Source: Deltaproteobacteria bacterium (GTDB taxonomy: Bacteria > Desulfobacterota > Syntrophobacteria > BM002). Taken from it: a stretch of 55,031 bases of DNA. Positions 1 to 55,031 of the stretch are shown here, one piece after another; the first letter of the stretch is position 1; every line of letters begins with the position of its first letter. The notes under the pieces were generated by a model. That model worked only from the letters and a program-made list of their open reading frames with translations, did no database searches and was not told the origin of the DNA. A program made the translations under genes and the position numbers. The stretch is taken from NCBI GenBank assembly GCA_022340905.1, contig JAJDNB010000003.1, positions 1 through 55,031 of the forward strand. The letters run 5' to 3'.

Positions 1-158
1 TTAAAGTGAATATGTTTGCGGAAAAGTTCAAGATTCTGTAAAGCCCCAGAACTGAGATTGTCCAGGACCTGAACCTGAACGGATTCACCAACCAAACGTT
101 CCACCAAATGCGAGCCGATAAATCCCGCCCCACCGGTAACAAGACATTTCTGCATCAT
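1..158 (-). CDS. NAD-dependent epimerase/dehydratase, N-terminal fragment cut by window edge
   Basis: This partial gene reads leftward off the window; 52 codons are visible. The translation opens [20 protein letters not shown], the Rossmann dinucleotide-binding fingerprint ([11 protein letters not shown]) of extended short-chain dehydrogenases such as UDP-glucose 4-epimerase. A second landmark, VLDNLSSG, follows, where these enzymes bind the NAD ribose (typically a DNLS motif). Two adjacent ATG codons could start it; an AGGTGA lies just upstream. The family makes or modifies nucleotide sugars for surface polysaccharide. The substrate cannot be told from this fragment. The family assignment is firm, the exact enzyme open. 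Confidence 0.8.
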
Positions 159-280
159 TCACCTGTTTTCCCCGTCGAAATAGTCAAACAAAGAGCCACT
201 CTTGCCAGCCAATATCCACCTTATTTTTGTAGATGTGGAATGGGCGATAACAGTGAATCTGTTTCTCCTTTATACCCGAA

Positions 281-340
281 CTCTATGCTCCATGCCCTAT
301 GCTCCATGCCCCATGCCCTATGCCCTATGCTCTATGCCAG
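281..340. repeat. Degenerate CCCTATGCYCTATGCC-type word repeat
   Basis: About nine imperfect copies of a six-to-seven-base word (ATGCTCC, ATGCCCT, ATGCCCC) run in tandem between the epimerase fragment and the glycoside hydrolase, and end inside the last codons of the hydrolase. The same words recur at 10990-11011, 44255-44291 and 46208-46216, always in gaps or gene ends. Confidence 0.75.
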
Positions 341-1540
341 GGAATAATACTCCCGAAAACGGCCATAGAGTCTTCCTAAATGCCCATCTGGATCTTGATA
401 GTATTCTTCCTGGGAGATATCAAGCCATTCCGAAGAAATTCTTTCCTTTCTACATCTTTTGGGCTCAGATGTAAGCACCGAAGCAGCAACTTTGGGCGAG
501 CCATCATAGCGAACGAGGCCGGAGAAGCGCTCGTTTAAATGTTTGTCCAAGGGCGGCCATTCCCAAATGGAGGGGTGGTAGTCTCCGAAAGACTTCCAGA
601 ATGCACCCATGAATTGCGATCTTTGCAAGTGCAAGAGTGCATCTTCAGTAAACAAGGCTGCATCTTCCTCACTGACCAAGAGTTGCTCACTATTACTGCC
701 CCACGTTAAACCTTGGGGTACGGGTAAGGTGGTCTTGGTGGCCAATCCGAATTCCTGGATCATCACAGGACCTTTCCCGAGCCAGGCGGTGACAGAACCC
801 AGAAAGGGGGGAAGGACCGGAGAAAAAAAATCCTCAGCCCAGGGAACACGCCGCGGCTGAGCATTAATAGATAGATAATCCATGTACTTAGCTGCCATAC
901 CCAGTGTAAGGCCTTGTCTTCGTCCGAGATCGCTCACATGAAAACTCAAAGTAACAGGCAATCGATCGTCACTTTCTCTTAGTGTCTCTGTCATTGCCTG
1001 CAGCCAAAGCTCAGCAGCGAAGTTGTCGGGAGACACGGCCCACAGAGAGGGTTCATTGCCCAAATCCCAGCTGAAAAGGGCAGGGTGCCCACATACAGCA
1101 TTTGTCAATTCTTTGAGAAGATATACCTGCGCTTCCATAATTTCCGCTTCGGCATAGGGATTTCTAATTTTATTGCTGCGGACTTTTTCCAAAGAAAATA
1201 CCTGATATTGGCCACGCTCGGTAGAGGCCAAAAGCATCCAGGGTGGAAGCCAGTTCATACTGCAAGCGTGTCCGGTAAAAAGAGTCACCACCACCTTGAT
1301 ATTCTTTTCAGCCGCCGTATCCAAAACTTCCACCAACCGGTCTAACATAACGGTAGGAACGGTTTTGGGAGTTGGCTGGAAATCCTCCCAGAGAAGGTAA
1401 ATCCTTATACAAGAAAGACCCAGGGACTTAACTATCTCCATATCTTCGTCTACGACTTCTTTGTGGAAGTCTCGCCACATGAACATGGCCGTTTGTTGTG
1501 GCCAGTAGTTTACGCCAAGGATAAAGGGTTGATCTGTCAT
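332..1540 (-). CDS. Clan-A (GH5-like) glycoside hydrolase
   Basis: A 402-residue cytoplasmic protein without a signal peptide. The fold is a TIM-barrel retaining glycosidase: GVNYWP at the start of strand 1, an acid/base glutamate in WDLGNEPS (Glu163) and a nucleophile glutamate in MIQEFG (Glu263), the spacing expected for clan GH-A. It should hydrolyse or transfer a beta-linked glycoside; the sugar cannot be deduced. The start is supported by an AGGAG seven bases upstream. It lies just upstream of the epimerase fragment on the same strand, which hints at polysaccharide work. The lack of an export signal is odd for a scavenging cellulase and favours an intracellular or biosynthetic role. Confidence 0.75.
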   Translation of the reverse strand: MTDQPFILGVNYWPQQTAMFMWRDFHKEVVDEDMEIVKSLGLSCIRIYLLWEDFQPTPKTVPTVMLDRLVEVLDTAAEKNIKVVVTLFTGHACSMNWLPPWMLLASTERGQYQVFSLEKVRSNKIRNPYAEAEIMEAQVYLLKELTNAVCGHPALFSWDLGNEPSLWAVSPDNFAAELWLQAMTETLRESDDRLPVTLSFHVSDLGRRQGLTLGMAAKYMDYLSINAQPRRVPWAEDFFSPVLPPFLGSVTAWLGKGPVMIQEFGLATKTTLPVPQGLTWGSNSEQLLVSEEDAALFTEDALLHLQRSQFMGAFWKSFGDYHPSIWEWPPLDKHLNERFSGLVRYDGSPKVAASVLTSEPKRCRKERISSEWLDISQEEYYQDPDGHLGRLYGRFREYYSLA

Positions 1541-1573
1541 TCAAGCTCCTGGCTCACCGAAATGTGGTAGAAG

Positions 1574-1626
1574 TAGATGTGAGATATGAGATGTGTGGTT
1601 AATCACCCCATATGGCATATCCCACA
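1574..1626. repeat. GATGTGAGATATGAGATGTG family repeat, imperfect hairpin
   Basis: The left arm reads AGATGTGAGATATGAGATGTG and is followed by a degenerate right arm (CCATATGGCATATCCCACA). The same family with clearer inverted arms occurs at 40429-40516 and 47621-47704. It lies in the gap between the glycosidase and the hydrolase genes. Confidence 0.7.
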
Positions 1627-1663
1627 GCCCAGCTGCATCTGGCTCAATCAGTCATCTCCTCTT

Positions 1664-2734
1664 TTAGAGGTCTATTTCCAAATCGCCCACCTCTTCAATG
1701 GCGGAGGGTTGCCATTTGGGGTCGTCATCTTTATCCACCACGCGAGCCCGCACACCCTCTATGTAGTCAGGGTGTCTCAAAATGAAACGAGCGGCCTTAA
1801 AGTCTGCTTGAAAAACTTCCTCCAGAGGCTGCATTTCATTGCATCTCAGGAGCTTTAAAGTCAGTACCACTGCCGTGGGAGAACGCTCAGCCAGCCTGGT
1901 GAAAACCCCGTCGCACAACTGGGTCTGTATGGTACACTGGCGGAGGGATTCCATGATTTCTATCATGGAATTTTTCCCGGCAAAATACGCTGCCACCCAC
2001 TGGTCCGTGGCCGGATTATTAGGAATATTTTGGTCAAATAAATGATCTACCTGTGAAAGTAGGGTTTTTGCCCCCTCCGATCTGCTCTGGGAGAGGTTGC
2101 CGGAATATCTTTCAAGTGCGGTCACCAGTTCTGGCAATCTTTCGGACTTCACCAGGTGGCTGGCAAAACCTACGCGAACAGCTTCCGCGCCAATCATTTC
2201 GTATCCTGTAAGTCCCAGATACTCCGGATAGCCCGCAGGACATTTGCTGAACATCCAACCTGTTGCTCCCACGTCTGGAAAAAAACCAATTCTTGTCTCC
2301 GGCATGGCCATCCGAGTCTTCTCTGTAGCCACCACCAAGTCAGCAGCAGCGGCCAATCCCAAACCTGCCCCCATGGTAATGCCATCTGCCAGCACGATTA
2401 TGGGCTTTGCAAAACGATGGAGTCTGAGGCACAAATCGTATTCCTCTTTTAGGATCTGTTCAGCCAGCGCTGTCCTTTTATCCTTCACAGCCTGAGCAAG
2501 TGCCTTGATGTCTCCCCCAGCGCAAAAACCCCTCTCTCCAGACCCATATAACAAAATAAACTGGCAGTGCTTGTCGGCTTCAGCCTCATCCAAAATCTTG
2601 TCAATTAAGCGAATCATTTCTACATTGAGGCTGTTTAGTACCCTTGGACGGTTGAGTATCATACTCACCATGCAATCATTTCTTTTAACCACAACAGTTG
2701 GCTCTTCCTGGCTTTTCAACTCGGTCATAGTCAA
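1664..2734 (-). CDS. Enoyl-CoA hydratase/isomerase family, 3-hydroxyisobutyryl-CoA hydrolase-like
   Basis: A 356-residue crotonase-fold protein. The oxyanion-hole segments are present (FCAGGDIKAL at 70-79 and DGITMGAGLGL at 117-127). The signature PETRIGFFPDVG (residues 145-156) is that of 3-hydroxyisobutyryl-CoA hydrolases rather than true hydratases; Glu146 and Asp154 are the candidate catalytic acids. Length matches the HIBYL subgroup (about 350) and exceeds simple hydratases (about 260). The usual role is in valine or acyl-CoA breakdown in the cytoplasm. No other valine-degradation gene lies nearby, so the substrate is an inference from the family. Confidence 0.8.
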   Translation of the reverse strand: MTMTELKSQEEPTVVVKRNDCMVSMILNRPRVLNSLNVEMIRLIDKILDEAEADKHCQFILLYGSGERGFCAGGDIKALAQAVKDKRTALAEQILKEEYDLCLRLHRFAKPIIVLADGITMGAGLGLAAAADLVVATEKTRMAMPETRIGFFPDVGATGWMFSKCPAGYPEYLGLTGYEMIGAEAVRVGFASHLVKSERLPELVTALERYSGNLSQSRSEGAKTLLSQVDHLFDQNIPNNPATDQWVAAYFAGKNSMIEIMESLRQCTIQTQLCDGVFTRLAERSPTAVVLTLKLLRCNEMQPLEEVFQADFKAARFILRHPDYIEGVRARVVDKDDDPKWQPSAIEEVGDLEIDL

Positions 2735-2827
2735 CTCCCAGGGTCAGCATCCCATAGCGCTCGAGAAGCGAAATGCGGGAAAGGTATATAGTTTTGCTTG
2801 ATGTCTTTTCTCGCTTTTCTCGCCTGT

Positions 2828-3766
2828 CTAGCCATTCTCACTGCGCGTCCTATGCGCTAACTCTAACGCTAACTTTTCTATTTTTTCTCGATTTTCCAGT
2901 TTGGTACGCCACGAAAGGGGAATTGCCTCAAATCCTAGATAGGCTCCTGATAGAGCTCCAGCCATGGCCCCCAAGGTGTCTCGATCTCCGCCATGCATAA
3001 TAGCACAATAGAGGCAGTCTTCGAAGGAACTTGGGAATCGGAGGAAGGAATAAACGGCGAAAGGCAGCGACTCATGCACTGCAACACTTTGGCCTAATTG
3101 TCTAGCCGCAATTGATGGAACAGCACCCTCACATAGCAACTTTCTTACGAGCTCGAGCTTTTCCCCCATCTCTCTGGTACGGGTATAGCCTATAAGGTAA
3201 CGAACGAATTGTTCTGGACGAAATTCCTCTGTTGGGTCGAGTTTCACCGCTTGTGCCACAGCAAAAGCTTGGACTGCCGCCCCATCTTTTCCAATGGGAT
3301 GTGCATGGGTGACCTCGGCCGAACCAGAGGCCAGTTGGTAAATCTGTGGGGAATTGTGAAAGAAAAGACCCAAGGGAACAATGCGCATGGCAGCACCATT
3401 ACCAAAAGAGCCCTCGCCACCAAATAGCATCTGCGCTGCATCCACGTAGTCAATTTCCTCTGAATGAACCAGAGAAAATATTGTTGGAGGTCCTGTTGCG
3501 TATCCTCTCCAGGGCTCCTTTTCAAAATTACGCCGAAAGGTTTCTCCCAGGTCCCCAGCTTCTACATACCCTTTCCTGAGGAGGGAAGTGGCCAAGCCGA
3601 TCGCCATGGCAGTGTCGTCTGTGTAACGCAGTTCCGCCATTCTTTCTACCGCCTCAATCAGCCTGTTTTTTTCAGAATACTGAAAAGCAAGCTCGCCCAT
3701 GGCATCGCCGATAGCGCTTCCGACCATTCCTCCCAAATACTTGGTCTCCAGCAATGACACAATCAT
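2828..3766 (-). CDS. ADP-ribosylglycohydrolase family protein
   Basis: A 312-residue all-helical hydrolase of the ARH/DraG family. Both dinuclear magnesium motifs are intact: YTDDTAM at residues 48-54 and GGDRDTLGA near the C terminus. The family removes ADP-ribose from proteins or splits related N-glycosides. There is no DraT or other ADP-ribosyltransferase gene in the window and no nitrogenase, so a DraG-type role in nitrogenase control has no local support. It is transcribed leftward, divergent from the HD protein; the two may share the upstream gap. Confidence 0.87.
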   Translation of the reverse strand: MIVSLLETKYLGGMVGSAIGDAMGELAFQYSEKNRLIEAVERMAELRYTDDTAMAIGLATSLLRKGYVEAGDLGETFRRNFEKEPWRGYATGPPTIFSLVHSEEIDYVDAAQMLFGGEGSFGNGAAMRIVPLGLFFHNSPQIYQLASGSAEVTHAHPIGKDGAAVQAFAVAQAVKLDPTEEFRPEQFVRYLIGYTRTREMGEKLELVRKLLCEGAVPSIAARQLGQSVAVHESLPFAVYSFLRFPSSFEDCLYCAIMHGGDRDTLGAMAGALSGAYLGFEAIPLSWRTKLENREKIEKLALELAHRTRSENG

Positions 3767-3831
3767 ATTTCCCCCTGCAGAAAACTAGCCATAGAGCATA
3801 GGACAAAAGGTCCGCTGAGAATTTCTCATTT

Positions 3832-3914
3832 TGAAATCCGCGATCCAAAATCCGCAATCCGAAATAATCTTGCCCTTTGCCCACTGAATTCTGGCTACTG
3901 GCTACTGACTACTC
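3832..3914. repeat. AAATCCGCGATCC and CTGGCTACTGGCTACTG word repeats
   Basis: Two short-word repeats sit in the divergent gap: AAATCCGCGATCCAAAATCC with its echo GCAATCCGAAAT (3833-3866) and CTGGCTACTGGCTACTGACT (3891-3914). No coding capacity. A TATAAT-like sequence follows at about 3921, a possible promoter for the HD gene. Confidence 0.6.
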
Positions 3915-3998
3915 TATACTTATAATATTGAGATATTGTTTCAGTGTAAATATAATCGAGCCAATTTCACACTGGCGGGATGCTTGGATTTTCCTGAC

Positions 3999-4781
3999 AT
4001 GAAGAAAAGCGACCTTGATTACTTCAAAAACTGGTTCCAGCAGTACGCGGCCTCATACCATAACCTGCCCGGCGAAGGGGTGAAGCCCATCCTCCTGAAA
4101 GAGAAACATACTGAACGTACGTGCAAGGAAATACTGCTTTTGGGCCGAGAGTGCGGTCTGGGCGGTGAGGACTTAATTCTGGCTGAAACGGTAGCACTAT
4201 TTCACGATATCGGCCGCTTTCCTCAGTGGAAGAATTATGGCACCTTCAATGATAAGACATCTAAGGATCACGCTCTTCTGGGTCTTGAGGTAATCTCTCA
4301 GCACGAGATTTTCGTGAATCTGAAGTCAGAAGATCGGGAGCTTGTCCAAATAGCAATTCTCCATCACAACGCACGAAATCTGCCTTCCCATCTCTCCCAG
4401 CGGCAAGATATTTTTTGCCGCCTTCTCAGGGATGCAGACAAACTGGACATATGGAATGTGGTCATCAACGAACAGGAAGGATGTGGCAACTTGCTCGAAA
4501 CCCTAGCAGGTGTCATTCCCACAAATAAGTCCATAAGTAGCCAAATAGTAGCTGAACTTCTGGAGAGGAAGGTTCCGGACTTCAACTCAGCGCGAAACAG
4601 AAACGACATGATATTGTTGCGCCTTGGGTGGATCTTTGACCTCAACTTCCCGGCCTCATGCCGTGAGGTATTGGAAAGACATTACGTTGAGAGGCTTTGC
4701 AGTAATCTGCCTGCGCGGAAGGAAATACAGGAAGTTGAAAAATCGCTTATCTTGTATCTGAATGAGCGGTCAAAGGATTAA
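3999..4781 (+). CDS. HD-domain phosphohydrolase
   Basis: A roughly 260-residue metal-dependent hydrolase of the HD superfamily. With the ATG at 3999 as residue 1, the metal ligands are His37, the His69-Asp70 pair in ALFHDIGRF, His122 in ILHHNA and Asp147 in RDADKLD. This subgroup acts on nucleotides or phosphorylated metabolites; the substrate is unknown. An in-frame TTG at 3936 would add 21 residues, but its sequence is not family-like and lacks a good ribosome site, so the ATG is preferred. Its stop codon abuts the stop of the convergent receiver-like gene with no bases between, so no room exists for a classical terminator. Confidence 0.8.
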   Translation: MKKSDLDYFKNWFQQYAASYHNLPGEGVKPILLKEKHTERTCKEILLLGRECGLGGEDLILAETVALFHDIGRFPQWKNYGTFNDKTSKDHALLGLEVISQHEIFVNLKSEDRELVQIAILHHNARNLPSHLSQRQDIFCRLLRDADKLDIWNVVINEQEGCGNLLETLAGVIPTNKSISSQIVAELLERKVPDFNSARNRNDMILLRLGWIFDLNFPASCREVLERHYVERLCSNLPARKEIQEVEKSLILYLNERSKD

Positions 4782-5222
4782 TTATAACCTACCTTCCTCG
4801 AACGGCGCGGTCTCCACTGAGTTTACCGGTGCGGCTCCTCCGTTGCGACATTCAATGAGCGAATTAACCATACACTCCAATTCATCAAAGGGAAGGGGTT
4901 CGGCGATAATGGCATCGAAGGGAGAGTGGTCTGGTCTAGTGCCGAAATCCAGACCAGTAATCAAAGCCACAGGCACTGAAGAAGGGCTGCTCTTAACTAT
5001 GCGGCCCAACTCCCAGCCGGATATTCTAGAAGTAGAAAGATTGGTGAGGATGAGATTGAATTGTCCGAGACGAAATTTCTCTAGACCTTCAAGACCATCT
5101 GCCGCTGTGGTTACCCGATAACCCTTCCAACAAAGCATTGTTTCAAGGAGTGCTAGAGCACCCCGATTCTTCTCCACAAGCAAAATGTGCGCTCGAGGCG
5201 ATTCAAGGGCGGCGGTCTGCAT
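4782..5222 (-). CDS. Degenerate receiver-domain protein (pseudo-response regulator)
   Basis: A 146-residue single-domain protein with the CheY/REC fold pattern, but the active site is altered. The phosphoacceptor Asp of the usual LxDLxMPxxxG motif is Asn61 (LILTNLSTSRISGW). The acidic pocket, normally DD, is Glu17-Lys18 in ILLVEKN. The conserved Lys-Pro is Glu108-Pro109. The switch threonine (ALITG, Thr89) is kept. Such receivers usually cannot accept phosphate in the normal way and act as protein-protein adaptors. It is the last gene of a leftward trio with the GAF and MerR-PAS-cyclase-like proteins, an arrangement suggesting a shared signalling task. Confidence 0.8.
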   Translation of the reverse strand: MQTAALESPRAHILLVEKNRGALALLETMLCWKGYRVTTAADGLEGLEKFRLGQFNLILTNLSTSRISGWELGRIVKSSPSSVPVALITGLDFGTRPDHSPFDAIIAEPLPFDELECMVNSLIECRNGGAAPVNSVETAPFEEGRL

Positions 5223-5325
5223 GGGCGTCCTCCAGTTATCAGGTTTCCATCACACTAACAATGCCAATCATCCCAGAAATGAAAAAAATCGTCTCAATCA
5301 CTCACGCCTAAATTGTTGTCACGGC

Positions 5326-7305
5326 CTAGGCCTCATGTATGGAAAGATCGTTGCCCATCCGGCGGTATCGAGCACCAGAGATCGCTGTAGCCAAGCTGGC
5401 GGCAACTGATTGAATCAATTTATTATCGTGGGCAGTAAATGGTCCCTTTTCTTTATTCCACATGTGAATTGCACCTATGACTTCCCCGCCAACCACCATG
5501 GGTACACAGAGAATTGAACGCGCTTTTGTTCCACCCAAATCTCTTATTAAGCAGCTAAGGTGAGGGTTTTGCGAAACATCTCGTACCAGCACAGACTCTC
5601 CCCTAGACATCACATAACCGCATATACCCTCGATCCTTTTCGTCCGAAACGGCTCAATTCTATCTCCCCTGGTACCAAAGCTTTTCTTGACAGATAAACC
5701 ATCTTGTTCCTGAATATAGATGGCGCCTGCCTCAACCGTTATCATCTGGCCAATAAGGGTTCCCACCTTATCCAAGAGGTCGTCCACATCAAACAGAGCG
5801 GAAGTCACTACATTTCCTATCCTAGTAAAAGCTTCCAGTTCCACACCTTGTTCGTCTATTTGTTGCAAAAGCATTTGATTATGCACGGCCAATCCCAGAT
5901 AATCGCATGCTTGCTTCAAGATGACGCGCTGGGGATCTGAAAAAGCTCTTTTAGAATTGCTCCCCACAAAGAAAATTCCCGTGTTGACCCCCTGAATGCG
6001 GAAGGGAGCCAAGTAACACGAATTAACACCCAACTCTCTGAACCAGCGTGCTTCCAGAGGATTAACTATCGCACTGACGTCTTTCTGATAGATTTCCCTG
6101 TTCTCCTCCAGCACCTGCCTCAAAAGACTCTGCCTGAGAGGTAAAACCTCGCCTCGACGAAGTGAAATTGGCTCCGTAGAGGCAACCTCAATGAGTTTCA
6201 ATTGTTCTTGAGCTTTTTCGAAAACAGCTAAAAAGGATACCGTTACCGGCACAAAGTTTCCAAGTTCCTTGACAAAAAGCTGAAAAACTTTTCTTTGAAC
6301 AAGTCCCTTGTGGCAAATGCTGTTAAAGCCCATAAGGCAGTTAAATTGACTAGATTGAATGGCCAAATGTTTCCTGAGTTTTATATTTTCGTAACGATAG
6401 GAGAGAAAAGCGGCCAAAGGCATAATGTAGTCGAGATCTGCGGTGGAAAAAGGAAAACTTCCTTGCTTCCTCTCGAGGCAAATGACTCCAAAAACATCTT
6501 TGGCCGTTGAGAGGGGCACAATAAGGGTGATTCCCGTGTCACCCATCTTCTGCTCTTCTGACTCATTTGGCTCTCCGTGCCAGAAGGGTTCATGGAGGAA
6601 TTTCGGACGCCCTTGGATCACCGCATCTTTTGCCTTAGTTTTAGCGAAAGCAATTTTGCCTCCCTCTCGACTCGGACAATTCCCCTCTACATCTACCTCA
6701 CATGCTATTCTGAAGTGGTGTCGGCGGCTTTCATCCAGTAATAGTATCCAACCACGGCCGGCATCAACTCCTTCGCAGGCCTTTTGCAAACCCAACTTCA
6801 ATAGGCGTGAGCCATTCTGGGTGGCAGGACCGAACTGCATTATTTCTCCAAGTCTCGTGAGCTGACCTGCACGAAATTCAAGCGCCCGATTGGTTTTCTC
6901 CAATCTTTCCACCAAATCATGGAAAGAAGAAACAATCCGATTTAGTTCACTCGTCTGCTTTTCTCTGAAGCCCTGCCGCTTATCGTCCAGCGACTGCTCC
7001 AAGCTATCAGAAATGCTGCGTAATCTATCAGCATGAGAGCGAAGGATGAAAAACCCCAGGTAGGAAAAAACAAGGACGGAAAGAAGATAGTAGCTTGTGT
7101 CTCTGTCAGCAAAAAAGTTATACTTGAAGGCGAAATCGATAAAACCTAAACTGGGAAGCACAAAGAGGAGACCGAAGGCCATGACCAGACCGTAATAAAC
7201 CCTCTGTTCCCCAAACCCCAGAGCCTTTTGAATATGCCTCAAAAAAAGGCTGCCCCTGCCCCTCAATGGACTACCCACATTATCTGTGTAATCATTTGTT
7301 ATCAC
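5326..7305 (-). CDS. Membrane-anchored triple-GAF sensor protein without output domain
   Basis: A 659-residue protein. Two hydrophobic segments near residues 37-58 and 73-91 anchor it in the inner membrane, followed by a charged coiled-coil linker (about 93-150). Three GAF-type domains follow (about 155-300, 320-465 and 485-645); the last has the typical GYVMSRGESVLVRDV pattern. No histidine kinase, GGDEF, EAL or HTH module follows, so any output must pass through a partner. The start is GTG at 7305 with GGAAG upstream. It lies 32 bases downstream of the MerR-PAS-cyclase-like gene and 103 bases before the receiver-like gene, probably one transcription unit. Ligands are unknown. Confidence 0.8.
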   Translation of the reverse strand: MITNDYTDNVGSPLRGRGSLFLRHIQKALGFGEQRVYYGLVMAFGLLFVLPSLGFIDFAFKYNFFADRDTSYYLLSVLVFSYLGFFILRSHADRLRSISDSLEQSLDDKRQGFREKQTSELNRIVSSFHDLVERLEKTNRALEFRAGQLTRLGEIMQFGPATQNGSRLLKLGLQKACEGVDAGRGWILLLDESRRHHFRIACEVDVEGNCPSREGGKIAFAKTKAKDAVIQGRPKFLHEPFWHGEPNESEEQKMGDTGITLIVPLSTAKDVFGVICLERKQGSFPFSTADLDYIMPLAAFLSYRYENIKLRKHLAIQSSQFNCLMGFNSICHKGLVQRKVFQLFVKELGNFVPVTVSFLAVFEKAQEQLKLIEVASTEPISLRRGEVLPLRQSLLRQVLEENREIYQKDVSAIVNPLEARWFRELGVNSCYLAPFRIQGVNTGIFFVGSNSKRAFSDPQRVILKQACDYLGLAVHNQMLLQQIDEQGVELEAFTRIGNVVTSALFDVDDLLDKVGTLIGQMITVEAGAIYIQEQDGLSVKKSFGTRGDRIEPFRTKRIEGICGYVMSRGESVLVRDVSQNPHLSCLIRDLGGTKARSILCVPMVVGGEVIGAIHMWNKEKGPFTAHDNKLIQSVAASLATAISGARYRRMGNDLSIHEA

Positions 7306-7337
7306 AAGATAAACTTCCAGAGCTCGAAAAAAAATTA

Positions 7338-8843
7338 TTAGTCCTGCTCTTCTGGTGGGTGGACGTTGATTATCTCTGTAACTGCAAGGTTACTTATTTC
7401 CCTTAATCCTCTGCGCTGCAATTCGTCACCGTTGACCAGCTCCTTTACTTGGGAGTATATTCCCGGGCTAACGAACCGCTCCTGGGCGCTTCCAAGTCGA
7501 ACTCCGAATTCTACTCGCTGCCGGTCTGCTGGCGACATGTTTTCGATCACTTTTTTGCTGGCCCAGATAGAACCACCTTCGGCAAATTCACTCAGTTTAA
7601 TTGCCTCTATAAGGCTCTCTCCCATAACGGTAAAATCGAAGGCCAAAGAGGAAGGTATGGTTCCCAACCACTCCTCGCCACAATGGATGGACATATCCAT
7701 CTGCAGGGTATTTTTCCATACCTTTTTGTATTTCCAACGCTTGTCGAGAGCGGCGATAGTCTGTTTGAGAGCCTGGGAGCACTGGATGGCTGAGTGAAGG
7801 TATTCTCTGGGCGAGTCAGGGGCTGAAAGAAAAAAACACACCACGCCTTCCTGTATTGAACGGCCTGGCGTTCCACCGTATTCTTTGAAGCATTGGTGTG
7901 AGGTCAAAATGATTTGGTTTAATAAATCGAAATATTCGTGAGGGGGTAGGGCGGTGCGCAGATGCAGGTTCGACTCTAACCTCCCAGCCAATATACACAG
8001 TGACGTGAGAGAGGGAATTCGCCGTGACAACAGAGCCTTGACCAGCTTTTCTCTCCCCATAAGGAGGTTCAAGATCTGATCAAGCTGCATGTTAACGGGG
8101 GTATACAGTAGTAGTGTGCCTTCACGGAAATCACTGGAGAAAAGCGTGTGCCTGGTTTTCTTTCCCTTATACGGCCTCAAAACCAAGTCTTGCTGCGTAA
8201 GAGGTCGGTCCTGTAACGGTTCAGTCTCGCGCCACAATTCTCTCACCTCATCCAGAGGGCAACCCTCTACCTGACGGCAGATCTGTTCAACCCGATCCTC
8301 GCTCAACTCCCGCTTTGCCAAGCGTAGATGAAGTGTGAGAATTTCTTTCCAGTTTTTAAACCGATCTAGTAGCCCCTTTTCCAAAAAAAGCCGCAAGATA
8401 TTCCGATTTGCCGCAGTTGCAATTTCCCGAACAGACTCTTGAAAAAATTCCTTCTCCGCACTCCGATTAATCCAAATGATCTCCCATCTCGAATTGACCA
8501 AAATGGCCGGAAACACAATCCGCTCAATTGACTGGTAACTAAAATCGACCGCACTTTCACTGAAACTCTCTTTTTCGCCAACATATTCATCGGTAAAGTG
8601 AAGGGCTATTTCTGCCATCCTCATTCCAGAGGCCTTCATTTCCTGAATTCTCTCTATTCGCTCCAGCACCCAGATGGGAAAGTAGCCAATTTTTGTCGGG
8701 CCACCTGGTTCCTCTGGTTTCCGTACAGTAGGAGATGGAATAAGATTCAGTGAAATATAGTTGTTCAAAGTGGCCCGAGATATTCCGGTTTTGGAGATCA
8801 GCTCTTTACTTGAAATACTTTTACTGTCCAAATGATTTTGCAA
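7338..8843 (-). CDS. MerR-type HTH + PAS + inactive class III cyclase-like domain protein
   Basis: A 501-residue regulator. Residues 10-80 form a MerR-like winged helix (SSKELISKTGISRATLNNYI, then GYFPIWVLERIERIQ). Residues 103-150 look like a PAS domain (FPAILVNSRWEIIWINRSAE). Residues 276-440 match the adenylate/guanylate cyclase homology domain, including MSIHCGEEWLGTI and FDFTVMGES. The catalytic residues are not kept: the first metal Asp is Gly287, the second is Glu332, and the Asn and Arg of the late NxxxR motif are replaced (IEAIKLSEFA). The domain may bind a nucleotide or dimerise without making cAMP. The protein probably binds DNA, perhaps in its own upstream region. Confidence 0.78.
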   Translation of the reverse strand: MQNHLDSKSISSKELISKTGISRATLNNYISLNLIPSPTVRKPEEPGGPTKIGYFPIWVLERIERIQEMKASGMRMAEIALHFTDEYVGEKESFSESAVDFSYQSIERIVFPAILVNSRWEIIWINRSAEKEFFQESVREIATAANRNILRLFLEKGLLDRFKNWKEILTLHLRLAKRELSEDRVEQICRQVEGCPLDEVRELWRETEPLQDRPLTQQDLVLRPYKGKKTRHTLFSSDFREGTLLLYTPVNMQLDQILNLLMGREKLVKALLSRRIPSLTSLCILAGRLESNLHLRTALPPHEYFDLLNQIILTSHQCFKEYGGTPGRSIQEGVVCFFLSAPDSPREYLHSAIQCSQALKQTIAALDKRWKYKKVWKNTLQMDMSIHCGEEWLGTIPSSLAFDFTVMGESLIEAIKLSEFAEGGSIWASKKVIENMSPADRQRVEFGVRLGSAQERFVSPGIYSQVKELVNGDELQRRGLREISNLAVTEIINVHPPEEQD

Positions 8844-8884
8844 GATTTTTCCTATGCTTTTTTAAAACTTGATGAAATAGCCGA

Positions 8885-9156
8885 TTAGACAGTACAAAGT
8901 TAGTGTCTAAATGTCAAGAAAAAAATTAAAAAAACCGTAAAAAAATTTAAACGTAAGTTATTCTAACTACTTATACTGTCCAGCACAAAACATACGTTTC
9001 GTATACCTTATTGTTTTACGCCACCTCTGTATACAAATAAATGTATAGAAGTTGAACAGTATAAATCACTGTATATACAAATACTTGTGTATTTCATAAG
9101 AAAAATGATAACATCTACTGTATAACTGAATATTCCCGCACTTATACAGTCTAAAT
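8885..9156. promoter_or_regulatory. Cluster of TATACWGT/ACWGTATA sites in AT-rich divergent region
   Basis: The roughly 520-base gap between the MerR-type gene and the CCA/poly(A) polymerase gene is AT-rich and has no convincing ORF. It holds repeated related half-sites: TTAGACA-N12-TGTCTAA (8885-8910), TTATACTGTC (8971-8980), ACAGTATA-N4-ACTGTATA (9056-9075), ACTGTATA (9117-9124) and TTATACAGTCTAA (9142-9154). MerR regulators bind palindromes of this size, so autoregulation by the neighbouring gene is the simplest inference. The exact operator borders are not determined. Confidence 0.55.
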
Positions 9157-9364
9157 AGGGGCACCCATCTCTTTTACGCATAGGTTAGTTTCCCTACTAA
9201 AGCATGGCTAGTCTGATTATGAACTCTTCCTTTTGAACTTTCCCAAATACAATCTTTTTCGTCAGACTCCCTGTAAGCTCTTGTTAGTTTTCTGACTCCT
9301 TGACAGGTTATTTCAGCTCTATACTATGTAGATAGGTATCGTGTGGTTCGTTTTGGGGTTTGTC

Positions 9365-10885
9365 ATGAATGTAGTCACCAATATTCAGACCGAGAAGCTT
9401 GCTCACTATGTGGATAATCTCATTGTGAACTGTCGAAACATCTCTGTTTTGATTGATGTCGCCCAAGAAGAAGATTATGACCTCTATCTAGTAGGTGGTT
9501 TTCTCCGAGACACCTTGCTAGGTCACGTTTGCAAGGATGTGGACTTTGTCAGCAGTAAGGCTTCTGAACTTACAAAGTTGATGGCGAGAAACACCAGTAG
9601 CAAACCAGTGGTAATAGACCGGAAATTTGGGACTACGCGATTTATACCTCGTGTTCAACCGCATATCCTAGATGAGCAATTCGTCGTTGACCTTTCTCCC
9701 CTGAAAGGCTCAACTATCGTTGACGACCTTTATCAGCGTGATTTTACTATCAATTCTCTCGCCCTAGATATCTCAGCATGGCGGATAGATGGAGGAACCC
9801 ATCTCCTCGATCCTTTAGGAGGAATTGCCGATCTTGAGGCTGGTAAATTGCGGGTTTGTTCGAAACAGTCGCTCTCAGATGATCCGCTCCGTATTTTGAG
9901 AGCGTACCGTCTAGTATCGACTTACGGTTTTAGTCTGACTGCCCAGACACGCAAGAACATTCTCCAAACGTGTCACCATTTACATGAGGTAGCGGTAGAG
10001 CGAATCAGAGATGAAATGATGCTGATTCTTTCTGCAGTAAATTCCGTATCAATCCTCAAAATGCTGGCGGAAGACGGTGTATTGAGACTTTTGCTGCCGG
10101 AGCACGTGGAGATACACAAGAATAATTCCCTTCATTTAGATGTTTGGCAGCAGAGGTTCTCAACGCTGGAAGCATTGGAGTTCTTATTGGTCAATCTTCG
10201 GGCGTTGCTTGGAGACTATGCTGACGAAGCTTTAACCATCCTTACCCAAAAGCTCGGGGGTGAAAGAAAACGAGAGGCTTCCCTCAAGCTTGCTGTTTTG
10301 CTCCTCCATATAGGTCCGTCCCATTCCAGTTCTGTGAGCAAGAACGCTGCTACCCACTCTCATGCTCACCGGGTAGCAGGATCGGAGTTGGCCGCTTCTT
10401 TTTGTACCCGTTTACGGTTAAGTAACAGAGAAATCACTTTTGTTAGCCAGATTCTCCACCACTATATGCGTCCAAGGAAACTGTTTTGGTACACTCGTAT
10501 TCCGTCAAGGGAGTTAGTCTCTTTCTTTGGACTAGGACCTGAACTTTTTTGGCCTCTCCTTCTACTCTTTGCCTCGGAATTCGCGGCGTCTCAAGGACAT
10601 GTTTCAGCTGGAGGTGCTCTGCAACCACTGCGGACGCGAATACGTGGGTGGTTGGACTTCTATCATGATACACTCAAGCCTAGAATAACAGCGCCTCCAA
10701 TAGTCAGCGGTCGCGATCTTATCAACCAGTTGCACCTCGCACCAGGCCCTCTGGTGGGAAGACTTCTCAGGTCTCTGGCCGAACTTCAGTGGGAGGGGCG
10801 AGTCAGTACACGCCAGGAAGCCCTCGATCATGCCAGTAGGTTGTTAGAACAGTTGAAACAAAGGAATCGAAAGACACAAGATTAG
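9365..10885 (+). CDS. CCA-adding enzyme / poly(A) polymerase family nucleotidyltransferase
   Basis: A roughly 506-residue class II nucleotidyltransferase. The catalytic head has LVGGFLRDTLLG followed by DVDFV, the paired aspartates that hold magnesium. RDFTINSLALDI and DDPLRILRAYRL are the base-selection and neck motifs. The C-terminal half has scattered histidines (ILHHYMRP), as in an HD-like region. The family adds CCA to tRNA 3' ends or poly(A) tails to RNA; sequence alone does not separate the two here. A GTG at 9341 would add eight hydrophobic residues; the ATG at 9365, preceded by TTGGGG, is preferred. Confidence 0.85.
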   Translation: MNVVTNIQTEKLAHYVDNLIVNCRNISVLIDVAQEEDYDLYLVGGFLRDTLLGHVCKDVDFVSSKASELTKLMARNTSSKPVVIDRKFGTTRFIPRVQPHILDEQFVVDLSPLKGSTIVDDLYQRDFTINSLALDISAWRIDGGTHLLDPLGGIADLEAGKLRVCSKQSLSDDPLRILRAYRLVSTYGFSLTAQTRKNILQTCHHLHEVAVERIRDEMMLILSAVNSVSILKMLAEDGVLRLLLPEHVEIHKNNSLHLDVWQQRFSTLEALEFLLVNLRALLGDYADEALTILTQKLGGERKREASLKLAVLLLHIGPSHSSSVSKNAATHSHAHRVAGSELAASFCTRLRLSNREITFVSQILHHYMRPRKLFWYTRIPSRELVSFFGLGPELFWPLLLLFASEFAASQGHVSAGGALQPLRTRIRGWLDFYHDTLKPRITAPPIVSGRDLINQLHLAPGPLVGRLLRSLAELQWEGRVSTRQEALDHASRLLEQLKQRNRKTQD

Positions 10886-11011
10886 GAGATAGGAGATAGA
10901 AGATAGAAGGCAGCAGGCTGCGAATAGAAATCGAGAATCAGAGGTCGGAGATCAGGGGACAGATGGCTAAATTGCAAATTTATCTTGTTGCCCTATGCTC
11001 TATGCCCTGCC
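10882..11011. repeat. TTAGGAGATAGGAG and CCCTATGCTCTATGCC word repeats
   Basis: Directly at the polymerase stop codon runs ATTAGGAGATAGGAGATAG, then AAGATAGAAGG and looser copies to about 10962. CCCTATGCTCTATGCCCTGCC follows at 10991-11011. The complement of the first word (CTCCTATCTCCTAAC) recurs at 46184-46198, and the second family matches 281-340. No gene is visible in this 180-base gap. Confidence 0.7.
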
Positions 11012-11066
11012 TCATTTCCCTTGACGGTCTATGGCTTTTTGGCTACACTGACATTCATTATTCTAA

Positions 11067-11321
11067 ATGATTAATAATATGAATATCTTACCCGACTCAT
11101 TATTGAACCGGCTCAGACAAAGTGAGCTCAAACTAGCCAAATCCATCCTGCGGTGGAAATTGCAGAAAGAGAGTACCCCTGTACCGGATGACACCCAACT
11201 CGAGGTGGCAGCGTCGCGCCTCCTGGATGAAGCACGAGAAATAGCCAAAAAAAGAGGAAAGACTTTGCTGGAAATTCTCAAAGAAGAAGCGAGGCAATTT
11301 TTCGACTCGAGATCGCCCTGA
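11067..11321 (+). CDS. Small conserved-looking hypothetical protein
   Basis: An 84-residue charged, probably helical protein rich in Leu, Lys, Arg and Glu, with no transmembrane segment, cysteine or recognised motif. It begins MINNMNILPDSLLNRLRQSE and ends in a helix-forming stretch (DEAREIAKKRGKTLLEIL). It is 20 bases ahead of the left-handed beta-helix protein on the same strand and may be co-transcribed with it. Support as a gene comes from codon usage, the position in an otherwise empty gap and co-orientation. A second start at Met5 is possible. Function unknown. Confidence 0.55.
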   Translation: MINNMNILPDSLLNRLRQSELKLAKSILRWKLQKESTPVPDDTQLEVAASRLLDEAREIAKKRGKTLLEILKEEARQFFDSRSP

Positions 11322-11341
11322 ACCATTCCATTGGAGATAGA

Positions 11342-12136
11342 ATGCTTTCTGCAAAAGATTTTTTCGATCTCAAGGATTGGGCTCATGGAAGACTATTCAA
11401 TGAGGATGAGCCAGTCTGGCACGCCTTTACTCGTCTGAAATCCTACATGTCCCAGGCATTAAAGCCAAATTCACAGGAAGTTGGCAGTCTTCGCCCGGTA
11501 TTTCAGCAAACAACGGTTCTTTACAGAGGAAATATTTTGACTTCTGGATTCGAATTGCGGCCAGGCGACGTTACCAAAGGAAAATTTCAAGTTATCCATG
11601 CTGGAGAAGCTCTCGAAGGAGCAACTGTGTTCTATGCTGGGGCCTGCCTTATGGATGATGATATCTTTGTTGGACCGGGTAGTGTGGTTGAGCCTGGAGC
11701 TCTGATTAAAGGCCCAACAATCATCGGCTCACACTGCGAGATTCGGCAGGGCGCCTACCTTCGTGGCCATTGTCTGGTGGGGAATCGCTGTGTGTTAGGA
11801 CACACAACCGAGATGAAACATTCCGCGATGTTGGATGACGCCAAAGCCGGCCACTTTGCCTACATCGGAGATAGTATTCTTGGAAACCGCACTAACCTGG
11901 GGGCGGGTACAAAACTGGCAAATCTCAAAATAACCGGTACACCAGTGGGAATAAGAATTAACAATGAGATATATGATACAGGCCTGCGAAAATTGGGTGC
12001 CATAATCGGAGACGATAGCGAGACGGGCTGCAATTCTGTTACAAATCCTGGAACCTTATTGGGTCGCCGCTGTTTAGTATTGCCGACCCTATCGGTGGGA
12101 AGTGGATATTACCCAGATGAGTCAGTTATCCGTTAA
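11342..12136 (+). CDS. Left-handed beta-helix nucleotidyltransferase/acyltransferase-like protein
   Basis: A 264-residue protein whose centre (about 95-250) shows the hexapeptide periodicity of left-handed beta-helix enzymes (VGPGSVVEPGALIKGPTIIG, then IRQGAYLRGHCLVG). It resembles the C-terminal half of GlmU-type UDP-GlcNAc or sugar-1-phosphate enzymes. No N-terminal sugar-nucleotide transferase domain with its GxGTRM loop is present, so it is either an acyltransferase half or a stand-alone relative. It probably forms a trimer in the cytoplasm and modifies a sugar nucleotide. The start ATG follows a short gap after the small hypothetical gene; a weak GGAG lies upstream. Confidence 0.72.
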   Translation: MLSAKDFFDLKDWAHGRLFNEDEPVWHAFTRLKSYMSQALKPNSQEVGSLRPVFQQTTVLYRGNILTSGFELRPGDVTKGKFQVIHAGEALEGATVFYAGACLMDDDIFVGPGSVVEPGALIKGPTIIGSHCEIRQGAYLRGHCLVGNRCVLGHTTEMKHSAMLDDAKAGHFAYIGDSILGNRTNLGAGTKLANLKITGTPVGIRINNEIYDTGLRKLGAIIGDDSETGCNSVTNPGTLLGRRCLVLPTLSVGSGYYPDESVIR

Positions 12137-12231
12137 GTATGGCTATAGCTATTGGCGAAAGCCCACTGAGACTCAACATTCCCTTCCTTTATTTTTTTAT
12201 AATTATTTTAGTTAATTATCGAAAATTATCG

Positions 12232-12260
12232 TTGACAAAGGAAAAAGCTTCAGCTAGTTT
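12232..12260 (+). promoter_or_regulatory. Candidate promoter for HU/IHF gene
   Basis: A perfect -35 (TTGACA, 12232-12237) is followed after 17 bases by TAGTTT, a weak -10. It lies about 120 bases upstream of the HU gene, behind an AT-rich stretch that could act as an upstream element. Confidence 0.45.
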
Positions 12261-12353
12261 GGTAGAAGTTTTTAGAGAGATAGGGATTTTCGTCGTACCC
12301 TCCTTTACACAAAGGGGGATGCTTGGGAAAAAATTTCAGAGGGAGGAAGGCGG

Positions 12354-12632
12354 ATGAACAAGAGCCAGCTCATCGAGCGAATTGCTAAAGAGGAGGGTAT
12401 CACGATCAAGAATGCTGCCAGCGTGGTGAATGTGGTTTTTGACTCCATGTCCGACTCTCTTGCCAAAGGAGACCGGGTCGAAATCCGAGGCTTCGGCAGC
12501 TTTAAAGTCAAAAGCTACGATAGTTATCAGGGACGCAATCCAAAAACAGGAGAGATTATTCAAGTAAAACAAAAAAAGCTCCCTTATTTTAAAGTTGGAA
12601 AAGAGATGAAGGAACGCGTTGACAGCAAATAG
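12354..12632 (+). CDS. HU/IHF family DNA-bending protein
   Basis: A 92-residue nucleoid protein. The family signature is complete: RVEIRGFGSFKVK, then GRNPKTGEII in the beta-arm that enters the minor groove, and a basic C-terminal helix (FKVGKEMKERV). Length and sequence suit an IHF-alpha-like or HU subunit, which cannot be separated here. It works as a dimer that bends DNA. The start is fixed by GGAGGAAGGCGG just before ATG. The gene stands alone with its own candidate promoter. Confidence 0.93.
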   Translation: MNKSQLIERIAKEEGITIKNAASVVNVVFDSMSDSLAKGDRVEIRGFGSFKVKSYDSYQGRNPKTGEIIQVKQKKLPYFKVGKEMKERVDSK

Positions 12633-12676
12633 AACCGATGGGCTCTAATTTGTAGATTTTGTCATCCACTTCTCGA

Positions 12677-12704
12677 GCACCATCTACAGTTGCTGTAGGT
12701 GCGG
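12677..12704 (+). other. RNA hairpin downstream of HU gene
   Basis: GCAC, CTACAG, a TTG loop, CTGTAG and GTGC can pair into a stem of ten base pairs with a three-base bulge. There is no T run after it, so it is not a textbook terminator. It may protect the HU mRNA end. Confidence 0.45.
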
Positions 12705-12824
12705 GAAAGGATAATTCCAACAAATTCAGGGAGATCTACAAGAGAGGTAATGGTGACCCTCTTTGGCCCTTGATTGGCAAACTCGCCCCTTCAGCAAAAA
12801 GCCTACATATTTTTGCCCACCAAA

Positions 12825-13376
12825 ATGGTTGATCCGTCACAGGAGAGAAATTTAACTTTTAGCAAGATTAAGACCGCTTACCAAGACTTTTATCAAAGAC
12901 TCAAAGGTTTAGAAAACACACCACCATACCGATCTACGAAGTCGGGTATGTGGGCCACTTCTGTGGCAGAAGAGATTTACCACGCTTTCTGCCATTTCGA
13001 GCTGGATCAGTATAATCACGTGGCTGACTTGGGGAGCGGAGACGGCATAGTGGTGGTCATTGCATCATTATTCACTCAGGCTACTGGCTACGAAATTGAC
13101 GAATGGCTCTATCAACAATCAAAAAAAATCAGTCATTCACTTAACCTGTCCAAAGCCACATTTCTACGGAAAGATTTTTTCCAGGCCGACCTCAGCGCAT
13201 ATGACCTGTTATATTTGTATCCGGACAAACCTATTTACGAGCTGGAGAAGCACTTGCTTGCCACCTGGAGTGGACGCCTTCTCGTAAATGGGCCCCATTT
13301 CCCACCTTGTCATTTAAGAAAAATAGCTGAATGTGAGTCATTCGCGGGGAGATTTGCCTTATACGAATCTCCTTGA
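12825..13376 (+). CDS. SAM-dependent methyltransferase-like protein
   Basis: A roughly 183-residue class I methyltransferase fold. Motif I is VADLGSGDGIVVV, followed by an acidic end of strand 2 (TGYEIDEW) and motif IV-like DLLYLYPDKP. The protein is short, without an accessory domain. The target is unknown; the pattern resembles small methyltransferases that act on protein or lipid. A TTG at 12774 would add 17 residues. Upstream of it an ATG at 12750 with a very good ribosome site (AGAGAGG) opens only seven codons and stops exactly where the TTG begins (TGATTG). This may be a coupled mini-ORF or a frameshift remnant. Confidence 0.72.
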   Translation: MVDPSQERNLTFSKIKTAYQDFYQRLKGLENTPPYRSTKSGMWATSVAEEIYHAFCHFELDQYNHVADLGSGDGIVVVIASLFTQATGYEIDEWLYQQSKKISHSLNLSKATFLRKDFFQADLSAYDLLYLYPDKPIYELEKHLLATWSGRLLVNGPHFPPCHLRKIAECESFAGRFALYESP

Positions 13377-13474
13377 ATCCCCAAAGCTCCCACAGCTTGC
13401 ACGAAAGGCACGACACATTGCAAGTGTCTATGAACTATTGGAGTCCTGGAGTTAAGGTTGCCTCGTTAGCTAGA

Positions 13475-15001
13475 TTAAACACGCAAAGTGGCTAGCAGAA
13501 GAGAATCGATGTGGTCCAAAAGCTGACGATACAAGCCGCCGTAACTTTTGCTCCCATAACACTGAACACAGTTAAACATTTCATTTCGTAGAGTTCGCAC
13601 ACTGGGGGCCAACGCACCGGTATTCACGCCATCTTCTCCATTGAGTTGCCCTCCTTCCTCTGCCAACAAAGCTCGCCCTTTATGGTGAAATTGGTTCCAA
13701 AGTTCTTCGAGTCTGCCACACTGCTCGTCCATTTCCATCATAAGGTCAGTATGGGAAACAGTTGCCACTGCTCCTGTCCGTTCCAGCTCATCTACAAGCC
13801 CGTTCAGAAGTACGGCAATTGTACCAAATTCAGCTCCCCGAACACCTCGTCTCCACTGCAGCAGCCAGGAATTGCGCCAAGACCACAGGTTGTGTGTTTC
13901 ACCCAAAGCAACTAACCCGAGGGCCTCTCGGGCTATCTTTTTTATCCGTTCGAGACTCTTACCGTCCACCTCTCTTATTGTCAGAGGATTGATCTTATGA
14001 GAATCATCATGGGCTCCAAGGGCTGAATCATTTAGCAAATCATACCAAATATTGAAAAGAGCCGTGTTTCCAGCGGCATCACCCGGGGTTTCCAAATGTA
14101 GATATGAAAGGAAAACTCTACCCTCACCGTATCTGCCTTCAAGCACTGCGGGCTCGTCAATGATCCGCTTGGGGTCCAGATTTATCTCATAGGCCTCCTC
14201 AAATTGTCCCCAGTCTCTTCCATCTGCCAAGGTTTCACTGACCTTGAGATCTGAAACACAAAAATCGCTCTCCGGCTGGCCATATTGTCCAAGAACCAGG
14301 ATGTTATCGGACTCCACAATGTGAAACTGTGAAGGCCACCAGACGTGGAAGGCCTCCTCCCTGGCAAGGCCCCACCAGAAAGGGTGTGGCCTTGCCTGGC
14401 GCACCCGAATAGAACCACTAAAATTGGGAAGTCGATCGGTCATTGGTTTTCGGGTTACCGGGACCAGTGCCAGCCCTTCATCCACCTGGAGAGCAAGCCC
14501 GGCACCTCCACAAATTCCCAGATAGGCGCCGCCTTTATACACATAGCGGTGCAGCTCTTCTCGACCACCACCACCCAGTTCTTTGCTCCTGAGGCTAGCC
14601 CAGCCGCCTGGAACAACAAGCAACTGGTAGCTTGCAAGAGCACCTGCTCTCACATCTCTCGCAGTAATCAAATCAAAGGAGAAACCGAGATCCCTCAGAG
14701 TACTAACTGCCAGGAGCCCCCACAGAAAAGACTTGTCCCACAAGAGGGCAACCCGCCCTGGTTTGACGACCAGAAGGTGACTGAACGCCGAATCCGGCAA
14801 CTCTAAGGGCTCAGAGGGAACCGGAATCTCATCGCTCACTTTGGATGCAAGGAAGAGATCTCCAGGGTCGGCAAAAGAGGTCGGAGGCCCCTGCCAACGG
14901 TAAACCATATTTCCCTCAGATATGCGACGGTTAACCACCCTCAGGAGGTTGGCAAACGATTTCGGATGGTGCAGTCTGAAGCGATCTAGGTGGAAGGTCA
15001 T
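13475..15001 (-). CDS. BPL_N (biotin-protein ligase N-terminal, GATase-like) domain protein
   Basis: A roughly 508-residue protein. The first half contains a class I glutamine-amidotransferase-like fold of the BPL_N kind: VALLWDKSFLWG, LLVVPGGWASL, then the nucleophile-elbow-like GGAYLGICGGAGLAL with a candidate cysteine. The second half is helical and unassigned. BPL_N proteins often occur without a biotin ligase domain and their reaction is not settled. TTG at 15016 is an alternative start; the ATG at 15001 is preferred. It is the last gene of a leftward series that starts with the TPR proteins. Function is not established. Confidence 0.7.
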   Translation of the reverse strand: MTFHLDRFRLHHPKSFANLLRVVNRRISEGNMVYRWQGPPTSFADPGDLFLASKVSDEIPVPSEPLELPDSAFSHLLVVKPGRVALLWDKSFLWGLLAVSTLRDLGFSFDLITARDVRAGALASYQLLVVPGGWASLRSKELGGGGREELHRYVYKGGAYLGICGGAGLALQVDEGLALVPVTRKPMTDRLPNFSGSIRVRQARPHPFWWGLAREEAFHVWWPSQFHIVESDNILVLGQYGQPESDFCVSDLKVSETLADGRDWGQFEEAYEINLDPKRIIDEPAVLEGRYGEGRVFLSYLHLETPGDAAGNTALFNIWYDLLNDSALGAHDDSHKINPLTIREVDGKSLERIKKIAREALGLVALGETHNLWSWRNSWLLQWRRGVRGAEFGTIAVLLNGLVDELERTGAVATVSHTDLMMEMDEQCGRLEELWNQFHHKGRALLAEEGGQLNGEDGVNTGALAPSVRTLRNEMFNCVQCYGSKSYGGLYRQLLDHIDSLLLATLRV

Positions 15002-15012
15002 TGTTACTAGGG

Positions 15013-15222
15013 TCAAATGCCCCGGATCTCGCCACAGTCGGGGCAGATCCAGGTCACAGAGTTACCGCTTATACCCCATTGATTTTCCTGCATACAAGCC
15101 AGACATATTTGAAAGCCGCAGTCACAGGTCCAGCAAAATTTATGCTCTTCACGGCAGCAATGGCAGAAAAACCTCTTACTTTTTTCCTTTCGCAGTTCTT
15201 TTGTCCGTTTCATTGCCACCAC
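15013..15222 (-). CDS. Small zinc-ribbon protein
   Basis: A protein of about 69 residues with nine cysteines in paired knuckles: CHCC, CWTCDCGFQICLAC and CPDC. It should bind two zinc ions and act in protein or nucleic-acid contact. It is packed between the MBL-fold hydrolase (20 bases upstream) and the BPL_N gene, on the same strand, which supports it as real. The start could be GTG at 15222 or the in-frame ATG at 15213, which has GAAGTGGTGG ahead of it. Confidence 0.68.
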   Translation of the reverse strand: MVAMKRTKELRKEKSKRFFCHCCREEHKFCWTCDCGFQICLACMQENQWGISGNSVTWICPDCGEIRGI

Positions 15223-15242
15223 TTCTGATGCGGAATGCTTAA

Positions 15243-15959
15243 TCAGGCTGGAATCTTTCCCCTCCGTCCCACCTCGATATCGTGGATCGGAATAAGAATA
15301 TCAGCCATCTCTTTAACACGCTGAGCGCTTTCATAAGCTTCAAGGGCGTCAATGTGAACACCCGGTGTTACCGCAGGGCCCACACCAGGGAAGTTATCAC
15401 CATTACAACAGAAGCCGGTAATGACTGCAGTTCCCTTATGGGTCTCCACCGCAACAGATTGTCCACCCACCGTGTGCCCGGGAGTCAGGATGACGCGAAC
15501 GCCGGGAACAATTTCCCCATCACCCTCCAAGGTAATAACCTCAGAGTCGTCGAGAAGGTCGGAATAGTAACGGTGGTCAAGAGGGTGGGGCGCCTTGAAA
15601 AAATCCAGTTCTACCTGCTGTACGTAAACCTTGGCATTCGTGCACTTGTAGGTATTCTCACAGTGATCATTGTGCAGGTGGGTCTGGATCACTATGTCCA
15701 CATCTTCTGGTCTCAAATCCACCGTGGCCAGAGCTTCTTCGAACTCCATAATTTGTAGACCAGTCCGTTCTTTGGCCTCGGGAGGAACCATGAACTCCTC
15801 CATCCCGGTATCCACAAGAATTCTTTGATCACCGCCCTCCAGGTAGAAAACATAAATGGGCAGATAAATACGTTTACCATAGCCTTTTTGGTAGGTCATA
15901 ATGCCCTGATCAGTCTCATTAATGCCCACAACCAAGGGATGGATCATGAATTTGCTCAT
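15243..15959 (-). CDS. Metallo-beta-lactamase-fold hydrolase (lactonase-like)
   Basis: A roughly 238-residue MBL-superfamily protein with the dinuclear zinc motif HLHNDHCEN, a third ligand in LTPGHTVGGQS and a distal histidine in LIPIHDIEVG. The pattern YVFYLEGGDQRILVDTGM at the N terminus is typical of AHL-lactonase-like enzymes. The family hydrolyses lactones or thioesters; the substrate is open. ATG at 15959 has GGCGG upstream at good distance, better than TTG at 15965. It belongs to the leftward TPR-FKBP gene series. No LuxI/LuxR pair is in the window, so a quorum-quenching role has no local support. Confidence 0.8.
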   Translation of the reverse strand: MSKFMIHPLVVGINETDQGIMTYQKGYGKRIYLPIYVFYLEGGDQRILVDTGMEEFMVPPEAKERTGLQIMEFEEALATVDLRPEDVDIVIQTHLHNDHCENTYKCTNAKVYVQQVELDFFKAPHPLDHRYYSDLLDDSEVITLEGDGEIVPGVRVILTPGHTVGGQSVAVETHKGTAVITGFCCNGDNFPGVGPAVTPGVHIDALEAYESAQRVKEMADILIPIHDIEVGRRGKIPA

Positions 15960-16008
15960 ATGCAACCGCCTTTCTCGATGGAGAGGCCTAACTATATGTT
16001 ATCATTAG

Positions 16009-16377
16009 CTATCTTTCCATTTCTTCCTTTTTGCGCCTATTCGCATACCAGCAGCTGAAATCGTACATGCCTCGATAACTATCCTGTTCGCGGAAAATAC
16101 CCTCCGCTATTTCCAAAACCCCCTTGACATATTCGGCCGAATAGTCGGTTATCTTACGTCCGGCAAAAAACCTTTCATATAACTCGTGTCCGGAATCTAG
16201 GATAACCTCCTCACCCTTGGCCTCTTGTCGCAACTTGTAGCCCAATGGCTCCTTGGGCTTCATAAAAGGATCCCAGTCATCATAGCCCTTTTTGAGAATC
16301 CGTTCCTGGGCTTTTGGTGACATTCCATCGAAGATAGCCCTTTTCTTTTCTTCTTCTTCGGGAGTTAGCTTCGCCAT
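16009..16377 (-). CDS. Conserved-looking hypothetical protein
   Basis: A 122-residue acidic/basic mixed protein starting MAKLTPEEEEKKRAIFDGMS, mostly helical by composition, with no membrane segment or recognised domain. An open frame continues upstream to 16470, but that extension translates a TTAGAAATGAGGAAATTAGG word repeat, so the later ATG is the likely start. It follows the FKBP gene on the same strand. Function unknown. Confidence 0.62.
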   Translation of the reverse strand: MAKLTPEEEEKKRAIFDGMSPKAQERILKKGYDDWDPFMKPKEPLGYKLRQEAKGEEVILDSGHELYERFFAGRKITDYSAEYVKGVLEIAEGIFREQDSYRGMYDFSCWYANRRKKEEMER

Positions 16378-16379
16378 AA

Positions 16380-16432
16380 CTTCTAAGCTCTCAAATTTCC
16401 TAATTTCCTCATTTCTAATTGCCCAATCTCGT
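16380..16432. repeat. AATTTCCTAATTTCC word repeat
   Basis: CAAATTTCCTAATTTCCTCA and TTTCTAATTGCCCAATCTC fill the gap between the FKBP gene and the hypothetical gene. A similar word (TAATTTTCTAATTCTCTAAT) recurs at 54366-54387. Confidence 0.6.
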
Positions 16433-16945
16433 CTACCCAGTAGACGGAGACCCTGGTTGTCCAAATTCACAAGGTCTCAGAATCTCTAGCTCTTCCTGGC
16501 TTGCCGATCTGACCTCTTTTATTGTGAAATCATAGATGAGAGTCTTTCCCGCCAGCGGATGGTTGTAGTCCAAGACCACACTGTCCAGTTTTTTTTCCAG
16601 GACAAAGTATCCGAAGGTAACCCGATGATCGGGGTTGGTGGCCCTTACCCAGCGACCTTCTTGAAGATTCCTACCTTCCGGAAATTCCTTGTAAAATTTC
16701 TCTTGAATCAGAGTGGGATCAGTGAGGCCAAAACCCTCTTCCGGGGGTACGGCAATTTGACCCGAATCTCCCTGAGCCATTCCGATCAATCCTCTTTCCA
16801 GCCCCGGGATTACCTGATTGTAGCCAGTAACAAACTCCATATAGGCGAGACCTTCCTCTGGATCGCCCTTAACAATCTCACCATCTTCCAATTTTACCGT
16901 GTATTTGATCACTACGTAACTGTTTTCAGGTTGAATTGTCACCAT
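16433..16945 (-). CDS. SlyD-type FKBP peptidyl-prolyl isomerase
   Basis: A 170-residue protein of the SlyD subgroup of FKBPs. The N-terminal half shows VIKYTVKLEDGEIV, then VIPGLERGLIGMAQGD, and the inserted chaperone flap (PPEEGFGLTD to VRATNPDHRV); NHPLAGKTLIYDFTIKEV closes the fold. It catalyses prolyl isomerisation and assists folding in the cytoplasm. The histidine-rich metal-binding tail of enterobacterial SlyD is absent; the tail here ends in GQPGSPSTG. It starts six bases after the TPR gene stop, so the two are co-transcribed. Confidence 0.9.
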   Translation of the reverse strand: MVTIQPENSYVVIKYTVKLEDGEIVKGDPEEGLAYMEFVTGYNQVIPGLERGLIGMAQGDSGQIAVPPEEGFGLTDPTLIQEKFYKEFPEGRNLQEGRWVRATNPDHRVTFGYFVLEKKLDSVVLDYNHPLAGKTLIYDFTIKEVRSASQEELEILRPCEFGQPGSPSTG

Positions 16946-16951
16946 GCACCT

Positions 16952-17590
16952 TTACTCCCTCGAGTCGCAGCCAAGCTCTTCAGCCAGCTCAGGATTTACT
17001 TGAAAGCCAAGTTCAAGTGCTTTTTCGCAGTGGGCTTTGGCCGCTTCCTTATCTCCCATTGCCCGATAAGCATGGAGCAGATTGTTGTGGGCCAGGGCAA
17101 AAGTAGGATTCAATTCGAGGGCCTTGAGATTCTCCCGAATGGCAGCCTCAAAGTCGCCCTTTTGGAAATAGACTCCACCGAGATTGGCCCTTACCGCAGC
17201 TTGATTTGGATCGATTTCCAAGGCCTTCTCGTACTCGAGCATTCCTTCATCCACTTGTCCATTCTGAATCAGGGCGAAACCCAGATTACTATGGGCGAGA
17301 GGGTGGCTGGGATTTATCTCCAGTGCCTTTTTGTTGGCCGCTATGCACGCATCCACATTACCTTTGCGCAAGAAAATTCCTCCCAGGTTGATATAGGCCT
17401 CGACCATCTTGGGATCGAAGACAATTGCCTGCTGAAACGCTGTAATTGACTCGTCCAGTTGGCCCCTCCTGGCATAGGCAAGACCCAGGTTGTAGTGAAG
17501 AGGAGCCGAGTAGGGCGTGGCCAAAAGTTGTTTTCTCAAAGCACGAAATATCGTATCTTCAGAAACCTCTCCAGTCTTTTTTTCTTCCAT
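16952..17590 (-). CDS. Tetratricopeptide-repeat protein
   Basis: A 212-residue soluble protein made almost wholly of TPR units. At least five 34-residue repeats are visible (for example PLHYNLGLAYARRGQLDESI and KALEINPSHPLAHSNLGFAL). There is no signal peptide. Such proteins are scaffolds; a partner may be the FKBP encoded six bases downstream. The N-terminal 15 residues are polar and unstructured. Confidence 0.85.
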   Translation of the reverse strand: MEEKKTGEVSEDTIFRALRKQLLATPYSAPLHYNLGLAYARRGQLDESITAFQQAIVFDPKMVEAYINLGGIFLRKGNVDACIAANKKALEINPSHPLAHSNLGFALIQNGQVDEGMLEYEKALEIDPNQAAVRANLGGVYFQKGDFEAAIRENLKALELNPTFALAHNNLLHAYRAMGDKEAAKAHCEKALELGFQVNPELAEELGCDSRE

Positions 17591-17699
17591 AACGTCTACT
17601 CCGCAAGAGATATCAGATCAAAAATTTAGGAATTCCGATCCCTCACATGCCAATAGTGAGCTCAAAAAACCTATGAATGAGGGGAGGGCAGGGGGATTC

Positions 17700-18440
17700 T
17701 CACCCCTCATCCACCCCCTTTTCCTCCTCTGCCAATGCGGCTTCAATGGCAATTATTTCCGCTGCTACCAATTCCGCTGGCTTGCTCGCCCCCAGTCTTC
17801 TGTAGATGTGGAAGGCCCGGCTTAAGTAACTTAGGGCTTCTTTGGCTTGTGCCATCTTGTATTTAAGTTCACCCATGCCAGTGAGGACAAAGGCAAGTCT
17901 ATCAGCGACGCGTTTTTCTTCATAGTACTTCAAAGCTTCCTCAAAACTCACCAGGGCAGTCTCAAATTGGCCATGGCTCCTATAGACCAGGGCTATTTTT
18001 TCGTTGAAATGGGCTAAACCCAGTTCATCGTTCTGGTTCTGGCATATTTTCTTGGCCCTGCTAAAAACCTTCAACGCTCCACTGAAATCTCCTTGATCTC
18101 TGGCCAATTCACCTAATCTCTCCATGAGGTTAGCAATCTTTTTTTCGTCCCCATTTTTTTCAAAAAAATCCAATGCTTGCTGGTAGTGAGTACGGGCTGT
18201 TTCATAATTTCCCGTATTGCGGTAAACATCTCCCAACCCGATGGCGGTTATGGCGGCTCCCTCTTCGTTTCCCAGTTTTCCGCAAATGGCCTTCGCTTCT
18301 CTCAGATATTCTTTGGCGTCACTCCACTTCCCCTTGCCGAGGTAGATGTCGCCTATCTTGAAACAGGCATTGGCAATGCCCGGCTCATTGCCAGTGGTTC
18401 GAAAAACTTCTAATTCCTCCAGGTGCTTCTTGATAGACAT
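17700..18440 (-). CDS. Tetratricopeptide-repeat protein (kinesin-light-chain-like repeats)
   Basis: A 246-residue helical protein with six TPR-12-type repeats of about 40 residues, each with the signature A-x-x-x-x-x-L-G-D/E (for instance AITAIGLGDVYRNTGNYETA and NLMERLGELARDQGDFSGAL). No catalytic domain is fused to it. It is the first gene of the leftward series and is divergent from dsrD across a 230-base control region. It is probably a scaffold; the target is unknown. Confidence 0.83.
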   Translation of the reverse strand: MSIKKHLEELEVFRTTGNEPGIANACFKIGDIYLGKGKWSDAKEYLREAKAICGKLGNEEGAAITAIGLGDVYRNTGNYETARTHYQQALDFFEKNGDEKKIANLMERLGELARDQGDFSGALKVFSRAKKICQNQNDELGLAHFNEKIALVYRSHGQFETALVSFEEALKYYEEKRVADRLAFVLTGMGELKYKMAQAKEALSYLSRAFHIYRRLGASKPAELVAAEIIAIEAALAEEEKGVDEG

Positions 18441-18577
18441 GCAAGACCCTCGATGTCGTAAGCCTAGTGGACTTTCTGTTTGTATGTTTCCGGAAAGCGG
18501 TATCTAAATCTAACCTTTATATAATATATAGAAACTCGGGACAACAAAAGATAGCTTATCCTTACCAGCTTTTTTTA

Positions 18578-18606
18578 TTGACAAAAGGCAGACTGCGGAT
18601 TATAGA
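18578..18606 (+). promoter_or_regulatory. dsrD promoter
   Basis: TTGACA (18578-18583), a 17-base spacer and TATAGA (18601-18606) make a near-consensus sigma-70 promoter about 60 bases ahead of dsrD. Confidence 0.75.
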
Positions 18607-18614
18607 AGGAGAGT

Positions 18615-18631
18615 GAGTGAATTGATTCACT
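18615..18631. promoter_or_regulatory. Palindromic operator at dsrD start site (Rex-like)
   Basis: AGTGAAT-TG-ATTCACT (18616-18631) is a perfect seven-base inverted repeat beginning nine bases after the -10 box, so a bound protein would overlap the transcription start. The 16 bases GAGTGAATTGATTCAC are identical to those at the dsrA promoter. The core GTGAA-N4-TTCAC equals the core of known Rex sites. Confidence 0.7.
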
Positions 18632-18670
18632 TATTCGTTTTTCCATTCACTACCCCTCAAGGAGGAAGAA

Positions 18671-18913
18671 ATGAGTGATGCAGAGAAACAGGCGATTCTT
18701 GATTTCATGAAATCTAAAAAGGGAAAGACCAAGCACTATTTCAATGAGCTCTGCAAGGCACTGCCCGACATGAAAATGCGCCAGGTCAAGAAAATTATAA
18801 ACGAAATGGTCAACGACGGGCAGCTCAAATACTGGTCCAGCGGCAGTACCACACTTTACTTACTTCCCGAACATGCCGACCTGGGTGCAGAAGAGAAGGG
18901 GATGGGCGACTAG
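18671..18913 (+). CDS. dsrD: DsrD, activator of dissimilatory sulfite reductase
   Basis: An 80-residue winged-helix protein. It has the DsrD pattern KKGKTKHYFNELCKALPDMK, then RQVKKIINEMVNDGQLKYWS with the strongly conserved LKYWSSGSTTLYLL wing. DsrD is known to bind and stimulate DsrAB and marks the reductive pathway. Here it is upstream of dsrA and separated from it by about 600 bases and a terminator, whereas the usual order is dsrABD. AAGGAGGAAG precedes the ATG. Own promoter and operator imply independent but parallel control with dsrAB. Confidence 0.95.
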   Translation: MSDAEKQAILDFMKSKKGKTKHYFNELCKALPDMKMRQVKKIINEMVNDGQLKYWSSGSTTLYLLPEHADLGAEEKGMGD

Positions 18914-19095
18914 GCCATCACCTGGCCAATGTCAAATCTGGCTCTTTTACCAGTTTACGGAAGGGATGCCACACGAGGTTGACCGGCGAACAGAGTCTCT
19001 GAATTCTTTCTTGGGGTCGGCCGTGTTCTTATGTAACAGCCTATTTTGGCCTTCCACCGAAACGCTTCGCTATAGCCCTCAAGAGGTTAAGCCCG

Positions 19096-19135
19096 AGGCC
19101 GCAACCAACTCTTAAGGAAATTGGGGCGGCCTTTT
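19096..19135 (+). terminator. Rho-independent terminator after dsrD
   Basis: AGGCCGC-AACCAA pairs with TTGGGG-CGGCCT around a twelve-base loop, followed by TTTTC. It lies 180 bases behind dsrD and before the dsrA promoter, closing the dsrD unit. Confidence 0.7.
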
Positions 19136-19268
19136 CTGTTAGAACACAAATAAGTGAGACTATAACTGCAGGTGAGTTGATTGTCTGCATCTGAGAGGGC
19201 AGGGCGCTGGTACCTGCGGTCCAGATCCTTCCCATTGCCCCCCAGCTATTTCCTCGATCTTATTTTGA

Positions 19269-19297
19269 TTGACAAAAGTTAAAATACGGTTTATACA
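19269..19297 (+). promoter_or_regulatory. dsrA promoter
   Basis: TTGACA (19269-19274), a 17-base spacer and TATACA (19292-19297), the same architecture as the dsrD promoter. It predicts an unusually long 5' untranslated leader of about 215 bases, which holds a GAATAGCGC direct repeat (19327 and about 19371) and a small AATAGC-GCA-GCTATT hairpin. Confidence 0.75.
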
Positions 19298-19310
19298 AAC
19301 GTAAATCACT

Positions 19311-19326
19311 GAGTGAATTGATTCAC
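19311..19326. promoter_or_regulatory. Palindromic operator at dsrA start site (Rex-like)
   Basis: GAGTGAATTGATTCAC, identical over 16 bases to the element at dsrD, starting 14 bases after the -10 box. The symmetric part is GTGAAT-TG-ATTCAC. Confidence 0.7.
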
Positions 19327-19519
19327 GAATAGCGCTATGTATTGCATTTCAAACCTGCCCCACCTACATTTGAATAGCGCAGCTATTTGTAATTATTGTA
19401 AAAACGTAAAGCTGTTTAAACACATAGCAGCAATGAGAGGGGAGGTGAGAGTTCCACGGTTGAGATAAATCCGCATTTTTAGGCAAGGAAATCATTTCCA
19501 AGTGAAGGAGGTAAATGGA

Positions 19520-20794
19520 ATGGCTCTAAAACACAAGACCCCCCTGCTGGACGAGCTGGAAAAGGGGCGCTGGCCAAGCTTCATCTCGGACATTAAGCAG
19601 ATGGCCGAGAAAAAACCCATGTGTGAAGACCTCTTGGGCGTAATGGAAAGGTCCTACGAGGATAAAGAGGGTCATTGGAAGCACGGCGGCATTGTGGGTG
19701 TTTTGGGTTATGGCGGAGGCGTTATCGGCCGCTATTGCGACCGTCCCGACCTTTTCCCCAACGTCGCTCACTTTCACACCCTCCGTGTGAATCAGCCCGC
19801 AAGTAAGTTTTACTCCACCGAGCAGCTTAGAAAAATTTGTGAACTGTGGGAGAGGCGCGGCAGCGGTCTCACCAACATGCATGGCTCAACCGGTGACGTC
19901 ATCCTCCTCGGCACCACCACCGACGAGTTGGAGCCCGTCTTCTACGAATTGACCCATAACCTGAACATGGACCTGGGTGGATCAGGCTCCAACCTACGTA
20001 CCCCCAGTTGTTGCATGGGCAAAGCCCGCTGCGAATGGTCCTGTCTGGACACTCAGGCTATCACCTACGACCTCACCAATACCTTCCAGGACGAGCTCCA
20101 CCGGCCCATGTTTCCTTACAAGTTCAAGTTCAAGACCTCCGGCTGCCCCAACGACTGTGTAGCCGCCATTGCCCGGGCCGACTGCTCAATCATCGGCACC
20201 TGGCGTGACAATATCCGCATCGACCAGGAGGCTGTAAGAGCTTATGCCGCCGGTGACTTTGCTCCCAACGGCAATGCTCACGGCACGGGAGCGACCGCTC
20301 TGGACATTCAGAAAGAGGTCTGCGATCTCTGTCCCACCGCTTGCATCGACTGGGACGGCAAGAACCTGAAAATCTGGGATGAAAACTGCACTCGCTGCAT
20401 GCACTGCATCAATGTCATGCCCCGGGCTCTGCGGCCGGGGAAAGATGTGGGTGCCACCATCCTGTGCGGTGCTAAAGCTCCCATCCTCGAGGGTGCGCAA
20501 CTTTCCAGCGTCATCATTCCCTTCATCAAGATGGAAGAGCCTTATGATGAATTCAAGGAATTCGTCGAGAAGATGTGGGATTGGTGGATGGAACTCGGCA
20601 AGAACCGCGAGCGCCTGGGCGAACTGATCCAGAGGCTTGGCCTCAGGGAATTCCTCAAAGCAGTTGAATTGGAACCCGATCCACGGATGATCAACACACC
20701 GCGTTACAACCCCTACATCTTCTACGACCGAGAAGATGTGCCTGGTGGTTGGGAGATTGACGCAGTAGCTTTCCGCAAGAAACACCATGCCTAG
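19520..20794 (+). CDS. dsrA: Dissimilatory sulfite reductase alpha subunit
   Basis: A 424-residue subunit of the DsrAB siroheme enzyme that reduces sulfite with DsrC in the cytoplasm. The siroheme/4Fe-4S ligand motifs are intact: CMGKARC (Cys165, Cys171) and GCPNDC (Cys209, Cys213). A ferredoxin domain follows (CDLCPTAC and CTRCMHC), then the MPRAL segment. An in-frame GTG at 19502 exists, but it lies within the strong AGGAGGT ribosome site; the ATG at 19520 is the start. dsrB follows after 12 bases. GC content and C-ending codons are higher than in neighbours, as expected of a highly expressed gene. Long antisense frames over it are shadows. Confidence 0.97.
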   Translation: MALKHKTPLLDELEKGRWPSFISDIKQMAEKKPMCEDLLGVMERSYEDKEGHWKHGGIVGVLGYGGGVIGRYCDRPDLFPNVAHFHTLRVNQPASKFYSTEQLRKICELWERRGSGLTNMHGSTGDVILLGTTTDELEPVFYELTHNLNMDLGGSGSNLRTPSCCMGKARCEWSCLDTQAITYDLTNTFQDELHRPMFPYKFKFKTSGCPNDCVAAIARADCSIIGTWRDNIRIDQEAVRAYAAGDFAPNGNAHGTGATALDIQKEVCDLCPTACIDWDGKNLKIWDENCTRCMHCINVMPRALRPGKDVGATILCGAKAPILEGAQLSSVIIPFIKMEEPYDEFKEFVEKMWDWWMELGKNRERLGELIQRLGLREFLKAVELEPDPRMINTPRYNPYIFYDREDVPGGWEIDAVAFRKKHHA

Positions 20795-20806
20795 GAGGTG
20801 AACACA

Positions 20807-21922
20807 ATGGCTTTTGATCCCAATGATCTGATGAAAGACCGTATTACGGATATCGGGCCGCCCCACTATGAGCAGTTTTTCCCGCCCGTTATCAAGGAAA
20901 ACTACGGCAAGTGGAAATATCACGAGATTCTCGAGCCTGGGGTGCTCGTCCACGTCTCGGAAACCGGTGCGGAAGTCTACACCGTCAGGGTGGGCGGCTG
21001 CCGGCTCATGAGCGTTGAAATCATCCGGGAGATCTGCGACATTGCCGACAAGCACTGTGAAGGCTATGTTCGCTGGACGACCCGAAATAATGTGGAGTTC
21101 ATGGTGGACGATAAGGCCAAGCTGCAACCGTTGATCGACGACCTCAAGGGTCGGAAGTTCGCCGGTGGCAGCAACAAGTTCCCCATCGGCGGTACTGGCG
21201 CTGGAGTAACCAACATCGTTCACACCCAGGGCTGGCTCCACTGCCATACTCCGGCGATCGACGCCTCCGGAATCGTGAAAGCTGTCCTCGATGAACTTTA
21301 TGACGACTTCTGTGGCATGCGCCTTCCGGCTCAGGTGCGCATCTCCCTGGCCTGCTGCTTGAACATGTGCGGTGCCGTGCACTGCTCCGACATCGCCATT
21401 CTTGGCGTTCACAGAAAGCCGCCTTTCGTTGAACATGAAAGAATCAGCAAGGTCTGTGAAGTTCCGCTGGCCATTGCAGCTTGTCCCACGGCGGCCATCA
21501 AACCAAGCAAAGTGGATGATAAGAAGAGCGTAGCAGTAAACGCCGAGCGCTGCATGTTTTGCGGCAACTGCTACACCATGTGCCCGGCCATGCCCTTGGC
21601 TAACGCTGACGGTGACGGTATCGCTCTGTGGGTGGGAGGTAAAGTGTCCAACTCCCGCTGCGCGCCCAAGTTTTCCAAACTGGCAGTGCCTTACATTCCC
21701 AACGAACCGCCGCGCTGGCCCACCACGGTCAAGACCATAAAAAGGATTGTGGATCTTTACGCCAGTGACGCCAATCGTTATGAGCGTATAGGCGAGTGGA
21801 TCGAGCGCATCGGCTGGGAAAAGTTCTTCGAGAAGGCCGAACTGGAATTCCGTCATGAGCACATTGACGACTACCGCTTGGCCATGACCACCTGGAGAAC
21901 AACCACTCAGTTCAAGTGGTAA
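20807..21922 (+). CDS. dsrB: Dissimilatory sulfite reductase beta subunit
   Basis: A 371-residue partner of DsrA. It carries the coupled siroheme motif [16 protein letters not shown], the TTRNNVEF sulfite-channel region and a ferredoxin domain with [15 protein letters not shown]. In the alpha2-beta2 enzyme the catalytic siroheme depends on the beta-subunit cysteines. The ATG at 20807 has AGGAGGTG at ideal distance; the GTG at 20798 lies within that site. It is co-transcribed with dsrA and followed after 18 bases by dsrN. Confidence 0.97.
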
Positions 21923-21940
21923 GGAAGTAACCTGAAATCT

Positions 21941-23407
21941 ATGGATAACAGCAAACCCCGCGTAGTGATAGCAGGTCTGCGCGGCGGTTCAGGAAAAACC
22001 ACTCTTTCCCTTGGATTGGTAGCCGCCTGGCGGCAAAGGGGAGGGGAGGTTGTACCCTTTAAAAAGGGACCTGATTATATTGACGCGGGCTGGCTGGCCT
22101 TGGCTGCCGGCCAGCCTTGCTATAATCTAGATCCGTATATGATGAGCGGGGAGCAAATCCTCGACTCATTCTGGCAACACGTTCAGACAGCTGATGCCGC
22201 AGTAATCGAAGGTAATCGCGGCCTTTTTGACGGAATGGACGCTGATGGCACATGTAGCACTGCAGAACTGGCGAAATTGCTCCAAGCACCGGTGCTTTTG
22301 GTGGTGGATGGGACCATGGTCACCCGCACAGCGGCTGCGACTGTCTTAGGCTGCCAGTATCTTGACCCTGAGGTGGATATCCGGGGTGTAGTTTTGAACC
22401 GGGTGGCAGGACCCCGTCACCAGGAGATGCTGAGAACCACAATTGAGCGTTATTGCGGGGTTCCAGTGGTAGGTGCCATTCCCAAGCTCAGGGGAGACGA
22501 TTTCCCTGAGCGACATATGGGTTTGGTCACCGCCCTCGAGCATCCGGAAGCGAGGGAGGCCATTTTTGCTCGGATTCAGGTTGTTGAAAGCTATCTGGAT
22601 CTGGAGAAGGTACTTGCAATAGCCGACCAGGCTCCCCCGCTCACCTGGGAGCCAGCTTACCCCGGGAAAAGGGCGAGCAAGGCCTATCGCCGGCTAACTA
22701 TTGGGATTATCAGGGATTCTGCCTTTCAATTCTATTATCCTGAAAATCTCGAGGCTCTCGAAAGAAGGGGGGCAAGGTTGGTGACCATAAACGCTTTGGA
22801 AGACACCTTTCTCCCCGAACTGGATGGGCTTTATATCGGCGGCGGTTTTCCCGAGACTCATGCAGAGCAATTAGCTGCCAATGATCAACTCAGAAAGGCA
22901 CTTAGATCGGCAATTCATGCTGGGATGCCGGTCTATGCTGAATGCGGCGGTCTCATGTACCTGGGGCGGAGCTTGCTGATTAATAATAGCACATATCCTA
23001 TGGTAGAAGCTCTGCCCATTGACTTCCAGTTGGAAAAGAAGCCACAGGGACACGGCTACACCGACCTGGAAGTGGTGAATACAAATCCTTTTTATCCGGT
23101 GGGAACCACTTTGAAGGGACATGAATTTCATTATTCCCGGGTGACCCGCTTCGACCTGAACCCCGAATCATTAGCATTCACCATGAAGAGAGGGTCTGGT
23201 ATCTTGGATCGAAAGGATGGAGTGTGTTATAAGAACATATTGGCCACCTATTCGCATGTCCATGCCGTCGGCACGCCGGAATGGGCCGAGGGCTTGATCA
23301 GGCGGGCCCTGGCATACCAACGGGAGTTGAGAGGCAATACTAAGGAGAATAAGAGAAAAATGGACCACTGGACTACCAACACTGGGGTTGGCGACAGGGT
23401 CCGCTAA
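21941..23407 (+). CDS. dsrN: DsrN, siroheme amidase (cobyrinate a,c-diamide synthase family)
   Basis: A 488-residue ATP- and glutamine-dependent amidotransferase of the CobB/CbiA family. The dethiobiotin-synthetase-like half has the P loop GGSGKTT (15-21); the glutaminase half has the nucleophile in YAECGGLMYLG (Cys335) and a C-terminal HYSR/SHVHA region. In dsr operons this homologue is DsrN, which amidates siroheme to the form used by DsrAB. Lying between dsrB and dsrC, without other cobalamin genes in the window, supports that role over B12 synthesis. The last 25 residues are a polar tail of uncertain conservation. Confidence 0.92.
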   Translation: MDNSKPRVVIAGLRGGSGKTTLSLGLVAAWRQRGGEVVPFKKGPDYIDAGWLALAAGQPCYNLDPYMMSGEQILDSFWQHVQTADAAVIEGNRGLFDGMDADGTCSTAELAKLLQAPVLLVVDGTMVTRTAAATVLGCQYLDPEVDIRGVVLNRVAGPRHQEMLRTTIERYCGVPVVGAIPKLRGDDFPERHMGLVTALEHPEAREAIFARIQVVESYLDLEKVLAIADQAPPLTWEPAYPGKRASKAYRRLTIGIIRDSAFQFYYPENLEALERRGARLVTINALEDTFLPELDGLYIGGGFPETHAEQLAANDQLRKALRSAIHAGMPVYAECGGLMYLGRSLLINNSTYPMVEALPIDFQLEKKPQGHGYTDLEVVNTNPFYPVGTTLKGHEFHYSRVTRFDLNPESLAFTMKRGSGILDRKDGVCYKNILATYSHVHAVGTPEWAEGLIRRALAYQRELRGNTKENKRKMDHWTTNTGVGDRVR

Positions 23408-23428
23408 TAAAATTAGGAGGTGAATTTC

Positions 23429-23746
23429 ATGGCAACAGTTGAGCATGCCGGCAAAACGTTCGAGATTGATGAAGACGGCTTCATCGATGCTTTTGACAGT
23501 TGGTGCCCCGAGTGGGTTGATTACGTAAAAAGCTCCGAGGGCATTCAGGAGCTGACCGAAGAGCACTGGAAGGTCATCCACGTACTGCAGGACTACTATC
23601 AGAAACACGGTATTGCCCCCATGGTCCGGATCCTTACCAAGGTAACGGGATACAAGCTCAAATACATCTACGAGCTCTTTCCCTCTGGACCAGGTAAAGG
23701 TGCCTGTAAGATGGCTGGGCTACCCAAGCCTACAGGCTGCGTCTAA
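23429..23746 (+). CDS. dsrC: DsrC sulfur carrier, co-substrate of sulfite reductase
   Basis: A 105-residue TusE/DsrC protein. The flexible C-terminal arm keeps both redox cysteines, Cys93 and the penultimate Cys104, ten residues apart (GACKMAGLPKPTGCV). This two-cysteine form takes the sulfite sulfur as a trisulfide and hands it to the membrane complex DsrMKJOP. The ATG at 23429 has AGGAGGTG; a GTG nine bases earlier is in the ribosome site. Having dsrC in the dsrAB operon is uncommon in sulfate reducers, where it is often a distant single gene. DsrMKJOP is not in the window. Confidence 0.96.
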   Translation: MATVEHAGKTFEIDEDGFIDAFDSWCPEWVDYVKSSEGIQELTEEHWKVIHVLQDYYQKHGIAPMVRILTKVTGYKLKYIYELFPSGPGKGACKMAGLPKPTGCV

Positions 23747-23819
23747 GCAGGGAATCTACAATTTTTTCGCGGAGAGTGGGAAGTAAAAGACTCTCTCCCA
23801 TGGAGGATTAGTCTATGCT

Positions 23820-23853
23820 GGAGGTCGGACCTGTCGTCCGGCCTCCTTTTTTT
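23820..23853 (+). terminator. Strong terminator of the dsrABNC operon
   Basis: GGAGG-CGGAC pairs with GTCCG-CCTCC around a short loop, followed by seven T. A second inverted repeat (GGAGAGT/ACTCTCTCC, about 23770-23800) sits just upstream. Confidence 0.88.
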
Positions 23854-24191
23854 GGTGGGGAGGGGCCTGCCTACATCCTCACTCCTGATAGAGAAAAATA
23901 GTCTGATAATGTATATTATGTAAACTTATGTCTATATAGTAACATTTCAGCCCATATTTCCTCGCTGAAGTGTCTTCCAAACATCCACACCTATACCCCC
24001 TTCTTGTCACTCTTTTCAAAAGAACATTTCTTCCGATCACAAACCAGCCTTCGTGGCAAAGAGCAATGCCTGTTATAATTAAAGTAAGTGAAAGCTAATA
24101 CTCCTCGAAAGTGTGATTAGTATTTAGTATGAGTTACAGAAAAGACTCACGATTATAAGCGTATGATTGGATTGAGTGGAGGCTGTCAGAG
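23854..24191. other. Gap before putA with extended -10 promoter
   Basis: This 338-base stretch holds no ORF I can support. TGTTATAAT (24071-24079) is an extended -10 (TGnTATAAT) without a clear -35, a reasonable putA promoter. Downstream, CTAATACT and AGTATTTAG (about 24092-24130) form a loose inverted repeat that could be an operator. Confidence 0.45.
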
Positions 24192-27185
24192 ATGGACAAC
24201 TCAGAGCTTGATAAGAAAATCAGAGAGCGAGGCCGGGAATTCTTTTCGGTCATCAAGGACGAAACACCTTCCATATTTGATAAAGCATGGTGGACAGGTA
24301 AACTCACAGAATGGTGCATGGGTAATGATAGCTTCAAAGTCCAGCTTTTTCGTTTTGTCGATGTATTGCCCTATTTGACCACCAGTCATTCTCTCAGTCG
24401 CCATCTTGAAGAGTATTTCGCCACCGATAACGAGGATATTCCCTCCGTACTCAAGTGGAGCGCCAAAACAGCCGGGATTGGCGGACGGATTACCGGAAAG
24501 ATTTTAGCGCAAACTATCCGAGCCAACATCGAGAGTATGGCCAAACAGTTCATTATTGGAGAGAACGCTAAAGATGCTCTTAAGGTATTGACAAAATTGA
24601 GGAAAGATGACTTCGGCTTCACCGTCGACATCCTGGGTGAAGCCTCGGTGAGCGCAAAAGAGGCCGAACAATACCAGCTGAGCTACCTCGATCTTCTCGA
24701 CAACCTCAAAGCGGAGGAAAAAAGATGGACAACTTTTGGGGATCCAGCTTCAGCACTTGATTGGGGCTACGCGGCCAAAGTATACATCTCCGTGAAGCCC
24801 TCAAGTTTATATTCTCAAACCAATCCTGCCGATTTTGACGGCTCCGTTCAGGCCATAAGTAATCGTTTCAAGCCAATTTTGTTTGAAGCAAAGGAAATGG
24901 GAGCTTTTGTCAGAATCGACATGGAACAGTACAAATATAAGGATATAACCGTGGAGATTTACCGAAGACTACGTTCTTCTCCAGAATTCAGGGATTATTG
25001 CAATTTTGGCTTAGTACTGCAAAGCTATTTGCGCGATACTGACGAGGACCTAGAAAACCTGCTAACTTGGGCGCGCGATGAGGGTCTGCCCCTCTCTATC
25101 AGGTTGGTAAAGGGAGCCTATTGGGATTATGAAACTGTTGTTGCCAAGCAACATGGCTGGAAAATCCCTGTTTATACAATCAAGGCGGAAACCGACGCCG
25201 CCTTCGAACGCCAGTCAAAAAAAATTTTAGAAAACCACGACATCTGCCACCTAGCATGCGGCTCTCATAACATACGAAGCATTTCCTCAGTGTTGGAGAC
25301 GGCAAAAACACTGCGAGTGCCAGAGGATCGTTACGAATTTCAGGTCTTATTCGGCATGGCAGAGCCGGTTAGAAAAGCTCTACAAAAGCTGGTAAAAAAC
25401 GTAAGGGTTTACTGCCCTTACGGTGAGCTACTGCCTGGCATGGCCTATTTGGTCCGTCGCCTTCTGGAGAATACGGCAAATGAGTCCTTTCTGCGTCAGA
25501 GTTTTGTGGAAAAATTGGACATGGACAAGCTCCTGGCGAATCCAGCCCAACAATTGACTGACAAAGAAAAAGATAATATTTTCAAAGATATGTCAGCGAG
25601 AGATAGAAATGGACTGAGCCTTTTTAAAAACCATCCTTCGGTGGACTTTACCAAGTCCGAAATAAGATCTGCCTTCCCTCAAGCAATCACCCAGGTGCGA
25701 GGGAAGCTCGGTCGCACTTACCCCCTCTTGATAGGAGCCAGAGAAACGAGAACCAAATATACCCTGCCCTCACTAAATCCGGCGAATCCATCAGAAGTAA
25801 TTGGCCACGTGTGTCAAGCTGGTACCAAAGAGATGGACTCAGCCGTTGGAGCTGCCAAGGAGGCTTTCGCATCTTGGCGAGACACCTCACCCGCTGATAG
25901 AGCCCAATACCTTTTTCGATCAGCAGAGATCGCCCGGAAGCGTATATACACATTAGCAGCCTGGCAGATACTGGAAGTGGGCAAACAATGGGATCAGGCT
26001 TATGCAGATGTTGAAGAAGCCATTGATTTCCTAGAGTATTATGGAAGAGAGATGATCCGACTCGGTAAAGAAACTACCATGGGCAGAGCCCCGGGTGAAC
26101 TGAATCACTATTTTTATCAGCCTAGAGGTCTGGCTGCGGTCATTGCCCCTTGGAACTTCCCACTCGCCATAAGTTGCGGCATGTCGGCAGCGGCAATTGT
26201 CTCTGGTAATTGCGTGATTTATAAGCCTTCTGGACTCTCATCTGTCACAGGCTTCACCCTCGCTGAGATTTTTCAGCAAGCCGGCCTACCCCAAGGCGTT
26301 TTCAACTATGTCCCGGGACGGAGCAGTGTAATCGGTGACTACCTTGTGGACCACCCGGAGGTGAATATCATCGCCTTCACTGGTTCTATGGAAGTGGGCC
26401 TACGCATCCTAGAGAGAGCAAGTAAAGTCCACCCTCAGCAAGCTGAGGTGAAAAAGGTCATTGCTGAAATGGGTGGCAAGAATGCCATAATCGTTGACGA
26501 TGATGCTGATCTGGACGAAGCCATTGTCCAGACACTCCAGTCTGCTTTTGGTTTCCAGGGTCAAAAGTGCTCAGCCTGTTCCAGAGTGATTGTCGTGGAA
26601 CCCATCTACGACAAATTCGTTCTGCGCTTGGCACAGGCAGCGGAATCTCTCAGAATCGGTCCAGCAGAGGATCCGGCCAACTTCCTGGGGCCCGTAATTG
26701 ACCAGCAGGCTCAGCAGAGAATACTAGACTATATCGAAATAGGAACAAAAGAAGGTAACATATTGATATCAAAGAATGTTTCAAATAAAGGATATTACGT
26801 TCCTCTAACTATTTTTACCAACATCAAGCCCGAACATCGTCTCGCTCAGGAGGAAATCTTCGGGCCAGTACTTTCCATCATGAAGGCAAAGACATTTGAA
26901 CAAGCAATCAAATGGGCCAATGCCACCAAGTTTGCCCTTACCGGAGGTGTTTTTAGCCGAAGTCCACAACACCTAGAACAGGCACGGAGAAATTTCACGG
27001 TTGGAAATCTCTATCTCAATAGGGGCATTACCGGTGCCTTGGTGGGACGACAACCTTTCGGAGGGTTCAAAATGTCTGGAGTAGGCTCAAAGGCCGGAGG
27101 ACCCGACTACCTCACTCAGTTCATGCAACCACGCACAATTACCGAGAACACAATGAGAAGGGGATTTACACCAACAACTTTATAA
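24192..27185 (+). CDS. putA: Bifunctional proline dehydrogenase / glutamate semialdehyde dehydrogenase
   Basis: A 997-residue enzyme that oxidises proline to glutamate in two steps. The proline dehydrogenase barrel spans about 130-460 and shows the FAD-site signatures GMAEPVRKAL and CPYGELLPGMAYLVRRLLEN. The aldehyde dehydrogenase half (about 540-980) has the catalytic Cys793 in FQGQKCSACSR and Glu759 in AEMGGKN. No N-terminal ribbon-helix-helix DNA-binding domain is present, so it is not a self-repressing PutA. It feeds electrons to quinone. The start has a GGAGG upstream. It stands as a single gene after the dsr terminator. Confidence 0.95.
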   Translation: MDNSELDKKIRERGREFFSVIKDETPSIFDKAWWTGKLTEWCMGNDSFKVQLFRFVDVLPYLTTSHSLSRHLEEYFATDNEDIPSVLKWSAKTAGIGGRITGKILAQTIRANIESMAKQFIIGENAKDALKVLTKLRKDDFGFTVDILGEASVSAKEAEQYQLSYLDLLDNLKAEEKRWTTFGDPASALDWGYAAKVYISVKPSSLYSQTNPADFDGSVQAISNRFKPILFEAKEMGAFVRIDMEQYKYKDITVEIYRRLRSSPEFRDYCNFGLVLQSYLRDTDEDLENLLTWARDEGLPLSIRLVKGAYWDYETVVAKQHGWKIPVYTIKAETDAAFERQSKKILENHDICHLACGSHNIRSISSVLETAKTLRVPEDRYEFQVLFGMAEPVRKALQKLVKNVRVYCPYGELLPGMAYLVRRLLENTANESFLRQSFVEKLDMDKLLANPAQQLTDKEKDNIFKDMSARDRNGLSLFKNHPSVDFTKSEIRSAFPQAITQVRGKLGRTYPLLIGARETRTKYTLPSLNPANPSEVIGHVCQAGTKEMDSAVGAAKEAFASWRDTSPADRAQYLFRSAEIARKRIYTLAAWQILEVGKQWDQAYADVEEAIDFLEYYGREMIRLGKETTMGRAPGELNHYFYQPRGLAAVIAPWNFPLAISCGMSAAAIVSGNCVIYKPSGLSSVTGFTLAEIFQQAGLPQGVFNYVPGRSSVIGDYLVDHPEVNIIAFTGSMEVGLRILERASKVHPQQAEVKKVIAEMGGKNAIIVDDDADLDEAIVQTLQSAFGFQGQKCSACSRVIVVEPIYDKFVLRLAQAAESLRIGPAEDPANFLGPVIDQQAQQRILDYIEIGTKEGNILISKNVSNKGYYVPLTIFTNIKPEHRLAQEEIFGPVLSIMKAKTFEQAIKWANATKFALTGGVFSRSPQHLEQARRNFTVGNLYLNRGITGALVGRQPFGGFKMSGVGSKAGGPDYLTQFMQPRTITENTMRRGFTPTTL

Positions 27186-27442
27186 TATTTCAATAACAAA
27201 TAGATTATATTAATATATTACATTAACTTATGATGAGCCCTGCCCTGCCATTGCCAAATAAGAAAAAGGGGAAGGGTACCCACGGAAATATCCTTCATAA
27301 ATCATTTTATTATTTAATTTAAACTATCAAGTAACAACAACTTTATTTTGAAATATTAGTACTATAGTGATTATTATATCTTTTAGGAATCTCCTTTTAA
27401 TACCTAGTAAGATGGTCACGCCTTGTTCTTTGGAGACCAGAG

Positions 27443-28624
27443 CTACGGAGCTGATGATAGCAGATTAATCAGGTAGCCGATGTGAGCATCGCCATAATGA
27501 CGAAGAAGAGATACTTCCTCCTGAGAAAATGAGTAAGTTTCAAGCATTTCCACCATAAAGTGCAACCACTCGTCTTTAGAAAAAGATCGTAATAAATCTC
27601 GCAGTTCCTCTGCCGAGGGTATCTCTTTTTTGCTTTGTTTTCTGCCCTCTTCCCATCCGGAGAAAAAACCGGCAACTGTCCCATCCAGACAATGATCTTC
27701 CGCCCATACCACCTGACCAACCCCATCAAGACGGTCAACTCGCATCTGTATGGTCAAATGCAAGAAAAAAATTATTACCCCCAGAAGATTTGCTGCCCTT
27801 TTACGGCTGCTCGAATCAACTACCGCACCGTAGTCTCTTATGGTGATCAACCGGACACTGACTTGACCGTTGTCTATCTTGAGAACAAAATCTCCAGCCG
27901 CATGATGCCACGGGTAAATTTGCCTAAAATTGTGGTAATCATAATATAAGGTTAGGATTCGCGCTGCCTGCCGGTATAGCTCACGACATTCCTTTTGAGA
28001 GATATAATGGTAACCTCTGTCCGAATCCCACAAGAGCATGAGATTCATCCCCCGAGCATCGTCGCGATGCAGATGAAACTCGTGGTAATCCCTGAACCAT
28101 TCAGCTACAAACATATGAAGCCACTTTGCGGGCTTCCTCTTGTCGCAATAACGACCTGCTCCTTTGAAGTGAACCAGAGGTAAAATATTATATTTATATC
28201 GGCGAGTTAAAATCTTTAACAGGCGAAAATCTCTCTCCAGTTGCTCCCTCGCCTCCGGGGTAATCGCCACGTTTGCTGCAAAGGGTATCTTCTGTCCCGC
28301 GACACTAACCTCAATACGTGCTACTTGATAGCAGGCGCCGTGTTTCTCCGCTTTGATCTCTAACCAATCGATTTCCTCGACAGCGACGACCCGGTTCAGC
28401 CGAAAACATATGGCCCTCAGGAGCTTCTGGTAATCGTCCTTGACCAACATATGATGTACCGCCTGAAGAAATGGTCCAAAGCGCAAATCTCCTTCTCCTG
28501 CTCTTCCATGCGGACCTGAGGGTAGAGATATTGTGCTTGTCCCAACTTCCATGGACATCTCTCCCTGGGGGGTGGTTGCCAGGAATCTTACTGGGATTTT
28601 CTTTCTCATCGTTGCCCGATTCAC
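27443..28624 (-). CDS. Unknown protein with possible kinase-like fold
   Basis: A 393-residue soluble protein not matched to a named family. In its second half, HHAAGDFVLKIDNG followed 20 residues later by TIRDYGAVVD is reminiscent of the catalytic loop (HxxxDxxxxL) and DFG motif of APH/kinase-like folds. The middle is rich in Trp, Tyr and His (AEWFRDYHEFHLHRDDARG). A kinase function is only an inference. The start is GTG 28624 or ATG 28609; neither has a strong ribosome site. It is divergent from the ATP-grasp gene across 180 bases, which may indicate shared control. Confidence 0.55.
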   Translation of the reverse strand: MNRATMRKKIPVRFLATTPQGEMSMEVGTSTISLPSGPHGRAGEGDLRFGPFLQAVHHMLVKDDYQKLLRAICFRLNRVVAVEEIDWLEIKAEKHGACYQVARIEVSVAGQKIPFAANVAITPEAREQLERDFRLLKILTRRYKYNILPLVHFKGAGRYCDKRKPAKWLHMFVAEWFRDYHEFHLHRDDARGMNLMLLWDSDRGYHYISQKECRELYRQAARILTLYYDYHNFRQIYPWHHAAGDFVLKIDNGQVSVRLITIRDYGAVVDSSSRKRAANLLGVIIFFLHLTIQMRVDRLDGVGQVVWAEDHCLDGTVAGFFSGWEEGRKQSKKEIPSAEELRDLLRSFSKDEWLHFMVEMLETYSFSQEEVSLLRHYGDAHIGYLINLLSSAP

Positions 28625-28802
28625 CGCGGAGCCTCGACCATTGTCATTCTTACTTGCAGTTTTTGATCACTCTCGTACTCCAATAATTCCCATCTTTGTC
28701 CTTTGCTGGTCATGATAGTTCATGGTAAATGATATGATTATAAATTGCCAACTCGAGAGTACTCCCTGTGGAAAGATTCCCAATTTCGCCTCCTGACCCT
28801 GG

Positions 28803-29669
28803 ATGAAATTCATGATCCTGTCATTCCATCCCTGTATCGATGCTGATATAAACACTATCGTAGCAGGAAGACCTCCGGGGCCAGAAGAAGAAGCATTGGT
28901 ACAACAAGCTGACGCTATCATTCTTCCCCAAGGGGTCAGAGAGGATCTTTACGCTCTATGCCGGAAGTACCCTACTCAGGTCTTTCCCAACTACGACGTC
29001 CGTTTCCAACTGCCTGGAAAGATTGGCGATATTTCACTCTTCCGAAGCACGGCAGTTTCTTACCCCAAAACGTTTTTATTTCACAACGTAGCCGACTACC
29101 AGTCCCAATTTCCTCCAGGGGAAGATTCTTTTCCCTTTTCCTTTCCTTTCGTTGTCAAAGGAAATTATGGTGGCGAAGGTAGAATGATCTACAAAGTTGA
29201 CAGCGGCTCGGCACTGTGGAACATTCTCAACCAATTTCAGGCCATGGAATCCACCGGGACACGAGGGTTTATTGTCCAGCAGTGGATCGACCACGGCGGA
29301 CGGGACGTCCGCGTTGTGGTTCTCTTTGACCGTTTGCTCAGCTACTGGAGAGTCCAGAATGACCCCCGGCAGTTCTTAACAAATTTGAGTGCAGGCGGGA
29401 CAATAGACACCCAATCCGAACATCACCTTCTGGAAAAGGCCGAGAAGATTGTCCACCATTTTTGCAAGAAAACAGGGATTAATCTGGCTGGTATTGACTT
29501 GATGTACAACAAAGACGATGAGGCCAAGGATCCACTTTTCTCAGAAATAAATTATTGGTTCGGGCGCAGATTTTTTGGTTCTTCGGAAGCTTACTACGGA
29601 GAACTCAAAAAAGCAGTAAAACGCTGGCTTGCGTTCTTTGATCCAGAATGGGCCAGGCGAGTTCGTTAA
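28803..29669 (+). CDS. RimK-like ATP-grasp ligase
   Basis: A 288-residue ATP-grasp protein. The ATP-binding lysine motif is FPFVVKGNYGGEGRMIY; the metal site includes LAGIDLMYN and SEINYWFG. The layout resembles RimK-type carboxylate-amine ligases that join an amino acid to a peptide or small acid, but the N-terminal domain (residues 1-90) is divergent. The partner substrate is unknown. Its neighbours, an unknown kinase-like protein and a TsaC-type protein, do not form a known pathway. Confidence 0.72.
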   Translation: MKFMILSFHPCIDADINTIVAGRPPGPEEEALVQQADAIILPQGVREDLYALCRKYPTQVFPNYDVRFQLPGKIGDISLFRSTAVSYPKTFLFHNVADYQSQFPPGEDSFPFSFPFVVKGNYGGEGRMIYKVDSGSALWNILNQFQAMESTGTRGFIVQQWIDHGGRDVRVVVLFDRLLSYWRVQNDPRQFLTNLSAGGTIDTQSEHHLLEKAEKIVHHFCKKTGINLAGIDLMYNKDDEAKDPLFSEINYWFGRRFFGSSEAYYGELKKAVKRWLAFFDPEWARRVR

Positions 29670-29790
29670 GGGTATGTCCCTCGCAATCATTGCACATCCC
29701 TTATAACACATCTTGTTCTATGAAATCTCTTCTGCGAAAATACAAGTCGTAAATTATTCATCTAGACTCACGACATGGAGAGGTAAATAC

Positions 29791-30402
29791 ATGATGGTTT
29801 TAGAGATCAACCCACAGAATCCACAAAGACGTCTCATTCGCAGAGCAGCTGAGGTTTTAGGGAACGGTGGTATCATTGCCTACCCCACTGACAGTTACTA
29901 TGGTATCGGCTGCGATATTATGAACAAGAAAGCCATTGAGCGAGTCTATTTACTTAAAAGGAGGCCCAAACACAAACCTTTCAGTTTCATCTGTTCGGAC
30001 CTGAAGAACATCAGTCAATATGCTCAGGTGAGCAACTATGCCTACAAGACGATGAAGCGCCTCTTACCTGGACCGTATACCTTCATCCTAGAGGGCTCCC
30101 GACTGGTGCCGAAGATCATGTTGACCAAGAGAAAAACTGCAGGCATCCGAGTCCCGGATCACGCTATCTCTCTCGCCATCGTGGAAGAACTTGGCAATCC
30201 CATATTGAGTACTAGTGCGACCAACCCTGACGGGACAATTCTGGAGTCCGTAATAGAGATTGAGGAAAGCTTGGGTCATGCTTTGGATTTGATTATTGAT
30301 GGAGGCCCTGTATCTTTGAGGCCATCAAGTGTTGTTTCCCTTATTGACGATTCCCCGGAGATTATTCGGGAAGGCCAGGGAGATGTGAGCGAATTTCAGT
30401 GA
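29791..30402 (+). CDS. TsaC/YrdC/YciO family threonylcarbamoyl-AMP synthase-like protein
   Basis: A 203-residue YrdC-fold protein. The sequence GGIIAYPTDSYYGIGCD and YLLKRRPKHKPFSFIC carries the L-threonine/ATP pocket. TAGIRVPDH and LSTSATNPDG complete the core. True TsaC makes the threonylcarbamoyl donor for tRNA t6A; the YciO branch has diverged and the SYYGIGCD variant points towards YciO. The frame opens at 29713, but the ATG at 29791 has GGAGAGG at the right distance and matches family length. Confidence 0.82.
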   Translation: MMVLEINPQNPQRRLIRRAAEVLGNGGIIAYPTDSYYGIGCDIMNKKAIERVYLLKRRPKHKPFSFICSDLKNISQYAQVSNYAYKTMKRLLPGPYTFILEGSRLVPKIMLTKRKTAGIRVPDHAISLAIVEELGNPILSTSATNPDGTILESVIEIEESLGHALDLIIDGGPVSLRPSSVVSLIDDSPEIIREGQGDVSEFQ

Positions 30403-30457
30403 GTTGGGGAAGCAGCAAAAACCAAGAGCAGTATTTCAGACTTTAAAGATTGGAAAT

Positions 30458-31357
30458 TCAGGACAGGCTGGCTTCTCGAGGAACAGGCGGGAGCACTAAG
30501 AGTCCCATATAGGGCTGCAATCTGTTGGTTATCTCTTCTGTAATGCTATCGAGGAGGTAGTCAAAGAGTGATTTCTTTTCTTTTTCTGGGTAAACAACCT
30601 TTGGTTCACCTTCGATGGCGGCCATTTTTGCAGCCCCATTTATTGCATCCTTGAGATCTCCCAGCTCGTCCACCAGCCCCAATTCCATGGCTTGCTCTCC
30701 CGTAAAGATGCGCCCGTCGGCAACCCCTTGCACTGTCTCAACTTTCATGCGCCTTCCTCTGGCAACATCTCGAACGAACTGCTGATGGACATTGTTAACC
30801 ACTTCTTGCAGATAGGCTTTTTCGTCAGCGGTCATCTCGCGACCAGGATTGCCCACATCCTTATAAGCGCCGCTTTTTACCACTTCCATGCGAAAGCCAA
30901 TCTTTTTCATAAGCTCTTCGAAATTGGTGAACTGTAGTATCACGCCTATACTGCCGGTGATAGAGCCTGGATTGGCATAAATCTTTTGGGCAGCGCAAGC
31001 GATGTAGTAGCCTCCAGAGGCGGCGACAGAACCCATAGAAACCACTACCGGTTTCTCCCGCACCGTACGCTTTATTTCCTGGTACAATTCCTGTGAGGGG
31101 CTTACGCCACCACCGGGAGAGTCAATTCTTATTACTACAGCCTTTATGGAACCATCATCTCGAAACTTGGCCAACTGATCAATGGTTGGTTGGACGTTTG
31201 CTATCACTCCCCTTACCTCAAGGACGCCAACCTTTTCCCCAAACATCGGTCCTACTTCACGACCACGCACGTGCGAAAACCAGGCAATGCTGCCTAGAAG
31301 GGCAACAAGGATCAGAACCAATAAACTTCCCGCCAGCAAGGCGGAGCCTTTACGCAC
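30458..31357 (-). CDS. sppA: Signal peptide peptidase SppA (short, single-domain)
   Basis: A 299-residue inner-membrane serine protease that digests cleaved signal peptides. Residues 7-28 form one transmembrane anchor. The catalytic serine is Ser114 (SVAASGGYYIA), the lysine base Lys166 (SGAYKDVG). It is the roughly 300-residue form seen in most bacteria outside enterics, which acts as an octamer. It is 51 bases downstream of rpsA on the same strand; the pairing cmk-rpsA-sppA is frequent in deltaproteobacteria. Confidence 0.93.
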   Translation of the reverse strand: MRKGSALLAGSLLVLILVALLGSIAWFSHVRGREVGPMFGEKVGVLEVRGVIANVQPTIDQLAKFRDDGSIKAVVIRIDSPGGGVSPSQELYQEIKRTVREKPVVVSMGSVAASGGYYIACAAQKIYANPGSITGSIGVILQFTNFEELMKKIGFRMEVVKSGAYKDVGNPGREMTADEKAYLQEVVNNVHQQFVRDVARGRRMKVETVQGVADGRIFTGEQAMELGLVDELGDLKDAINGAAKMAAIEGEPKVVYPEKEKKSLFDYLLDSITEEITNRLQPYMGLLVLPPVPREASLS

Positions 31358-31408
31358 CTTTCCGCCTCCTAGTCTCTGTTTGGTCCCTGTTCATGGAAAG
31401 ACTAAAAC

Positions 31409-33397
31409 CTATTCCTTGTCCTCCCCCCCCAGAAGGTTGTCAGCACGTCCTTCCAACTCCTCTTTGAGGAGCTGACCGAGATTCGAGGTAGCTGCCTTGG
31501 GACTATCTACATAATCGTAATAGCGAGTCTTTTCTTCTTCTTCTTCTAGCCGCTTGAGAGAAAGCCCAATCTTGCGTTCTTCCCTGCCTATATTCACCAC
31601 CTTGGCAGTTACTTCTTGTCCTTCTTGAAAAAGCCCCACCGGCGTCTTTATTTTTTCCTTGCTTATTTCTGAAACGTGAACTAACCCCTCAATTCCCTCT
31701 TCGATTTCGACGAAGAGACCAAAATCGGTAACATTGGTCACCGTGCCCACAACTGAGCTGCCCACAGGATACCTATTGGGGATGTCTTCCCATGGATCGG
31801 CAGTTAGTTGCTTGACTCCTAGGGAAAAACGCTCGTTTTCTTTATCTATATTCAAGACAATGGCCTGTATTTCTTCGCTCTTTTTGTAGAGCTCGGAGGG
31901 GTGTTTGATCCGTTTAGTCCAGGAAAGATCAGAGATGTGCACAAGACCGTCAATACCTTCATCTATGCCAATAAAAAGTCCAAAATCTGTTATATTTTTG
32001 ATTTTCCCCTGAATGGTAGTTCCCACTGGGTACTTTTCACCAATAACGTCCCATGGATTGGGCTCCACCTGTTTCATACCCAAACTGATCCGTTTGTTCT
32101 CTTTGTTCAAATTTAGGACCACAGCCTCAACTACATCGCCTACTGATACAACCTTGGACGGATGCCGAACTTTCGCGGTCCAAGACATCTCTGATACATG
32201 AATCAACCCTTCAATGCCCGGCTCCAGTTCCACGAACGCCCCGTAATCCGTCAGGCTCACCACCCGCCCAGTTACCCGCTCACCCTCAGGGTAACGCTTA
32301 TTGACCGAACTCCACGGGTCCTCGGTCAACTGCTTTAGACCCAACGAGACCCGTTCTTTTTCGGGATCAAAGTTCAGCACCATTACCTCAATGGAATCAC
32401 CAATGGAACACATCTCAGATGGATGGCCCACGCGGCCCCAACTCATGTCGGTGATGTGAAGCAAACCGTCTATTCCACCGAGATCTACAAAAACTCCGTA
32501 TTCTGTGATGTTTTTTACAACACCATTGAGGACTTTTCCCTCTTCCAGCCTATCTAGGGTATCAGACTTGAGTTCCTCCCTCTCTTTCTCCAGGAGAACT
32601 CTACGTGAGAGTACCACATTTCGCCTTTTCTTATTATATTTCAAAATCTTAAACTGGTACTGCTGGCCAATCAGACTATCAAGATTGCGAACCGGTCTTA
32701 GATCAACCTGGGAGCCAGGCAAGAAAGCCTGCACGCCAATGTCAACTGAAAGCCCACCTTTCACTTTGGAGACCACGCGGCCTTCGATCACGCCGTCGTC
32801 TTTATAAATCTTGCTAATCTCATCCCACACTTTGATCTTGGTGGCCTTTTCTTTTGAGAGCACTATTTCGCCATTTTCGTCCTCGTGATACTCCAGCAAA
32901 ACGTCAACTTCATCGCCCACTTTGGCGGTTACAGCACCCTCTTCATCTATGAATTCGGAGATGCGGATCTGCCCCTCCGATTTGTAGCCTATATCTACCA
33001 TCACATATTCGTCTGTCACTTGGATGATATTACCGCGCACAACCTCACCTTCCTTGATGCTTTTGAGACTTTCCTCATAAAGCTCCTGGAAGGATTCCTC
33101 CTTCATGGTGTCAAGCTGATCCTGTTGTTCGGCAACAACCTCGCTGTCTAAAGGCTGTGCTTCAGTTTTCCCTGGCAACTCCTCGGCACCTTCCTTGGAA
33201 TCCTGAGATTCACTTTGAGCCTGAGCATCCGTTTCAGCATCCACCTGCTCGGATTCTTGATTCTCTAGTGTTTCCAAGGTATCCTCACCAGACACTTGAG
33301 CCTCAGCTTCGTCTCTTGGAGTCCCCTCGACCTTTTCTGACTGGCCTTCTTGCTCTTCGGCCTCTTCCCTAAGTTCGTTTTGTTCTTTTTCTACCAT
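31409..33397 (-). CDS. rpsA: 30S ribosomal protein S1 with acidic N-terminal extension
   Basis: A 662-residue protein with six S1/OB repeats starting near residues 115, 200, 285, 370, 457 and 544; the repeats carry the expected GVFVDLGGIDGLLHITDMSW-type core. S1 brings mRNA to the ribosome. Residues 1-95 are an extension very rich in Glu, Gln and Asp (REEAEEQEGQ, AEAQVSGEDTLETLENQE) with no S1 homology. The first ATG has GGGGGTG upstream; Met98 would give a normal-length S1. Downstream of cmk and upstream of sppA on the same strand. Confidence 0.94.
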   Translation of the reverse strand: MVEKEQNELREEAEEQEGQSEKVEGTPRDEAEAQVSGEDTLETLENQESEQVDAETDAQAQSESQDSKEGAEELPGKTEAQPLDSEVVAEQQDQLDTMKEESFQELYEESLKSIKEGEVVRGNIIQVTDEYVMVDIGYKSEGQIRISEFIDEEGAVTAKVGDEVDVLLEYHEDENGEIVLSKEKATKIKVWDEISKIYKDDGVIEGRVVSKVKGGLSVDIGVQAFLPGSQVDLRPVRNLDSLIGQQYQFKILKYNKKRRNVVLSRRVLLEKEREELKSDTLDRLEEGKVLNGVVKNITEYGVFVDLGGIDGLLHITDMSWGRVGHPSEMCSIGDSIEVMVLNFDPEKERVSLGLKQLTEDPWSSVNKRYPEGERVTGRVVSLTDYGAFVELEPGIEGLIHVSEMSWTAKVRHPSKVVSVGDVVEAVVLNLNKENKRISLGMKQVEPNPWDVIGEKYPVGTTIQGKIKNITDFGLFIGIDEGIDGLVHISDLSWTKRIKHPSELYKKSEEIQAIVLNIDKENERFSLGVKQLTADPWEDIPNRYPVGSSVVGTVTNVTDFGLFVEIEEGIEGLVHVSEISKEKIKTPVGLFQEGQEVTAKVVNIGREERKIGLSLKRLEEEEEKTRYYDYVDSPKAATSNLGQLLKEELEGRADNLLGGEDKE

Positions 33398-33560
33398 TAA
33401 CCAAACACCCCCATTACGTATTTAAACTCCCTAATGCTAAATCACTTCCACTCGGTGTATTATCTCTAATTCCGCGTGAAAGTTGGTACCTGTATAACAG
33501 AAACGATAGGGAAATACAAACTATTTCCCCAAATTACTCTTCACCCTATGGCCCCTTTCA

Positions 33561-34283
33561 TTAATCAGTTTTTCTCTTTTTCCAGGTGGTGACGTTATGC
33601 TCTTTGCTCACGGCTTCAATGTGATCAAGCATGAGCTGTACAACCTCTCCGATTTGCAGATCAGTGGAATCCACCAATATGGCGTCTTCAGCCGGCTTTA
33701 GAGGGGCCAACTGACGATTACTATCGTTGCGATCTCTTGCAAGCATCAGCTGGTGCACTTCCTCAACTGTCGTGCTCTCGCCCTCAGCCTCTAATTCCAG
33801 AAAACGCCTCTTACTGCGAACCTCTGGACTGGCATCCAAAAAGAATTTGACCTCAGCCTCCGGGAATACTACCGTTCCCATGTCACGACCTTCGAGTACT
33901 ACCCCTCCGGCTTTGCCCATTTTTCGCTGAAGCCCTGAAAGCCGCTCTCGTACAATGGCCTTTGCAGACACTGCTGAGGCAAGAGAGCTAATCTCAGGCT
34001 GTCGTATCTCCTCAGTGACGTCCCTTCCATTTGCCAGCAAACGCAATTTCCCGTCTTTCTGGACAAATTCAAGATCAAGCCCAAGACAGATCTCCTCGAG
34101 GGTACTTTCATCGAGGGGGCCTGAGTGTTCATTGTCTCTTGCCAATACGGCCACGGCCCGATACATTGCCCCAGTATCTAGGTAAATGTAGCCAAGTTTC
34201 CTGGCTAGAAGTTTGCTCACGGTACTTTTCCCTGCACCCGCTGGTCCGTCTATTGTAATGAGCAACTTCTTAGACGATGTCAT
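33561..34283 (-). CDS. cmk: Cytidylate kinase
   Basis: A 240-residue (d)CMP kinase. Beginning MTSSKKLLITIDGPAGAGKS, it has the P loop GPAGAGKST and the family motifs YLDTGAMYRAVA, GGVVLEGRDMGTVVFPEA and RDRNDSNRQLAPLKPA. It phosphorylates CMP and dCMP for nucleic acid and lipid synthesis. The frame is open further upstream, but the true ATG at 34283 overlaps the last 14 bases of hisC, implying translational coupling. Confidence 0.95.
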   Translation of the reverse strand: MTSSKKLLITIDGPAGAGKSTVSKLLARKLGYIYLDTGAMYRAVAVLARDNEHSGPLDESTLEEICLGLDLEFVQKDGKLRLLANGRDVTEEIRQPEISSLASAVSAKAIVRERLSGLQRKMGKAGGVVLEGRDMGTVVFPEAEVKFFLDASPEVRSKRRFLELEAEGESTTVEEVHQLMLARDRNDSNRQLAPLKPAEDAILVDSTDLQIGEVVQLMLDHIEAVSKEHNVTTWKKRKTD

Positions 34284-35385
34284 CAGCCGACTCCAATTCC
34301 GCCAGAACCTCTTTGAGACTTTCCACAAACCTCTGATTTTCTTCTGGCCGTCCCACAGAAATTCGTATGTGCTTATCCAAACCGTATGCATTCATAGCCC
34401 GGACAATCACCCCTCGCCTCAGCATTGCCTCATAAACCTTTCGACCGTCGTATCCAACCTCAATGAGAAAAAAATTGGCCTGCGTGGCATGGGTGCGCAG
34501 TTTCAACTTGTCCAACTCAGCGTACAAGAAAGCCAGTCCTTCGCGCACAACCTTCTGAGTTTCCAGGAGGAATTCCTTGTCGTCAAGTGCCGCCAGAGCC
34601 GCCACTTGAGCGAGACTGTTCACGTTAAAGGGCTGACGTGTCCGGTTAAGGTAGTCTGCCACCTCTGCCGGCATGATTCCATAACCAACCCGCAGTCCAG
34701 CAAGACCATAAGCTTTGGAAAAAGTTCTAAGGCTAATAACCGGAGATGGATCGTTGAGATATTCAAGGCCCGTCACAGTCTGTTCGACGTCAGTAAATTC
34801 AATATACGCCTCATCGAGGACGATTATCACCTCTTGAGGGATTTCGCTCCTAAAATATTCAAAATCCTTGCGGCTAATGACCGTACCACTCGGATTGTTT
34901 GGATTGTCCAAAAACACGACGCGAGTATTGGCAGTTACGAGCTCTGCCATGGCTTTCAAGTCATGGGCAAAGGACTTCTGAGGCACCTTGACAGCTCGAG
35001 CACCAACCGCCTGTGTCATCAGGGGATACACCAAAAAGGTGGGCTCTGACATCAACACTTCTTCCCTCGGTTGAACAAAGGTGCGGATAATGAGATCGAT
35101 GATCTCGTTCGAGCCGTTGCCCAAGACAATACAAGATTCCTTGACGCCTAATTGCTGGCTGAGGCGCTGTTTAAGATAGTATCCATTTCCATCAGGGTAT
35201 CTGCGCAAGTTTTTCAGCTGGCTCCTTATAGCCTCTATCGCCAGCGGAGATGTCCCTAACGGGTTTTCGTTGGATGCCAGTTTTATTGAATTTTTTATAC
35301 CGTATTCGCGCTCTAGCTCTTCGAGGGGTTTTCCGGGTGGGTACGGTTTCAGCGTGGCGATATAATCAGGTACACGAATTCCCAT
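34270..35385 (-). CDS. hisC: Histidinol-phosphate aminotransferase
   Basis: A 371-residue fold-type I PLP aminotransferase. The Schiff-base lysine is Lys224 in RTFSKAYGLAGLRVGYG; SNENPLG near 38-44, NPNNPSGT and DEAYIEF are the other cofactor and substrate motifs. It converts imidazole-acetol phosphate to histidinol phosphate and in many bacteria also acts on aromatic amino acids. No other his gene is present. It heads the hisC-cmk-rpsA-sppA series, an order common in this phylum. Confidence 0.93.
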   Translation of the reverse strand: MGIRVPDYIATLKPYPPGKPLEELEREYGIKNSIKLASNENPLGTSPLAIEAIRSQLKNLRRYPDGNGYYLKQRLSQQLGVKESCIVLGNGSNEIIDLIIRTFVQPREEVLMSEPTFLVYPLMTQAVGARAVKVPQKSFAHDLKAMAELVTANTRVVFLDNPNNPSGTVISRKDFEYFRSEIPQEVIIVLDEAYIEFTDVEQTVTGLEYLNDPSPVISLRTFSKAYGLAGLRVGYGIMPAEVADYLNRTRQPFNVNSLAQVAALAALDDKEFLLETQKVVREGLAFLYAELDKLKLRTHATQANFFLIEVGYDGRKVYEAMLRRGVIVRAMNAYGLDKHIRISVGRPEENQRFVESLKEVLAELESADDIV

Positions 35386-35934
35386 GGTTTTTTATTGGAT
35401 ACCAACCGCCGCCGGCCCAGCAAGGCATCGTGAAGACTCACTCCAATAGGATCACGAGAAGCAAGTGAAAAGGCAGGCTAGAAAAGGTGGGGATGTCTAG
35501 TGGCCTTATCGAATCAGTTCGGGAGAACGTACTTAACTGTTTGGCTTAACTGGTTCTATATGCTCCCATTGAAGCTGAACCAGATGCTTTATAAATCGGT
35601 CTCGTGTTCTTGCCTGCGAAAATCTCACCTTCTAGGGTTGATTGGTTGGTGTTCTCTTCTCTCCTCTCCTTCCTTTTAAGAACGGGTATTTTCTCTACAA
35701 CGAAACAACACCGCGCTATATATCTCAGTTTTGCACCAAAGGCAACTCCTAACTTCGCACAGCGCAAAACGCATAGTGCAGAGCGTCAACGCCCGTTTCT
35801 TAATAATTGACAGCTGTTCATTAAGAAATAATGGATGAGCAATTGCAAACTGGGTAAGCCTGATGACTTTTTAGATATAGTTACACGTCCGGAAAACAAA
35901 AATAGCCGCACGCTATGCCCTCTGCGCCTTGCGC
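35386..35934. other. Gap between hisC and radical SAM gene
   Basis: This 549-base stretch has no ORF with family-like sequence. It includes a long imperfect palindrome (35796-35828) and word-like repeats (CGCACAGCGCAAAACGCA near 35756; CTCTGCGCCTTGCGCCTAG at 35917-35935). A promoter for the leftward hisC operon must lie here, but I cannot place it with confidence. Confidence 0.5.
35796..35828. repeat. Long inverted repeat
   Basis: TTTCTTAAT and ATTAAGAAA form perfect nine-base arms around a nearly symmetric centre (TGACAGCTGTTCA). There is no T run. It could be an operator or an mRNA-end hairpin for the radical SAM gene. Confidence 0.6.
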
Positions 35935-37071
35935 CTAGATATATTGATCGGCCATTTCTTTAATTATTTGATCTACTTGTAGTGAGGTCTCCAGCTTCCA
36001 CTGGTGGACAACCTCTTCGATCTTTCCCTTGGTCACAGGATCTCTCAGGTCGTCCAAGCTCCTGTAAGCCCCGCCCCATCTTCCTACTTTAAAGATGATT
36101 CGTTCCTCTTCCTCGAGATCCAGATAGCGGTCAGCTACAGATAACATCTTTTCTTTATCGTCAGGCAAAATTCCAGATATTTCCTCTAGCAGATTCATGA
36201 TGTGATCCGAAGTAAGGGTTGAGCTGATGCCATCCAGGTTTTCAATGAAAAGTCGGATCTCCCGCACCACATCGTCATCATCGAGGATTTCTATCTCACC
36301 CGTGTCAATTTTCTCCGCCAGAGGAGCCGTTTTGGGAACCCGCAAAGAACGGAGCCGTATGAAGTCAGGGTTGATCCGATTCAATACCTCTGCAGTGCCA
36401 AGGGCGTGCTCTCGCCACCACCGTTTTCCCCCGAGCCCGGGCATCACATACTCCGACAAGGAGATGCCAGCTTCCCTGACAAGGGAACCCGCCTTGATAT
36501 GATCCGCTGCAGTGCTTCCCTTTCTCATGATGCGCAACACCGGATCGTAACCGCTCTCCAAGCCGATATGAATGCGATTAAGGCCTGCCTGCCGCAACAT
36601 GAACATCTGGTCCCCCTTTCTCCGAGCCAAGGTACTGGAGCGGGCGTAACTGGTGATTCGACGTATTCCTGGCACCTTCTGGCGCAAATAGTTGAGAATC
36701 TCTGCCAAATCCTCCGGTTTCATAATTAAGCTATTGGCATCCTGGAGGAAAACGCTACCCTCTCCGAAATAGAGCCAGTGAGCCACGTGTCGATAGATAG
36801 GATCGTAATCCTTGTTGGGATATATGTGGGAGATAACGGTTCCCGTAATCCTCCCTTCAAATCCGAGTTTCAATGAAATTCTCTGGATATCATCAACAAT
36901 TTCACTAAGTTTATCTATCTCTCCCTTAATTTCTGCTAGAGATCGGCGAGAGAAAGTAGAGTTTTTGTAAACTGGACAAAACAGACATTTATTCCATGGA
37001 CAGTTTCGTGTCAGTCTCAAAAGCAAGCTCTTGCTTTCACTCGGGGGTCTAATAGGGCCTTGCTCTATCAT
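35935..37071 (-). CDS. Radical SAM protein with CX4CX2C cluster motif
   Basis: A 378-residue protein with the SAM-binding TIM-barrel. The cluster cysteines are Cys24, Cys29 and Cys32 in NCPWNKCLFC, so the spacing is CX4CX2C instead of CX3CX2C. Later motifs fit the family: IHIGLESGYDPVLRIMRKG and YVMPGLGG, as in HemN/Elp3-like members. A C-terminal region of about 120 residues is unassigned. The reaction is unknown. It lies alone with gaps of roughly 290 and 550 bases on either side. Confidence 0.8.
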   Translation of the reverse strand: MIEQGPIRPPSESKSLLLRLTRNCPWNKCLFCPVYKNSTFSRRSLAEIKGEIDKLSEIVDDIQRISLKLGFEGRITGTVISHIYPNKDYDPIYRHVAHWLYFGEGSVFLQDANSLIMKPEDLAEILNYLRQKVPGIRRITSYARSSTLARRKGDQMFMLRQAGLNRIHIGLESGYDPVLRIMRKGSTAADHIKAGSLVREAGISLSEYVMPGLGGKRWWREHALGTAEVLNRINPDFIRLRSLRVPKTAPLAEKIDTGEIEILDDDDVVREIRLFIENLDGISSTLTSDHIMNLLEEISGILPDDKEKMLSVADRYLDLEEEERIIFKVGRWGGAYRSLDDLRDPVTKGKIEEVVHQWKLETSLQVDQIIKEMADQYI

Positions 37072-37362
37072 TCCTATCCTCTCTGAATTTTCTGCTAACC
37101 CTCATCCCATACTTGGACATGCAATGAAATTTTATCATACTGAGCCATGGATATGTACCTGGTACCGCCTGCTAAAATTTCGACATTATTTCTAACCTTG
37201 CTCGACCATGTATCTTGTGCTATCGATGTATCTTGGATAGCGGGTGTATGCCGGTCATTGCTCGAAGCTCACAATGGTGTTTCACTAGGTTACCTTCATT
37301 TTGGCCAGACTGACCTCTGAGAGCTATTGGGTTGATTCTGGAATGGAGAACAAGGAGGTGCA

Positions 37363-38598
37363 ATGCGGAGTATAACCCTGTTGACCGGTTTGCTGGTTGG
37401 AGTCCTCGTGTTTTGGTCATCTGCTTCATGGGCCGGAGTTAAAGTGCAAATTGACCAGGATTCCAGTTTGGAGCTAGGCTTCAGGGTGCAGACTCAATTT
37501 ATCAGCAGCACCAACATAAATGCGAATGCTTCCGGAGATCACGCAGAGAATTTCGACCTCCGTCGAGGTCGCATATGGTTGGGAGGCAACGTTACCAAGT
37601 GGTTTAGGTTTTTTATCCAGATGGGAAACAATATCGGCCCCGGCACGGACGACAGTACCAACAATGTCTCTTTGATCGACGGGTTCATCAACCTTCATTT
37701 ACGTGACTACGCCCAGGTTATCATGGGTGAACATATGCCACCCGCGGGCCGGGAGCACCTCACTACTTCCAATGCCATGATGGCAATCGACAGACCGGGA
37801 ATAACCGACTACAATCTAACCTGGGGGCTTAACGGAGGAGCAGTTTTCAACACCACCGCCTTTGAGGATGGCAACCTGGATCTCGAGGGGGATGTGAATA
37901 TAAGAGACGTAGGGGCGACACTATTCGGCAGCACCTCTTTCAACGAATTTGTTCACGCCAAGTACTATGTAGGTGCCTATAATGGCATCCAATACATGAA
38001 CCATAACGAGGATAAAGAACGGGTTACAGCCAGAGTCCAGTTGAATTTTTTAGAGCCTGAACCTGGCTACTACAACCTCTCCACCTATCTCGGAAAGAAG
38101 AAGACAGTGGCCATCGGCGCCTCCATTGATCATCAGCAGAGGATTGCCCGCGATGCAGTCACCAATGACAACATAAATTATCTCTGGTACTCCTTCGATG
38201 CTTTCGCGGACATTCCGATTGGACCAGGGAGTGCAACCTTCGAGGCTGGGTATTATAATCTGCATCTTGAGGACTCCACCGCTATTCAAGATTCAGCTTC
38301 TGGTCCTCCGAAAAATGGTAAAGAGACCGAAGGCAAGGGATTCTATGTTCAAAGCGGATACTATCTGGAGAAGCTGAATCTACAGCCCTGGGCCCTCTTT
38401 GAGCTTTGGGACAGCGATGCCTCCGATGACGTGGGAAGCTGGTCTGCCTGGCGGGTTGGAGCAAGCTATTTCATCAAGGGGCATAACGCCAATATAAAGG
38501 TGGGATTCGAGCAGTTCAGATCTGCCAGAAACATAGGTCGCACCTCTGACGACAAGAACATCGAGAGCTTTCTTATAGGCTTCTATCTTAGCTATTAA
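37363..38598 (+). CDS. Outer-membrane porin (phosphate-selective porin O/P-like)
   Basis: A 411-residue exported beta-barrel. The signal peptide (residues 1-24) ends SSASWA-GVK. Mature sequence shows alternating strands typical of 16-strand porins, with FDLRRGRIWLGGNVTKWFRFFIQ near residues 65-87, a hallmark of the OprO/OprP group, and a C-terminal aromatic strand (ESFLIGFYLSY) for BamA recognition. A single-porin channel for anions or other small solutes is likely; the specificity is not proved. AAGGAGGTG gives a strong start. Confidence 0.83.
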   Translation: MRSITLLTGLLVGVLVFWSSASWAGVKVQIDQDSSLELGFRVQTQFISSTNINANASGDHAENFDLRRGRIWLGGNVTKWFRFFIQMGNNIGPGTDDSTNNVSLIDGFINLHLRDYAQVIMGEHMPPAGREHLTTSNAMMAIDRPGITDYNLTWGLNGGAVFNTTAFEDGNLDLEGDVNIRDVGATLFGSTSFNEFVHAKYYVGAYNGIQYMNHNEDKERVTARVQLNFLEPEPGYYNLSTYLGKKKTVAIGASIDHQQRIARDAVTNDNINYLWYSFDAFADIPIGPGSATFEAGYYNLHLEDSTAIQDSASGPPKNGKETEGKGFYVQSGYYLEKLNLQPWALFELWDSDASDDVGSWSAWRVGASYFIKGHNANIKVGFEQFRSARNIGRTSDDKNIESFLIGFYLSY

Positions 38599-38703
38599 AG
38601 AAGCAGCGTTGATTTCCAGAGCTGAATTCACCTATCCATAAAAAGCTGGGTGGTAGACCTGGCAACGAGAAGTTTGCTGCAAACAAGGCAGTGGGAGGCT
38701 ACT

Positions 38704-38973
38704 GTGGATATAAGAACTCTTTTGACCACTTTCAGTCTTATTTTCTTGGCAGAACTGGGTGATAAGACTCAATTCGCGGCACTTTGTCTGTCTGCTGACA
38801 GCAAATCGCGTTTGTCCGTATTCCTGGGTGCCTCTCTGGCCCTGGTCATCAGCTCGCTGCTCGCAGTTTTGTTGGGAGCCTTACTGGCTCGCTGCTTCCC
38901 GCCCTACATAGTTAAGACCGTGGCCGGAATTCTCTTTATCGTCATGGGCGCGATTATACTGGTGACCCGCTAG
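38704..38973 (+). CDS. GDT1/TMEM165 (UPF0016) family membrane protein, single-repeat form
   Basis: A roughly 90-residue integral membrane protein with three hydrophobic helices. The family motif ELGDKTQ is present at about residues 16-22 (LAELGDKTQFAAL). The family transports manganese or calcium. Full-length members have two such repeats; this one has a single repeat and must dimerise. GTG at 38704 with GGGAGG five bases upstream is preferred over the earlier GTG at 38650. No partner half-gene is adjacent. Confidence 0.8.
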   Translation: MDIRTLLTTFSLIFLAELGDKTQFAALCLSADSKSRLSVFLGASLALVISSLLAVLLGALLARCFPPYIVKTVAGILFIVMGAIILVTR

Positions 38974-39009
38974 CCAGTAAGGCACAGAGCATGGTGAGAG
39001 GGCTAAGGT

Positions 39010-39075
39010 TTCAGTATTCAGGTTTCAGGTTTCTGCTTTTCTGTTTCTCCTTTCTGACACCTGAAACCTGACAAC
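39010..39075. repeat. TTTCAGGTTTCAGG word repeat with inverted arm
   Basis: TTCAGGTTTCAGGTTTC (39018-39034) is echoed in inverse by GACACCTGAAACCTGACA (39056-39073). The pair could form a stem of about 15 base pairs with a 20-base loop, between the GDT1 gene and the convergent holin-like gene. It may act as a bidirectional mRNA end. Confidence 0.7.
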
Positions 39076-39107
39076 TTGTGTCTCGGTGCCTAGTGCTTAG
39101 TAGCATT

Positions 39108-39536
39108 TTAGCATCGGCGGTAGTAGAAAGTAATGCGTGGCCCGCCGGGTGGTGGTAACAAAAAAATATTAATCAACAGTACCAATATGCTGTAAATGAC
39201 TGCTCCCCCCAAAGCACTCCAGAAGCCACCAACATGAAACCCGGGGACCAGAACAGACGTCAGCTTGAAAAGTGCACCATTGATAACCAAGGTGAATAGT
39301 CCAAGGGTCATTACGGTAAGGGGTAAGGTTAGAAGCAAAAAGATCGGTCGAATAAAAGCATTAACGAAGGCCAGAATCATCACAGCCAATATCGCAGAGA
39401 AAAATCCTTCCAGATAAATACTTTCAAACAACCCTGCTGTGAGAACTAAAGCCACTGCGTTTAGCAGGATCCTGATAACCGTTCGTTGAGCGTTGGTAAA
39501 ATGCACGCCCCTCGTAGGTAAGTTGTTGTTATCCAT
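39108..39536 (-). CDS. Phage holin 4-like (YvlD family) membrane protein
   Basis: A 142-residue protein with four hydrophobic helices and a short polar N terminus. The motif MILAFVNAFIRPIFLLLTLP followed by LTVMTLGLFTLVINGALF is typical of the phage_holin_4_2/YvlD family, which despite its name is mostly chromosomal and of unknown role in the inner membrane. It starts one base after the prmA stop codon, so it is co-transcribed with prmA. Confidence 0.8.
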   Translation of the reverse strand: MDNNNLPTRGVHFTNAQRTVIRILLNAVALVLTAGLFESIYLEGFFSAILAVMILAFVNAFIRPIFLLLTLPLTVMTLGLFTLVINGALFKLTSVLVPGFHVGGFWSALGGAVIYSILVLLINIFLLPPPGGPRITFYYRRC

Positions 39537-39537
39537 T

Positions 39538-40359
39538 TTAAACCTTCTCTTTTTGTATTTCTAATAGCATGGTCACCCAGCCTTTCTCCTGCAGTACCGG
39601 GACTTTTATCTTGGTACAGGGCGGTAGTAACACCCGAACCTCTGGAAGTTTCTCTTTGAGAAAACCGCCGACTATGGCCCAACGGTAACGGCAAATAGCG
39701 GAATTTCTCAGAAAGCCCTCCAGGAAGTCAAAGTGTATATTAACGCATAAAAGTTCTGCTTCAGGCAATTGATCGCGAGCATCTCCCCTAATCAATCTTA
39801 CAACATCTTTAACCCCGTTTCGCTCGCAATTCGCTGCTGCTGTAGAAATGGCCATTGGATTCAAATCCACAGCATCCACCTGCCCAGCTCCAAGTTTAGC
39901 AGCAGCTATTGCCAGTATACCAGTACCAGTACCCAGGTCTAAGACTTTAAAGGGTGTGGTTTCAGAATAAAGAAGTGACAGTGCTCGCAGACAACCGCGG
40001 GTAGTTGGATGAAGACCCGAGCCGAATATAACTCCAGGATCAATCCATAGGAGAATCTCGCCCACTGACAATTTGATCGACTTTTTACTGGTGATAATTT
40101 TAAATCTATCGATAACTAGTGGTTCCTGCACAGTAAGCTGCTGCCATTGCTTATAAGGTAGTTGATACCGACGAGTTAGGCTATATTCGGGGTGTTGGCG
40201 AAAGAATGATTGTAAGGTAGCTTCGGCAGGGTTGGTAAAGAACAAATAGGTGTAATCTGCCTCGGGCCAAACTCCCAATAACCCCTCGAGATTCAAGAAT
40301 GGGGGAGGAACTCCTCCCTTCAGCTCGTACACATAGAGAAGTTGTTCTGGATCTAACAT
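39538..40359 (-). CDS. prmA: Ribosomal protein L11 methyltransferase-like protein
   Basis: A 273-residue class I methyltransferase. Motif I is VLDLGTGTGILAIAAAKLGA, followed by VDAVDLNPMAI and the PGVIFGSGLHPTTRGCL segment that is diagnostic of PrmA. The substrate-contact motif, normally NIL, reads CVNIHFDFL, a modest change. PrmA trimethylates ribosomal protein L11. The N-terminal recognition domain is shorter and divergent, so a changed substrate is possible. Confidence 0.82.
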   Translation of the reverse strand: MLDPEQLLYVYELKGGVPPPFLNLEGLLGVWPEADYTYLFFTNPAEATLQSFFRQHPEYSLTRRYQLPYKQWQQLTVQEPLVIDRFKIITSKKSIKLSVGEILLWIDPGVIFGSGLHPTTRGCLRALSLLYSETTPFKVLDLGTGTGILAIAAAKLGAGQVDAVDLNPMAISTAAANCERNGVKDVVRLIRGDARDQLPEAELLCVNIHFDFLEGFLRNSAICRYRWAIVGGFLKEKLPEVRVLLPPCTKIKVPVLQEKGWVTMLLEIQKEKV

Positions 40360-40428
40360 CCTGGGTCATGCCTCCGCCGGCAAATTCGAGATCTTAAGCA
40401 TCAAGTACGAAAAAAAATCTGAGGAATA

Positions 40429-40516
40429 GATGCGGGATGTGCGATATGTGATGTGAAATTCATTATTTTTCTTGGGATCTAAGATCCCATATCTCAGATC
40501 TCACATCTCACATCCA
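40429..40516. repeat. GATGTGAGATATGAGATGTG family repeat with inverted arm
   Basis: Left arm GGGATGTGCGATATGTGATG (40434-40453) and right arm ATATCTCAGATCTCACATC (40489-40507) with a second CTCACATCC form a long imperfect hairpin between prmA and the DUF364 gene. Same family as 1574-1626 and 47621-47704. Confidence 0.75.
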
Positions 40517-40555
40517 TTTTTACATTTGTTATGATTTCGATATTCGGATTTAGGA

Positions 40556-41326
40556 CTAGAATCCCCCCAGGGAATCCTTAACCATTACCACTGTACGAAC
40601 CCCCTGCAACTTACGAAAGGCAACACCTCGTTCGACCTCAGCCAAAACGGTATTCACCCTTTCCACCAGGGCACCGCCTATGACATCGACACCATAATCA
40701 AAAAGAACAGGACTCAACGGAGTGGACGGACCTAACATTATCTTAAAGCTATCTACTCTACAATGAGAGATGATTCGTTCGAAGGTATGGTTGATTAAGC
40801 TGCTGCCCGTAATGGCAACAACGTCGGCCTCCGGCAGGAGCTGATAGCCCTCTTCTTCAGATATACAACCAGCGCTGGCTTGTTTCTCCATAACCCAAAG
40901 ATTTCGCACATTTGGCTGAATCATCTTTACGAAGGGAAAGCGCCCAACTACCATGAGATTTTTGCCAGCAGACCGGTCTGCTATTATGTGTTTGGCGTTT
41001 GTCTCCTGGAGTTTGTCGTGCTCAATGTCAAGTAAAGAGTTGAGTGATGCCATGCCGATACCAGCCCTGAGCCACTCGTTCTCCAGCAGCCACCTGGCCA
41101 GATCGCGAGCGCTCCTCCCGCTCAGGGCAAACATGTCTTCTTCACAAGAATCTTGTTCTCCCCCTTCTTTCCCGGGAAGTCGAGCCGCTAACCCCAAACG
41201 CCGGCTCGCCACTGCAATGAGGTGTGAACCTACCACAGCAGCCTTTACAGGAAAGTCTCTCTTCAAGCTATGTATCAATTCCTCTAGTATCTGCATTACC
41301 TTCGCCATAGGCCCACAATTTGTCAT
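40556..41326 (-). CDS. DUF364 (putative heavy-metal chelation) domain protein
   Basis: A 256-residue protein. The C-terminal half carries the DUF364 pattern: MVVGRFPFVKM, LPEADVVAITGSSLINHTFE and MLGPSTPLSPVLFDYGVDV. The N-terminal segment matches the associated DUF4213-type domain. Family members are found near metal transport and metal cofactor genes; the biochemical role is not known. Met1 or Met7 may be the start. The only nearby same-strand genes are prmA and the holin-like gene. Confidence 0.8.
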   Translation of the reverse strand: MTNCGPMAKVMQILEELIHSLKRDFPVKAAVVGSHLIAVASRRLGLAARLPGKEGGEQDSCEEDMFALSGRSARDLARWLLENEWLRAGIGMASLNSLLDIEHDKLQETNAKHIIADRSAGKNLMVVGRFPFVKMIQPNVRNLWVMEKQASAGCISEEEGYQLLPEADVVAITGSSLINHTFERIISHCRVDSFKIMLGPSTPLSPVLFDYGVDVIGGALVERVNTVLAEVERGVAFRKLQGVRTVVMVKDSLGGF

Positions 41327-41471
41327 CCTTCATTTGCTCAGCCAAGTCATTACTCCATGACTCCTACGCTATGCACTCTGCCTAGAGTGCATAGGATTTG
41401 ACAAGTGGCTGACTCTGAATTAAAGTAGGTTTAACGTTCAGCCCTGAAATAACCGGGCACGGAGGATCAAT

Positions 41472-41720
41472 ATGCCTATTTACGAGTTCCGCTGTCTCTC
41501 CTGCAGTCATTGTTTCGAACTTCTCGCTGTTCGTCAAGACGACACAATGGACATGAGATGCCCCAAATGCCATAAAGAAGAAATTGAGCGAGTGTTGAGC
41601 TGCGTTAGCTATGTAATGGGTAACAGTTCAAGCGGCGATTCCGACAAAACCAAGGTCACTAGTAAATCTTGCAGCGGCGGAACCTGCGCCACTATCGACA
41701 TTCCCGGTCCAAGTCGGTAG
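41472..41720 (+). CDS. FmdB-type zinc-ribbon regulatory protein
   Basis: An 82-residue protein opening MPIYEFRCLSCSHCFELL, with paired CLSC and CPKC knuckles, the signature of FmdB/Cxxc zinc-ribbon proteins. The serine- and cysteine-rich tail (SCSGGTC) is usual. GGAGG lies seven bases before the ATG. Members are linked with formamidase and methylotroph regulation, but most have no tested role. Confidence 0.88.
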   Translation: MPIYEFRCLSCSHCFELLAVRQDDTMDMRCPKCHKEEIERVLSCVSYVMGNSSSGDSDKTKVTSKSCSGGTCATIDIPGPSR

Positions 41721-41912
41721 GTAATACAAATCACTAATCACATTCCAGACCTGAGAATTGTAGCTGCCACGCCAAAACTTCACTACCCCGAAACAGCCAG
41801 CCAACTGCCGCGGCAAAGCTCTCTTGTTCATACATGGCCTAGAAGACCATATTTCCAGAACTGTGCTGAAAACCGGTGGAATAAATTCCGGGAGATGGAA
41901 GGCGAAATCCTT

Positions 41913-42662
41913 CTAGTGGTCAGCTATGGTTTGGAAAAATTCCTCGATGAGTTTGCGGAGGTAAGGATTGGGTTCAGTGAACTTCACTCCCATGCGTGCT
42001 TTCCTTCCCCCCATTGCGCGCGCCCAGACAATATGGCCCGCCACCTTAACCATGGGTTTGCCAGGAAGGGTAAATTGAAAGGAGAACTGGGCACCCAGAC
42101 GGTGGGTTGATTCACTAAAGCTGTTTGTGAGCAGGGCTAATCCCATGCCGGTATTTGCCAAGTCTAGAAGAATACCTTGGTAGGTCTCCGTCCTAACACC
42201 CCCTTCAGGGGAGTAGGTCACCTGAATGCGCAGGTCCTGCAAGGGATTCCGCGTTGCTTCACGTCTTTCCAGGCTCGGCTTATCCATCCGCCTCGCCGCA
42301 AGCCGGGAAGCTAATGCTGTCGTCTTACTGAAGCGCTCAGCTAATTCTTTGAGCATCTTTTGAAAGAGCGGTGAGAGTGTTTTGTATTCACCCGATAACT
42401 TTTCATGATCTAAAATCCCAACTTTCACCTTGCCTCTAGCGGAAATGGTTGCAGAGCGAGCTCCTACCCTCTGTGCCAAGAACGAAACCTCGCCAAAGAT
42501 GTCACCTTCCTCGAGCAAAGCGAGCGTCACCTGGCCTTTATCGGTTTCCTTGGTCACTTTCGCTTGCCCCTCGAGAAGAACATAGATATTCCGGTCGCTC
42601 TCTCCTCCTTCCATTAGAATAAGTTCGCCATCCTCGTATTCTACAGTATGCCTAACTTCCAT
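41913..42662 (-). CDS. Cyclic-nucleotide-binding domain fused to PilZ domain
   Basis: A 249-residue soluble protein. Residues 5-95 form a cNMP-binding domain with the phosphate cassette FGEVSFLAQRVGARSAT. Residues 130-245 form a PilZ domain with the c-di-GMP motif RREATR (133-138) and DLANTGMG (167-174, normally D/NxSxxG). No DNA-binding or output domain is present, so it may integrate two nucleotide second messengers and act on a partner protein. The serine of the second PilZ motif is changed to threonine one position on (NTG), which may weaken binding. It stands alone. Confidence 0.85.
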   Translation of the reverse strand: MEVRHTVEYEDGELILMEGGESDRNIYVLLEGQAKVTKETDKGQVTLALLEEGDIFGEVSFLAQRVGARSATISARGKVKVGILDHEKLSGEYKTLSPLFQKMLKELAERFSKTTALASRLAARRMDKPSLERREATRNPLQDLRIQVTYSPEGGVRTETYQGILLDLANTGMGLALLTNSFSESTHRLGAQFSFQFTLPGKPMVKVAGHIVWARAMGGRKARMGVKFTEPNPYLRKLIEEFFQTIADH

Positions 42663-42731
42663 CTTTGACTATCCCGAGGTGTTGGGTTCTCTTGGCTGAG
42701 GTTATTATGTCATTTCACAGGAGAAAATCAA

Positions 42732-42983
42732 CTATATTATCTTCTGGTTGCACCTCTTGCAGTACACTATGCCAGGTGGGTTGACAAAACCACAGCTCTG
42801 ACAGACCTTGTTATTAAATGAAGCATTGGCGGTAAGGTTAGATCCGCATTTCGAACAGAACGATGCGTCCGGATCAGTTGGCGCGCCGCAGTTGGGACAC
42901 TCACTGATCCCAAGTTTGCTGCCACACCCTTTACAAAAAGCGGCACTTGCATCGTTCAGCGTGCCGCAGGTAGCGCATTTCAT
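42732..42983 (-). CDS. Double zinc-ribbon protein
   Basis: An 83-residue protein of three zinc-ribbon pairs: CATCG/CKGCG, CPNCG/CSKCG and CQSCG/CKRCN. Of the DZANK/zinc-ribbon type, without another domain. The ATG at 42983 has AAGGAAC at proper distance; the frame's earlier start at 42998 is in the ribosome site. It is probably an adaptor; function unknown. Confidence 0.75.
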   Translation of the reverse strand: MKCATCGTLNDASAAFCKGCGSKLGISECPNCGAPTDPDASFCSKCGSNLTANASFNNKVCQSCGFVNPPGIVYCKRCNQKII

Positions 42984-43147
42984 AAGATGTTCCTTCACGA
43001 GGAAAAAAGGTTTTGCTGCCTCCTGTCTAACCTGGCAAATTTAGTTATACGAGGCGCACCGCATGCCCTCAACCCAGTGCTTTTTATTGATTATACAGTA
43101 ATCTTGCAAACCCCGTCATCCCTTTTTAGGTAATTTACACTCAAGCA

Positions 43148-43669
43148 CTACCTCAGCTTCTCCAGAGCAGGACAATTATGTTGGACTGCAGTCTCAGGAG
43201 GAAAACCCATTGGAACACTACAGTAATCCAAAGGATCCGTTTCGAAATGCAGGACCTCACTGCCATCGAAATAACCATCACCGTCGGTGTCAGCCTCTGC
43301 CCAAGAAGTCCCAAACAACATATACTCCGCGTAATTACTCAGGCCGTCTTCGTCTGGATCCCAGCTTTTCATCTCATCAAGGAGAACCCCCAGGGTTTGT
43401 TCCATTTGAGCCATTGTCGCACTTGCCTTGGCCCAGTTGCCCTCCTGTAACCATCCGCCCACCTCCTCATCGAGACGCTCAGCCTCTGCAAGGCTAACCG
43501 GATCCAGACTATCTCCACCCATATGGCGGCACTCTGACAAACGGAATCGGAGCAAATCATAACTGCTGGCCAAACCCTCGTGGCTTATCTGCTTGTGGCA
43601 AGTAGCATTGGCAAGAACAAGCCAGAGGAGTGGCAACCCCAGTAGGACTAACCTTTTTGGTCTCATCAT
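43148..43669 (-). CDS. Exported protein with calcium-binding TSP3/EF-hand-like repeats
   Basis: A 173-residue protein. Residues 1-23 form a signal peptide followed by a cysteine (VLANATCHK); the -3 to -1 residues (Asn-Ala-Thr) fit a lipobox poorly, so lipoprotein status is open. The second half has two calcium-loop repeats (DPDEDGLSNYAEY and DTDGDGYFDGSE). Its ATG overlaps the stop codon of iorB (ATGA), so translation is coupled to the aryl-pyruvate enzyme. Why a periplasmic calcium-binding protein is part of that operon is unclear. Confidence 0.7.
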   Translation of the reverse strand: MMRPKRLVLLGLPLLWLVLANATCHKQISHEGLASSYDLLRFRLSECRHMGGDSLDPVSLAEAERLDEEVGGWLQEGNWAKASATMAQMEQTLGVLLDEMKSWDPDEDGLSNYAEYMLFGTSWAEADTDGDGYFDGSEVLHFETDPLDYCSVPMGFPPETAVQHNCPALEKLR

Positions 43670-44247
43670 ACCTTATAACCCAGTTCAAATGCCTTCAGGT
43701 TTATCTCCAGAAAGGACTTCTTTGTCCGAGTACTGAGCACTTCTTTCACCACCTTCTCATCGAAGGGCATTTGTGCATGGCCCATTAGGGTTCCAAGCAT
43801 CACCATATTTACCGAGAGCTCTGAGCCAGCCTCGCGTGCTAGAGATCTCGCGTCAAAGGCAATGAGATTGTTCACTTGATGCGATATAGTTTGCATCATA
43901 TGAGAGACTTCCGGATATTGATCCCTACCACTGGCTACGCTGAAAGGAGCTACAGGGCTTGTGTTGCAGATCACCAGGCTATGGGCCGAACACTTTCGCA
44001 CTGCCCTCAACGCTTCCAGGGGTTCAAAAGCCATAAGGATGTCGACTTCACCATCTGATATGACTGGACTCAGTGCGTTCCCCATTACGACTGCCGACTC
44101 AACCACTCCTCCCCGCTGAGCCATACCGTGAATCTCACTCACCACTACAGGAATATCAGCGATCAGCGCAGCTTCCCCTAAAACCCTAGTCGCCAACAGG
44201 GTACCCTGCCCGCCTACGCCAGTAAAAAAAATACGCCAGGTTTGCAT
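43666..44247 (-). CDS. iorB: Indolepyruvate:ferredoxin oxidoreductase beta subunit
   Basis: A 193-residue gamma/beta-type subunit of 2-oxoacid:ferredoxin oxidoreductases, with GVGGQGTLLATRVLGEAA at the N terminus and HGMAQRGGVVESAVVMG. With IorA it interconverts aryl pyruvates and arylacetyl-CoA, using ferredoxin. It follows iorA after 64 bases, a gap filled with CCCTATGC-type words. Its stop overlaps the start of the next gene. Confidence 0.92.
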   Translation of the reverse strand: MQTWRIFFTGVGGQGTLLATRVLGEAALIADIPVVVSEIHGMAQRGGVVESAVVMGNALSPVISDGEVDILMAFEPLEALRAVRKCSAHSLVICNTSPVAPFSVASGRDQYPEVSHMMQTISHQVNNLIAFDARSLAREAGSELSVNMVMLGTLMGHAQMPFDEKVVKEVLSTRTKKSFLEINLKAFELGYKV

Positions 44248-44311
44248 ATGCTATCCCTTTGCCTTTGCCCTCTGCCCCTGCCCCATGCTATGTTGCATTT
44301 GGCAGCAGACT

Positions 44312-46171
44312 CTAAGCGCTCTTCTTTTTCGGCTTTATTGCGTGACAAATCTGCTTGCAGACACTGCAACCGCTGCACAGATGCTCGTCGATTGCAATGA
44401 AAGCGCACTCATTCTCATCTTCACAGTAGGTAAAGGCCGGACATCCAAGCTCATCCAAGCACCTTCTGCACATGTCACATTCGTTAGTCACCCTGAAAAC
44501 AACTTTCTGTTTCTTGCCGGTGATGCGTCTCTCGAATAGTGGACAGGGTGATTTCGAGATGACCACTTTCACACCAGGTGCACCTTCCATAATCTCTCTT
44601 ACCGTGGCGACTGTTTTCTCAACTTGCAAAGGATTCACCACTACTACCTGATCTACCCCACAACCTCGAACTAGTTTCTGAATGTCCACCTTCGGAGGCT
44701 GAGGCCCCTCATCGGTGAGTTCTACCCCAGGGTGTGGTTGCTGTCCTGTCATGGCGGTTGTGCCATTGTCTAAAATCACCAGGACAAAATTGTGGTCATT
44801 GTGGACAGCATTAATAAGTCCTGTGACACCCGAATGAAAGAAGGTCGAATCGCCAACAAAAGCCACCACAGGCTTGTCCTGAGCCTTGGAAAATCCACCG
44901 GCACTGGAGACGCTGGATCCCATACAGAGGAGATAGTCCGCAGCCGCGAGAGGCGGCAGTAACCCCAAGGTGTAACACCCAATATCAGATGGATATATAG
45001 CACCCCCTTCGCCAAATGCTTGTCTCACCGCATAATAACTCGCTCTGTGTGGACAACCCGCGCAAAGGTTAGGCGGTCGCTGAGGGAGGTCCGATGGTAT
45101 TTCCACCTTCGGCGGTTTATAATCCAGCTGGAAAAACTGGGCCATTGCTGATTTGACCAGAACTGGATCGAATTCAAAATATCGGGGCAGTAATTTATCA
45201 CCTTTACCCTTAATGTGGATTGCAACCCCTCCCTCCTGAGCAGTTACCTTCAGCATATCTTCCAAAAACGGCTCCAGCTCTTCCACCACCAGAATCTTCT
45301 CAACTTTTCCAATGAAGTCTAAACAGAGTGATTCTGGGAATGGATAGGTCATTCCCAGTTTCAGCAACTGTACTTGGTTGGCAATATTCAGTTCTCCAAT
45401 AGCGTCCTTTACATAATTGTAGCTCACCCCACTGGTTACAACTCCCCAGGTTCCCTGCCCTTCAGCTCTGTTGAAAGGCGATATGTCAGCCTCCACCCTC
45501 ATTTTTTTAAGCTTCTCCAGTAATGCAATGTGAAGCCTTCGCGCCACCATGGGCACCGGCACAAGGTTTAAGGGATCCTTTACGAATATCCCTCTCACCC
45601 TCGCCTGCTGCAATTTCCCGAGTTCTACGACGGACCGGCTGTGATTTACTCGAGTAGTGGTGCGCAAAAGAACTGGAAGGCCATAGGACTCGGACAAGTC
45701 AAAAGCGGCCCTGGTCATAACCAAGGCCTCCTGGGAATCGGCGGGTTCAAGCATAGGTATTCCAGCGAATCTGGCGTACAGACGGTTGTCCTGTTCGTTC
45801 TGGCTTGAATGCATTGAGGGATCATCTGCACTGACGATGACCATGCCCCCCTTTACCCCCACGTAAGCCAAAGTCATGAGAGCATCGGACGCCACATTTA
45901 AACCAACATGCTTCATGCTGCACATGGTGCGTAGACCAGAAGTAGAAGCGGCAGCTGCAGTTTCCAATGCCACTTTCTCATTTACCGAATACTCGAAATA
46001 CATATTTGTTTCTTGAGAGATTCGATAAAAATTATCCCCGATCTCCGAGGAGGGAGTCCCGGGATAAGTTGTAGCAAAGGAGATACCTGCCTCGAGAGCT
46101 CCTCGAACAATCGCCTCGTTTCCAAGAAGCAGCTTCTTACTGCCGGATTGAGCTGTCAGTAGTTCATGCAT
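44312..46171 (-). CDS. iorA: Indolepyruvate:ferredoxin oxidoreductase alpha subunit
   Basis: A 619-residue thiamine-diphosphate enzyme. The N-terminal domain has GNEAIVRGALEAGISFATTY and the SSEIGD motif; the TPP site is GDSTFFHSGVTGLINAVHND with LDNGTTAMTGQQPHPG. The C terminus is a two-cluster ferredoxin domain (CDMCRRC and CSGCSVCKQIC). It acts on indole-, phenyl- and hydroxyphenylpyruvate. It works oxidatively in amino acid breakdown or, with reduced ferredoxin, reductively in aryl-acid salvage. The operon leader favours the second reading. Confidence 0.94.
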   Translation of the reverse strand: MHELLTAQSGSKKLLLGNEAIVRGALEAGISFATTYPGTPSSEIGDNFYRISQETNMYFEYSVNEKVALETAAAASTSGLRTMCSMKHVGLNVASDALMTLAYVGVKGGMVIVSADDPSMHSSQNEQDNRLYARFAGIPMLEPADSQEALVMTRAAFDLSESYGLPVLLRTTTRVNHSRSVVELGKLQQARVRGIFVKDPLNLVPVPMVARRLHIALLEKLKKMRVEADISPFNRAEGQGTWGVVTSGVSYNYVKDAIGELNIANQVQLLKLGMTYPFPESLCLDFIGKVEKILVVEELEPFLEDMLKVTAQEGGVAIHIKGKGDKLLPRYFEFDPVLVKSAMAQFFQLDYKPPKVEIPSDLPQRPPNLCAGCPHRASYYAVRQAFGEGGAIYPSDIGCYTLGLLPPLAAADYLLCMGSSVSSAGGFSKAQDKPVVAFVGDSTFFHSGVTGLINAVHNDHNFVLVILDNGTTAMTGQQPHPGVELTDEGPQPPKVDIQKLVRGCGVDQVVVVNPLQVEKTVATVREIMEGAPGVKVVISKSPCPLFERRITGKKQKVVFRVTNECDMCRRCLDELGCPAFTYCEDENECAFIAIDEHLCSGCSVCKQICHAIKPKKKSA

Positions 46172-46254
46172 TGGTTTCCTTACTCCTATCTCCTAACTTG
46201 TAAAACACGCCCTATGCAATTCTGTGTAACCGAAAAGGGCCTGACTGCGCAATA

Positions 46255-47565
46255 TTATTGGGAGAGTCTCCTGTAATCCACCACTTTGAAAGAAGTCTCT
46301 TTTTCTCTGGTGATGGATCCAGGTTCAACCAAAATAATTTTTGGAGTGACTCCGATACCCCCTGCCACTTTTTCACCCATTCTCTCTATTAAGGCCCTCT
46401 GCTCACGCATTTTGTCAAAGAAAAGCTCTTCAGAAACCTCGACCTCTACCGTGAGTCTATCAAGGTGGCCTTCCCTGTTCACCACTATCTGATAAGGGGG
46501 TTTACTTCCTAGGACTTCCTCAAGAAGATCACCCACACGACTCGGAATAATATTCATACCTTTTACGACAATTACCTGGTCGGTACGGCCCATCACCCTG
46601 CTCATGCGGGCCAGACTCCGACCGCACTCGCAGGGATCATATCGCAGGGAACAAAGATCACCTGTGCGGAATCTTATCAAAGGAAATGCCTCCTTGGTAA
46701 GAGTTGTAATGATGAGTTCTCCAACTTCTCCAGGCTGCAAATTTTTTCCCGTCTGCGGATCCACCACCTCAAAAAAGAAGTGATCCTGATTGAGATGCAT
46801 CCCGACCTGATGAAGACACTCGCCGGCAACGCCGGGCCCCATTATCTCGCTAAGGCCGTAATTATCCGTAGCCTTAACGTACAATCGCGCTTCAATTTCC
46901 TCTCGCATCTCCTCCGACCATGGCTCCCCTGCAAGCATGGCAAATTTGAGCGTGAGTGTCTTCGCGTCAACCCTCATGTTTTCCATGCGATCAGCAATAA
47001 CCAGAGCGTAAGAGGGAGTAGCCACGAGGGCCGTGGTGCGGTAGTCTTGCATAATTTTTACTTGTCGTTCAGTACGACCAACTGAGGTAGGAAGCACTGA
47101 TGCACCAATAAGCTCGGCTCCATAGTGAAGCCCCAGGCCCCCGGTGAGAAGCCCGTAATTCAACGTGATTTGCACCACATCATCAGCCGTGACACCGCCG
47201 GCGGTAAGAACGCGAGCCACAAGCTCACTCCAATGCTTCAAATCCTGCCTAGTATAGCCTACAACAACTGGCTTGGTGGCACCTGAAGAGGAATGGACCC
47301 TTACCACCTCTCGCAAGGGAACAGCGAAGAGGTCATAAGGATACGCATCACTGAGATCCCTGCTGCAAGTGAAAGCAAGTTTCGCCACATCATTTAGCTC
47401 GACAAGGTCTTCAGGCTCAAAGCCAAGTTCATCAAATTTCTTTCGGTAAAATGCGACGTTCCTATAGACCCGATTGAGCGTTGCCTGCAGCCGCTCGAGC
47501 TGCAGCTGTGCCAGCTCGTCCTGTGACATACATTCATAATCCGGATCCCAAATTTTCATAGCCAT
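46255..47565 (-). CDS. paaK: Phenylacetate-CoA ligase
   Basis: A 436-residue adenylate-forming ligase of the PaaK group. Motifs are VHSSSGATKPVVVGYT (AMP loop), YGLSEIMGPGVAGEC, LIRFRTGDLCSL and the C-terminal GRTDQVIVVKGMNIIPS. It activates phenylacetate or its hydroxy/indole relatives to CoA thioesters. Between livF and iorA it supplies the CoA ester that IorAB can carboxylate to aryl pyruvate, or receives its product for energy gain. Confidence 0.93.
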   Translation of the reverse strand: MAMKIWDPDYECMSQDELAQLQLERLQATLNRVYRNVAFYRKKFDELGFEPEDLVELNDVAKLAFTCSRDLSDAYPYDLFAVPLREVVRVHSSSGATKPVVVGYTRQDLKHWSELVARVLTAGGVTADDVVQITLNYGLLTGGLGLHYGAELIGASVLPTSVGRTERQVKIMQDYRTTALVATPSYALVIADRMENMRVDAKTLTLKFAMLAGEPWSEEMREEIEARLYVKATDNYGLSEIMGPGVAGECLHQVGMHLNQDHFFFEVVDPQTGKNLQPGEVGELIITTLTKEAFPLIRFRTGDLCSLRYDPCECGRSLARMSRVMGRTDQVIVVKGMNIIPSRVGDLLEEVLGSKPPYQIVVNREGHLDRLTVEVEVSEELFFDKMREQRALIERMGEKVAGGIGVTPKIILVEPGSITREKETSFKVVDYRRLSQ

Positions 47566-47620
47566 TCATCCCCTTGGTGTTGTCAGATTAAGTTCGAAAC
47601 CCAGGCGAATTGTGGACAAC

Positions 47621-47704
47621 CGATGTGTGATGTGGGATATGGGATGTGAGGTACCATAACCTACCTTAATTTTTTCTTTAATCTCAAATCGCACATCTCA
47701 CATG
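47621..47704. repeat. GATGTGAGATATGAGATGTG family repeat with inverted arm
   Basis: Left arm GATGTGTGATGTGGGATATG (47622-47641) continuing GGATGTGAGG; right arm ATCTCAAATCGCACATCTCA (47681-47700). It lies between livF and paaK inside the operon, so if it forms RNA structure it does so within the mRNA. Confidence 0.72.
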
Positions 47705-47728
47705 GAAAGGCTAAACTTGTTTAGACTT

Positions 47729-48457
47729 TCATTCTTCCCAAACCTCCCGATAGCCCTTGCCTAGATATGCTCGTCTTACTTCCTCGTGCTCGAGAAGCAT
47801 CCGACATTTGCCTTGGAGGACGATCTTTCCGGTTTCCAGCACATAGCCGCGATCCGCTATGTAGAGTGCGGCGCGGGCGTTTTGTTCAATGAGCAAAATG
47901 GTGGTTCCCTCTTCTCTCAATCTTCTTATGATCTTAAATGTTTCTTTCACCAGCAAAGGTGAGAGACCCATCGAAGGTTCATCCAGTATGAGAAGCCTCG
48001 GCCTAGCCATTAATGCTCTCGTGATAGCCAGGATCTGTTGTTCGCCACCACTTAGCGTGCCCGCCATCTGATTCCATCGGCCAGCGAGAATGGGAAATTT
48101 CTCTCTGAAACGGTCCATATCCGCTCGTACTGCCTTCCTGTCTTTACGAATAAATCCGCCCATCTCAAGATTGTCACGTAAGCTAAGCGTGGAAAACACC
48201 TTCCGCCCCTCTGGCACGTGAGATATACCAGCCCGGACTATCTCCTCCGCTGGTACCCCGATTAGATCCCTCCCTTCGAAAGTAATGGAACCACGCCTGG
48301 AGGGAACAATACCGGAAATTGTTTTTAAAAGCGTAGTCTTACCGGCTCCGTTGGCGCCTATTAAGGTCACTATTTCGCCCTGGTTAACATGAAACGAAAC
48401 ACCTCTCAAGGCGTGGATGTTACCGTAGTATGTGTGGACACTCTTTAGGGTTAGCAT
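47729..48457 (-). CDS. livF: Branched-chain-type amino acid ABC transporter ATP-binding protein LivF
   Basis: A 242-residue ABC ATPase. Walker A is GANGAGKTT, the signature LSGGEQQ, Walker B LLILDEPSMGLSP; the LivF-type ending includes GYVLETGKIVLQG. The ATG at 48457 starts the family sequence MLTLKSVHTYYGNIHALRGV; the longer frame upstream is not family-like. It drives uptake by LivHM. The substrate here is probably an aromatic acid or aromatic amino acid, given the operon; this is inference. Confidence 0.93.
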   Translation of the reverse strand: MLTLKSVHTYYGNIHALRGVSFHVNQGEIVTLIGANGAGKTTLLKTISGIVPSRRGSITFEGRDLIGVPAEEIVRAGISHVPEGRKVFSTLSLRDNLEMGGFIRKDRKAVRADMDRFREKFPILAGRWNQMAGTLSGGEQQILAITRALMARPRLLILDEPSMGLSPLLVKETFKIIRRLREEGTTILLIEQNARAALYIADRGYVLETGKIVLQGKCRMLLEHEEVRRAYLGKGYREVWEE

Positions 48458-48645
48458 AGTTTGGTTTTTATTTAGCACATATCTTCTGTTGTCTTCGACG
48501 AGGGAAGAGTCAAGCTCCAGAAGCGCAAGGCACAATGCTCAGAATTCAAGATAAAAGCTTTGTAGTTAGTAAGCAGTAGGGCGTACCGTCGTGCTCGCCT
48601 TCTTTTTCCCCGTCTCGCCCCACCTCTCGTCTCGCTCGTCTCGCC

Positions 48646-49440
48646 CTAGATATCTGAATAATCAACCTCTTCCCCTAAATAGGCTTCAATCACTACCGGA
48701 TCATTCTTAACTTGTTTAGGCTTGCCTTCCGCTATTTTTTCACCGAAGTTCATAACGACGATTTCGTCCGAAATGTCCATTACTAGATTCATGTCGTGCT
48801 CGACCAAGATCACGGTGATTCCCCTCTCCAGAATTCTCTGGATCAAGGACGCCAACCCTTCAGTCTCCTTGGTATTCAGCCCTCCAGCTGGCTCGTCCAA
48901 CAGAAGTATTCTGGGCTCTGTGGCCAATGCTCGACCTATCTCAAGAAGCCTCTGTTCCCCCAGAGGCAGATTACCAGCTAACTCGCCTCCTTTGTGCAGC
49001 AGCCCCACGAATTCTAGGTAATCCTTTGCACCGTCTTGGATCCGTCGCTCCTCCCTTCTCATCCACGGAAGCTTGAGACCTGTACTGATTATTCCGGCTC
49101 GACTCTGAATGTGCCTTCCCACCATTACGTTTTCTAAAACAGTCATCCGACCAAATACTTCCACGTTTTGAAAAGTCCGGGACACACCCAAACGGGCAAT
49201 TTCCCAGGGTTTCCTGCCCTCGATAGACAGACCTTCAAGGGTGATGGCCCCATTGTTAGGAGGGAAAACCCCACTAATGAGATTGAAAAGTGTTGTTTTC
49301 CCCGCCCCGTTTGGTCCGATAATGGCCTTGATAATCCCTGAAGTTACTGTAAAGCTTAATCCCTCTAGGGCTTGCACGCCACCAAACGATTTATGCAGGT
49401 CCTCTACGCGGAGCAAAGTGTCGAATTTCTCAGAATCCAT
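48646..49440 (-). CDS. livG: Branched-chain-type amino acid ABC transporter ATP-binding protein LivG
   Basis: A 264-residue ABC ATPase with Walker A GPNGAGKTT, the degenerate LivG signature LPLGEQRLLEIGRAL and Walker B ILLLDEPAGGLN. The helix insertion between (SRAGIISTGLKLPW) is normal for LivG. It pairs with LivF. The gap to livF (48541-48645) contains CTCGTCTCGCTCGTCTCGCC words. Confidence 0.94.
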   Translation of the reverse strand: MDSEKFDTLLRVEDLHKSFGGVQALEGLSFTVTSGIIKAIIGPNGAGKTTLFNLISGVFPPNNGAITLEGLSIEGRKPWEIARLGVSRTFQNVEVFGRMTVLENVMVGRHIQSRAGIISTGLKLPWMRREERRIQDGAKDYLEFVGLLHKGGELAGNLPLGEQRLLEIGRALATEPRILLLDEPAGGLNTKETEGLASLIQRILERGITVILVEHDMNLVMDISDEIVVMNFGEKIAEGKPKQVKNDPVVIEAYLGEEVDYSDI

Positions 49441-49453
49441 TTCGCCAATTCAT

Positions 49454-49524
49454 CGGTTATGGATCGTAGACAATAGATTATGGACTATCTCTCACCCATA
49501 ACCTATTACCCATGACCTATTACC
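49454..49524. repeat. GGTTATGGATCGTAGAC / CCATAACCTATTACC word repeat
   Basis: GGTTATGGATCGTAGACAAT and GATTATGG on the left, with CCCATAACCTATTACCCATG and CTATTACC on the right, form an inverted pair in the livG-livM gap. Confidence 0.6.
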
Positions 49525-49534
49525 TTGAAAGCTT

Positions 49535-50491
49535 TCAGCTTCGCTTCCATAAACGTTTCATTTTCGGACTGAGATCAACCAGGCCTTCAGGCAGAAACAT
49601 TACTATAGCCAGGAGTACAGCTCCATAGACTAAAATATCGAAATCGCGGAAAACATGAAGCCACTCGTTTCCCAAAAAAGTTAGCAGCCAGGTTCCGAGT
49701 AGTGCTCCCCAGATGTTATGCATGCCGCCCACCACCACCATCATTACCAGTTTTATGGATAGGAAGAAATCAAAAGAACTGGGACTCAAGAAGCCCACGT
49801 AATGGGTGTAGAGGCTTCCGGCAAGAGAGGCATAGGCAGCGCTTAAAACAAAAATGACGAGTTTGAATCTCGAGGTTTCAACCCCCATTGCGTCTGCAGC
49901 AACTGCGCTGTCATGCAAAGAACGAAGGGCTCTGCCTATACGGGAATTAATCACATTGAGCGAGAACACCAGGGTCAGTACCACCAGCGACCAAACCAAA
50001 ATATAGTAATAGAGTTCATTGTTTAGATCTAAACCGAAGAAGGTTAGTCCCGGAATATCTGAAAATCCAGAGGGACCGCCGGTGAGGGCTACCTCCTCAT
50101 TGAAAAAAATATAGACGATAACACCAAAGCCAAGGGTGGCCATGGCAAGATAATGCCCTTTCAGTTTTAACGATGGAACACCGACAATATAGGCGACCAG
50201 GGCTGTTAAGAATATACCGGCGGGCATGGCTAGCCAGGGAGACAGCGAAAGCTTTGTGCATAGTATCCCAGAAGTGTAGGCTCCCAGACCAAAAAAGGCT
50301 GCATGTCCAAGGGAAATCTGTCCTGCATATCCCATGAGAAGGCTGAGTCCCATGTTGATTAGACTGTATATCCCGACAAATATCATCACGTCCAGATAGT
50401 GGCCTATTGCCCCCACATTCAGAACCACCACTGGAAAAAGGGAAAGAAAGACAATCAAGGCAAAGAGCATTTTGCGATTGGATTTCTGCAT
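49535..50491 (-). CDS. livM: Branched-chain-type ABC transporter permease LivM
   Basis: A 318-residue inner-membrane permease with about nine hydrophobic helices. The segments GYAGQISLGHAAFFGLGAYT and GRALRSLHDSAVAADAMGV are the LivM hallmarks (the latter is the EAA-like loop that touches the ATPases). It forms the pore with LivH. Confidence 0.94.
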   Translation of the reverse strand: MQKSNRKMLFALIVFLSLFPVVVLNVGAIGHYLDVMIFVGIYSLINMGLSLLMGYAGQISLGHAAFFGLGAYTSGILCTKLSLSPWLAMPAGIFLTALVAYIVGVPSLKLKGHYLAMATLGFGVIVYIFFNEEVALTGGPSGFSDIPGLTFFGLDLNNELYYYILVWSLVVLTLVFSLNVINSRIGRALRSLHDSAVAADAMGVETSRFKLVIFVLSAAYASLAGSLYTHYVGFLSPSSFDFFLSIKLVMMVVVGGMHNIWGALLGTWLLTFLGNEWLHVFRDFDILVYGAVLLAIVMFLPEGLVDLSPKMKRLWKRS

Positions 50492-50510
50492 GTTCTAAGA
50501 ATAGCCGGGG

Positions 50511-51413
50511 CTAAAACTCCTTAATTTTGCTAGCTTCTACATTTCCAAACAAACCACTTGGACGAACATATAAAACCAAAAGCAGGAGCAGGAGCGCTAC
50601 AGCATCCTTGTACCCTGAGGAAACAAAACCAGCGCATAAAGACTCAATAACTCCAAGGAGAATACCCGCCACCACTGCTCCATAAAAACTTCCCAAGCCA
50701 CCCATCACAGAAGCGCCGAAACCTTTTAGAGCCAAAAGGGCACCTCGGTCGTATTCCATAAGGGATATGGGGGTGATTATGGCTCCAGCAACTGCACCAA
50801 TGGCGGCGCTTAGGGCAAAAGAAATCAAAATCATGATGTTAACTCTAATGCCTACTAGGCGAGCAGCCTCGGGATCATCGGCGCAGGCAAGCATGGCTTT
50901 GCCGTATCGCGTTTTTTTAAAAAAGAAACTCAGCAACACCACCACCACCGCAGTTATGAACAGCACCCATAGTGTTTGAGTTTGGATAGCTGCTCCGAGG
51001 ATGAATATTGGTTTGCTACCGCTAAATGGTGGAATAATATACGGATCTTTGCCCCAAACAAACATAGCAATTCCCTTCAAGAGAATCGAAACAGCAATAG
51101 TGACGATAATCATGGTCAATACGGTGGCATTCTTGAGTGGGTTGATGGTAAATCTCTCCATCAAGGCTCCCACACCAGTTACCGCCAGAACTGTCAGAAA
51201 AAATGCTATTGGCAATGGTAGCTTGGCCGTGGCGGTGAAAAAGACCATAATAAGTCCGCCCAGCATGACAAATTCGCCTTGGGCAAAGTTAATTATTTCA
51301 GTGACGTTGTAGATTATATTGAAGCCCACAGCTACCAAAGCGTAAATGCTTCCCACGGTGATACCAGTGAAAAAATACTGAGTGAGCTGTCCCAGCAGGG
51401 AAATTCTTTCCAT
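50511..51413 (-). CDS. livH: Branched-chain-type ABC transporter permease LivH
   Basis: A 300-residue inner-membrane permease. GSIYALVAVGFNIIYNVTEI and NFAQGEFVMLGG at the start are typical of LivH, and KTRYGKAMLACADDPEAARL is the coupling loop. It starts 19 bases after a short gap from livM on the downstream side and 80 bases after livK on the upstream side; the latter gap contains a strong hairpin. Confidence 0.94.
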   Translation of the reverse strand: MERISLLGQLTQYFFTGITVGSIYALVAVGFNIIYNVTEIINFAQGEFVMLGGLIMVFFTATAKLPLPIAFFLTVLAVTGVGALMERFTINPLKNATVLTMIIVTIAVSILLKGIAMFVWGKDPYIIPPFSGSKPIFILGAAIQTQTLWVLFITAVVVVLLSFFFKKTRYGKAMLACADDPEAARLVGIRVNIMILISFALSAAIGAVAGAIITPISLMEYDRGALLALKGFGASVMGGLGSFYGAVVAGILLGVIESLCAGFVSSGYKDAVALLLLLLVLYVRPSGLFGNVEASKIKEF

Positions 51414-51432
51414 AGCACCAATTCTTCAACAG

Positions 51433-51467
51433 AAAGCCTCTCCCGACCGAAGGACTGGAGAGGCTTC
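51433..51467 (-). other. Intercistronic hairpin between livK and livH
   Basis: On the coding strand GAAGCCTCTCC pairs with GGAGAGGCTTTC, a stem of about eleven pairs around a TTCG-containing centre. Such stems after a binding-protein gene usually protect its mRNA and lower downstream expression, giving more LivK than permease. A short T-rich tail (CTTTC) could also end part of the transcripts. Confidence 0.72.
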
Positions 51468-51493
51468 CATAGCCATTACATTTTTACAGGAAT

Positions 51494-52654
51494 CTAAGGA
51501 GCCAGGGCCCAAGTGTTGTCCTTCACCACCACCATTTCAAAGGCGTCTTTGGTAAGGCCATTGTGGTCTGTGGGAGAGAAATTGAACACACCGTGTTGAC
51601 CAACGAAGTTCTTTCGGTTCTCAATGTAGTCCCTAATCTTGGCTGAATCGGGTCCAACACTCCTCAGGGCATCAATAACCAGGTTGAGTGAATCCCAGGC
51701 ATGCCCACCAAAAGATGATACGGGTTCATTGTATTTTTGTTCGTAGGACTCATTGTAAAGCATTATTACCTTTTTTTGCGGATCGTCGTCAGCAACGAGT
51801 AGCGGAATATTGACCTTGCCCAGAGGACAAAAAACGCCTTCAGCGGCACCGGCGGCCAGCTCGATGTTTTTTGGACTCCCAAAACCATGGCTCTGAAAGA
51901 AGGGGATGGATGTCATTCCCAGGTCTCTCCAGTTTTTAACTGCCAGGACCTGGGTGGGTCCCACAGACCAGTTTACAATTGCCTGGGCTTCTGTGCCACG
52001 AATGCGGGTGAGTTGGGCGGTAATATCGGTATCCTTGGGACCGTAGCGTTCATCTGCCACTATTTCTATGCCGACTTCAGGGGCTAACCGTAATAACTCT
52101 TCGCGACCGCTGGCACCGAACCCAGTTGAAACGCTCATGATGGCTATTTTAGTGATGCCCTTTTTCAGCAGATAATCATAAATTTTTTCAACTGCATGGG
52201 TGTCCGATTGCGGTACCTTGAAAATCCACTTTCGCTCTGCCACCGGCGTCACAATCTTGTTGCTGGCAGCACAAGAAACCAAGGGGATCTTTTCTTCATT
52301 CGCAATTTTGACAACCGCTAGGGTATTACCACTGAGGCTGGGACCAATGATCACCGGGACATTATCTGTCTTTATTAGCCGTTTAACCGCAAGAACGCAT
52401 TTGGTCTCGTCGCTTTCGTCATCATAGACTATGACCTCCAGTTTATGGCCATTGATACCACCTGCATTGTTTACTGCCTCCTCGATCATCTCGACCGTCT
52501 TCTTTTCGGGTTCACCGAGGAACGATGCGCGGCCAGTAACTGAGAAAACAGCGCCAACTTTGTAAGGTTCCTTCTCTTTCGCGCACGAAAATACCAAAAC
52601 AAGTGAGATTGTCAACACCAACCCTATCCATATCGCTCTTCCCTTTATCTTCAT
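51494..52654 (-). CDS. livK: Periplasmic substrate-binding lipoprotein of liv-type transporter
   Basis: A 386-residue type I binding protein. Residues 1-23 form a lipoprotein signal with the acylated cysteine at Cys24 (LVFSCAKEKE). The mature part shows YKVGAVFSVTGRASFLGEPE, VIIGPSLSGNTLAVVKIANE and the C-terminal lobe (SFGGHAWDSLNLVIDALRSV) typical of LivK/amide-binding proteins. The ligand is not known; operon partners paaK and iorAB suggest arylacetates or aromatic amino acids. AGGAGG stands nine bases before ATG. It is the first structural gene behind the attenuator. Confidence 0.92.
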   Translation of the reverse strand: MKIKGRAIWIGLVLTISLVLVFSCAKEKEPYKVGAVFSVTGRASFLGEPEKKTVEMIEEAVNNAGGINGHKLEVIVYDDESDETKCVLAVKRLIKTDNVPVIIGPSLSGNTLAVVKIANEEKIPLVSCAASNKIVTPVAERKWIFKVPQSDTHAVEKIYDYLLKKGITKIAIMSVSTGFGASGREELLRLAPEVGIEIVADERYGPKDTDITAQLTRIRGTEAQAIVNWSVGPTQVLAVKNWRDLGMTSIPFFQSHGFGSPKNIELAAGAAEGVFCPLGKVNIPLLVADDDPQKKVIMLYNESYEQKYNEPVSSFGGHAWDSLNLVIDALRSVGPDSAKIRDYIENRKNFVGQHGVFNFSPTDHNGLTKDAFEMVVVKDNTWALAP

Positions 52655-52824
52655 TTATTTTCCCTCCTGTAGATCACATGGCATCATAATCTGTTGCACC
52701 AATTTCGATGGAGTGTCACCTCCTTTCGCCTGTACGTTGGATTTTAGCTATAGTTGATAAGTCGCACTTTGTATCACGCACCCACAAGCTCTATAAAAAA
52801 ATCCTTTCGGGGGTAGAATGTAAC

Positions 52825-52850
52825 AAAAAAAGCCGCTTTCGAGTAGCGGC
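52825..52850 (-). terminator. Second (tandem) terminator in liv leader
   Basis: On the minus strand GCCGCT-ACTCGAA-AGCGGC is followed by seven T. It is 13 bases behind the first leader terminator and 170 bases ahead of livK. Confidence 0.8.
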
Positions 52851-52862
52851 CTCTTTGAAGAC

Positions 52863-52988
52863 AAAAAAGCCGCAGGCAGCTGAGTCTGCCCCCGGCCTCA
52901 ATTCTGCAGATTGGACAGGGCTAGCGGACAGACCTCTCCCCACTACAATAGTAAAAAGAGCGATAATAAATCTGGAGAATGGTCTGTC
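52863..52988 (-). promoter_or_regulatory. Aromatic-amino-acid attenuator of the liv-paaK-iorAB operon
   Basis: Four RNA segments can be traced on the minus strand. Segment 1 (52988-52974, GACAGACC...TCTCC) pairs with segment 2 (52939-52927) as 8+5 base pairs with a two-base bulge; the tyrosine codons lie in the loop. Segment 2 (52934-52926, GGTCTGTCC) can instead pair nine bases with segment 3 (52891-52883, GGGCAGACT), the 5' arm of a terminator. Segment 3 with segment 4 (GCCGGGGGCAG/CTGCCTGCGGC, 52896-52869) forms a stem followed by six T. These exclusive pairings, with the leader stop codon beside segment 2, match trp/phe-type attenuators. No experiment supports it; the pairing is by eye. 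Confidence 0.75.
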
Positions 52989-53004
52989 TCATAGAGAAGG
53001 CCAT
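52921..53004 (-). CDS. 27-residue leader peptide rich in tyrosine
   Basis: A short ORF ahead of livK with a good ribosome site (GGGAG, six bases before ATG). The peptide is MAFSMRQTILQIYYRSFYYC followed by SGERSVR. Residues 13-19 contain four tyrosines and one phenylalanine within seven codons (Tyr13, Tyr14, Phe17, Tyr18, Tyr19). Codons 6-10 overlap RNA segment 1 and codons 21-27 segment 2 of the attenuator; the stop lies just beyond. The product itself is probably inactive: its translation is the sensor. Too short to be found by length-based gene calling. Confidence 0.72.
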   Translation of the reverse strand: MAFSMRQTILQIYYRSFYYCSGERSVR

Positions 53005-53046
53005 GAAGTACTCCCGACTCCTTGCCTTTCGGATGAATAATGCTAT

Positions 53047-53075
53047 ACCATAGAAAATAGGCTGGTTTGTGTCAA
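53047..53075 (-). promoter_or_regulatory. Promoter of liv-paaK-iorAB leader
   Basis: On the minus strand TTGACA (53075-53070), a 17-base spacer and TATGGT (53052-53047). The predicted start near 53040 leaves about 36 bases before the leader peptide ATG. Confidence 0.72.
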
Positions 53076-53133
53076 GAACAAAAGGTAGGTAAACATATCA
53101 ACATTTTCCGGGACACATATCTGGGACCAAACA

Positions 53134-53874
53134 GTGAAGAAATACCGGCTTCAGGAACTCGGAAAAATCATCGAATACATCCTCCTTTACCGACCAGATG
53201 AATTCGGACTATTTTTGGACGATGATGGCTCCCTTCCAATCAAAGAACTCATGTGGGCCCTGCATGAGGAAGAAGGATGGAAACACATCCGTTTGGGCGA
53301 TCTCAAAGAACTCATTTTCTCCCAATCTGAGTTAGATTTTATCTTAGGGGAAAATTCTATCAAACTTAAAGAACCGAGGGGTGAGATAAACTCATCCACA
53401 GTCCCGCCTCGATTGCTCTTTTACGGCGCAAAAAGAAAGGCTTACCCCGTGATCCTCAAGCATGGACTTAAGCCAGCAGGCCGTCCCTATGTGCCTCTGG
53501 CCACAACAGAGGAAATAGCCCTGCGTATTGGTAGGCGTCGTGATCCCAAACCCATTCTGTTGACCATCCATGCAGCTCAGGCCCATGATGAAGGCCACGC
53601 CTTTTCTCTCGGTGGTGAATTTCTCTATTTAGTAAAAACTCTCCCCCCCAGCTTCCTGAGCGGCCCACCTCTCCGAGAGTCTGCCAAGCCTGCTAAGGTC
53701 TTACGGCCGAAACTCCCTAAGCCTCGCAAAGTAGACACCCCTGAGATGACTGGTTCTTTTTTTCTCGATCCCGCCAAAGACCCAGACCCGATGAGAAGAG
53801 AGAGAAGGAAAAAGGATAAAGAGCGCAAGCTCCAGAGAAGCCGCGAGCGGCGTCTTAAAAGAACCGGGAGATAA
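53134..53874 (+). CDS. Divergent RNA 2'-phosphotransferase (Tpt1/KptA)-like protein with basic tail
   Basis: A 246-residue protein. Residues 5-75 resemble the N-terminal lobe of Tpt1/KptA (LGKIIEYILLYRPDEFGLFL), residues 95-180 the ADP-ribosyltransferase-like lobe (LFYGAKRKAYPVILKHGLKP to GEFLYLVKTLPP). The active-site Arg-His pair in the usual LRHxP motif is replaced by Leu18-Tyr19. The His of YHGT is Tyr, and both histidines of RxHVHL are changed (RPYVPL). Residues 218-246 form a very basic tail (RRERRKKDKERKLQRSRERR) likely to bind RNA. Canonical tRNA 2'-phosphate removal is doubtful; it may bind or modify RNA in another way. GTG start; divergent from the liv leader. Confidence 0.7.
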   Translation: MKKYRLQELGKIIEYILLYRPDEFGLFLDDDGSLPIKELMWALHEEEGWKHIRLGDLKELIFSQSELDFILGENSIKLKEPRGEINSSTVPPRLLFYGAKRKAYPVILKHGLKPAGRPYVPLATTEEIALRIGRRRDPKPILLTIHAAQAHDEGHAFSLGGEFLYLVKTLPPSFLSGPPLRESAKPAKVLRPKLPKPRKVDTPEMTGSFFLDPAKDPDPMRRERRKKDKERKLQRSRERRLKRTGR

Positions 53875-53875
53875 A

Positions 53876-54085
53876 CAGCTGCCAGCTGGTAGCTCGCAGC
53901 GGGCAGATTAAGGCGACGGGGAGACACGGCGACGCGGTGAGAAGGTCTGAGAACAGAGGACAGCAAGTCAAATCGTCAACTAGTCCAATAGTCAAATGGT
54001 TATGAACTGATTCAACGACGAGTTAACGATTTGACGAATTGACCAATTGACAGTTTCTACGATTTTTACGATTTCTGCGACTTCC
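53876..54085. repeat. Mixed word repeats: CAGCTGCCAGCTGG, GTCAAATCGTCAA, ACGATTTTTACGATTT
   Basis: CAGCTGCCAGCTGGTAGCTC (53878-53897) is followed by GACACGGCGACGCGGTGAG, then CAAGTCAAATCGTCAACTAG and CCAATAGTCAAATGG. The inverse arm is ACGATTTGACGAATTGACCA (54025-54044) with ATTGACAG, and CTACGATTTTTACGATTTC closes the run (54058-54076). The gap has no gene. Confidence 0.65.
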
Positions 54086-54110
54086 ATGTGGGATAGACAA
54101 CCAAAAATGG

Positions 54111-54140
54111 TTGACGAACCAAAAGGCAGGAATGTAAAGT
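54111..54140 (+). promoter_or_regulatory. Promoter of candidate structured RNA
   Basis: TTGACG (54111-54116), an 18-base spacer and TAAAGT (54135-54140). The start would fall near 54147, at the base of the outer stem of the RNA. Confidence 0.5.
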
Positions 54141-54146
54141 AAATTT

Positions 54147-54303
54147 AACTCCTACTGGCTCTCCGGCCGCGGGTCCTTAGGGCCGCAAGCGTTTGCTACC
54201 GCTTCCTTTCGCAAGTAGGTTACTGGCAACGAAAGCGAATCCTGTGGGTGGGGCCGGTAAAGGTCGGTGGGAGATCTACTGCGGGGCTTCGGCCCCGCTT
54301 TTT
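54147..54303 (+). ncRNA. Candidate structured small RNA (about 157 nt), possibly 6S-like
   Basis: The stretch has no ORF but strong pairing. The outer helix joins CTCC (54149) to GGAG (54270-54273), ACTGGC (54154-54159) to GTCGGT (54263-54268) and CCGGCC (54163-54168) to GGCCGG (54252-54257). An inner helix joins CGTTTGC to GCAACG. A classic terminator ends it: GCGGGGC-TTCG-GCCCCGC plus five T (54281-54303). A long rod with internal bulges and own promoter and terminator recalls 6S RNA, but I cannot match the conserved 6S bulge sequence, so the family is open. Confidence 0.6.
54281..54303 (+). terminator. Terminator of the candidate RNA
   Basis: A perfect seven-pair GC stem with TTCG tetraloop and a five-T tail. 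It also lies 120 bases before the convergent Smr gene end. Confidence 0.88.
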
Positions 54304-54339
54304 CATCTTGGTAAGTGGCAAGCAGTGTGTGATCACATT

Positions 54340-54388
54340 GAACAATCAACTACTTGACCAATTCCCTAATTTTCTAATTCTCTAATTA
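54340..54388. repeat. AATTTTCTAATTCTCTAATTA word repeat
   Basis: CAATCAACTACTTGACCAAT and CCTAATTTTCTAATTCTCTA; related to words at 16380-16432 and 54025-54053. Confidence 0.55.
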
Positions 54389-54422
54389 ACCCCTTGCTGC
54401 CTACAGCCTTCAGGTACGTGCG

Positions 54423-54992
54423 TCACCCCCCACCCCCTTCCCCTTCAGGCTCCTTGACTGGCCCCAGTTCCACCACGGTGGCACCCCACCCGCCAGATTC
54501 CGCGGGAGCATCATAAAATGCGACAACTCGTTGATCCCGTGCTAACAGACTCTGCACCCGACGGCGGAGGGCACCTGAACCTTTCCCGTGAATTATTTTG
54601 ACCAGATAAATGCCAGCGTTCTGCGACTGATGGATAAACTCCTCCAACAGCGACGGTAACTCTTTAGGAGAAAAGGTGTGGAGGTCTAAGGTGTCACTAG
54701 GACCTACTACCACTGCCTCCCCTTGTGACAAGTCAGCCAAAATTTCCTCCCCATCCGAGTGACAACTTGCTTCTGAAGAGTGAAAGACCCGCAGTTTGCT
54801 GAAATGTTCCAGTGGATTGTCTAAAAGTAACCAGAGCACAACCAAGAAAAACGAAATGGAGAAACCTAAGTTTTCTTCTTCTAGCAAAAAAAACAGTCCA
54901 GCAACGAAACAGAGCAGCAGCAGAACCCATCGCCCCAGTTCAATAATTCTCCGGTCAAGAACCGGGCAATTCTCTTCATTTCTTTTGTTCAA
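54423..54992 (-). CDS. Membrane protein with C-terminal Smr domain
   Basis: A 189-residue protein. Residues 20-58 form two hydrophobic helices. Residues 100-175 form a small MutS-related (Smr) domain: LDLHTFSPKELPSLLEEFI carries the LDLHG-like motif, and VKIIHGKGSGALRRRV the HGxGxG nucleic-acid loop. Stand-alone Smr domains cut or bind branched DNA or RNA; coupling to a membrane anchor is uncommon. TTG at 54992 is the only start in the frame before an upstream stop. The glycine-rich end (PEGEGGGG) is low complexity. Confidence 0.78.
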   Translation of the reverse strand: MNKRNEENCPVLDRRIIELGRWVLLLLCFVAGLFFLLEEENLGFSISFFLVVLWLLLDNPLEHFSKLRVFHSSEASCHSDGEEILADLSQGEAVVVGPSDTLDLHTFSPKELPSLLEEFIHQSQNAGIYLVKIIHGKGSGALRRRVQSLLARDQRVVAFYDAPAESGGWGATVVELGPVKEPEGEGGGG

Positions 54993-55031
54993 CTTCTCTG
55001 TTGCCTTCCTAAGCCTTCCTCTTACCCATCA

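Follow-up and report, generated by a model that had tools for sequence, protein, structure and literature searches.

The 55,031-nucleotide stretch analysed here (the window) carries on its minus strand what is best explained, with a probability of roughly 0.82, as a ribosome-mediated attenuator specific for charged tRNA-Tyr, controlling an operon for arylacetate import, activation and reductive carboxylation toward tyrosine. The analysis shows the sequence, its potential to fold, its conservation and an agreement of leader codon type with operon clade; stalling, termination, substrates and metabolic direction are inferred from these. With sufficient Tyr-tRNA, the ribosome would reach the leader stop codon and cover segment 2, so that terminator 1 (and terminator 2) would form and transcription would end short of livK. 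Under a shortage of Tyr-tRNA, the ribosome would stall in the Tyr run and segment 2 would pair with segment 3, preventing terminator 1, while the freed segment 4 may capture segment 5 such that terminator 2 fails too. The operon is predicted to encode an importer of the Liv type, a CoA ligase of the PaaK family and an indolepyruvate:ferredoxin oxidoreductase (IOR). Between them, these would take up 4-hydroxyphenylacetate or a similar arylacetate, activate it as the CoA ester and reductively carboxylate this to an arylpyruvate, which a transaminase would turn into tyrosine.

Anatomy and folding of the leader

A sequence-only reading of this DNA had placed a leader peptide and attenuator at 53075-52825, and all of the proposed elements were located there (Table 1). 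The promoter and the 27-codon ORF with its ribosome-binding site were found as described, the translation agrees with the four Tyr (codons 13, 14, 18 and 19) and one Phe (codon 17) reported for codons 13-19, and the stop codon (TAG, 52923-52921), said to adjoin segment 2, lies immediately 3' of it. The 1:2 stem holds the Tyr codons in its loop as proposed, but rather than 13 pairs it comprises 8+7 pairs with one mismatch. In the MFE fold of the window leader (-77.6 kcal/mol, z -2.6), the 1:2 stem, the expected six-T terminator and the second terminator are all formed. The alternative nine-pair stem using the terminator 5' arm also proved sound, as RNA starting at segment 2 refolds on its own, with an unforced MFE structure of 2:3 plus 4:5 (-45.7); with segment 1 present, the structure is 1:2, 3:4 and 5:6.

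The window is contig C197 of a 4.1 Mb genome (278 contigs, 94% complete), and a divergent KptA/Tpt1-like RNA 2'-phosphotransferase gene (53134-53874, plus strand) adjoins the leader. Downstream, a terminator-like hairpin lies at about 42939, 3' of the TSP3-repeat gene.

Table 1. Features of the Tyr-led locus in the window (leader peptide sequences here and in the text are written without the stop sign)
Feature	Position	Strand	Basis or remark
Sigma-70-like promoter TTGACA-17-TATGGT	53047..53075	-	sequence; similar box at orthologues
Ribosome-binding site GGGAG	53011..53015	-	6 nt 5' of ATG at 53004
Leader ORF MAFSMRQTILQIYYRSFYYCSGERSVR, 27 codons	52921..53004	-	orthologues exist; translation predicted
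Regulatory codons 13-19, Tyr Tyr Arg Ser Phe Tyr Tyr	52948..52968	-	Tyr runs in orthologues
Segment 1 (AGACAGACCATTCTCC), partner of segment 2	52974..52989	-	fold; not kept in all orthologues
Segment 2 (GGGGAGAGGTCTGTCC), immediately 5' of stop codon	52926..52941	-	fold, leader alignment
Segment 3 (GGGCAGACT), pairs with segment 2 in the antiterminator; also the terminator 1 5' arm	52883..52891	-	pairing in 33 sequences
Terminator 1 (segments 3:4), six T	52863..52897	-	fold, alignment
Possible 4:5 hairpin GCGGCTTTTTTGTCTTCAAAGAGGCCGC, would disarm terminator 2	52846..52873	-	fold, shuffle comparison
Terminator 2 (segments 5:6), seven T	52825..52856	-	fold
livK, substrate-binding protein	51494..52654	-	first gene after attenuator
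livH permease	50511..51413	-	
livM permease	49535..50491	-	
livG ATPase	48646..49440	-	
livF ATPase	47729..48535	-	
PaaK-family arylacetate-CoA ligase	46255..47565	-	below curated PaaK cut-off
iorA, indolepyruvate:ferredoxin oxidoreductase alpha	44312..46171	-	789.9 bits, above curated cut-off of 650.9
iorB, beta subunit	43666..44247	-	model match
TSP3-repeat protein, overlaps iorB	43148..43669	-	probable last gene of transcript

Conservation across the Syntrophobacteria

A genome scan by LivK alignment placed the window's genome among Syntrophobacteria-type Desulfobacterota, its relatives including Desulfacinum infernum, D. hydrothermale and Desulfoferrobacter suflitae, along with numerous metagenome bins. 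Orthologous operons, which the sequence-only reading had named as a check on the leader ORF and its aromatic codons, do carry both: a Tyr-run leader (YYYYYYY, YYYYGYLRRSAL) with the same antiterminator and terminator was found in about 34 livK upstream regions across the class Syntrophobacteria, further examples 5' of orthologous livK being SRSYYYYYYYSGEGSVH, RQSYYYFFYYYNGEGSVH, HIGYYYYGYLRRSAL, GYYCYAYLRRSAL and TDSYYYYYCYYSKLPTAAQ. Many of the orthologous leaders have a TTGAC(A) box with spacing 5' of them. Just 5' of segment 2 stand 3-8 Tyr codons in the 34 leaders, the last of them 6-14 nt away in every case (34/34). Across 33 aligned leaders, 99.4% of cells in the segment 2/segment 3 antiterminator are paired, versus 33-48% when the segments are slid, and 95.6% of cells in terminator 1 are paired. 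Segment 2 (usually CGGTCTGCCC) lies in the codons that directly follow the Tyr run, hence the RRSA that recurs in the leaders. Segments 2 and 3 vary so little that compensatory change in 2:3 is slight, at one pair; the support is therefore one of conserved complementarity, not covariation. Of the features of a trp-type attenuator, the leader ORF with its ribosome site, the Tyr run, the terminator and a mutually exclusive antiterminator sharing the terminator 5' arm are present.

Exactly one ORF of the window has four or more Tyr within seven codons, and both a terminator and a 9-bp antiterminator partner accompany it. Over 20 dinucleotide shuffles of the 55-kb window such Tyr ORFs occurred at 0.10 per shuffle and never with a terminator. 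Together with the conservation and the antiterminator pairing, this refutes chance resemblance, to which a negligible probability is assigned. A covariance model built from the leaders gave matches in 48 of 56 genomes of the class at E<=0.01, a count that includes weak, terminator-only matches. No T-box, riboswitch or other Rfam family matched at its gathering score, and the Rfam near-misses were rejected as family assignments, being at chance level.

At equilibrium, the mean probability of terminator 1 in the orthologues was 0.69 with segment 2 free versus 0.98 with it masked, and terminator 1 was still favoured in most of them even with segment 2 free, so in those the switch must be kinetic. 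The 1:2 hairpin, proposed as a part of the attenuator, stands out in the window, but just 10/34 leaders surpass their shuffles in this respect, so that it is probably optional.

In enterobacteria, the trp and pheA attenuators (trpL, pheL) have leader codons for the regulating amino acid, a 2:3 antiterminator and a 3:4 terminator. The present leaders resemble them in the leader ORF, in both pairings and in the stop codon next to segment 2 (summary in PMC11802643), but differ in having Tyr codons, an import/CoA-ligase/IOR target and a second terminator, segment 4 being able to pair with the 5' arm of the latter. The aroR leader before aroF of Corynebacterium glutamicum likewise uses aromatic codons (Phe-Tyr-Phe) to control an aromatic pathway gene, with Tyr availability having no effect (PMC11802643), whereas here Tyr runs of 3-8 codons dominate. 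An attenuator responding to Tyr-tRNA was proposed for E. coli aroF-tyrA (Camakaris 1980, as cited in PMC2659441 and PMC8632094); as represented in those citing papers, it shares Tyr-tRNA as the proposed signal but is a hypothesis for a de novo pathway gene and not for an arylacetate operon. The earlier statement that no Tyr attenuator was known for this kind of operon agrees with the open-access literature, where none was found described before an arylacetate operon. Tyr would join classical attenuation as a well-supported signal.

Sister operons and metabolic direction

Most Tyr-led loci retain the gene order livKHMGF-paaK-iorAB, with the arylacetyl-CoA ligase and IOR genes together in the operon. 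As only one IorA-type gene was found in the window's genome, the Tyr-led IOR may also serve the Phe-led ligase there. Tandem livK duplicates were seen at L169/L210 (G039:C80), L039, L080 and L085; in G039 and L085 each copy has a separate aromatic leader (YYYYYYV and FYFYFYFFT).

A second operon type, paaK'-small ACT-like protein-livKHMGF (paaK' about 48% identical), occurs in Desulfobacterales and Syntrophobacteria, including the window's genome (contig C11). Its leaders, where found, are Phe-rich (FRFFYFGFF..GGFFF), with the examples MRFRFFYFGFFRFLGGFFFRKSIHGPAR and MDNRFFRFRFFGFFGGFFFRKSAHGRGR, and MQFAGFQTDFPSGGFFFEKSALWLKR in the window's genome; among the surveyed loci, no Phe leader was found before some paaK' operons. 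A third type, iorA-iorB-livH-livM(G)-livF-paaK''-livK'', is present in five genomes of one family and has Trp-rich leaders in 5/5 (FWWCWWW, FWWWR, WWRWWW). Of the signal first proposed, Tyr and perhaps Phe, the Tyr part was supported and the Phe part was not, Phe or Trp runs being those of the sister operons' leaders. In the PaaK tree, Tyr-led and Trp-led sequences each form one clade (support 100 each) and Phe-led sequences fall within a third, such that leader-bearing rows require two changes only, the minimum for three leader states. Independent evidence comes from the phenylacetate-CoA ligase model (cut-off 646.3), against which Phe-led PaaK score 616-644 bits, Tyr-led 485-505 and Trp-led 396-405, as expected if the Phe-led enzymes use phenylacetate and the others related acids. 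Leader codon type tracks both PaaK clade and model score, and the leader codons appear, on this correspondence, to reveal what each operon makes.

Other leaders and clusters were observed alongside these. On C11 of the window's genome, at about 5816 on the minus strand (L150), a Phe-run leader precedes a 329-aa gene and paaK'-ACT-like-livK, and at L212 and L226 Phe-rich leaders (INFFFFD, FYFFSFRGG) precede a livK-livG-acyl-CoA-ligase cluster of another type. No such leader was detected before equivalent iorAB-paaK'-liv clusters in other classes; at L199, L200 and L204-L208, which belong to other Desulfobacterota classes, a livK follows iorAB-paaK' with no detectable leader.

The same leader design was found at further aromatic genes, named here by reading of the sequences. 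Matching leaders precede trpE (WYWWWC in the window's genome, YYWWWYSY elsewhere), DAHP synthase (YYYFYYY), DAHP synthase-tyrA (YYYCFYYY) and shikimate operons starting with an ADH-synthase-like gene or aroK (FFCYYY in the window's genome). Because trpE, DAHP/ADH synthase and tyrA genes share the design, the control direction is that of biosynthetic operons. Individual cases include an aromatic leader (VKPQPYSFFCYYYAITAIEGAVR) with terminator on C11 at about 19250, minus strand (L151), before ADH-synthase-like, DHQ-synthase-II-like and aroD-like genes, and a Trp-run leader (SWYWWWCVCGGVCPLPGE) at about 27740 on the same contig and strand (L151), followed by two tandem terminators and then trpE. 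At L154-L156, the leader before trpE mixes Tyr and Trp (RYYWWWYSYGRVMSTA), a codon content that suggests joint sensing. On the reverse strand of L227 (G272:C106:4062-4391) there are two tandem Tyr attenuators (VYYYYYYYYTKGRNLPAY, SYYYYYYWRGSP), and the gene pair 3' of them resembles ADP-forming acyl-CoA synthetase, perhaps another arylacetate activator; L229 (G104:C16:12711-13033) has two Phe/Tyr attenuators in tandem.

Since starvation switches such attenuators on, we infer that the operons most likely run anabolically, from 4-hydroxyphenylacetate to Tyr, phenylacetate to Phe and indoleacetate to Trp; a degradative role for paaK-iorAB is unlikely, because expression should rise at low Tyr-tRNA. 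Tyr auxotrophy was rejected as the operon's reason, as prephenate dehydrogenase (tyrA) and prephenate dehydratase families are encoded in the window's genome and in nearly all of the class, which would make the operon a salvage route and not the sole Tyr source. Where the sequence-only reading spoke of uptake and aryl-CoA genes, tyrosine supply by arylacetate salvage is the better reading. A catabolic operon oxidising Tyr or Phe to arylacetate, with a leader acting otherwise (for example, with stalling promoting termination), would be compatible with the reversibility of IOR reactions and with IOR in archaeal peptide fermentation (PMC6737245), but is very improbable given an anatomy that fits starvation-induced attenuators and the shared design at trpE, DAHP synthase and tyrA. 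It is also doubtful, if less so, that the Tyr attenuator serves import, with the Liv system taking up tyrosine or peptides and paaK-iorAB carried along for catabolism or overflow. Some Tyr-led operons do consist of livKHMGF with no paaK-iorAB alongside (L046, L047); however, paaK and iorAB lie within the same operon in most leader-bearing genomes, induction of a Tyr-degrading pair under Tyr starvation would be self-defeating, Trp-led operons start with iorAB and not with transport genes, and acyl-CoA synthesis is, according to the account in PMC13285125, favoured by AMP-forming arylacetate-CoA ligases.

The proposed salvage follows the aryl-acid route from arylacetate through arylacetyl-CoA and arylpyruvate to the amino acid, established in methanogens with Methanococcus maripaludis (Porat 2004, cited in PMC4162585; PMC6737245), which shares arylacetate activation and reductive carboxylation by IOR; that route is archaeal and, as far as the accounts in PMC4162585 and PMC6737245 go, without described leader-peptide control, whereas here three operons have their own leaders. 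In Bacteroides the same enzyme pair, IOR beside an AMP-forming arylacetate-CoA ligase, has recently been suggested to be biosynthetic (PMC13285125), as far as that account goes without transporter or attenuator evidence, whereas in the present case direction and product can be argued from the leader codons. Many anaerobes have PaaK-IOR pairs, and from the mere presence of a pair it does not follow whether aromatic amino acids are built or broken down, as PMC6737245 notes for Loki- and Thorarchaeota. Where a starvation-type leader is present, it points to the likely direction, and its codons to the likely product. The substrates of three paralogous transporters and ligases thereby become predictions testable in the cultured species D. 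infernum, D. hydrothermale and Desulfoferrobacter suflitae.

The second terminator

The second terminator noted in the sequence-only reading is present and, as a refinement, probably belongs to the switch. Nearly all Tyr and Phe leaders have it after terminator 1. Segment 5, which forms its 5' arm, is complementary to segment 4, the 3' arm of terminator 1, the complementary sequences being CCCACGGC/GCCGTGGG in most leaders, GCGGCTTTTTT/AAAGAGGCCGC in the window and ACCCATGG/CCGTGGGT in Phe leaders. The 4:5 hairpin of the window (-17.0 kcal/mol) is stabler than terminator 2 (-15.0). A six-segment switch would adopt 1:2, 3:4 and 5:6, with two terminators, when the ribosome is not stalled, and 2:3 and 4:5 when it is, so that a single ribosome would disarm both terminators; this would explain why antiterminated polymerase is not caught at terminator 2. 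If the 4:5 pairing is real, one stall can control tandem terminators.

The six-segment switch is rated near even, because energies differed only modestly when segment 5 was swapped between leaders and because duplication offers another account. The combined reading, in which the arylacetate-to-amino-acid operons for Tyr, Phe and Trp are three paralogues, each with its own product's codons in the leader, and the Tyr and Phe leaders are six-segment switches, is put at just short of even. Terminator 2 may be an independent duplicate of terminator 1 with no switching role, leaving ordinary four-segment attenuation, an account with a substantial chance of being right, if rather under one half: the terminator 2 stem has nearly the same sequence as that of terminator 1, and the Trp-led operons seem to be without terminator 2. 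An independent terminator 2 would, however, stop antiterminated polymerase, and the likeness of the arms is maintained throughout the class and in Phe leaders as well. Against duplication, 4:5 complementarity also beats that of shuffled segment 5 in 37/42 leaders, although a few of those terminator 2 assignments are unreliable; the position-by-position 4:5 count was left out of the proof, as terminator 2 picks are mis-registered in the window's own family. The stem motif shared by terminators 1 and 2 was found in 3/106 non-leader terminators (17 loci), all three in another attenuator, which again speaks against a mere duplicate, and this rarity led to rejection of a genome-wide terminator bias as the source of the likeness between the two stems.
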